Of a stretch of DNA of 34,047 bases, positions 1 to 34,047 are shown in pieces. The notes beneath the pieces are model-generated. The model made no database searches and was not told the origin of the DNA. It saw only the letters and a list, made by a program, of their open reading frames with translations. Source of the stretch: a virus; the IMG/VR virus record IMGVR_UViG_3300017727_000064, positions 1 to 34,047 of that record; one strand, 5' to 3'. The position numbers were made by a program, and so were the translations under genes. Within the stretch, counting starts at the first letter, position 1. Each line of letters opens with the position of its first letter.

Positions 1-1
1 C

Positions 2-325
2 GTTACAAGATCAGATGTTGGCTATGCTAAGTATGGTAGAACATTACACGATGAAAGAACAGGTGGACATAAAGATTTAGCTGGATATTTAAACGATGTT
101 CAAGAAGAGTTAATGGATGCTATACTTTATATTCAAGCTGCTAAAGAAGAGCTTAATGATAAGTCTGTTAATGAAGCTATTGAAGAAGTTAATAAAGCTA
201 GTTTTAGACCACCACATCCATCACATGCTTCGTCAGCTCAATTAGACTGGGATGATGAGAATATACTAGGTGTTAACTCACCTTTACCAGGCGAAGAAAA
301 TGAAGATGCGATCTCGCCGGTATAA
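2..325 (+). CDS. MazG-like all-alpha nucleotide pyrophosphohydrolase-type protein, 5'-truncated
   Basis: The reading frame is open from base 2, so the gene begins before the window; 107 residues are visible. An ATG at 113 is internal and should not be taken as the start. The visible N-terminal part contains KYGRTL, an acidic helix with QEELMDAILYI and then a helix ending AAKEEL. This resembles short phage proteins of the all-alpha NTP pyrophosphatase type, in which the E-E-x-x-D helix holds metal. The last 45 residues are a low-complexity acidic tail. The next gene overlaps its end by 26 bases and a ribonucleotide reductase lies downstream, which suits a role in cleaning or balancing nucleotide pools. 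The family call rests on one helix pattern and is tentative; a generic phage hypothetical is the alternative. Confidence 0.55.
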   Translation, partial: VTRSDVGYAKYGRTLHDERTGGHKDLAGYLNDVQEELMDAILYIQAAKEELNDKSVNEAIEEVNKASFRPPHPSHASSAQLDWDDENILGVNSPLPGEENEDAISPV

Positions 326-755
326 GAAACAAGGTCCTGTTAGATCTAAAAAGGTCAAACACGACGGCATAACGTTTCAGTCAGGTCTTGAAAAATACAT
401 GTACATAGCTTTAAAAAAAGCTAAGATAAAGGCTAAATATGAGGGGCAAACTTACGAGCTTGTCCCTTCTTTTAACTTTAAAAATAAATGTTATGAAAGA
501 CAAGCAAACTCTAAAGGAGAGTTTAAAGATAGAAGCGATAAAAAAATACGCGGCATACGTTATACGCCTGATTTTATTGGAGATAACTTCATCATTGAAT
601 GTAAAGGTAGACCTAACGAGTCTTTCCCAATACGTTGGAAATTATTTAAAAAATATATTGCATATAAAATGCCGCAGTATTCGTTATATAAACCTCAAAA
701 TCAAAAGGAATGCGACGAAACCGTGAGCTTAATTCTTGGGAAAGAAAAGATTTAG
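300..755 (+). CDS. PDDEXK nuclease, T7 endonuclease I-like (Holliday junction resolvase type)
   Basis: This 151-residue protein carries the metal-dependent nuclease signature: Glu31 in FQSGLEKY, Asp91 in YTPDF, and Glu100-x-Lys102 in IIECKG. The order E, PD, ExK and the small size match T7 endonuclease I and the related phage resolvases, which cut branched DNA during recombination, packaging and host DNA breakdown. The first 20 residues are very basic (RSRRYKKQ, RSKKVK), fitting DNA contact. An ATG at 270 is also in frame, but 300 is preferred because the extension reads as a shadow of the upstream gene and a weak AGGCGAAG lies just before 300; the ATG at 306 is also possible. It overlaps the MazG-like gene by 26 bases and the next ORF by 46. 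Substrate specificity cannot be told from sequence. Confidence 0.8.
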   Translation: MKMRSRRYKKQGPVRSKKVKHDGITFQSGLEKYMYIALKKAKIKAKYEGQTYELVPSFNFKNKCYERQANSKGEFKDRSDKKIRGIRYTPDFIGDNFIIECKGRPNESFPIRWKLFKKYIAYKMPQYSLYKPQNQKECDETVSLILGKEKI

Positions 756-904
756 CAAGAAGAAAATATGCCGAGCGTCAATTACAGAAGTTCATAGACT
801 GGAGTATTGAAGCTAAAGGTTATTTAAAATATAAAGACTTAATTAAATATTCAAAAAAATATGGCGAAACTAACGTTATTACCGTATCGAGAAAGAACCC
901 GTAG
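710..904 (+). CDS. small basic protein of unknown function
   Basis: A 64-residue ORF rich in Lys and Arg, predicted mostly helical (RKYAERQLQKFIDWSIEA, then YLKYKDLIKYSKKYG). No family is recognised. It starts 46 bases inside the endonuclease gene with AAGGA directly before the ATG, which is too close for normal ribosome binding, so the start is uncertain. Its end overlaps the 44-aa ORF that follows. Its place in an unbroken chain of overlapping phage genes, and a composition unlike random sequence, support it being real. A small DNA- or RNA-binding accessory protein is possible, but that is only a guess from charge. Confidence 0.55.
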   Translation: MRRNRELNSWERKDLARRKYAERQLQKFIDWSIEAKGYLKYKDLIKYSKKYGETNVITVSRKNP

Positions 905-995
905 AAAAAGACCTGGTGTTCACTCTAAAAGTAAAACATCTAATTCAAAAAATAGTGTTAACTATAAGAAAAAATATATAGGACAAGGAAGATGA
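861..995 (+). CDS. small basic phage protein ending YIGQGR (44 aa)
   Basis: A 44-residue ORF beginning MAKLTLLPYRERTRRKRPG and ending KKKYIGQGR, strongly basic with a Ser/Asn/Lys-rich middle. Its TGA overlaps the ATG of the next gene as ATGA at 992-995, and its start lies 44 bases inside the previous ORF, so it fits exactly between two neighbours in a coupled chain. Short basic proteins of this kind, with an Arg/Lys-Pro-Gly-x-His segment and a Tyr-x-Gly-Gln-Gly-Arg end, occur in nucleotide-metabolism blocks of marine phages as I recall them. Function is unknown; the charge suggests nucleic-acid binding. It is likely to be missed by gene callers with a 60-codon cutoff. Confidence 0.65.
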   Translation: MAKLTLLPYRERTRRKRPGVHSKSKTSNSKNSVNYKKKYIGQGR

Positions 996-1207
996 AAGGG
1001 CAGACTTTAATAGAAATGAAAAATAAAGTTCAATCACTAACAAATGTAGTTCAGCATTTGTATACTGAGGTTGAATACTTAAGAACAGTATCATTTGGTA
1101 CATTAGAAACAATGAAGCATATGTCAGAATATGAAGATGCTTTAGGTAAAGTTAAAAACAAAGTAAAAGAAACAAGCGATGGAGATAAGCAACAAGATAC
1201 TAAGTGA
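992..1207 (+). CDS. small coiled-coil protein of unknown function
   Basis: A 71-residue protein with one long helix carrying heptad-spaced hydrophobics (MKNKVQSLTNVVQHLYTEVE followed by YLRTVSF) and a charged Lys/Asp/Gln tail. It should form a coiled coil. An AAGGA at 985-989 sits close upstream of the ATG, one of the few Shine-Dalgarno-like sequences here. It is coupled on both sides: ATGA overlap with the 44-aa ORF, and its last 29 bases overlap the start of the ribonucleotide reductase gene. No family is recognised; the position suggests an accessory to reductase expression or function, but nothing in the sequence proves this. Confidence 0.65.
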   Translation: MKGQTLIEMKNKVQSLTNVVQHLYTEVEYLRTVSFGTLETMKHMSEYEDALGKVKNKVKETSDGDKQQDTK

Positions 1208-3041
1208 TATAACTGTTTATATGAAGTATGCTAAGTACATACCAGAATTAAATAGAAGAGAAACATGGGAAGAACTAGTTACTAGAAACAAGAACATGCA
1301 CATTAAGAAATATCCTGATCTTGCTGAGTCTATTGAAAAAGCTTATAAATTAGTATATGAAAAGAAAGTTTTACCAAGTATGCGTTCGCTACAGTTCGGA
1401 GGTAAACCAATTGAAATCTCGCCTAATAGAGTTTATAATTGTGCTTATCTACCTATTGATAGCACTGAGTGTTTCCATGAAATAATGTTTTTATTACTAG
1501 GTGGTACTGGTGTAGGTTACTCTGTTCAACGACATCACGTTGATAAGTTACCTGCAGTTAACCAACCTTATAGTAAAAGAACTAGAAGACATTTAATTGG
1601 TGACAGTATTGAAGGCTGGGCTGACGCAATAAAGATATTAATCACATCTTATATGGGCTCTAAGAGATCATCTAAGATTATATTTGATTATTCTGATATA
1701 AGACCAAAGGGCGCACAATTAGTTACGTCTGGTGGCAAAGCGCCAGGTCCACAACCTTTAAAAGAGTGTGTTGTAAAAGTACAAGGAATACTACAAGATG
1801 TAGAAGACGGAGATAAATTAACTACAATACAAGCTCACGATATTGTTTGTCATATAGCTGATGCTGTATTAGCGGGTGGTATACGTAGAGCAGCTTTAAT
1901 TAGTTTGTTTTCTGCAGACGACGAAGCTATGATAGGTTGTAAGTCAGGTCACTGGTGGGAAGAGGCACCTCAACGAGGTCGCGCTAACAACTCAGCTGTA
2001 TTAATGAGACATAAAATAAGTAAACAATTTTTTATGGATCTATGGAAGCGTGTTGAGCTTTCAGGTGCAGGTGAACCAGGTATTTATTTTAATAATGATA
2101 AAGACTGGGGAACTAACCCCTGTTGTGAAATAGCATTAAGACCTTTTCAGTTTTGCAACCTATGTGAAGTAAACGCTAGTGATATAGTAGATCAAAATGA
2201 TTTTAACAAGAGATGTCAAGTAGCTTCTTTTATAGGTACACTACAGGCAGGCTACACTGACTTTCATTATTTAAGAGATGTATGGAAAGATACGACAGAG
2301 AAGGACGCCCTTATAGGTGTATCAATGACAGGAATAGGCTCTGCCGCTGTGCTGCAGTTGGATATGAAGGAAGCTGCAGATATAGTAGTAAACCAAAACA
2401 AAAAACTAGCTAAGTTAATTGGTATTAAACCCGCAGCTAGATGTACAACCGTGAAGCCTGCTGGGACAACATCTCTGGCACTAGGAACTTCATCTGGTAT
2501 TCACGCATGGCATAATGATTATTATGTCCGTAGAGTTAGAGTTGGTAAAAACGAAAGTATGTATAAATACTTAGTTGAAAACCATCCTGATTTAATTGAA
2601 GATGAATACTTTAGACCTCATGATACTGCTGTAATTAGTATACCACAAAAAGCTCCAGCTAATGCTATACTTAGAACTGAATCACCATTTGATTTGCTTG
2701 AACGTATAAAGAAAGTAGCAACTGAATGGGTTAAACCAGGTCACAAGCGTGGTAGTAATACTCACAATGTTTCAGCTACTGTTAGTTTAAAAGAAGATGA
2801 GTGGGATAAAGCAGGTGATTGGATGTGGGAAAATAGGGATTATTACAACGGACTATCTGTATTACCTTATGATGGTGGTACATACACTCAAGCACCATTT
2901 GAAGATATAGATAAATCTAAATACGAAACTATGATGAAAAGTTTAACTGATGTTAGTCTTACTGATATAGTAGAAGTTGAAGATGAAACTGATCTAGCTG
3001 GTGAATTAGCTTGTGCAGGAGGCGCATGTGAGATAGTATGA
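1179..3041 (+). CDS. nrdJ: class II (adenosylcobalamin-dependent) ribonucleoside-triphosphate reductase
   Basis: Reduces ribonucleoside triphosphates to deoxyribonucleotides for phage DNA synthesis, without oxygen dependence or a second subunit. The 620 residues run from RRETWEELVTR to a C-terminal redox pair Cys612/Cys617 in CAGGACEIV. Active-site residues follow the monomeric Lactobacillus leichmannii type: Asn313, thiyl Cys315 and Glu317 in NPCCEIALRP, with Cys88 (VYNCAYLPID) and Cys326 (FCNL) as the redox pair. The class II signature AGGIRRAALISL is present. It is shorter than the roughly 740-residue Lactobacillus enzyme, as usual for viral versions. Two extra cysteines, Cys316 where Gly is common and Cys329 where Ser is common, stand at the active site. 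The start at 1179 overlaps the previous gene by 29 bases and has no Shine-Dalgarno; the ATGs are otherwise consistent with a full-length family N terminus. Confidence 0.95.
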   Translation: MEISNKILSDITVYMKYAKYIPELNRRETWEELVTRNKNMHIKKYPDLAESIEKAYKLVYEKKVLPSMRSLQFGGKPIEISPNRVYNCAYLPIDSTECFHEIMFLLLGGTGVGYSVQRHHVDKLPAVNQPYSKRTRRHLIGDSIEGWADAIKILITSYMGSKRSSKIIFDYSDIRPKGAQLVTSGGKAPGPQPLKECVVKVQGILQDVEDGDKLTTIQAHDIVCHIADAVLAGGIRRAALISLFSADDEAMIGCKSGHWWEEAPQRGRANNSAVLMRHKISKQFFMDLWKRVELSGAGEPGIYFNNDKDWGTNPCCEIALRPFQFCNLCEVNASDIVDQNDFNKRCQVASFIGTLQAGYTDFHYLRDVWKDTTEKDALIGVSMTGIGSAAVLQLDMKEAADIVVNQNKKLAKLIGIKPAARCTTVKPAGTTSLALGTSSGIHAWHNDYYVRRVRVGKNESMYKYLVENHPDLIEDEYFRPHDTAVISIPQKAPANAILRTESPFDLLERIKKVATEWVKPGHKRGSNTHNVSATVSLKEDEWDKAGDWMWENRDYYNGLSVLPYDGGTYTQAPFEDIDKSKYETMMKSLTDVSLTDIVEVEDETDLAGELACAGGACEIV

Positions 3042-3193
3042 AAAAGTTAATGATAATAGGAGGAATAGGCATGATTACAATGGCTAGCACTAATATGATA
3101 TGGCATAAGCAAAAACCAAAGTTTGGGCCAAATGAATTAGCAATAGCAGTTGGTGCTGTCACACTATCAGTCGGAGTCACTATAAGATTTTGA
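3038..3193 (+). CDS. small two-helix membrane protein (51 aa)
   Basis: A 51-residue ORF starting in an ATGA overlap with the reductase stop and ending in a TTGA overlap with the next ORF. It has a Lys-Lys start and hydrophobic segment at about residues 4-18 (LMIIGGIGMITMAS), a basic-aromatic turn (WHKQKPKFG) and a second hydrophobic segment at about 35-49 (LAIAVGAVTLSVGVTI). It therefore looks like a hairpin membrane protein. Size and topology would fit a small holin-like or other membrane-acting phage protein, but no lysin is adjacent and no holin family is recognised, so function stays open. It is too short for most ORF cutoffs; the exact start/stop overlaps on both sides support it. Confidence 0.6.
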   Translation: MKKLMIIGGIGMITMASTNMIWHKQKPKFGPNELAIAVGAVTLSVGVTIRF

Positions 3194-3384
3194 GAAGCTC
3201 TTGGTTAAATGCCTATAATTTAATGATAGGCAAAACAACTTATGATGAGTTGTCTAAAAATAAAATGTTTTATTTACCTGTTGATCATGAAGATCCAGAA
3301 GTATTATTAAGATACTTTGAAGGTGAAGAAGAATATGAAAAATGTCAAACAATAAAAAAACTAAAAGATGTGCGAATATTGTAA
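3190..3384 (+). CDS. small acidic protein of unknown function
   Basis: A 64-residue ORF, acidic in its second half, with a core YDELSKNKMFYLPVDHEDPE then a Leu/Tyr/Phe/Glu-rich helix (LLRYFEGEEEYEKCQ). The longest reading uses a TTG at 3190 that overlaps the upstream stop as TTGA; an ATG at 3223 gives a 53-residue version beginning just before the conserved-looking core and may be the true start. No family is recognised. It is the last ordinary gene of the + strand block, 28 bases before the terminator stem. Confidence 0.55.
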   Translation: MRSSWLNAYNLMIGKTTYDELSKNKMFYLPVDHEDPEVLLRYFEGEEEYEKCQTIKKLKDVRIL

Positions 3385-3406
3385 TGGCTACTGCGGTAGC
3401 TGCTAA
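3368..3406 (+). CDS. possible 12-residue Cys-rich micro-ORF
   Basis: ATG at 3368 to TAA at 3406 encodes MCEYCNGYCGSC, with four cysteines spaced C-x2-C-x3-C-x2-C, like a minimal zinc or metal knuckle. It overlaps the preceding ORF by 17 bases in another frame and ends just before the terminator. A 5-bp stem with a TGCG loop (3387-3400) lies inside it. No clear ribosome-binding site is visible. Twelve codons can arise by chance, so the cysteine density is the only real argument. Confidence 0.25.
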   Translation: MCEYCNGYCGSC

Positions 3407-3412
3407 ATAATA

Positions 3413-3437
3413 AAAGGGGATCATTACGATCCCCTTT
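3413..3437 (+). terminator. bidirectional intrinsic terminator between convergent blocks
   Basis: A perfect 10-bp stem AAAGGGGATC/GATCCCCTTT with loop ATTAC. It lies between the last + strand ORF and the last - strand gene (stop at 3485). The A-rich left arm with flanking TAATA gives a U-rich tail on the - strand, and TTTCTT follows on the + strand, so it can stop both transcripts. Confidence 0.85.
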
Positions 3438-3446
3438 CTTGGTTAC

Positions 3447-3486
3447 AGGAACTTTTGGGTATGGTGCCCAGTTATATCGTGTTCCT
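3447..3486. repeat. nested inverted repeats in the convergent gap
   Basis: Outer arms AGGAAC (3447-3452) and GTTCCT (3481-3486) enclose an inner stem TGGG/CCCA (3456-3459 and 3467-3470) with a 7-base loop. The right arm runs 2 bases into the stop of the DUF5872-like gene. It could be a second 3'-end structure protecting or ending one of the convergent transcripts. Short arms make chance possible. Confidence 0.35.
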
Positions 3487-3826
3487 ATGATACGTTGCTG
3501 CTAGAGCTTCTACGTTTGCCCATGCCAACTTTCTTTTTAGCTTTAGTAACTTTTTGTTTTTCACCTTTACTCATTTCGTTCCAAGACTTAGGCGAGTCTT
3601 TACTAACTCTTTTAGATGGTCTACACACTTTAGTATCTTTATTTTTTTCAGATCCACAAACATTTCCTTTTTCATCTTTCCACTCTTCTTTAAACCAACG
3701 CTTTAAGTTTGAGCCTTTTTTAGTTTTACGAACAGCAGACAAGGGCGATCTTGAAGATGCCATGTACATTTCTGATGAGTCTTTTTTATTTTCAAATAAC
3801 TCTCTCCATTTAAGCTTTGCTTTCAT
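3485..3826 (-). CDS. DUF5872-like small basic protein
   Basis: A 113-residue, very basic protein. The core at about residues 41-72 reads LKRWFKEEWKDEKGNVCG, then a second cysteine in VCRPSKR (Cys57 and Cys68), followed by a Pro-Lys-x-Trp segment (SPKSWNEMSKGEKQKV) and a Lys/Arg/Ser tail. The W...W-x-x-x-x-G-x-x-CG...CRPS pattern matches what I know as DUF5872, found in phages and some large DNA viruses. Its function is unknown. It is the last gene of the late - strand operon and overlaps the phosphatase gene by ATGA at 3823-3826, so both should be co-translated. The basic tail would suit nucleic-acid binding or packaging with DNA, but this is inference. Confidence 0.65.
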   Translation of the reverse strand: MKAKLKWRELFENKKDSSEMYMASSRSPLSAVRKTKKGSNLKRWFKEEWKDEKGNVCGSEKNKDTKVCRPSKRVSKDSPKSWNEMSKGEKQKVTKAKKKVGMGKRRSSSSNVS

Positions 3827-4350
3827 ACGTTACCTTTTAAATGTTTAGCCATATCTAAACCTAATTTTTTACCTATTTCACTATCAGATTTATAATGTGC
3901 TCTAGCTATATTTCTACTATCAGATATATCTTTAGCTTTCTGATCTAGTTCTTTTGATTTTTCTGGATATTTATCTTTTAACATTTCAGATATTAAATAA
4001 CCTTGAGTTGAATGACCAGAAGGATATGAAGGAGTCTTCATAGAGTCTAGCTCTATATCTTTTAACTTAACACCAAAGTTTTTAGCTAACTCTTTAGGCC
4101 TTGGTCTATTAAAATATTTCTTCAACTTTAGTATTATAGGCTGAGATTCGTCTACTAAATTTTTAACCTGCTTGTCTTCGCCAACAATAGGCTTATAAGC
4201 TTTGATTAAGTTGTCGTTATCTTTAACAAAAGATTCATCTGATCTTAGCTTATCAATATCTTTTATTTCTTTAAAAGTCTCTAAAGAATTATCTTTAGGT
4301 GGCTTTATTTTTTTGTACTTACTATAGTCAAAGTCTTTTAACTTAGCCAT
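3823..4350 (-). CDS. PAP2-superfamily (class A acid phosphatase-like) phosphatase
   Basis: All three catalytic motifs of the PAP2/haloperoxidase fold are present in order: K-x6-RP (Lys77 to Arg84-Pro85, KKYFNRPRP), PSGH (residues 110-113) and SR-x5-H-x3-D (Ser145, Arg146, His152, Asp156). The histidines His113 and His152 would act as acid/base and phospho-enzyme nucleophile. At 175 residues there is no signal peptide and no transmembrane segment, so it looks like a soluble enzyme of the PhoN type rather than a lipid phosphatase. The first 60 residues are charged and unassigned. It lies 1 base after the 52-aa gene and overlaps the DUF5872-like gene by 4, at the end of the ejection-protein operon. 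The substrate is unknown: nucleotides, pyrophosphate or a phosphomonoester are all possible. Confidence 0.85.
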   Translation of the reverse strand: MAKLKDFDYSKYKKIKPPKDNSLETFKEIKDIDKLRSDESFVKDNDNLIKAYKPIVGEDKQVKNLVDESQPIILKLKKYFNRPRPKELAKNFGVKLKDIELDSMKTPSYPSGHSTQGYLISEMLKDKYPEKSKELDQKAKDISDSRNIARAHYKSDSEIGKKLGLDMAKHLKGNV

Positions 4351-4351
4351 A

Positions 4352-4510
4352 TTATTTTATATTTCCACCACGTTTTCTACACTTAGCTATATAACCGCTA
4401 GCATAAGCAGACGGAAATACATCGTACTTAGCTTTTGCTTTTTTATAACAAGCATCTTTTAAAGCTACAGGTGACTCGTACTTATTGAAAGGTGTTTTAC
4501 ATTTTCTCAT
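4352..4510 (-). CDS. small conserved Cys-containing protein with SAYASGYIAKCRK motif (52 aa)
   Basis: A 52-residue ORF from ATG at 4510 to TAA at 4352, overlapping the stop of the 2804-aa gene as ATGA and followed after 1 base by the phosphatase gene. It contains three cysteines (Cys4, Cys21, Cys44) and the segment VFPSAYASGYIAKCRKRGG at residues 31-49. This Pro-Ser-Ala-Tyr-Ala-Ser-Gly ... Cys-Arg-Lys segment recurs in phage proteins, alone or inside larger ones, as I recall it. Function is unknown. The basic, compact, Cys-containing sequence suggests a small nucleic-acid- or metal-binding domain. It would be missed by a 60-codon cutoff. Confidence 0.75.
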   Translation of the reverse strand: MRKCKTPFNKYESPVALKDACYKKAKAKYDVFPSAYASGYIAKCRKRGGNIK

Positions 4511-7500
4511 CTTCTTTTACTTTTATTTCTATTACTACTAGATCTAGAAGACTTAGTTCTACTACTTCTGCTTCTAGAGCTTTGTTTCTTTTCAGATTTT
4601 AATTGCCACTCTGGCCATCCTAATATCATCGCTACACTTTCCCACCACTCTTTTTCTTCTTCAAAAGCTCCAGTAAAATTATCATACTTTAATAAAGCTC
4701 TATCAAGAGGTATGTTTGTTGTTGCTGAAACTACTTTAGCACCTGCTAAATAAGCTGGATTATCAATAGCAAAACCTTTATCAATCATTTCTTGTCTACG
4801 CTTTTTACTATCAAACTGATAAGCAGCTCCTCTAATCTTAGATATTTTACTACTTATAGGTGGAGAAAACTGAAGCAACTTCCAAGTAGCGTCAACATAC
4901 TCTGGTCTAGATCTTTTAGATCTTTCATATATGTCTAATAATAAATTCTTAACAACAGAAGCAGATGCACCACCTATACCTAAACCTCTTAGCATTGAGT
5001 CAGACATACCATTAATAGTTCTATATACTTTCTTGTCATCTTCATCATCGTCTCCATCGCCAGCTCCAATAGCAAACAAGGCATTTTGAAGAGAGTTGAA
5101 TATTAAGTTTTGAACAAAGCCATAATAAGCTATTTTACTTACGTTAGTTTTCCAGTCTCCTCTACCAGCTATTAAATCTTGTATAGATCTTTTTTGTATT
5201 CTAGCATACTGCATTGGTGTGTTAGCAAACATTAATATTAAACGACCATAGTCGCTTGACTGTTGTTGGGATATTTTATCAGGCCTACTTGACTGTTGTG
5301 ATTCTTCTGATATTTCTTTCCACTCTCTTAACGCTTGTTCAGTAGCTTGCTTTTCATCAAGCCCACTGTTTTCCATTAGATCGTTTATTCTATTACGATA
5401 ATAAGTAGCACCACCAGCAGCTATAGCGAAACTATCAGCAAACTGAGTAGGTGCATAACCTTTTTCCATTATGTAAGCTATTGCTCCTTTAGCTTTATTT
5501 TTTGCAGTCTTTGCAGCGTCAGCTATTTCAGATTCAGTTACATTTATTCTTAAACCTTGTCTTCTGTCTTTTAAATAGTCAGAATTCATCAATGTCATAA
5601 AGTCTTTCCAATACTGAGGTTGATTAGCAAATGCAGCGCCAGCTTTTAAAGGATTATTAAAATTCCAATTAACATAGTTTATGGCAGATATAGTTTGAAG
5701 CACTGCAGATCTAGTGTTTAAGAACATTATAGCAGCATTAGATCCATTAATATAGTCTAATATCCTATTGCTAAGTCTAGTTCCTTCTGATGATCTGTTC
5801 TTACCAGTCTTAATACGCTTAATCATATTCTCTAGCGCATCTCTATATTTTCTTCCATACATAGCTTCTAGCTTATTTAAATTAGCTTCACTATATATCT
5901 TATCTATTCTTTGATTAAAATCTTCGTAATACTTATATCTTTTAGTAGTATTGAGAAGCTGTTGTATGTCTGTACTTAATGTTCCAGCAGTCCAACCACT
6001 AGCAGGCTCTGACCAGCCATCTCCTTTAGTTATTTTTAAAAGCTCTTCTGCAAATTCTATTAATTGAGGATCACTTTCAATAATCTCAGTCATTTCTTTT
6101 AAGTCTTCTGCATTTACTCCAGGTATATTAGTTATACCATTTTTATACCACAAGTAAACTCTTACGGCTTGCTCTTTTGTAAATCCTCCAATACTAGTAG
6201 ATTTATTTAAATCTTTAGGTATGTTTAAATCTTTTTTAAGTTTCTTAAAATCATTTATCAACTGTAGTCTATCAGCTCTTAAATCTCCATCAGCTTTTGC
6301 TAAAGGATCTAATAAATGTTTTTTATACCAAGACATTTGTAAATTACCTAATGGACCTTTAGCTAGGGTAGGATATATTAAACCTACTAAATCTTCAGCT
6401 GAATAAGGAATAAAGAATTTAAAGCTATCTTTGTCTTTGCCAAGAAGTCTACCTTTTTCTTTAGATATTTCCTTCTTAAACATAGGATCTTTTTTCATAG
6501 TTATTAGCTGATCAAACTCTTGATCTAACCCTTGTGAAAACTTTAACTTAGCTTGTTGTACTCTAGACTTGACGTCTAATACACTCATGGTATCTTGAAC
6601 AGCTTTAACATTTTGTAAAGCATCATCAGCAAAGTAAAAGTCGTTGTATCCTTCAGCCGCTTTATCTACTAGCCAGTTGGCTTTTGCTTCACCAGTAGAA
6701 TTACCTAAACCTATTATATTTTCTTTTTTAAATTCTAAACCTTCAGACTTTAAAAATTCATATATAGCTTCTTGAGATAGTGGTGACCTGGCTGTTAAAA
6801 CAAATAGATCTTCATTACCTCTAGCATCTTTTATTTTTTTAGCTAAATTAAATAGTGGACCTCGCTTGCCATCTCTTACAATGTCAAAATCTGTAAAATC
6901 CATTACAGCACCTTGTTCAACTAGTTGAGCTCCTTGCTCTGCAAATTGCTCAGCTGTAAGTTCACCCTCTGTTCCATCTGGCTTTGTCCAAAATACTAAA
7001 CTGTTACTTTGAGCTAGTGTATCATCAAAATCAAATACTCTAATTTTCTTTATTGGTTGATCTAACTTGTTAGCTAACCTTAACGCTTCATCTACACCAG
7101 CAGCTTTACTTAAAACATCTTCAGAAGTCATATCGTTAGAAACATTTAAAACTTTTGAATAGCTTAAGTCAGTAACATTTATACCTTTACTAGCTTTTAA
7201 ACCTGGAGCTGTTTTCAAAAACTCATCTAACCTTTGTTTAGCAACCTCTTGTGATATATCTCCATTTAATATTTGATATAGCAAGTCTTGTTGTTTAGAT
7301 ATAACAGATGGTGTTATTTGGTTTTCATCTACATTAATACCAAAGTTTTCAGCTACAGATTTACCATTGCTTTCTATAAGTATATTTGGATCTACACCTT
7401 TGTGTATCTTACCGTTTTCGTCTTCTCTAACTTGACTGTTTACATTTGGGTTAAAATATCTTATCCATATAGATTTAGTTCCCATTAAAATGTCATAAGC

Positions 7501-10500
7501 AAACTCTACAGGAGCATTAGCTGTATAATTAAAAGACTTACCATTTACACCAACTCCTTTTAACATTAAGTCATTAACATATGGTAATAAACCTTGAAAG
7601 TAATTATTTAAAGCACCATCAACATACAGATCGTAGTTACCCTGTAGCATTCTGTTAAATAAAAATTTACCTAAATCACTAGCTGGTTGAGTATGTTCTT
7701 CAACCGGTTTTAAGCCTGTATAATTAGTAAACATTATAGGTGAAAATGTTCTCATCATGTGACCTTGGTAAGCGCTTGTAGAAGAAAGCATAGCTGCTAC
7801 AAAAGGAGCATTACTAATATCATCTTGTATTAACTTATTTAAAACATCTAGTACTTGTTTAAATCCTTTCTCTTTATCTTTTTGTTGCTGCTCAAACTCT
7901 TCAGTACCAAATTTTTCATTAAGCTTTACATAGCTTGCTCGCTTTAAACCTGGTATTATTTTACTAGCAAATTTTATTCCGTCTTCTTGTATTCGATCTA
8001 AAAACGCAGCAACTTGTTTAGAATTTAAAAATGCAAAGTTACCAGCGTAATCTCTTTCACCGGTTTTATTACCATCTAAATCTTTAACAGATAATGTTTT
8101 ACCAGTGAAAGTTCCAGCTGAATTAATAGTAAAAAATTCTTTAGGTACTAATGGCGCTAACACATTAGCTAACCATAACCTGTAAGCTTCTCTACCTTCA
8201 AAGCTTTTCATATTGATTGGATCTAGTCCATTAGCTTTTAATATTTGATTCCAATTTTTCTGCTCTGCAAGAAGTTGTTCTCCAGTACTAGCAGTAAATA
8301 GTTTTCTAGCTTTATCTAGTTTTCTTTGTTGTGCTTTAGTCATTTTGACTCCTTTAGAAAACATCAACTCTGCTTTACCTTCAGATAACTTACTAGGAAC
8401 TGGCAAACCTTTATCTTGTAATGCCTCTCTAACCTCTTGATTTGTAAGCATACGTTCTGTTTGAGAGACTAAAGCTTTTATTCTAGCGCTAGTATTTCTA
8501 TCTGCTAAGTTCATTTCGCCAGCTGGTGTTATTCCAAAAACTTCTTTAAACAAAGCAGGACTTATATTTTTATTCTTTTCAAAAGCAGATAGACCGGCTT
8601 TACTACCAGTCTTAGACATTTTAACTCTATCAGTCTTAGTATAGAAGTTATCCAATAATACTTTTTGTACACCAGTTGAAGTACCTCCAGGCGTTGATCC
8701 TTCAGGTAACATAGTAATTAAAGCTTCCGCATTTTTATTTATAAACTGCTGAGCATTTCTTACATCATCTTTAGTTAAGTTCCCAGGTTTTGGTTTTATA
8801 CCAAACATTTCTTGTACTTCTTGTAAAGCTATATTTTTTAAAGATTTAAAATCTAAATCTGCAATAGGCAGATTATCTACCTCAGCTCTAACTTTTTTAA
8901 CAGCTTGTTCAACGTCACCACTTAATCTGCTCTTAAGTTTAATAGCTCTTTTAGGTTGTACAACAGGAGTATCATCTGCTTCTTCAACAGCTGCTAATCC
9001 CACTTGCTCTGTAACATCGTCAGTAAACTCTTCACCTAAAACTCTTTTAGATGCTTCAATAGCTCTTGAAGGTAAAAACTTATTTATGTAAGCTGCTAAA
9101 GGTACGCCTGACTCTGGATCATAAGCTCTTATTAAATCTAGTATACCACGCTCACCAGTTTCTATTTCATCAGTAAGTAATTGTCTATCAAAACCAGGAG
9201 CTTCACTTCTACGTTGTACTATTTTATTTGTAATAGGCTTAAACTGTTCTATAATATCAAACGCTGCAGCCTCACCTTGTTCATCATATAATCTTTGAAC
9301 CTCTTCACTAGGTCCTTTAGAAAACTTACCATCAGTTTCATCTTCTGGTGGACCAGCTTGTAGATTAAAATCTTGTACAGAACTTTGAAAACTTTTTATG
9401 TAATTAAAAATATCATCTCCAGTTTTTAATGGAATTAAAAAGCCAGTCTTAGGATTGAACTTGTTAGCTAAGTTTTTAAGCATGTATTTCAAACCTGATA
9501 TTTTACTAAAATCATATTTGCTTAAAACACCAGCTGCAACCATATCTCCAAACAAGTTTAATACTTCTTCAACATCTACACCTTGGTTTTTAATAAGATC
9601 ATCATATTGTTCTTTAGTTATCTCTCCATTGCTTAGTTGAGTTTGTAATTCTCTTACGCTAGAAGTATAAGCTTGTTTTCTACTTAAAAAATTATTATAA
9701 TCCTCTTGAGATATTTTTCCTGTTTCTTTATTTATTTCTAATTGTTTTTCGGCTTGCTCTAATCCTAATTGAGCAGACTCAACAACAACACCATCTTTAA
9801 CTATACCAGCTTTTCTATTTTGTATATGTTGTAACTCATGTATAGGAGCAACAGCAGATAACAAAGCTACATATCTATCTAAAGTTGAGCCTATGCTTCT
9901 ACCAATATTATCTTTATATACTATTATATCTTCTCCTATAAACGTAGCATTTTGATTTTTACCTCTAGCTTCTATTAGCTGTTCTGCTCTATCTCCATAA
10001 AGTTCTCTTAATTCTTCAACAGTTGTTTCGTCAGTAATTTCCGTATACTTTTTATTATTCAACTCTTGCGTTACACCTACAATATTATTGTAAAATTCAA
10101 ATAACCCTTGGTTGTAAGCAGCCATAGCAGGATCAAAAGCATCTTTTTGATCTTCAGTAGCTTTTGTTTTTCTAGTATTTAAAAGCTTTTCTATTTGTGT
10201 ATCTACAGATTTATATCCACTAGTAAATTGTTCTTTTTGTTTTTTTATAGCTTTACTTCCAGCATCTGCTCTACCGCCTAACTCTACTAGGTTATTTATA
10301 TATTCTTTTCTTTGACTTATTAAATCAAATAATTCTATTTGTTGTGGTTCACTTAAGGCACTAATTTTTTCTACGTTTTCTATGTTTCTAAAAGCGGCTC
10401 GTTCTAATATTAAATCTTGTTCAGCTTTTAATATTTTCTTTTCTTTTTTAGATCTTTTAGTACCATCATTTAAAGCTGTTTCTATTTCTATTAACCTGTC

Positions 10501-12921
10501 AAAGTTAGCTTTTTCAAATTGATAATCATTTTTAGTTTTAACATTATCTCCTAGCATAGCATACAAATTGCTACCAACAGTAGGTCCTTGTATAGCTAAA
10601 CTAGTTAAACCAACATTAAAAGCAAACTCAGCGTTTATGCCATCTAGTATAGATTTGTTTTCACCTAGTATGTATATGTCTGAAAGGTTGTTACCTATTT
10701 GAGCCATAGTTTCTTCTGCTAGTTCAATTCCACCAGCATTTATACCTAAGTTTAACCCTTGATACATAGCTTTTTTAAATGCTCTAGATCCTACAGGAGC
10801 AGCTATTCTATTCAAGTTTTTCATATAGCGCAATGTACCTATACGTTCGCTGTACATGTCTACAGATCCAGAAATTAATTGCGATCCTGCTTTTTGAAGT
10901 ATATTAAGATCTTTAACTCTATTAAGTTCTTCTATTTGATTTTTAGTTTCAGCTATTTCAAAAGGACTTAATAAACCAGAGTCTAACTTTTTTTCTAGTT
11001 CTACTATAGCTTTAGGTGCGTTACGTTGTGCAATGTTTATTTCTGAACCTTTTAAACCGTAGCTCATATTAAAAAATATACCTTGAGCAATTTTACTAGC
11101 TCTAGCTTGAGCTACGTTAGCTTTAGCCTGCAATTTAAATCTTTCAGCTCCAGAAGCTTTGTTGATAGATTTTTTACTAGGACTAGACATTTTACCTCCA
11201 GCTCTAGTCATTAAAACTGTAGCAATACTAGGCATACCTTCTGCAAAGCTTTGGCTAAGGTAACCGCTTAAAGCTCCAGCATCCCAAGCATCACTCATTG
11301 AAGGTTTAGGCGCCATTGCTACAGCCATCTCTTGCTGTAAGCTCTCGTTGTAATCTAAAGCTACGCCTTCTACTTTATTTAAAAAACTAGATAAAGCAGT
11401 AGCATCTTCTTCACCTATAGTCTTGTCTATAACCTCACCTACCATTCCTAATGTAGTTCCAACTGTAGATGCTGTAGCTCCTAGAAACGATTGTTCCATA
11501 CTTAAAATAGCTTTATCTAAAGAAGAAAAGTTTTTAGTAGCAAGCTCTAAGCTCAAAGATACATCTCCTAGTTCGTTAGAATCTGCTAGTAAAGAATCAC
11601 GTTCTTTATTCCAAGCTATAATATCTTCAGCTAGCTTTTCTCTTTTATCTAATAAACCACTAGCTTTGTACTCATCAATAACACCATTGTAAGATGTTAA
11701 TAAGTCATTATACTCTTTCTTAATAGACTCAGGAGAATCATTGCTAATTCCATTTTTGTCCATTACATCTAGCTGCCTTTGTATTTCTTCTGCTTGGCTA
11801 TTTAACTCTACAAATTGTTCATTATTATCTAACTCATCTTGCTGCTCCTGTATAGACTTCATTTTTTTTGAAATATCACTAGATCTAAGCTGTATATTTT
11901 TAGCTTGTAAATCCATTAAGCTAGGATTATTAGACAAGTCCATAACACTTTTAAAGTCTAAACCTCCTTCAACTTGATCAGCAAGTAAAGCTGTTAATTT
12001 ATTTCTATCTGTTTGAGTTAAATCTTTATTAGCATGGTAGAACGCGTTAAGTTTGTCTGACTTAACTTTGTTTAGTGTTTGAGTTTTTAATTGATCAGAT
12101 GCTTTATCTATTACACTATCGCTTATTTCTCCAGTTTCTTTGTAGTGTTTTACTTCTTGATAAACTTGATCAGACATCCAAGCAGGCTTTTCATCATCTA
12201 TAAATAACTTGTCTACAGCATTAGTACCCACAAGTCGATCAAGTCTCTCCATTGGTGTTGGAGCATCTGGCAAATTTACCGTTTCTAAATTTAATTTTTC
12301 TCCCTCTGAAGTAGGTTCACTTAAATCTTCTTCTATAAAGTTAGCAAGCAAAGTTTTCTTATATTCTTCGTCAGACTCGTTTATATTAGACAACGTTTGT
12401 CTATACTCTTCTACTAAAGGTTTTAATTTGGCAGCTGTTTCTGGTTCTCTAAACTCAAACTGATCTACTGGACTTAACTTGTCATACCTATCTTGTTCAT
12501 GTTTTATTTCTGCAGCTACTAAAGGATTTTCTAAATCTTGCTGTATTGCGTTTATATTATAAACAGGTTGTACAACTTGATCAGCAACCATTGATATTTC
12601 CTCAGGTGGTAAGAAGCCACTTTCCTCGTCTTTGTTGTCTATAGCTTCAAACATTGTCTTAGCTAAATCCATATCTGGCTCTGGAAGTTTGTCAGCAGCG
12701 GCTGAATTAATACGATCTTCTTTTCCAGGTACTATGTTAAATAAATCTTCCATCATTTGCTCTGAAGATGGAACATTATAATACTCAGATAAACCTTCTC
12801 TAACCTTTTCTAATACGTCAGGATTCTGTATGTCTTGTACAAATTTTTCAAAGTCTGGTAAGCTAAAATGCTGAACAGCTTTATTGTATAAAGATCTTAA
12901 TCGTTGTTCGTTTGGACTCAT
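4507..12921 (-). CDS. giant polyvalent internal/ejection virion protein with zincin-like, sigma-like and HAD phosphatase domains (2804 aa)
   Basis: Multi-domain protein probably carried in the virion and ejected with DNA. In order: helical N terminus (FEKFVQDIQNP); coiled coils about 330-450; weakly hydrophobic region about 480-780; HELQH at 1028-1032, an HExxH zinc-protease-type site, with an EEVLNLFGD helix beyond it; FSKG at 1200; sigma-70 region-2-like segment 1208-1308; FSKG at 1521; EEHTQP segment; HAD phosphatase with DFDDTL 1964-1969, Thr2043, Lys2080 and Asp2099/Asp2100; FSQG at 2128; conserved helical C-terminal region about 2390-2620 like those of phage large polyvalent proteins; Ser/Arg/Lys-rich tail. 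No transglycosylase motif was seen. It overlaps the 545-aa gene by 1 base and the 52-aa gene by 4. The arrangement after two smaller internal proteins mirrors T7 gp14-gp15-gp16 in order. Enzyme activity of each module is unproven. Confidence 0.85.
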   Translation of the reverse strand: MSPNEQRLRSLYNKAVQHFSLPDFEKFVQDIQNPDVLEKVREGLSEYYNVPSSEQMMEDLFNIVPGKEDRINSAAADKLPEPDMDLAKTMFEAIDNKDEESGFLPPEEISMVADQVVQPVYNINAIQQDLENPLVAAEIKHEQDRYDKLSPVDQFEFREPETAAKLKPLVEEYRQTLSNINESDEEYKKTLLANFIEEDLSEPTSEGEKLNLETVNLPDAPTPMERLDRLVGTNAVDKLFIDDEKPAWMSDQVYQEVKHYKETGEISDSVIDKASDQLKTQTLNKVKSDKLNAFYHANKDLTQTDRNKLTALLADQVEGGLDFKSVMDLSNNPSLMDLQAKNIQLRSSDISKKMKSIQEQQDELDNNEQFVELNSQAEEIQRQLDVMDKNGISNDSPESIKKEYNDLLTSYNGVIDEYKASGLLDKREKLAEDIIAWNKERDSLLADSNELGDVSLSLELATKNFSSLDKAILSMEQSFLGATASTVGTTLGMVGEVIDKTIGEEDATALSSFLNKVEGVALDYNESLQQEMAVAMAPKPSMSDAWDAGALSGYLSQSFAEGMPSIATVLMTRAGGKMSSPSKKSINKASGAERFKLQAKANVAQARASKIAQGIFFNMSYGLKGSEINIAQRNAPKAIVELEKKLDSGLLSPFEIAETKNQIEELNRVKDLNILQKAGSQLISGSVDMYSERIGTLRYMKNLNRIAAPVGSRAFKKAMYQGLNLGINAGGIELAEETMAQIGNNLSDIYILGENKSILDGINAEFAFNVGLTSLAIQGPTVGSNLYAMLGDNVKTKNDYQFEKANFDRLIEIETALNDGTKRSKKEKKILKAEQDLILERAAFRNIENVEKISALSEPQQIELFDLISQRKEYINNLVELGGRADAGSKAIKKQKEQFTSGYKSVDTQIEKLLNTRKTKATEDQKDAFDPAMAAYNQGLFEFYNNIVGVTQELNNKKYTEITDETTVEELRELYGDRAEQLIEARGKNQNATFIGEDIIVYKDNIGRSIGSTLDRYVALLSAVAPIHELQHIQNRKAGIVKDGVVVESAQLGLEQAEKQLEINKETGKISQEDYNNFLSRKQAYTSSVRELQTQLSNGEITKEQYDDLIKNQGVDVEEVLNLFGDMVAAGVLSKYDFSKISGLKYMLKNLANKFNPKTGFLIPLKTGDDIFNYIKSFQSSVQDFNLQAGPPEDETDGKFSKGPSEEVQRLYDEQGEAAAFDIIEQFKPITNKIVQRRSEAPGFDRQLLTDEIETGERGILDLIRAYDPESGVPLAAYINKFLPSRAIEASKRVLGEEFTDDVTEQVGLAAVEEADDTPVVQPKRAIKLKSRLSGDVEQAVKKVRAEVDNLPIADLDFKSLKNIALQEVQEMFGIKPKPGNLTKDDVRNAQQFINKNAEALITMLPEGSTPGGTSTGVQKVLLDNFYTKTDRVKMSKTGSKAGLSAFEKNKNISPALFKEVFGITPAGEMNLADRNTSARIKALVSQTERMLTNQEVREALQDKGLPVPSKLSEGKAELMFSKGVKMTKAQQRKLDKARKLFTASTGEQLLAEQKNWNQILKANGLDPINMKSFEGREAYRLWLANVLAPLVPKEFFTINSAGTFTGKTLSVKDLDGNKTGERDYAGNFAFLNSKQVAAFLDRIQEDGIKFASKIIPGLKRASYVKLNEKFGTEEFEQQQKDKEKGFKQVLDVLNKLIQDDISNAPFVAAMLSSTSAYQGHMMRTFSPIMFTNYTGLKPVEEHTQPASDLGKFLFNRMLQGNYDLYVDGALNNYFQGLLPYVNDLMLKGVGVNGKSFNYTANAPVEFAYDILMGTKSIWIRYFNPNVNSQVREDENGKIHKGVDPNILIESNGKSVAENFGINVDENQITPSVISKQQDLLYQILNGDISQEVAKQRLDEFLKTAPGLKASKGINVTDLSYSKVLNVSNDMTSEDVLSKAAGVDEALRLANKLDQPIKKIRVFDFDDTLAQSNSLVFWTKPDGTEGELTAEQFAEQGAQLVEQGAVMDFTDFDIVRDGKRGPLFNLAKKIKDARGNEDLFVLTARSPLSQEAIYEFLKSEGLEFKKENIIGLGNSTGEAKANWLVDKAAEGYNDFYFADDALQNVKAVQDTMSVLDVKSRVQQAKLKFSQGLDQEFDQLITMKKDPMFKKEISKEKGRLLGKDKDSFKFFIPYSAEDLVGLIYPTLAKGPLGNLQMSWYKKHLLDPLAKADGDLRADRLQLINDFKKLKKDLNIPKDLNKSTSIGGFTKEQAVRVYLWYKNGITNIPGVNAEDLKEMTEIIESDPQLIEFAEELLKITKGDGWSEPASGWTAGTLSTDIQQLLNTTKRYKYYEDFNQRIDKIYSEANLNKLEAMYGRKYRDALENMIKRIKTGKNRSSEGTRLSNRILDYINGSNAAIMFLNTRSAVLQTISAINYVNWNFNNPLKAGAAFANQPQYWKDFMTLMNSDYLKDRRQGLRINVTESEIADAAKTAKNKAKGAIAYIMEKGYAPTQFADSFAIAAGGATYYRNRINDLMENSGLDEKQATEQALREWKEISEESQQSSRPDKISQQQSSDYGRLILMFANTPMQYARIQKRSIQDLIAGRGDWKTNVSKIAYYGFVQNLIFNSLQNALFAIGAGDGDDDEDDKKVYRTINGMSDSMLRGLGIGGASASVVKNLLLDIYERSKRSRPEYVDATWKLLQFSPPISSKISKIRGAAYQFDSKKRRQEMIDKGFAIDNPAYLAGAKVVSATTNIPLDRALLKYDNFTGAFEEEKEWWESVAMILGWPEWQLKSEKKQSSRSRSSRTKSSRSSSNRNKSKRR

Positions 12922-14558
12922 TAATATAGAGTTGGTTTATTGTTATTTGATTTGTTTTGATATTGACTATACTTAGATTTAAAATCTAGATATTCTTGAT
13001 CCATCTTTTTAATCTCTCTAATAGCTGTTAAAAGTTGACCTGCTGTTGATACGAAGCCATAATTATCATCATCGCCTATTGACCCATATCCCTGTAACTG
13101 CGCTAGCCTTTTTCTTTCAGCATCAAAATCAACTTCCTCTCCGCTATCAACTCTATTTGTTATATCTTTTATTTCTTTGTCTAAGAACTCTTCATCTTTC
13201 ATTAAAGCTTTGTAAGTCTTTATATCATTAGGGCTATATATAGTAGCAGCAGAAAAACCTTTATCAAAGTCTACTACTTCAGATCCTGCATTTTCAGAGT
13301 CTGTAGGCTCAGTAACTATTTTGTTTTTAGTTAATAGTTTACCAATACCATCAGAATCTACATTATCGTTAAATGCTTTAAGTGCTATAAACTTCTTAGC
13401 TATTTGATCTTGAGTATTTGATAAAGCTGTTTTTTGCTCAAGCGATAAGTTAGCAGGTGCCTCATGCCATGAAGAGTTTTCAAGTTCGTTCATACTAGTT
13501 AAACCCATTGATGACAACCACTCTTGTTCGGTTAAGCCAGAGTCTTCAATTAACCTAGCAGAAATTTCTTGTATAGACATACCATTGCCATTGCTAGCTT
13601 CTGCATTATCAGGAATATCATCTTGAAAAACAGATAACATTCTTTTATCATCTGACATTATAGTTTGTGTCATAGGACTATTTTCCATATCAATTAATAG
13701 CTGTTCTCTTTGCCCAGGTATCATTGTTTGATATTCATATTCGTATCCTTCTGGTATGTTCTCTATAGTTTGACCTGGATTAAAAGGATCTGGACTACCA
13801 GCTCTTAATTTTATAGTTTCAAAATAAGGGCTAGGTCCATCAGGATTACTAGTTTTATCTGCCAATGTAGTTGTTAATTGTGATATGTCTACTTTTTGAT
13901 TAAAAAGACTTTTTCCTTGGTTAGCCATAGCTATTAGCTCATCTCCGTTTAACATAGAAGCATTACCAGTCTTCATATCTTCGCTAAGTGAAAACTCAGC
14001 TTCTCCTTTTACAGCATCATTTGGTTTAAAGAAATATATATTACCACCTCTTTCTGCTATTTGAATATCTCCACCTTGCATAAAAGTACCTAACATATCT
14101 TTGTTCTGCATAGACCCAGTGGAAGATACATTATTATTTTTCAAATTTTCACCATAGCTTGCTGTTTCTTGAGCTATATAACCAAACATAGTTTGAAACT
14201 TAGGAACTAATCCTTTTATTTTAGCTAAAGCCATGTTGCCTTCTTGTCTAGATATTTCACCAGATTGCATTCTATTTTTTACATCAAAGTATTCATCAAC
14301 TTTACCATTCCAAAAACTAACTAAATTATTATCTAACAAAGGATCTCCTGAAGTGCCGAACTTGTTAGCCATGCTATACATGCTCTGCATTTCATTATCT
14401 ACTAATTCTTGTTGCTTTCTAACTTGTTCTTTTTGTTTGATAACATTATTAGTCATTTGCTGAACACCCTGCATCATGGTGTCAGTTATTCGACTAGCTC
14501 CTTTGAGCATTACATCAAATCTTTTATCTACTATTCTTCTTGGGTTTGTATAACTCAT
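12921..14558 (-). CDS. probable internal virion / ejection protein (545 aa)
   Basis: No catalytic motif is recognised. The N-terminal 75 residues (RRIVDKRFDVMLKGASRI, then Gln/Lys-rich helices) form a likely coiled coil, followed by a short-helix region with Met/Gln-rich composition, a central part with several turns of beta (GGNIYFFKPND), a Thr/Asp/Glu-rich region and a final helical segment ending in Asn/Lys repeats. It sits between a small hydrophobic-ended virion protein and the giant polyvalent protein, the place of T7 gp15 in T7-like phages, so an inner-core or ejected protein is the best guess. Its stop overlaps the start of the giant gene as TAATG, suggesting coupled translation and a fixed ratio. 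The start lies 10 bases after the -1 frame stop of the preceding gene, with an A-rich leader and no Shine-Dalgarno. Confidence 0.7.
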   Translation of the reverse strand: MSYTNPRRIVDKRFDVMLKGASRITDTMMQGVQQMTNNVIKQKEQVRKQQELVDNEMQSMYSMANKFGTSGDPLLDNNLVSFWNGKVDEYFDVKNRMQSGEISRQEGNMALAKIKGLVPKFQTMFGYIAQETASYGENLKNNNVSSTGSMQNKDMLGTFMQGGDIQIAERGGNIYFFKPNDAVKGEAEFSLSEDMKTGNASMLNGDELIAMANQGKSLFNQKVDISQLTTTLADKTSNPDGPSPYFETIKLRAGSPDPFNPGQTIENIPEGYEYEYQTMIPGQREQLLIDMENSPMTQTIMSDDKRMLSVFQDDIPDNAEASNGNGMSIQEISARLIEDSGLTEQEWLSSMGLTSMNELENSSWHEAPANLSLEQKTALSNTQDQIAKKFIALKAFNDNVDSDGIGKLLTKNKIVTEPTDSENAGSEVVDFDKGFSAATIYSPNDIKTYKALMKDEEFLDKEIKDITNRVDSGEEVDFDAERKRLAQLQGYGSIGDDDNYGFVSTAGQLLTAIREIKKMDQEYLDFKSKYSQYQNKSNNNKPTLY

Positions 14559-14568
14559 AATATTTTTT

Positions 14569-14664
14569 TTAACTTAAACCGTACATTGGACTATTTGAAT
14601 CAAACTTATCAAATTCATTATCAGCAATAATAGGAGTATTATCCACGCCGCTTCCGGCTACTCC
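14569..14664 (-). other. -1 frame C-terminal extension of the 236-aa protein (31 codons)
   Basis: After a -1 slip at the heptamer 14664-14670, the frame continues for 31 residues to TAA at 14569-14571, starting GVAGSGVDNTPIIADNEF and ending SPMYGLS. It fills the otherwise unexplained gap between the 236-aa stop and the next start. No ATG opens this frame; a GTG at 14646 could start a 25-residue peptide instead. The extended product would be 266 residues. A missing A in the homopolymer of the assembly would give the same fusion without frameshifting. Confidence 0.55.
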
Positions 14665-14681
14665 TTTTTTCCCATTACTCC
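14647..14681 (-). promoter_or_regulatory. candidate programmed -1 ribosomal frameshift signal
   Basis: On the - strand: GGAG (14678-14681), then 7 bases, then the slippery heptamer A AAA AAG in the correct frame (14664-14670), then GAG TAG in zero frame, then a GC-only 4-bp stem GCCG-GAAG-CGGC (14647-14658) starting 5 bases after the heptamer. Heptamer, upstream Shine-Dalgarno-like stimulator and spacer length match the Escherichia coli dnaX type of signal. The stem is short, which is the weakest element. Confidence 0.6.
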
Positions 14682-15368
14682 ACTAGAATAAGCACCTCCA
14701 ACCATTGCGGCTCCACTAGCGATTGAATCGCCTATGCCCATTATAGCTGCAGTTCTAGCTGCTTGTGCGTCCTTGGCGTTTTGCTGTGCATTTTCCATTA
14801 AACCAGCAGCTCTACTCATTTTTTGTTCATGAAAACCAATAGCGTCTTGTTGCTCCATAGCATCTCCTCTTGCTCTAAGTTCATCTACTCTTTGAGCACC
14901 TTGTGCTTTTTGTAAAGCTACGTTAGCTTCACCTTGAGCAGCCATTTTTCTATTTTGAGTTTCTTGAGCTTGTATACTAGCCGCTATACCTCTTTTACTT
15001 TGTAACGCTGCTTGAGCTAAAGCTGTTGCACCACCAGCAGCTTGACCTGTTTCCATCATTACATCTAGACTATTAGCTAAAGCTTGATCAGCTTGTTCAG
15101 CTTCCATTTTAAAAGCCTCTGTAGCCACAGTTAAATTAGCATATGGATTATTTAAATCTTTAAATTGATTTTGCATATTTTCATATGGATTTTTAAACTC
15201 AGGTCTACTAGCTTCAAGATCTGCCAGCATCTGCTCTTGTGTTGATGCTATATCTTCTTGTCTAAACCTTTCTTTCTTAGCTTGATTAGCATTTATACTG
15301 CTAACAGTTACACCTGCGGCTGCTGCTACTCCAGCTGAAATTAATATTGCTCCTGCTATAAAACTCAT
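14658..15368 (-). CDS. internal virion / ejection protein, T7 gp14-like (236 aa in zero frame)
   Basis: It begins with a hydrophobic helix (FIAGAILISAGVAAAAGVTV), has a central Ala/Gln/Glu-rich helical region (NPYENMQNQFKDLNNPY, then a Gly-Gly-Ala turn in ETGQAAGGATALAQAAL and a long coiled coil), and ends with a second glycine-rich hydrophobic stretch (IMGIGDSIASGAAMVGGAYS). Two hydrophobic ends around a coiled coil are usual for small podovirus ejection proteins that enter the host envelope, such as T7 gp14. It starts in an ATGA overlap with the cupin gene. The zero-frame end is GKKE followed by TAG, but a slippery heptamer just before the stop leads into an open -1 frame that would add 31 residues and give a 266-aa form. 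Assignment to the gp14 role is from pattern and position, not residue identity. Confidence 0.75.
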   Translation of the reverse strand: MSFIAGAILISAGVAAAAGVTVSSINANQAKKERFRQEDIASTQEQMLADLEASRPEFKNPYENMQNQFKDLNNPYANLTVATEAFKMEAEQADQALANSLDVMMETGQAAGGATALAQAALQSKRGIAASIQAQETQNRKMAAQGEANVALQKAQGAQRVDELRARGDAMEQQDAIGFHEQKMSRAAGLMENAQQNAKDAQAARTAAIMGIGDSIASGAAMVGGAYSSGVMGKKE

Positions 15369-15955
15369 ATGTTTTCTTTTATTAAGTTAATTTGATCTAA
15401 TGTTATTTCAGGATCTTTATAGTTATCAGCTATAACTTCCTTTTCAATTTCTTCTATATTGGTATTTTCAGTAGCATGAACAGTTACAAACTTACAACCT
15501 GTTTTAGAATAAATAATTCTTTGAGTACCAGGTTCTGTTATACCATAGTGTGGTGCTACCAAAGTTTCTATACCTTTATCTGTTAACACAAGCATTTCAC
15601 CCTCCATTAAAAAGAAAGGATGTTTTTTCTTGTGTATTTTAGTTAATAATATTTGACCAGCTGGGTTATATATTTCTCTTATATAACAACCATCTGCAAA
15701 CATGTGCTTAAGTGGATTAAGCTTTTTAACTTCTTCACCTGTGATAAAATCAGGATTACTATGTAGTTTTTCACTTAGCTCTTCCATTTTAGCTCTATAG
15801 TGTTTCTTACGTTGAAGTTCTTTACCTATCTCCCAAGCATCTTCAAAATCAAAAGCGTGCTTTAGACCTAGCTCTTTTGTTTTTTCTACAAACTGTTTTT
15901 TAGCTTCTTCTTTTGTTATTGGATTATTTTTGATTTGATTATTTATTTCTTTCAT
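15365..15955 (-). CDS. cupin-fold protein in the tail gene cluster
   Basis: A 196-residue protein with a helical N-terminal half (residues 1-80) and a beta-rich C-terminal half matching a single cupin barrel: IYNPAG at 96-100, His108 and His112 in KIHKKKHPFFLMEGE with Glu118 or Glu120, a Gly turn, then EPGTQRIIY at 141-149 and His160 in VTVHATENTN. These could be the metal ligands of cupin motifs 1 and 2. Such proteins recur near tail genes in phages, with unknown function; a structural role is as likely as catalysis. It begins 1 base after the 642-aa gene and overlaps the 236-aa gene by ATGA, so it is made together with tail and ejection proteins. Confidence 0.75.
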   Translation of the reverse strand: MKEINNQIKNNPITKEEAKKQFVEKTKELGLKHAFDFEDAWEIGKELQRKKHYRAKMEELSEKLHSNPDFITGEEVKKLNPLKHMFADGCYIREIYNPAGQILLTKIHKKKHPFFLMEGEMLVLTDKGIETLVAPHYGITEPGTQRIIYSKTGCKFVTVHATENTNIEEIEKEVIADNYKDPEITLDQINLIKENI

Positions 15956-15956
15956 A

Positions 15957-17885
15957 TTAAAGTGATGATACGCTATAGTTTAAACCTATAGAGTAAAGTT
16001 CTTTCATACCGCCTGGATCTGTAGTTACGTCTGTGCTAAATGTTACGTCCATGTAAAATCCTTTTAAGCCAGTCATCTTATCACCAAATATAACTTCTCC
16101 AGCGGCTGGTGTACTCTTGTTAACTATATTAGCAACATATCTATTTTCTTTTCTATTAAAACCAGCGTGACCCATAGGTTGATTTTGAGGATTAGCATTT
16201 AATCCTGTATTGCCTGCAGAATCATATGATCCTTCTAAGTAGCTATATATAAGATCACCTGAATCTACACTTTTTACCCAATCACCAGTCCAAGTACCAT
16301 TTAAAGTTCTTTTATCATCAAACCCTGTTCTATCAGAAGTTAATATGCTAGCTTGCCAACCACTATCTCCTTCATAATCTACAGTTAAAAAGTTTTTCTG
16401 AAGTGAAGGTATTGAATTAGCTATTACACTTACCTCAGCTCTATTATTTACACCATAAAATTGACTATGAGGCACTGCTGTTGAGTAGTGTGAATACATG
16501 CCTGGTTTTATTAAAGTTGTATTGTCATTCCACCAATCTGAATTTACAGTATAAAATGTGCTTTTTAAACTACCAATTTGACTGGGTTTGTAAGTATAAA
16601 AACTAGGCCAACCAGATACTTGCTCGTCAAAACCTAATGTAGCATATTTTACAGATCTTTTAGGTATAGTTTGACTGGCTAATGTAGTTGACTGAGTGTA
16701 AGTAAAAGACTCGTTAGGTTGTATAGAAACTACATATTGCTTATTGTATGCATCCCAACCACCATAAACTCTACTTCTATTAAAAGTTACAAGCTTGATA
16801 CTTGTTATATTGTTCTGCTCGCCAGGTGTTATTGTTCTATTTAAAACTATAAAGTTATTACCTGATAAATACTGTATCCCTTGAAAGAAAATGTTTAAAT
16901 CTACATAATCACCAGTATTATTATATTGTACTAGTATTTTACTACCCATTACACCATATTGAAAAGAATAACCAGCGTTACCTGTATTAGGAATTGTACT
17001 ATTGAATCCTAATAAATTTTGACTATAATTAGCAGGGTTAGTAGTACCTATACCAGGTATAGTGGTTTGTGTAAACTCAAACTCGTCTGTTAGTTCTGCA
17101 AATGAGTCTCTAAAATAATCACGCATACCATATTCTGATATTTCAGTTATGCCGTCATGTGATAATCTTAGCACCGCATTTCTATTTCTATCTACAAAAT
17201 ATTTTCTAAAAGCATATATAGCAAAAGATTCTGGATTTTTACTTATGCCGTACTCACCTGTATAAGGAACTATTTCACCTATAACTTGATTTGTTGTAGT
17301 AACATTACCTCCACCCTCAGCATTGTATATAGCAGACTTATCTATTAAAGCTCTACTACATTTATTTTCTTGTAGTACTATTAAGTTGTTTTCCTCAGCA
17401 TATATCTTTTGTATAGATCCATATTGAGGATTAGCAGCTTTAGTTATATTAGTTCCAACAGCATATTCGTTAGTTCTATTAATACCAGTTCTAGAATTAT
17501 ATATACCTGAATATATTAAAGCATTAAATCTATGCTGCTGTAATGGTTCTTCTTCATCTAAGTAAGCTCTAACACCGTATGACATAGAAGCGTCGTTAAA
17601 ACCGCCTCTAAGATACATCTCTTCTATATAGAAGTTCTCTTTTACTCTAGATGCGTTAATATTAGAACCATTAAAAGGAGGTATTAAAGCAGCTGTATAT
17701 GTAGTGCTCATTGGATTAGCGTAAACATTATTCATTGGCCAAGTACCATAACGAGCAGCAACACCGGTACTGCCAGGCACAGTAGCATTTCCAGTCTGCA
17801 TCGAACCTTGTGGAGTTAAAATTCTTTTATTCCACATGCAATTGTAGTAGTCTACTTCTATTATAGGTAAATTTACTGCACTCAT
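15957..17885 (-). CDS. crAss-like tail/muzzle-associated protein (642 aa)
   Basis: A beta-rich protein with low charge and many Asn, Tyr, Thr and Ser. A characteristic segment runs CSRALIDKSAIYNAEGG, EIVPYTGEYGISKNPESFA, RKYFVDRNRNAVLRLS, HDGITEISEYGMRDYF. Similar segments (GEYGISxNPESFA, YFxDRxRxAVLRLSxDG) occur in tail-associated proteins of crAss-like phages, as I know them. The N terminus has an unusual SAVNLPIIEVDYYNCMWNKR start and no signal peptide. It follows the 1637-aa protein, with which it probably forms the tail muzzle or stabilisation complex; the two together may equal one larger protein of other phages. The start codon abuts an 18-base repeat that recurs at 24858. No enzymatic motif was seen. 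Confidence 0.7.
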   Translation of the reverse strand: MSAVNLPIIEVDYYNCMWNKRILTPQGSMQTGNATVPGSTGVAARYGTWPMNNVYANPMSTTYTAALIPPFNGSNINASRVKENFYIEEMYLRGGFNDASMSYGVRAYLDEEEPLQQHRFNALIYSGIYNSRTGINRTNEYAVGTNITKAANPQYGSIQKIYAEENNLIVLQENKCSRALIDKSAIYNAEGGGNVTTTNQVIGEIVPYTGEYGISKNPESFAIYAFRKYFVDRNRNAVLRLSHDGITEISEYGMRDYFRDSFAELTDEFEFTQTTIPGIGTTNPANYSQNLLGFNSTIPNTGNAGYSFQYGVMGSKILVQYNNTGDYVDLNIFFQGIQYLSGNNFIVLNRTITPGEQNNITSIKLVTFNRSRVYGGWDAYNKQYVVSIQPNESFTYTQSTTLASQTIPKRSVKYATLGFDEQVSGWPSFYTYKPSQIGSLKSTFYTVNSDWWNDNTTLIKPGMYSHYSTAVPHSQFYGVNNRAEVSVIANSIPSLQKNFLTVDYEGDSGWQASILTSDRTGFDDKRTLNGTWTGDWVKSVDSGDLIYSYLEGSYDSAGNTGLNANPQNQPMGHAGFNRKENRYVANIVNKSTPAAGEVIFGDKMTGLKGFYMDVTFSTDVTTDPGGMKELYSIGLNYSVSSL

Positions 17886-17901
17886 ATTATAATCACTTGT
17901 T
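17884..17901 (-). repeat. 18-nt direct repeat, copy 1
   Basis: On the - strand AACAAGTGATTATAATAT, ending in the first two bases of the 642-aa start codon. An exact copy lies at 24858-24875. Both copies follow a late-gene stop in an A-rich context. TATAAT resembles a -10 box, but here it is too near the ATG to make a normal leader. Confidence 0.6.
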
Positions 17902-17913
17902 TTTTAATGTGTT

Positions 17914-20900
17914 TTACGTTGGTAAAAATCTTATTGTAAAAGCTGATATAACTTTTGTAATACCAAAGCCGTTGTTATCTGTAGCATCAATCCTAACGTC
18001 TATATTGCTATCTACTATTATACTTCTTCCAGTAACCCCTAGTAATACTTCGCCTGGTAAAAGACCTTGGTTATCTAAATAAAGACCTGATTGATCAACA
18101 GTGTTGGCTTCTACATAATCTGCTGCTCCATCAAACTTTATTAATAATCTATACTTAAGCTCACTAGCATTAGCATCTTGAAAAGTATTATTTACATTAC
18201 CACCATTAGTAGCTGCGCTTAAAGTTGTGCTGTCTCCGTTGGTGTTTGTCCATGTTTTCACAACAGTACCATTAGACTCGTATGCAGTAGGATCTACTTC
18301 ATTAGTATTATTTTTCAAATAATAAACACTGCCACTTACACTAGCTCCATTTATTTGTGGTGCTACGTTATCTATGAACAATTTAAAAGGTATAGAATAT
18401 GTATTGTACACGTCTTTATTAATTCCCTTAGTAGAGTTTAACACTTTATATTCTAAATTTACATTAAACAATATATTATTAACATTATCGTACTGGCTAT
18501 TATAACCTGGAAAAGTTTCTGATAATTTTATTAAAAACCTATTATCAGTGTCTGTGCTTGAATTCTTTACGAAAGATATACCTCCTCCAGCAACTGTAGT
18601 TCCATCAGAATATACAGGCTCTGATATACTTATATTTTTAATATTAATTAACGAACTATTAGTATCATAGTATTTTAATAAATTACCGTTTTGATCTCTT
18701 AATTGTACGGTAGCAACTGTAGGGTCAGAAGTATAATCAATGCTTTCAGCTACTATAACTCTTTGTATAGCTGTAGTATCACCGTATACATTAGCGTAAG
18801 TAGGAACACTAATTGTTTCTCTTATAAATTGATTTAGCTCTCTTATTGATCCAGCGGTACTAGTTTCATAGTATATTTCTAAGTTAGAAATAGTAGGTGA
18901 AGTTTCATAAATAGCTGGTACAGCAGTTTTTTCAGAAGTTGGTTTAGCAGTTTCTGAATCTTCTCCTAGTTTAAAGTTGTTATCTATTATCGCTGTTGGC
19001 GGATCTGTATCTGCGGCATATAAACCATTGTAACTACCTCTCTTAAACAAGTTTTCAAAATTACCTATAGTCTGTACTTTTGAAAAACGTGTGCCAGGAA
19101 ATATAGGCATTGTATGATCGTTAGTAGTATAAAAAGGACTATTGGCCGTAGCTGTCCAATCAGTTTGTCTAGCAGTTCTAGGTATTAACATACTATCACT
19201 AGTAGAATAGTTTACTTGAACTGGTGAGGCTTCATTTAAAGCAGGTGGAACTTTATTAGCATTGTCAGTTAACAACGTAGAAGTATTTAAAACTCCATCA
19301 CTTGATTGAGTACTAAAGTTTGTTTGTCTATTTTCTATATTGCCAGATGTTAATATAAAATCTATTTGAGGATAACCACTAGATCCAGTGCTTGCAACAT
19401 TAGCTGGTATAAATAACTTATCTCCATTTTTATAATTAACACCATTAGATGTTAATGTAATCTTTAGTTCTTTTGTTCCTGAAACGGTTGTAACTTGTGC
19501 TGTTACTATAGCGCCACTACCGTTACCACCATCTGTAGCGTTATTTTGTACAGCAATACCTGTTATAGAAGTACCAGCAGTCATATCAGCTTGCACCGGT
19601 TGAAAATAACCAAAGCTTAAAGTTTTTAGAGGAGCAGGTTGAGCAGTAAAATCTGCAACAGCCGGTGCTGTTATTTCAAACTCTTTGTAATTTAATATAT
19701 TGTTTATATAATAAGTATTAGTACCTGCTTGAACTTTCATACCTTCTAATAAAGGAAAAGTTAAATATTCTATATCACCTATAGGATCTACTGTAACTTT
19801 GTTACTGTCTTTTTCAAACGTGCAGTTTAATTTAAAAGGTTTAATGACAGGTGTGCCATCTAATAAGCTAGGCATGTACACATTATAATAATCTTGCTGT
19901 AGTTGTTTTACAACAACTTTATACGAGTTCCAACCTAGTGGATTACTGAAAAAGCTAAAAGTTATTTTTATTCCTCTATTTTGAGTTCTATAACCAGGCA
20001 GCTCAGTTGATAAAGGACCTTTTCCTTTTATGTCCATTAAGCTTATTAAGTTTCCTTGAGATGGAGCACCATTTAAAACTCTATATATATAATAAGTAAA
20101 AGATTTACCTGGAAACTCAGGAGAGTCGTCTGCAAAAGTGTATTGAACTTTCATACCAGGTTGTAGGTTATCGTTTAATCCGCCTGTAGGGACTATACAA
20201 TAGTATTGGCTATTAGCACTTATATTAGCAGATACTGTAGTTACAAAAGGATCATCATATAAGCCTGGATAACCTTGCACTAACGGTAATGAAGTAGGTA
20301 TAGTTTGTGTAAATAAAAGTTTTAATGAATCACCAGGCCAATCTATTATACCAGTTCTAGTTTCAGGTACGCTAGCGGCTTGCGCTGGTAATAAAACAGA
20401 ATCTTTATATGGGTGAAAAACAGTAGATCCACCGTATGTAGCGGGTTGAGTCTTATAAGGGGCGCCTGCTCCTGAAGAAACTGAAGCGCCATTTATTTGA
20501 AAACTATCTTCTTCTATATTAGATATTATTACATCTGAAGACCTTCCGTATCTATCTTGCAATATCAAACCAACTTGATAAGTTCTATTTTGTTTTAAAC
20601 TGTGGTTAGGATATGCTACGTAGCTATTCTTATTAAAAGCTTTAGGTTTTAAACTAGAATCGTCTTTAGCATTGAAAAGTGTAACTGGAGCTTCGCTTGG
20701 CTTTAGCTTTGAACCAGCTCCAACATAATAATTTAAAGTTCCAGGAGAACTATGTCTATCATAGAAATTGCCTAATATTAATCTATTACCAGAAGAAGAT
20801 AAAGTCTTAGCTCTAACTGGCGCATTATCATAAACCCTAGTAGTTTCTTGTGACCTTAAAGTTTTTATAGGTTCTTTTGACTCGTATGTGTAAGTCAAGA

Positions 20901-22827
20901 AGTTAGTGCTATTATCCGCTATTGAAGCCTCACTAACTTTAATCTTTTCTACTATGTTTATATTGCTAGACATAGACTCTTTATAGAGTATTTCTACTTC
21001 AGATACTTTTAGATTATCTACTAACGTATTAATAGGATACTCACAAGGTATTCTTAAGCTAACTTGAGTAACGTCATTTTCCATTATCTCATTGTTGATC
21101 GTAGTTTGACCAGCTTTAGCTACTTGATCTATGTAGTTGTTTGGACCTTCTTTTGATTTTTCACTATCTACTTCTTTTGTGAAATATCCACCTTGTTTAG
21201 GTATAAAAACTTCTTGAGTAAATGGAGATATTAAAGAATGCTGTCCATCATCATATCTAAACCTATACGCAAATCTTACAAATTTGTCTTCTAAAAAAGC
21301 GCTATCACCTATAAATTCAGCATTATAATACTTGTTAGGCCAATGTATAGTAAGAACATCGTCTGGCTGTACAACGTCAGAAGCATTAGTAATAGGACTT
21401 ATAGTTCCGTTTTCAAGCGATGTTAACTCGGCTATTAAAAAATATCTACCAGTAGTATTTGGTTGAGGATTACCAGCCATATGTATTATATAATACTTAT
21501 TTGGATCTAACCTTGGATGTGTAACTCTACAGTAAAGATTAGCAGCATCTCCAGTATTTTTAGTTAGTTTTCCTGGTATCATACGTGCTGGGAAATTTGA
21601 ACCAGTGTTTGTGGTTGTAGGGTTGTAAAGATAATTATAAGGAGATCTACTACCATATTCAAATATAGATCTTGCATATCCATAATTATTTGCTGTAGTA
21701 TCTGTATAGTAAACATTACCTGATGTAGTAGCAGCAGCGTGTACAGTAAGTTTAGTTTGGCCCTCTTTCAACCATGGAGAAGATACGTTTTTAGATGTAG
21801 GACAATTGAAACCTACAACAACGCTAGGTGCTATATATGAACTTGTAGTGATAGTAGTAAAAGCACTTAAGTCTCTGTCTGGAAATATCATGAAGCAGCC
21901 TGAAAAATCTCCTGGAAAAGTATAGCTTCCGGTTGTTGGAGTTTCATAAACATATGCTACTTTAAAACTAATAACATCACCAGGATACGAGCCACTTGTT
22001 GCTATCATCCAGGCATCTAAACCAATGTTGTTTCTTAAAATATCTTTTTGAGACTCAGTCAACGAGCTAGCTTGTATTAATATTGGACTATACAGAGCGT
22101 TAAATTGTACATCACCTAAAGTTCTAGCTTGAGTTGCACTTATAATAGTTGTTTTTATACTGAAAGTTTCACTAAGCTCCATTGGCTTATAAGGATAATA
22201 TTTTACTACAGAAACATGATCTTCGTGTGTATAATATGTATTATTGTTTTCAGCTGTAACTACATTTATTACTCTAGGTTGATTTCTATCATCAGTCCAA
22301 AATAATAAATCTTCTATCATTACCGTGTCTAGTATAGGGCTATTAATTGAGAAATTTAAAAACCTACCTCTTACTATTATTATAGTATTTTTAGTAACAG
22401 TATCAACCATTATTATTCTACTTTGGTCGTATCTGTTTGGAGGAAAATCAGAAGTTATAGGTTGAAAGTTTGATATTTGATCATCAGAACTATCTTGCCA
22501 ATTAGTAACAAATAAATAAACTTTATTTGTTTTTTCATTTATGTGCCAGCCGATACATCTTGAAGTATAATTATCGTAACTAGCTATATTACTTCTATTA
22601 AGTGGAGGTACTGATGGTTTATTATTTTCTACAGGTATTAAATTAATACCTATACTACTTAATACTTCGTTGCCTAATATATTTTCTAAAGCACCAACAT
22701 CATCTGATTCAGATCTTGATACGGCAATATTTTTACCGTCTCTGTACTCGTCAGCGCCCAATAGTCTAGCGTCTAAGTCTTTATTCATCTTAGACTTAGT
22801 AAATGTGTGTTGAAACTTTTTTTGCAT
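17914..22827 (-). CDS. crAss-like tail stabilisation/muzzle protein (1637 aa)
   Basis: The N terminus reads SKMNKDLDARLLGADEYRD, then NIAVSRSESDDVGALENILG, a start typical of the very large stabilisation or muzzle proteins of crAss-like and related Bacteroidota phages. The rest is mostly beta with many Tyr, Asn, Ser, Thr and Pro, and no catalytic motif. A Gly-Ser-Gly-Ala beta module at about residues 1095-1145 (NGSGAIVTAQVT, SNGVNYKNGDKLFIP) resembles one in the 204-aa head protein. Near the C terminus are Ig-like features (FIDNVAPQINGASVSG). It lies 4 bases after the 408-aa connector gene and 28 bases before the 642-aa gene. It probably forms the tail knob that plugs or extends the portal-ring column; host-binding parts are possible in the C-terminal region. 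Confidence 0.75.
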   Translation of the reverse strand: MQKKFQHTFTKSKMNKDLDARLLGADEYRDGKNIAVSRSESDDVGALENILGNEVLSSIGINLIPVENNKPSVPPLNRSNIASYDNYTSRCIGWHINEKTNKVYLFVTNWQDSSDDQISNFQPITSDFPPNRYDQSRIIMVDTVTKNTIIIVRGRFLNFSINSPILDTVMIEDLLFWTDDRNQPRVINVVTAENNNTYYTHEDHVSVVKYYPYKPMELSETFSIKTTIISATQARTLGDVQFNALYSPILIQASSLTESQKDILRNNIGLDAWMIATSGSYPGDVISFKVAYVYETPTTGSYTFPGDFSGCFMIFPDRDLSAFTTITTSSYIAPSVVVGFNCPTSKNVSSPWLKEGQTKLTVHAAATTSGNVYYTDTTANNYGYARSIFEYGSRSPYNYLYNPTTTNTGSNFPARMIPGKLTKNTGDAANLYCRVTHPRLDPNKYYIIHMAGNPQPNTTGRYFLIAELTSLENGTISPITNASDVVQPDDVLTIHWPNKYYNAEFIGDSAFLEDKFVRFAYRFRYDDGQHSLISPFTQEVFIPKQGGYFTKEVDSEKSKEGPNNYIDQVAKAGQTTINNEIMENDVTQVSLRIPCEYPINTLVDNLKVSEVEILYKESMSSNINIVEKIKVSEASIADNSTNFLTYTYESKEPIKTLRSQETTRVYDNAPVRAKTLSSSGNRLILGNFYDRHSSPGTLNYYVGAGSKLKPSEAPVTLFNAKDDSSLKPKAFNKNSYVAYPNHSLKQNRTYQVGLILQDRYGRSSDVIISNIEEDSFQINGASVSSGAGAPYKTQPATYGGSTVFHPYKDSVLLPAQAASVPETRTGIIDWPGDSLKLLFTQTIPTSLPLVQGYPGLYDDPFVTTVSANISANSQYYCIVPTGGLNDNLQPGMKVQYTFADDSPEFPGKSFTYYIYRVLNGAPSQGNLISLMDIKGKGPLSTELPGYRTQNRGIKITFSFFSNPLGWNSYKVVVKQLQQDYYNVYMPSLLDGTPVIKPFKLNCTFEKDSNKVTVDPIGDIEYLTFPLLEGMKVQAGTNTYYINNILNYKEFEITAPAVADFTAQPAPLKTLSFGYFQPVQADMTAGTSITGIAVQNNATDGGNGSGAIVTAQVTTVSGTKELKITLTSNGVNYKNGDKLFIPANVASTGSSGYPQIDFILTSGNIENRQTNFSTQSSDGVLNTSTLLTDNANKVPPALNEASPVQVNYSTSDSMLIPRTARQTDWTATANSPFYTTNDHTMPIFPGTRFSKVQTIGNFENLFKRGSYNGLYAADTDPPTAIIDNNFKLGEDSETAKPTSEKTAVPAIYETSPTISNLEIYYETSTAGSIRELNQFIRETISVPTYANVYGDTTAIQRVIVAESIDYTSDPTVATVQLRDQNGNLLKYYDTNSSLINIKNISISEPVYSDGTTVAGGGISFVKNSSTDTDNRFLIKLSETFPGYNSQYDNVNNILFNVNLEYKVLNSTKGINKDVYNTYSIPFKLFIDNVAPQINGASVSGSVYYLKNNTNEVDPTAYESNGTVVKTWTNTNGDSTTLSAATNGGNVNNTFQDANASELKYRLLIKFDGAADYVEANTVDQSGLYLDNQGLLPGEVLLGVTGRSIIVDSNIDVRIDATDNNGFGITKVISAFTIRFLPT

Positions 22828-22831
22828 TTAA

Positions 22832-24058
22832 TTAGTGTTTAAGCCACTTTGATTGTCCTCTAAAAGTCTGAACTATCTCGTCAAGCTTTAAGTTTTGTAT
22901 TCTTAACTTTGCGTTTCTTGTTTTAACATAAGAGTCTCTCTTAAAAAATCCTTTAGTAGCACCATCAATATCTCTTCTAGTCATACATACTCTGTTTAAT
23001 ATCTGAGCATATAGAGCTTCTTCTACCATCTTAGGCACTATAGAGTTAAGCGTATAGGAAAGACCGTCAGAGATATAACTTAATTGTATTACTTTATTTA
23101 CTAAATTGCTACTAAAACTAAACTTACCTGTTCTTTCGTTTATACTAAACCAACCATTTGTTTGTGATACCTCAGCATCTAAGCCATATCTCTGTCCGTA
23201 TGCTTGTTTCCACCATACATAATCAAAAACACCTGCAGCACTGTAAGCATCGTAATTTCCAACTATATCATCTTGATTAGCTTTTTTCCACTTATCTTCT
23301 ATTAAAGATTGAGAAGCTTCTAAGTTGGTATCGTAGCTACTTTGTGATGGTATACCTGTAGCTCCGTCAGTTATAGGAAGTTCGTAAGGATTACCACTAA
23401 GGCCATTTAATGGATATATAGTATGAAGAACACCTGAAGTATCTGCCCAAGCTACTCTAGTATAGTTAACATAATCTTTAGGTATTGGTACACTTAATCC
23501 CGTAGGAACAGTTAGCTCTTGAGATTTATAAGCTTTTAAAGTGTCATAAGATAATTCTTGCATTGCTCTTCTTGCGTGAAATAAAACTTGTTTTCTTTGC
23601 AAGCTTTTTACCATTTGATCATCACCAACATATATGTTTAAAAAATTATCTATTACTTCGTTTAAGGTTAAATAACTATAACTACCCCAGTTATCTCCTC
23701 TAGCTATGTCAGTTAATTGTAAAAATATAAACTGACCATTAGGCACAGCTGACGCTTGAATATTCTTTAATTCAATTGTGTTGTTTGTAGTATTTGTAAC
23801 TATTATATTTTCAACAGGTATTTGATTAGTTGTACTAGGCATGGTAGTCGATGTAGCTAGCAAGTGCAAAGTAAAATTACCCGTGTCTCTAACTTGAGTA
23901 CCAAAGACATCATAATTACTAATTAATACAGTATTTAAATCTGGAAAACTCCAAACCATTTTATTTGCACCAGAAGTATTTTGTATAGGTCCATATTGCC
24001 CTGCATAATATTGTGCGTCGTTTTCTGTTATTGGAATTGTAGCGGATGTCTTAGTCAT
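22832..24058 (-). CDS. head-tail connector / ring protein, crAss-like (408 aa)
   Basis: The N-terminal 130 residues are beta-rich. The conserved-looking core follows: YLTLNEVIDNFLNIYVGDD, VLFHARRAMQELSYDTLKAY, KSQELTVPTGLSVPIPKDYV. The C terminus has a helical part (VPKMVEEALYAQILNRVCMT) and a basic end (KRDSYVKTRNAKLRIQNLKL). The segments LFHARRAxQELSYDTL and LTVPxxLSVPIPxDYVNY are, in my knowledge, typical of ring or tail-tubular proteins beneath the portal of crAss-like phages. It is placed between a 252-aa second connector-like protein and the 1637-aa muzzle protein, which fits the stacking order portal, rings, muzzle. Gaps to both neighbours are 3-4 bases. Confidence 0.75.
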   Translation of the reverse strand: MTKTSATIPITENDAQYYAGQYGPIQNTSGANKMVWSFPDLNTVLISNYDVFGTQVRDTGNFTLHLLATSTTMPSTTNQIPVENIIVTNTTNNTIELKNIQASAVPNGQFIFLQLTDIARGDNWGSYSYLTLNEVIDNFLNIYVGDDQMVKSLQRKQVLFHARRAMQELSYDTLKAYKSQELTVPTGLSVPIPKDYVNYTRVAWADTSGVLHTIYPLNGLSGNPYELPITDGATGIPSQSSYDTNLEASQSLIEDKWKKANQDDIVGNYDAYSAAGVFDYVWWKQAYGQRYGLDAEVSQTNGWFSINERTGKFSFSSNLVNKVIQLSYISDGLSYTLNSIVPKMVEEALYAQILNRVCMTRRDIDGATKGFFKRDSYVKTRNAKLRIQNLKLDEIVQTFRGQSKWLKH

Positions 24059-24061
24059 GTG

Positions 24062-24820
24062 TTAGCTTTTTTCATTTACATCTTGCTGGTTAGAAAGACC
24101 AGCGGCTGTTTGTACTATTTCTGGATCTCTTATTATAACACCAGCATACATTAATATTTTTGTAATAAGCTCTGTTTGATCTACGTCTGATATTTCAAAA
24201 TTCTTACTAGTTCCATTAGATACTGGGTCAAATATATATTGACCTACACTTCCGACAGTGTAATTCCAAACAGGATCAATTGGCTTCTTAACATACTCTA
24301 GTGTATAAACTTTAGCAGGTGAGCCGTTGGCTCCAGCTGCGGCCGACGCTATACCAGGTAGTATTTTTATATTTGTTCCCTCTATATAGCATATAGGATA
24401 ATCTTCAGTGGGAGTTGTTAATGGAGAACGTCTATACGAAAGAAAATCGTGACGTGTGACTTTTTCTACTTCAACCGGTAAGTTTGAACCATTAGTGTAT
24501 TCTAGCATGCCAAATCTATGAACAGCAGGATTTTGTGCTGAAAAATCATATTGACCAAAACTACCAGATAATGCAACAGTAACCGCGGCTGATGTTTCAA
24601 ATGTAGCTATTTTTTCTCTAAGAAGTTTAACACGATCAGCATATTCTGTAGTTTCTTGTGGTACTCTTAACATTTGATTTAAATCTTCAAAGTAACTTTC
24701 AAATATTTCTAATTGTACTTGTCTGCCTAAATTGTTAAATTCAAAAGGCGTTAAGTAACCTCTTTGCTCTTTATTAAGAATACTTAATACAGTTGTATAT
24801 ACCGTGTTTACGTCTATCAT
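24062..24820 (-). CDS. head completion / ring protein, crAss-like (252 aa)
   Basis: It begins with a helical segment NTVYTTVLSILNKEQRGYLT followed by PFEFNNLGRQVQLEIFESYF, a pattern well known among neck proteins of Bacteroidota and marine phages. A beta-rich middle (GQYDFSAQNPAVHRFGML, VTRHDFLSYRRSPL) is followed by a helical end (DQTELITKILMYAGVIIRDP) and a Gln/Asn tail. No enzyme motif is present. It lies 3 bases before the 408-aa connector. A strong intrinsic terminator (24832-24857) lies just upstream of its start, so it is probably read by partial read-through or from a nearby promoter. Confidence 0.75.
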   Translation of the reverse strand: MIDVNTVYTTVLSILNKEQRGYLTPFEFNNLGRQVQLEIFESYFEDLNQMLRVPQETTEYADRVKLLREKIATFETSAAVTVALSGSFGQYDFSAQNPAVHRFGMLEYTNGSNLPVEVEKVTRHDFLSYRRSPLTTPTEDYPICYIEGTNIKILPGIASAAAGANGSPAKVYTLEYVKKPIDPVWNYTVGSVGQYIFDPVSNGTSKNFEISDVDQTELITKILMYAGVIIRDPEIVQTAAGLSNQQDVNEKS

Positions 24821-24831
24821 AGTGTATGTTT

Positions 24832-24857
24832 AAAAAAAGGGTGGCGTATACCACCCT
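24832..24857 (-). terminator. intrinsic terminator between the 266-aa and 252-aa genes
   Basis: On the - strand a 7-bp stem AGGGTGG/CCACCCT (24838-24857) with loop TATACG is followed directly by a run of seven T (24832-24838, overlapping the last stem base). It sits in the 53-base gap, 12 bases before the next ATG, and likely lowers expression of the connector and tail genes. Confidence 0.85.
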
Positions 24858-24875
24858 ATATTATAATCACTTGTT
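24858..24875 (-). repeat. 18-nt direct repeat, copy 2
   Basis: Identical to 17884-17901. It begins within the stop codon of the 266-aa gene and ends where the terminator stem begins. Its TATAAT lies about 40 bases before the 252-aa start. Confidence 0.6.
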
Positions 24876-25674
24876 ATTTTAGTTTTTTATCTATAGATCG
24901 ATAAACTTCTAAACCTTCATCAGTTTTAAACCATGAAGCCATAGCTGAATATGGATTCTCATCAAAAGGAACGTTCATTAATTTACGACCATTACTAGCC
25001 CAAGTAAAAGATCTGTTGTCGGGACTTAAATTAACTATACCAGACTCAACGGCTACTATAGCAAAATTTCTAAGTATTACATTTTCATCATGAGCTAAAT
25101 CTAAAAACAATTGTGGTTGTTGTTTAGCAAACAATAATAAATCTCTTCTTAATTCTTTAGAAGATAATTTTGCAACTTCTGATCCTACTTCTACTCTTAA
25201 CACTGCTTCTGCTTGGTCTATATCCATTTCATAAGCTGTGTTTAATGCTTCTATTTCGTATTCTAAATCTTCCATCTCTGTTTCTGCTTCTAAGACGGTA
25301 TCAAATTCTCGAAATATTTTGTCATTATGTGGATGTATATTTAAAAACTCTTGCAAGTTTCTTTTTTCTTTAGGTACAAATAAATGCCCATTGTTAAATA
25401 CAATGTGCTTTAAAGTTATCTGCCCTTCTTGTTCATCTACAAAAATACTTTTTTGATTTGTAGCATATCTCATTTCTCTTTCATAACCTTGTTTTGGATC
25501 AAACCAAACTAAAGGGTATCTTTGTGTATGCTTACAAGGTAATGTGTAAGTTAGTGGGGTTTTATTACCTATAAGATAGTAATTTCTATCTTTATATTCC
25601 CAGTTATCTACTGGCTTTTTTACTACAGGCGCGGCCTTTTTGACCGGAGCCTTTTTTTCTTTTGTTTCTTCCAT
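24874..25674 (-). CDS. conserved structural-block protein of unknown function (266 aa)
   Basis: The N-terminal 22 residues are Lys/Ala/Pro-rich (KKAPVKKAAPVVKKP). The following region NYYLIGNKTPLTYTLPCKHT, YPLVWFDPKQGYEREMRYAT, QKSIFVDEQEGQITLKHIVF is a pattern I know from marine and Bacteroidota phage genomes between head and neck genes. The middle is an acidic helical hairpin (EAETEMEDLEYEIEAL), then KLSSKELRRDLLLFAKQQP and a C-terminal DENPYSAMASWFKTDEG. No catalytic residues are obvious. The gene is isolated by terminators on both sides and carries the same 31-base leader as the scaffold gene, so its expression is set separately. It may be a head-neck or capsid-interior protein; function unknown. 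Confidence 0.65.
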   Translation of the reverse strand: MEETKEKKAPVKKAAPVVKKPVDNWEYKDRNYYLIGNKTPLTYTLPCKHTQRYPLVWFDPKQGYEREMRYATNQKSIFVDEQEGQITLKHIVFNNGHLFVPKEKRNLQEFLNIHPHNDKIFREFDTVLEAETEMEDLEYEIEALNTAYEMDIDQAEAVLRVEVGSEVAKLSSKELRRDLLLFAKQQPQLFLDLAHDENVILRNFAIVAVESGIVNLSPDNRSFTWASNGRKLMNVPFDENPYSAMASWFKTDEGLEVYRSIDKKLK

Positions 25675-25701
25675 AATATAATATAATATAAATTAATAAA
25701 G
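25671..25701 (-). repeat. 31-nt identical leader element, copy 1
   Basis: A/T-only leader before the 266-aa gene, on the - strand beginning CTTTATTAATTTATATT, then ATTATATT repeats into the start ATGG. Identical over 31 bases to 29398-29428. In this copy it also supplies the U-rich tail of the terminator at 25701-25720. Confidence 0.75.
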
Positions 25702-25720
25702 ACCCCGCCGAAGCGGGATC
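25691..25720 (-). terminator. intrinsic terminator with UUCG loop after the 204-aa gene
   Basis: On the - strand GATCCCGC-TTCG-GCGGGGTC (25701-25720), an 8-bp stem with one G-T pair and the very stable UUCG tetraloop, followed by TTTATTAATT (25691-25700). It lies 12 bases after the stop of the 204-aa gene. Confidence 0.88.
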
Positions 25721-25731
25721 TATTTTTTGTT

Positions 25732-26346
25732 TTAACCTAAATATAGGTTTGATACAGTTACTCCTTCAGGGAGAACTAATAAAGGATGTGAATTTGGAGA
25801 TTGTAAAGCTTCTACAAAAACGTTATTAATACGTTTTGTAATGTCTACATAATTATTAGCTGTACCTCCAGCTATTTTAATTGTCCATTTTCTATTGTGT
25901 TCATCTTGCAACTGCTGGATAATCCAAGTATCATATGCAGATGCAGTGTCAGGTATAACACAAGCTAATATCCCGTCAACAGGACAAGATATATAACCTT
26001 CATCACCACCACCTTCAAGATAGTCTGATTCAATTAGTAAAGTTACTGTAACGTCACTTCCTACATCGTTAATAGCGTTACCACTAATAATCTTTACAGA
26101 GATAGTATCACCGTCTAAGTAACCGCTACCTGTCGCACTTACTGCTACTGAAACAGCACCAGCGCCGCTGGTTGTAAACGTAAACGTTGCACCTGAACCA
26201 CTACCAGTAGTAGTAGAAGCTAAAGCTCCTGAAGTTGCTGAGTTATTAACAGCTGTTAAAGCTGAAATATCCCAGTTAGCAATTGTAGCAGCAGGTCCAT
26301 TAGCATTAAGTACTCCGCCTAATGGTATTCTAATCATATTTTCCAT
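25732..26346 (-). CDS. probable head decoration / minor head protein (204 aa)
   Basis: The first 45 residues (MIRIPLGGVLNANGPAAT) lead into a Gly/Ser/Thr-rich beta module at 47-88: TGSGSGATFTFTTSGAG, then ATGSGYLDGDTISVKI. The C-terminal half (DGILACVIPDTASAYDTWII, NNYVDITKRINNVFVEALQ) resembles the small proteins placed just after the major capsid gene in related phages. The Gly-rich module is of a type found in decoration and fibre proteins and resembles one in the 1637-aa tail protein. It lies 10 bases after the 107-aa gene and is closed by a UUCG terminator. A capsid-surface role is inferred from position and composition only. Confidence 0.6.
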   Translation of the reverse strand: MENMIRIPLGGVLNANGPAATIANWDISALTAVNNSATSGALASTTTGSGSGATFTFTTSGAGAVSVAVSATGSGYLDGDTISVKIISGNAINDVGSDVTVTLLIESDYLEGGGDEGYISCPVDGILACVIPDTASAYDTWIIQQLQDEHNRKWTIKIAGGTANNYVDITKRINNVFVEALQSPNSHPLLVLPEGVTVSNLYLG

Positions 26347-26356
26347 AATTTAAAAA

Positions 26357-26680
26357 TTAAGACGGAATAGTATCCGCTGCAATAGCAAACGGAGTAGTAC
26401 TGTCAAGTTTAGCTTCACTAGGAAGTTTAAATTTTACCATCGCTCCGAGCGACTGTTGTACTTTTAAAACTGCTTTTTGTAGTTGAGTTACATCAGTATC
26501 AGTAATGTTAGCAGAGAATTTAAGTGTAGCTTCCCACACTTTACCAGATCCAGCTGCAATGTTATAATATAATAACATTTGATCAGCATTTGAAGAATCG
26601 GCGTCTACTCTGTAAACATCAGCAACATTGATGGCTAAACTATTTCCAGCAGCCCAATCGATGTCTATTAATTTTGCCAT
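26357..26680 (-). CDS. small head protein after the capsid gene (107 aa)
   Basis: A 107-residue alpha/beta protein starting MAKLIDIDWAAGNSLAINVA, with a beta centre (DQMLLYYNIAAGSGKVW) and one helix (TDVTQLQKAVLKVQQSL). No Cys, signal or membrane segment. It is read right after a terminator that follows the capsid gene and is paired with the 204-aa protein 10 bases downstream. The pair may be capsid cement, head-fibre or auxiliary proteins, as in other phages with small genes in this place. No family name can be given with confidence. Confidence 0.6.
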   Translation of the reverse strand: MAKLIDIDWAAGNSLAINVADVYRVDADSSNADQMLLYYNIAAGSGKVWEATLKFSANITDTDVTQLQKAVLKVQQSLGAMVKFKLPSEAKLDSTTPFAIAADTIPS

Positions 26681-26696
26681 TTTTTTATTATTTAAA

Positions 26697-26727
26697 GATT
26701 AATAAAGAGAGCAACAAAGTCACTCTC
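26697..26727 (-). terminator. intrinsic terminator after the major capsid gene
   Basis: On the - strand GAGAGTGAC-TTT-GTTGCTCTC (26707-26727) forms a 9-bp stem with two G-U pairs and a 3-base loop, followed by TTTATTAATC (26697-26706). The two wobble pairs become mismatches on the other strand, so the stem is specific to late transcription. It would favour capsid over downstream products. Confidence 0.8.
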
Positions 26728-26739
26728 ATTATATACTAT

Positions 26740-28215
26740 TTAAGCTCCTTTAAACAATACAAAATTGTTTGCAGCTTGTGTTACTAAACATCTTTCAGAT
26801 AAGAAATTAACTCTCATTGTATCAAGATCAGAAGTGTAAGCTCCACCAACTGAACCAGTGATCCAAGCTTTGAATCGTCTGTCTTCAGTTTCAGAAGCTC
26901 TAAATCTTACGTGTAAGAAAGGACGTCTGATGTTTGATCCTAACATTTGATCGTACACTGTAGATGTACCAGCTGGTATCATAACACCATCAATAGCGCT
27001 AGACATACCTCTTGTAGTAGCATCGTTTAAGTATTTCCAGTCAGTTTTATAGAAGTCATAAGAACCTCTTCTGAAACCAGAGAAACCAAAGTTAAGTGCC
27101 ATTTCAGATTCATTATCAAATAAACCGTAAGAAGCAGCTTGAGTTGAAGCAAAACCACCATTAGTAGCAGCTAACATGTCATCAAAATCAAGAGCAGTTT
27201 GTCTTGATAAGAATAACATATTTTCTTCAATAGCACCTTGCTTGTCTAGTTGTTTTAGTATTTGATCAAAATCTGCTAAAGCACCTGAACCAGGAGCAGC
27301 AGCACCAGCAAAACCAGAGTATACATTACCTCTTGTTTCGATAGCAGAAAATAAACCTTCAGTACCTTTAATTTCAGAACCATTTGCTCCAGCAGGACCA
27401 AACCCAGTTCCAAAAGTACCAGCGTTATCATCTTTTACACCTTCAACCATTGACATTTCTAGATAGTCTTCAAATCTTAGTCTAGTTTCAGACTCAGCTT
27501 TTAGATACCATAAGTACCCAGAAGTACCGTCTTCAGTAGCAACTTCGATCCAACCAATTTGAGCTGTATCAGATCCACTTAATTCGTAGTTATCTTTTAA
27601 GATAATTGGAGAATTAGTGAAAGTAGTTACATTAGGCTCAATAGCTTGCTTCATTCCTTCACTTCCTTTTGGAAATTCAGAACCATAAACAAATAAACTA
27701 TTTTTACCAGACGTGTTAGTTAAAGCAGATCCTTCATAAGCGTGACATTCTAATGTATAACCATTAGTAGTAGCGTTATCAGTATTAGATAATACTAAAG
27801 CTTTAATTGTTACTAAACCAGTAGCGTTATCAGAAATTAAAATTGTATTACCAACTCTAATACCTGAAGTAGCTGGGTTATTACTACCTTTAGTAATAGT
27901 TACTCTAAACTTAGGAAAAGTTTTACCACCAGCAGCAACAGCAACGTCGTCATATGCTACGTGTAATCTATTTTGTTCAGACCAAATTACTTGATCCGAT
28001 GTCATTGGCATCTCAGCGCCAACCATTCTTAAGAAACCAGATAATGTTCTGTTTCCGTATCTCTCTACTTCTTGCTCATAAAGCTCAGGTAGATATTGTT
28101 GTGCCCATTGTCCACCAGTTAAGTTATTAAAATCTATGTAGTTGTCTTGTACAGTGACTTGACTTGGCATAGGTGTAATACTTGCTGGAAATGAACCTCC
28201 ATTTACAAAACTCAT
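26740..28215 (-). CDS. major capsid protein, crAss-like HK97 fold
   Basis: Forms the icosahedral shell. The 491 residues include QWAQQYLPELYEQEVERYGN near the N terminus, LRFEDYLEMSMVEGVKDD and GTEGLFSAIETRGNVYSG in the middle, and near the C terminus PAGTSTVYDQMLGSNIRRPF, HVRFRASETEDRRFKAWI and LSERCLVTQAANNFVLF. These segments, length and the place after the scaffold-like gene match capsid proteins of crAss-like and related Bacteroidota phages. There is no visible N-terminal delta-domain or protease motif, and no prohead protease gene is in the window. The leader is A/T-rich without Shine-Dalgarno. A terminator 12 bases after the stop codon marks it as the end of a high-expression unit. Confidence 0.9.
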   Translation of the reverse strand: MSFVNGGSFPASITPMPSQVTVQDNYIDFNNLTGGQWAQQYLPELYEQEVERYGNRTLSGFLRMVGAEMPMTSDQVIWSEQNRLHVAYDDVAVAAGGKTFPKFRVTITKGSNNPATSGIRVGNTILISDNATGLVTIKALVLSNTDNATTNGYTLECHAYEGSALTNTSGKNSLFVYGSEFPKGSEGMKQAIEPNVTTFTNSPIILKDNYELSGSDTAQIGWIEVATEDGTSGYLWYLKAESETRLRFEDYLEMSMVEGVKDDNAGTFGTGFGPAGANGSEIKGTEGLFSAIETRGNVYSGFAGAAAPGSGALADFDQILKQLDKQGAIEENMLFLSRQTALDFDDMLAATNGGFASTQAASYGLFDNESEMALNFGFSGFRRGSYDFYKTDWKYLNDATTRGMSSAIDGVMIPAGTSTVYDQMLGSNIRRPFLHVRFRASETEDRRFKAWITGSVGGAYTSDLDTMRVNFLSERCLVTQAANNFVLFKGA

Positions 28216-28228
28216 GTTCTATTTTTTA

Positions 28229-29401
28229 TTATGATTTTTTATTTTTGATTTTCAACCTAGAACTATCAACACCAGTTATTGCTTTTACTTTCCAACCATT
28301 AGACAAAGTCGCCTCTGTAGCTAAAGGTTTTGGATCTTGATTAATGTTTTTAGATTTTGCAATAACATCTCTAGTAGCATCGGCTTTGCCTTGCTCATAA
28401 AAATGTTGTGCTAATCTATCAGCATTTCTCATAGCGTAAATAGCTTTATGGTAACCGTCCAAATCTGTTATGCTTCCTGTTTCATCAGTAAATTTACTAA
28501 TAACTTTTGAAACATCAGTTTGAGCGTTTGCCATTTCAGTTGGATTAGAAACACTATACCTAAACGCTTTGTCTCCTAAATTAAATTCAAAACCTTTGAA
28601 TTTATTAGTGAAGAAGTCCTCAGTGTTTTTAACAAAGTCATTTCTTTTCTCTTGTATGGTTTGTTGTTCTTGGTTGTATCGTTGGAAAAAATCCATTGCT
28701 TTTTTCTGCTCATTAGTAACAGATGGCCTCAACTTGATTTCATCATAATATTTACTTTTCATTTGCTCTAAAAAGTTCTTGGCTTTCGCAACTTCTTCTT
28801 TGTATGCAAGCTTTTGCTTACGTACAAATCTTTCTTCGTCCGTCTCTTCATCAAACTTAAAATTATCCTCCATTACAAAGCTAATTTCATCGTCCGTAAG
28901 ATGCGGTCTAGTCTTTTTATAATATTCTCTAACAAGTAAACTGTCATCGAACTTAGTGTAATCTTTATTTAAAGTAACATAATCTTCAACAGTTCCACCT
29001 GTTTCTTGCATAAAATTTACAAGCTTTTCTACGTTTTTAGGCAGTTGCACACCAGAAACTCTTTCGTCTCTAATAGCATCTTTTGCTTGCTTTTCTAATT
29101 TATCAGCTTCTTTAGAAACTGGTTTTTCTTGAATTACCGTGACCTCTTTGTCTTCATTTTTGTCTTCGACTTTTTCTGGGGTAAGCTCTTCAAGTTTTGA
29201 TTCGGGTGCTCTCTCCTCCACTTTTTCCACATCTTTGGTTTGTTTATTCGCATCCACGACTCCTGTGCTTTGCTCTGGAACGGCATCTTCTTTTATTTCT
29301 AATTTAGTTACTTTTTTATCCTGTGATAACTTTTTAGGTCTACCAGGTTTTCTTTTCATTTTAAATTCCCCTTCTTGAGGAACATCTTTTTCATTTGCCA
29401 T
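28229..29401 (-). CDS. scaffold-like protein with N-terminal AT-hook
   Basis: A 390-residue, highly charged protein between portal and capsid, the usual place of scaffolding proteins. Residues about 15-25 read MKRKPGRPKK, a classic AT-hook that binds the minor groove of A/T-rich DNA. Residues 30-115 are a disordered Glu/Lys/Val-rich region. The rest is helical: LLVREYYKKTRPHLTDDEIS, DEETDEERFVRKQKLAYK, a coiled coil and a C-terminal small beta part (LSNGWKVKAITGVDSSRLKI). No protease motif was seen. Its start has the 31-base leader shared with the 266-aa gene. Scaffold is the best reading; a DNA-binding internal head protein is the alternative because of the AT-hook. Confidence 0.75.
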   Translation of the reverse strand: MANEKDVPQEGEFKMKRKPGRPKKLSQDKKVTKLEIKEDAVPEQSTGVVDANKQTKDVEKVEERAPESKLEELTPEKVEDKNEDKEVTVIQEKPVSKEADKLEKQAKDAIRDERVSGVQLPKNVEKLVNFMQETGGTVEDYVTLNKDYTKFDDSLLVREYYKKTRPHLTDDEISFVMEDNFKFDEETDEERFVRKQKLAYKEEVAKAKNFLEQMKSKYYDEIKLRPSVTNEQKKAMDFFQRYNQEQQTIQEKRNDFVKNTEDFFTNKFKGFEFNLGDKAFRYSVSNPTEMANAQTDVSKVISKFTDETGSITDLDGYHKAIYAMRNADRLAQHFYEQGKADATRDVIAKSKNINQDPKPLATEATLSNGWKVKAITGVDSSRLKIKNKKS

Positions 29402-29428
29402 AATATAATATAATATAAATTAATAAAG
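29398..29428 (-). repeat. 31-nt identical leader element, copy 2
   Basis: Fills almost the whole portal-scaffold gap and ends in the scaffold start codon ATGG. Identical to 25671-25701. No convincing hairpin precedes this copy, so here it acts as a leader rather than a terminator tail. Confidence 0.75.
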
Positions 29429-29430
29429 TA

Positions 29431-31848
29431 TTACATACCTTCAGGTAGTATACTATCTAGTGGATCTTGTAAACTCTCGATAGACGATGGATCCTCAAAG
29501 TCTATTGCATCTAATTGTTTTTGTTTTTGATTAGCTATAGCACTTTGTTGAGTGCCAACTATTCTAGCTCTTTTATCTTTTCTATCTTCTATATCTTTTT
29601 CTCTTTGAGTTTCAATACCTATTTTTTGCTCTCCAAGTTCTTTGTTATACATAAACTCAAGTTCCATTAACTCACGTTTAATTTGAGCTTCAACTCTCAT
29701 ACGTTCTACTTCAAAGCTAGATTTACCTTTTTCAAACTTTAGTTTAGTATCTAACACCGCTTGTTGCTTCTGTACCTCTGCCATAGCAGCAGCTTCACTA
29801 GCCTCGGCATTTGCAGCTGCCTGAGCTTGTATGTTTGCCATATTAGCAGCTTGAGCGGCTTCAGCAGCTTTCTTACGTTTTAGCTTAATCATTTGATTAG
29901 CCAACTTAAGATTATTTATTTGTCTAATATCAATAGCATCTTCTAGGTTGATACTGCCACTAGCAAGCGCTGCTTGAATATTAGCTTCTAACATTTCTTT
30001 TTCTTGTTCATCTGGTACCAAGTCCATGTATAAACCAAAATCATACAAATGTATATTTCGTAAATCATCTAATTGACCAACATTCCAAGTTGATATACTA
30101 TTTTTTAAAGCTTCTTCAGTTAAAGCAAACTCTATACTATCTGCAGTTCTCAACACTATGTTTTCACAAGTTCTTACTGTAAGGTATAAATAAGCATTTA
30201 ATATATGCTTAGTAGCTGTGTTTGAGTTAGCAGCAGCAAGTTTTTGTAAACCAACTAGCGAATCTGAATTTGGCTGACTACCGTCTCTTGCTTCATTAAG
30301 TCCGGTTACATCTCTTATCATTTGCAAATAGTATTGATAAGTTTGTATTAAAGAATTTATTTTACCACCACCATCACTTTTGACTAACTCTTGTATTGGC
30401 ACTCTACCATTATTAGGGTCACCTTCAGTAGTCATTGATCTACCTAATATACTACCAGTTTGAAAATACATATTTAAAGCTTCTTTAGCGTTATATGTAG
30501 TTCCATTACCTAAATCTACTTCTGCTAGCCCATCAACATCTAAATAAACACCATCAGGTATTACCTTAGATATTACTTGTTGTATTTTTAAATGAGTTAA
30601 TTGTATCATGTCTGCAAAACCCATCATACGGCTTACTAAGCTTTCTATTCTACCATGATACATTTTAGGTGCACATATGTTGTAGTTCATGTTAACTTTA
30701 ACTAAGTTAGATTTTGGCCTTGTCATATTTTCAGACATCTTCCAGTCTAACATCATATCATAACCTAGAACTTTAGCACCACTATATAAAACCTCTATTG
30801 ATCTACTAACTCTATCAAAGTTATCATTTTCTTGTGGATTAAAAGTATCTGGTTTTTCTAAAGCTTTTTCTAGACCTGTAGCTGTCTTTTTAATTTTAAA
30901 CACTTGTTCACTATATGTCTTGTACTCGAAGTACATTATATATATAGCATTACCATCTCTTCTACCATTGTAATTATACAAGTAATTACTATTGCCTTGA
31001 TACTGTTGTAATCTTTCTAATTCTGAATCTGTTAAATTAGGAAACTGTTTTTTAGCATCAGCTAAAGTAACAGGTTTAACTTCACCTACATACCATAGGT
31101 CTTCAAAATTTGGATCCTCACTATAAGAATAAACCATGCGGGCTGGATCAACATATTCTACAGTAACACCTTCAGCTTTATTAAAGTTGGTTTTAACAGC
31201 ACTCATACCTAGCACTACTAAATCTTCAAGTAATCTTTTCTTTGTTAAATCATACCTATTCATTTGAAGCGAATTATTAACCGCTTCTTCACAAGCTATT
31301 TCTGAAGCCTGCTTATAACTCAACTGCATGTGTAAGTCTAGCTCATCTTTGTTTTCAGGTAGATTTGAAGGATTTTCAGTATTAAATAAATCTAAATTTA
31401 AAGTTTGCTGTAAAGAAACTAAAAAATCTTTAGCCTGCATATCTCTTAATATATCTTCGGCATACTTAGATCTTTGTTGTCTTGATTCTGGATCTTGAGC
31501 AAAAGCTTTTATGTCGTAGACTTTATCATCCATACCATTAACAACTATATCTACAAACTTAGGTATTATAGGAACTGGTTTCCAGTCTAAATTAAGATAT
31601 GATAAATCACCATTTATAGCTAATTCATCTTTATACTTTTGTACAGGTTGTTCAGCTCTTGAATAAAGCCTACGCATCCTGAAGTTATTATAATTAGTAT
31701 TAAATCTGTTTTCAACTCCAGATCTTGTTCCGCTAAACCAATCACCTTCTATAGCCATTGCAACTTGCCTGCCATAATCAATGCTTTGTTTAACCTCATC
31801 AGGTACTATCTGATCTGGAAAAGAGCTATAAGTGTTTGTAATCTTCAT
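29431..31848 (-). CDS. portal protein, crAss-like
   Basis: Dodecameric ring at the capsid vertex through which DNA is packaged and released. The 805 residues begin TYSSFPDQIVPDEVKQSIDY and contain RLYSRAEQPVQKYKDELAIN, LNLDWKPVPIIPKFVDIVVN, a pattern I know from portals of crAss-like and marine Bacteroidota phages. A later segment TGLNEARDGSQPNSDSLVGL with a helix AAANSNTATKHILNAYL fits the portal stem and crown. The last 180 residues are Ala/Glu/Lys/Gln-rich coiled coil (from about IKLKRKKAAEAAQAANMAN), longer than in many portals, and may form a barrel inside the head. The start follows the terminase stop without any gap. Order terminase-portal-scaffold-capsid supports the call. Confidence 0.9.
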   Translation of the reverse strand: MKITNTYSSFPDQIVPDEVKQSIDYGRQVAMAIEGDWFSGTRSGVENRFNTNYNNFRMRRLYSRAEQPVQKYKDELAINGDLSYLNLDWKPVPIIPKFVDIVVNGMDDKVYDIKAFAQDPESRQQRSKYAEDILRDMQAKDFLVSLQQTLNLDLFNTENPSNLPENKDELDLHMQLSYKQASEIACEEAVNNSLQMNRYDLTKKRLLEDLVVLGMSAVKTNFNKAEGVTVEYVDPARMVYSYSEDPNFEDLWYVGEVKPVTLADAKKQFPNLTDSELERLQQYQGNSNYLYNYNGRRDGNAIYIMYFEYKTYSEQVFKIKKTATGLEKALEKPDTFNPQENDNFDRVSRSIEVLYSGAKVLGYDMMLDWKMSENMTRPKSNLVKVNMNYNICAPKMYHGRIESLVSRMMGFADMIQLTHLKIQQVISKVIPDGVYLDVDGLAEVDLGNGTTYNAKEALNMYFQTGSILGRSMTTEGDPNNGRVPIQELVKSDGGGKINSLIQTYQYYLQMIRDVTGLNEARDGSQPNSDSLVGLQKLAAANSNTATKHILNAYLYLTVRTCENIVLRTADSIEFALTEEALKNSISTWNVGQLDDLRNIHLYDFGLYMDLVPDEQEKEMLEANIQAALASGSINLEDAIDIRQINNLKLANQMIKLKRKKAAEAAQAANMANIQAQAAANAEASEAAAMAEVQKQQAVLDTKLKFEKGKSSFEVERMRVEAQIKRELMELEFMYNKELGEQKIGIETQREKDIEDRKDKRARIVGTQQSAIANQKQKQLDAIDFEDPSSIESLQDPLDSILPEGM

Positions 31849-34047
31849 TTATTTTATTATTTGTGAAATAGATCCTTTATTGTTGTATCTACGTATGCCT
31901 AAACTAACAGGTGTTATATTTCTTACCGCAACAGGCCTATATTTATTCTTATTACAAGCCATAATTGCTAAACCAGAACTTATTGCAGCATCGTATTTAG
32001 TTCTATTATTTATGTTAAACCTTGCCCAGTCATCTAACGTTCTTTGGAAATACATATTACCATAACCCGTTTCTATTTGACCTACAAAGTTTTCAATATA
32101 ATATTCTATTGCAGCAGCATGTGCTTGCTTAATGTCTTCGCTTGAGTTAGGTATTCCACCTATTTCTCTTTCAGCTATTGATAACTTGTTGTAAAGTTTA
32201 TCTGGTCTATTCATACTAAAACCTCTGTATCCTCTACGCTTTAGGTAATATAATAATCTAGGTTTATTATTTTCAGCTAATAAAGGCATACCATAAAAAT
32301 GCAAAGCCATTAAAACGTCTTCAAAGAAAATCTCAGCTGTTTGTGGTCTAGCTACATATTCTAAAAAAAATTGATTAGTAGGAGAGTTTTCCATACTAAA
32401 CTTAGTTAATCCATGAAGTGCTCCTTTACTGCCGCGACCATCAACAGTACCGCTAATATCGTAAGAGTCACAGCCGAAAGCTCCAATATGTTCGTTACCT
32501 GGGTATTTAGTTCCATTTTTAATTATTACGTTATTTTGAATATTGAAGTCTGGTACCCAAGAAACTAAAAATCTACCTTTATTATTTGGCATGAACAACA
32601 CCTTAGTATCTTTTATACCATTCTCCCAAGCAAAGTTTCCTTTAGTAATACTAATACTATTATTTAACTCTTCATTAAAATCAATTTGCTGATATATCTT
32701 TGTTAAATTAAATAAACTATCTCTTGTTTCGTCTCTAAAAGCATGTTGCTCTGTACGCGGAAACTGTCTGTAGTATTCATTTAAAGCGTCTTGATCATGC
32801 TTTAAACCTTCTACTTCGTTTTCCCAGTGCTTGATAACTCCTGTCGTAATAACCGAACCATCAATTGTTTTGATTGGATTTGTCGGAGATGTGAAGATAG
32901 GAAGTCCGTAAGTATCCATGAATCCTTCGTAGTTCCACTCCATAGGTATGAACAAGCTATAGAGTCCAGAAGTTGTTTGTCCGTTTTTATTTCTTTCAGT
33001 AACGTCTGAATTGTAGTATAGTTTTTTGAAATTGTCTCCACCTTTTTCTAAAGCATTTGAGGTTGAGCCCATCATACATTTACCTACAACTCTTGATCCT
33101 AGACGTAATGTAGTTTTTGTAACTCTCCAGTTATTTAATATATTATCAGGTCTTTCCCATTTACCACTTTCATCATGTGCTAGTATCTTTAGTTTCTCAC
33201 CATCATAAGAGTTGTCACCAGTATTTTTCCAGTCAATAGTTGTATCAAGTCCGTCTAGCTCTTCTAGTTGCTCATTAGCTTCCAGCTTTCTTCTAGTAAG
33301 TTTGGATGCTGGAACCCTATATGCCAACTCAGTCTTTGGCCGATCCATACCGTCTTGAATTGGCTTGAAGAAAAACGGATAGTTAACGGATATTGGTACA
33401 ACCTTATCTGTAAACATTTTTTTAGCATCTGCACCTGATTTACTGAGTATACCAAATCTTGAGTCGCTTGATATTGTGGCTTGATTAACAAGCTCTGCGC
33501 TCGCCATGAAGCTAAATCCAGATCGTCTGTTTTTAAGATAGCACATTCCGTAACATCTTGTGTCTGCTTTGCAAGCTTCCCAAAATATAAAAAATAATCT
33601 GTTTGATTCTCTATATTCTGGCGCTCCAATGTCGATCTTTGACCACTGCAAGTACATGTAATGAGTACCAGTAATGTAAGTATCAATACCATTGTTACAA
33701 AACCAAAATCCTTGTTCTCGTCTAGTAAATTCATTGTCAATATAATCGTACCATTTTTCTTTAAAGTCTAATGGATATTCCTCCCAATCAAATCTACTTT
33801 TTATTCTTTGTAGTTCTTTTGGATATTCAAATCTTTTCCAGTATTGTTCCTTTTGTTTTTTGCTTCGTTTATACGGTTCATCTGCTGTTGGTAAAGCAAT
33901 GCGGAGACCTTGTATTTCGATAACTGATCCAATTTTACCTGTTTTACTTATTACTACAAAATCATACTCCACGTTATAACCATACTCCCACTTTTTATAT
34001 CTGTTGTTTTTAGCTAATATCTTAGGATTTACAACGTCCTTAATTTC
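31849..34047 (-). CDS. terL: terminase large subunit, crAss-like, N terminus beyond window
   Basis: ATPase and nuclease that cuts and packages DNA through the portal. The frame stays open to the window edge, adding 25 codons (KILAKNNRYKKWEYGYN...) before a GTG at 33972, which is therefore probably not the start; 732 residues are visible. The ATPase half has NNGIDTYITGTHYMYLQWSK, an unusual Walker A place YLKNRRSGFSF (about 33500-33545) without GK[ST], and a Walker B-like KLKILAHDESGKWERP (about 33160-33205) with Asp-Glu. The nuclease half has GAFGCDSYDISG (about 32450-32490) and RTKYDAAISSGLAIMACN near the C terminus, supplying metal-binding aspartates. These match terminases of crAss-like and Bacteroidota phages. 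The stop is adjacent to the portal start. Confidence 0.92.
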   Translation of the reverse strand, partial: EIKDVVNPKILAKNNRYKKWEYGYNVEYDFVVISKTGKIGSVIEIQGLRIALPTADEPYKRSKKQKEQYWKRFEYPKELQRIKSRFDWEEYPLDFKEKWYDYIDNEFTRREQGFWFCNNGIDTYITGTHYMYLQWSKIDIGAPEYRESNRLFFIFWEACKADTRCYGMCYLKNRRSGFSFMASAELVNQATISSDSRFGILSKSGADAKKMFTDKVVPISVNYPFFFKPIQDGMDRPKTELAYRVPASKLTRRKLEANEQLEELDGLDTTIDWKNTGDNSYDGEKLKILAHDESGKWERPDNILNNWRVTKTTLRLGSRVVGKCMMGSTSNALEKGGDNFKKLYYNSDVTERNKNGQTTSGLYSLFIPMEWNYEGFMDTYGLPIFTSPTNPIKTIDGSVITTGVIKHWENEVEGLKHDQDALNEYYRQFPRTEQHAFRDETRDSLFNLTKIYQQIDFNEELNNSISITKGNFAWENGIKDTKVLFMPNNKGRFLVSWVPDFNIQNNVIIKNGTKYPGNEHIGAFGCDSYDISGTVDGRGSKGALHGLTKFSMENSPTNQFFLEYVARPQTAEIFFEDVLMALHFYGMPLLAENNKPRLLYYLKRRGYRGFSMNRPDKLYNKLSIAEREIGGIPNSSEDIKQAHAAAIEYYIENFVGQIETGYGNMYFQRTLDDWARFNINNRTKYDAAISSGLAIMACNKNKYRPVAVRNITPVSLGIRRYNNKGSISQIIK

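Follow-up and report, generated by a model that had tools for sequence, protein, structure and literature searches.

Does the gene P0001, which lies in a minus-strand run of virion genes (including those for terminase, portal and the major structural protein), end at its TAG codon in all of its products, or is part of the product extended in the -1 frame by programmed ribosomal frameshifting, as the earlier note proposed? The analysis was performed on the entire virus record of 34,047 bases (hereafter, the window) and on the ends of related genes from other contigs, which are designated by L numbers; the window itself equals L008 and was counted as L008.

The gene end in the window

The positions of the features are given in Table 1. 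The 3' end of P0001 reads ATG GGA AAA AAG GAG TAG, and the elements described in the earlier note (heptamer, stop codon, hairpin, 31-codon -1 frame and distance to the next gene) were all found on the minus strand. The -1 frame translates as GVAGSGVDNTPIIADNEFDKFDSNSPMYGLS, so that the predicted frameshift product has 266 aa, and the tryptic peptide predicted from the extension is GVAGSGVDNTPIIADNEFDK.

Table 1. Positions of the features at the 3' end of P0001 in the window
Feature	Position	Strand	Basis
0-frame gene P0001, 236 aa, short form of a structural-type phage protein	14658..15368	(-)	homologues found
GGAG, 7-nt spacer before the heptamer; probably outside the signal	14678..14681	(-)	not conserved
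Second heptamer G GGA AAA, overlapping, one codon upstream	14667-14673	(-)	sequence
Slippery heptamer A AAA AAG, in frame	14664..14670	(-)	place conserved, sequence varying in relatives
0-frame stop TAG, after the heptamer and GAG	14658..14660	(-)	sequence
Hairpin GCCG-GAAG-CGGC, 5-nt spacer from the heptamer	14647..14658	(-)	stem tests, covariation, folding
-1 frame extension, 31 codons (14664-14572) and TAA (14571-14569)	14569..14664	(-)	open, partly conserved in L008, L009, L018
Next gene, 545 aa; ATG at 14558, 10 nt past the -1 stop	12921..14558	(-)	sequence

Only one canonical heptamer in the 15 window genes scanned, A AAA AAG, both lies within five codons of a stop codon and is followed, at a distance of 4-6 nt, by a stem of 4 bp or more. 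The stem alone was calculated to have -5.7 kcal/mol, the folding z-score was -0.45 over 44 nt, and a -1 frame as open as that of the window (L008, same sequence) had a P of about 0.085 in shuffles. The hairpin is written partly in codons that are scarce in the window (GCC, 5.7% of Ala; GGC, 10.6% of Gly; AGC, 12.7% of Ser); GGA, which it also contains, is not scarce (29% of Gly). Taken alone, the folding and the open frame of the window are unimpressive, and the case is built on the relatives.

With respect to the surroundings, the major structural (capsid-type) protein of the window matches 85 phage records, all at less than 60% identity (Flavobacterium, 68; Cellulophaga, 15; Maribacter, 1); the relatives found for this protein are phages recorded from Flavobacteriia. 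The minus-strand region 4507-12921 encodes a giant protein of 2804 aa, which has a PHROG polynucleotide-kinase match at residues 1954-2151 and, by eye, recurring FSKG/FSQG motifs.

Slip sites, stems and extensions in relatives

Relatives were gathered by protein and motif scans of IMG/VR and by one scan of GTDB genomes, and the two sets of relatives used were the best 80 of 172 and the best 80 of at least 441 matches. The resulting gene-end table had 191 rows, from which 20 identical contexts and 6 rows running off contig ends were removed to leave 165 distinct loci, 161 of them with a measured gap to the next gene. Since the search profiles held extension-bearing members, the frequencies given below are valid for this sample only. 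The hairpin-motif scan yielded 29 stretches, consisting of 5 on known contigs, 3 new relatives (L044, L047, L050) and 21 that were unrelated by context; a second motif scan yielded 13 stretches, of which 6 were new and all 6 unrelated. L047 was found by the hairpin-motif scan alone, and the contigs of L078 and L079 were first met there. In the GTDB genome scan, 80 stretches fitted the pattern and 1 encodes a relative (L077, on a contig of a Flavobacteriaceae MAG), which is without the extension. No match was obtained by tblastn among INPHARED phages for P0001, its 545-aa neighbour or L128. The P0001 family is known almost only from environmental DNA.

The distance from the stop codon to the next ATG was bimodal, being -11 to 41 nt at 135 of the 161 gene ends and 48 to 164 nt at the other 26. 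The former leave no room for an extension, and most of the sampled family lacks one. Where the gap was 60 nt or longer (24/161 loci), an open frame came to within 35 nt of the next ATG; it was the -1 frame in 21 loci and the +1 frame in 3, the near-copies L141 and L144 among the latter. Of the 21, two were also open in the +1 frame, and six loci were open in frame 0 past the stop codon. For the analyses below, 22 loci (the -1 loci) were picked by eye from the gene-end table, including L111 and L189, whose contigs end before the next gene, and excluding L012. When log10 P for the open -1 frame was added up over these 22 loci, the total was -20.7, with kinship among the loci ignored. The gene end of L012 has a 13-codon -1 frame ending GGNNTNDSRPAF and no heptamer; this frame is perhaps a remnant of an extension.

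A canonical heptamer within the last five codons was found in 21 of the 30 loci with a long gap (45 nt or more, or unknown) and in 8 of the 135 with a short gap (Fisher p 1.9e-13, kinship among loci ignored), and the background inside the family genes was 46 in-frame canonical heptamers in 23,760 codon positions. The commonest was G GGA AAG (10/21: L009, L047, L120, L128, L132, L172, L189, L219, L225, L235), and the others were G GGA AAC (L089, L203), G GGA AAT (L078, L079, L110, L118), A AAA AAG (L008, the window; L111), A AAA AAC (L134), C CCG GGG (L011) and T TTG GGG (L102). The slip site of L018 is non-canonical (T TCA AAG TAG), and neither L012 nor the +1 loci have a canonical heptamer. 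Genes with a long gap often end Gly-Lys-stop. In passages of a review (PMC5009743), G_GGA_AAG is described as highly shift-prone, and spacers of 5-9 nt as those used in many studies.

The stem was searched as a contiguous one of at least 4 bp with a score of at least 10, and controls were measured from the last sense codon. In 18 of the 22 -1 loci, a 4-6-bp stem begins 4-6 nt past the slip site, versus 3 of the 135 short-gap controls; when the loci from the hairpin scan (L047, L078, L079) were omitted, 15 of 19 had one. The stem sequences vary, GCCG/CGGC, ACCG/CGGU, GCCC/GGGC, GCCCA/UGGGC, GGGCC/GGCCC and AACCCC/GGGGUU being among them. In L118 and L134 no stem was found, in L011 it starts 2 nt past the heptamer and thus falls outside the 4-6-nt test, and L102 and L110 have weak stems, with scores of 9 and 10, respectively. 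Covariation was evaluated in 12 loci selected for tetraloops, into which L011 entered with its 2-nt spacer: 48 of 48 cells were paired, substitutions on both sides are seen in all 4 pairs, and the covariation score was 0.848 versus 0.263 in shuffles, none of the 500 shuffles equalling it. Further pair types were no more numerous in this set than in shuffles (182/500 reach the count). The free-energy z-score was below -2 in 6 of the 22 loci and above -2 in 16.

A quick tree was reconstructed from the protein core without the tails, the proteins being taken from the preceding stop codon with no start chosen. At least 17 changes of the frameshift state were required on it, a number that is approximate because some branches are long. 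On the tree, heptamer and gap changed together in about 10 of 12 independent supported pairs and in the opposite direction in none (median p 0.002); for hairpin and gap, about 9 pairs had the same direction and 1 the opposite (median p 0.02, range to 0.07). The association between heptamer and hairpin was marginal (median p 0.04, range to 0.18).

The extensions themselves are similar in part. Those of L008 and L018 agree at 72% of 29 residues, and conserved stretches are common to L203 and L219 and to L089 and L120. The pN/pS of the -1 frame was 0.46, 0.54 and 0.74 in three close pairs and 0.89-1.03 in three pairs with L011, with that of alternative frames being as low as 0.51; given these mixed values, selection on the extension peptide is indicated weakly by this measure. 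The -1 extension of L118 matches the +1 extension of L141 and L144 (82% of 17 residues), where the site reads GCC TTT GGG TAA C. A +1 frameshift at TTT GGG TAA C is possible in L141, L144 and L152, with extensions of 21-39 codons; L144 is a near-copy of L141 (1 base in 6,486) and L155 of L152. Moreover, the extension of L134 is fused in frame 0 in L130, and that of L172 likewise in L167.

Seven frame-0 tails (L222, L234, L129, L199, L242, L198, L027) look alike by eye. In a Pfam scan of L222, L242 and L027, the tails of the first two matched the Peptidase_S74 chaperone-of-endosialidase model just below the cutoff (E 0.00027 and 0.0037, respectively) and that of L027 gave no such match; the match of L222 to PHROG 6121 'virion structural protein' was lost once the tail was removed. 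The chaperone-of-endosialidase (S74) domain is found in tail spikes and fibres, and an S74-like fused tail is odd on an internal protein.

Taken together, the relatives often keep a heptamer and an extension where the gene end leaves room for one, and they have different heptamers and hairpins at the same place, an open -1 frame and compensatory changes in the stem. The homologues thus give strong support to the frameshift claim of the earlier note, and the 3' end of the gene very probably carries a real, conserved programmed -1 ribosomal frameshift signal.

The parallel with dnaX drawn in the earlier note stands for A AAA AAG and the downstream stem and fails for the upstream Shine-Dalgarno stimulator, which is not conserved. 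When the 20 nt upstream were scanned, a Shine-Dalgarno-like tetramer or longer was found in 7 of the 22 -1 loci, so that GGAG is not retained as a stimulator, and no such motif was found before the 14 window minus-strand gene starts inspected. Because these motifs are sparse at the loci and absent at the 14 starts, a stimulator of the dnaX type is doubtful. The leaders of the window genes are A/T-rich; A/T-rich leaders without a Shine-Dalgarno sequence are expected for a Bacteroidota host.

Other origins of the open frame and the proposed mechanism

The same layout could arise without any programmed event from an originally continuous gene of 266 codons, through an error in sequencing or assembly or through the recent mutation of one base, and the window does have a run of A. 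A further case is the pair L134 and L130, split and fused, respectively, whose junctions are told apart by one A within a run; this pair alone could therefore reflect an error or slippage of RNA polymerase. However, long homopolymers are absent from the site in 18 of the 21 relatives with a heptamer (e.g., GGGAAAG, CCCGGGG), the phase is still -1 in 21 of the 24 loci with a gap of 60 nt or longer, and random indels would not produce heptamers and stems. Near-identical contigs also agree (the window with L001, and L002 with L003). The second IMG/VR contig, L001, aligns with the window over 10,708 bp with 2 mismatches and 0 gaps and has the same six A, which makes a miscounted homopolymer unlikely in the window; the seven-A copy with a continuous frame envisaged in the earlier note was not seen among the contigs. 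We thus consider this explanation very improbable.

Slippage of RNA polymerase on the A run, by which some mRNAs would come to be in the other frame, is conceivable at A6 of the window and A9 of L134. It is given no greater probability, as the commonest site, G GGA AAG (10/21), has runs of three bases only and a stem at a nearly fixed distance suits ribosomal slippage.

Equally improbable is re-initiation near the stop codon, by which the -1 frame would be translated as a small ORF of its own. In 11 of the 22 loci, the -1 frame does have an ATG, GTG or TTG close to the junction, and in the window a GTG is located 14 nt past the first base of the stop codon; however, the other half of the loci (11/22) have no start in the interval from the upstream -1 stop to about 21 nt beyond the junction, the heptamers would be left unexplained, and two of the extensions are fused to the upstream protein in relatives.

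Least probable is a neutral, untranslated and decaying remnant of an ancestral fused tail, for which the frequent changes of state (17 steps on the tree), the relatives with fused tails and the pN/pS near 1 in the comparisons with L011 would speak, but under which one would not expect that all 24 long-gap loci are open in the -1 or +1 frame, that the extension ends are conserved, that the stem covaries and that the heptamer is tied to the gap on the tree.

Under programmed frameshifting, the preferred explanation, most ribosomes would reach the stop codon next to the slip site and end translation there, releasing the short protein of 236 aa. The hairpin 5 nt downstream would hold the ribosome with A AAA AAG in its P and A sites, and a fraction of the ribosomes would slip back by one base and add about 30 residues, to give 266 aa. 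A single structural-type phage protein would then be made as a mixture of short subunits and tailed ones. That slippage occurs, that the short form is the major one, the efficiency of slippage, and the role of the tailed fraction in the virion or in assembly are points that we infer.

In the relatives, the signal was repeatedly retained, rebuilt or lost, so that the dose of the tail probably matters; our best guess is that an internal or ejection-type protein has, at its C-terminus, a flexible contact that is dosed in this way. We propose tentatively, at somewhat less than an even chance, that by slippage these phages, a large and mostly uncultured group, set how many internal or ejection-type subunits carry a swappable tail, with lineages toggling between the states; in that reading, the toggling (no tail, -1, +1, fusion) and the re-invented slip site and hairpin would mean that the tail dose itself is under selection.

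The protein and comparison with known systems

P0001 is called structural-type on account of gene order. Its designation as an ejection protein in the earlier note had been a guess from the same source and was not supported by the searches: P0001 had no PHROG match and a sub-threshold Pfam match only, none of the searches made linked it to a family of coat or major tail proteins, and the family profile gave no significant sequence match in the PDB. The predicted structure was helical and of low confidence (mean pLDDT 66, pTM 0.25), and Foldseek with this model returned a single meaningless hit (E 2.6). A weak hint was obtained from L132 versus PHROG 'DNA ejection protein' (E 0.096). We accordingly treat an ejection protein as a hypothesis for P0001, one suggested by the place of the gene; the fixed ratio of two forms that, in the earlier note, could set the composition of the ejected core would be hypothetical likewise. 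When 15 window proteins were scanned, none of their matches was a tape measure protein.

Genes for ejection proteins of the T7 gp14 type lie within the virion gene block. P0001 likewise lies in such a block and has a helical, low-confidence model; homology to T7 gp14 was not detectable (hhalign probability 0.3%). Homology to the positional counterparts in Manatee Spring phage (1%), elemo phage (gp20, 18%) and Panino (24%) was not established either, and in these three phages the next annotated gene is 3 nt away or less, or overlaps.

Among tailed phages, the known cases of frameshifting mainly concern tail chaperones and extensions of coat or tail proteins. The E. coli dnaX signal has an upstream Shine-Dalgarno stimulator and a larger stem, and csoS2 has two C-terminal forms. 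Neither for the P0001 family nor for an internal virion protein or ejection protein was a report of frameshifting found in the open-licence literature, among the titles and abstracts of the matches listed. Phage structural genes with a frameshifted C-terminal extension are known already; what sets the present case apart is the P0001 family and the swapping of slip site, stem and direction. With at least 17 changes of state, a change of direction with the same extension, and fused versions, the family is a natural experiment on the origin of recoding signals and on the effect of a partial C-terminal tail. It also supplies exact peptides to look for, and the C-terminus of these proteins would be missed by ordinary gene calling.

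In dnaX, A AAA AAG is combined with a downstream stem as in the window. For some bacteria, passages of the review cited above (PMC5009743) describe a short dnaX product that terminates at the site, like that of the window. Unlike dnaX, the P0001 family has no conserved Shine-Dalgarno stimulator and a much smaller stem, and the protein is not a polymerase subunit. The -1 frameshift of carboxysome csoS2, according to the same source (PMC5009743), has a 3' stem loop and apparently no 5' Shine-Dalgarno stimulator and concerns a protein of a large assembly, as here; unlike P0001, csoS2 is a cellular gene and its protein is unrelated.

Closer in kind are the frameshifts of lambda gpG/gpGT and other tail assembly chaperones, for which passages of the review (PMC5009743) describe the same class of heptamer as in the P0001 family, a frameshift conserved though the ORF sequences are not, and a direction that varies between phages. 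The P0001 family differs from lambda G/GT in the protein family and gene neighbourhood, in a tail of about 13-49 residues with no T domain, and in a short stem at a nearly fixed distance. The major coat protein of T3 and T7 and the Ig-like extensions are covered in the same passages (PMC5009743) as cases in which a fraction of a virion protein is extended at the C-terminus, as is proposed here; P0001 differs from the T3/T7 coat protein in having no match to a coat or major tail family. Among the phage head and tail proteins with Ig-like extensions, -1, +1 and in-frame solutions are described there as interchanging (PMC5009743), and this interchange is common to those phages and the P0001 family.
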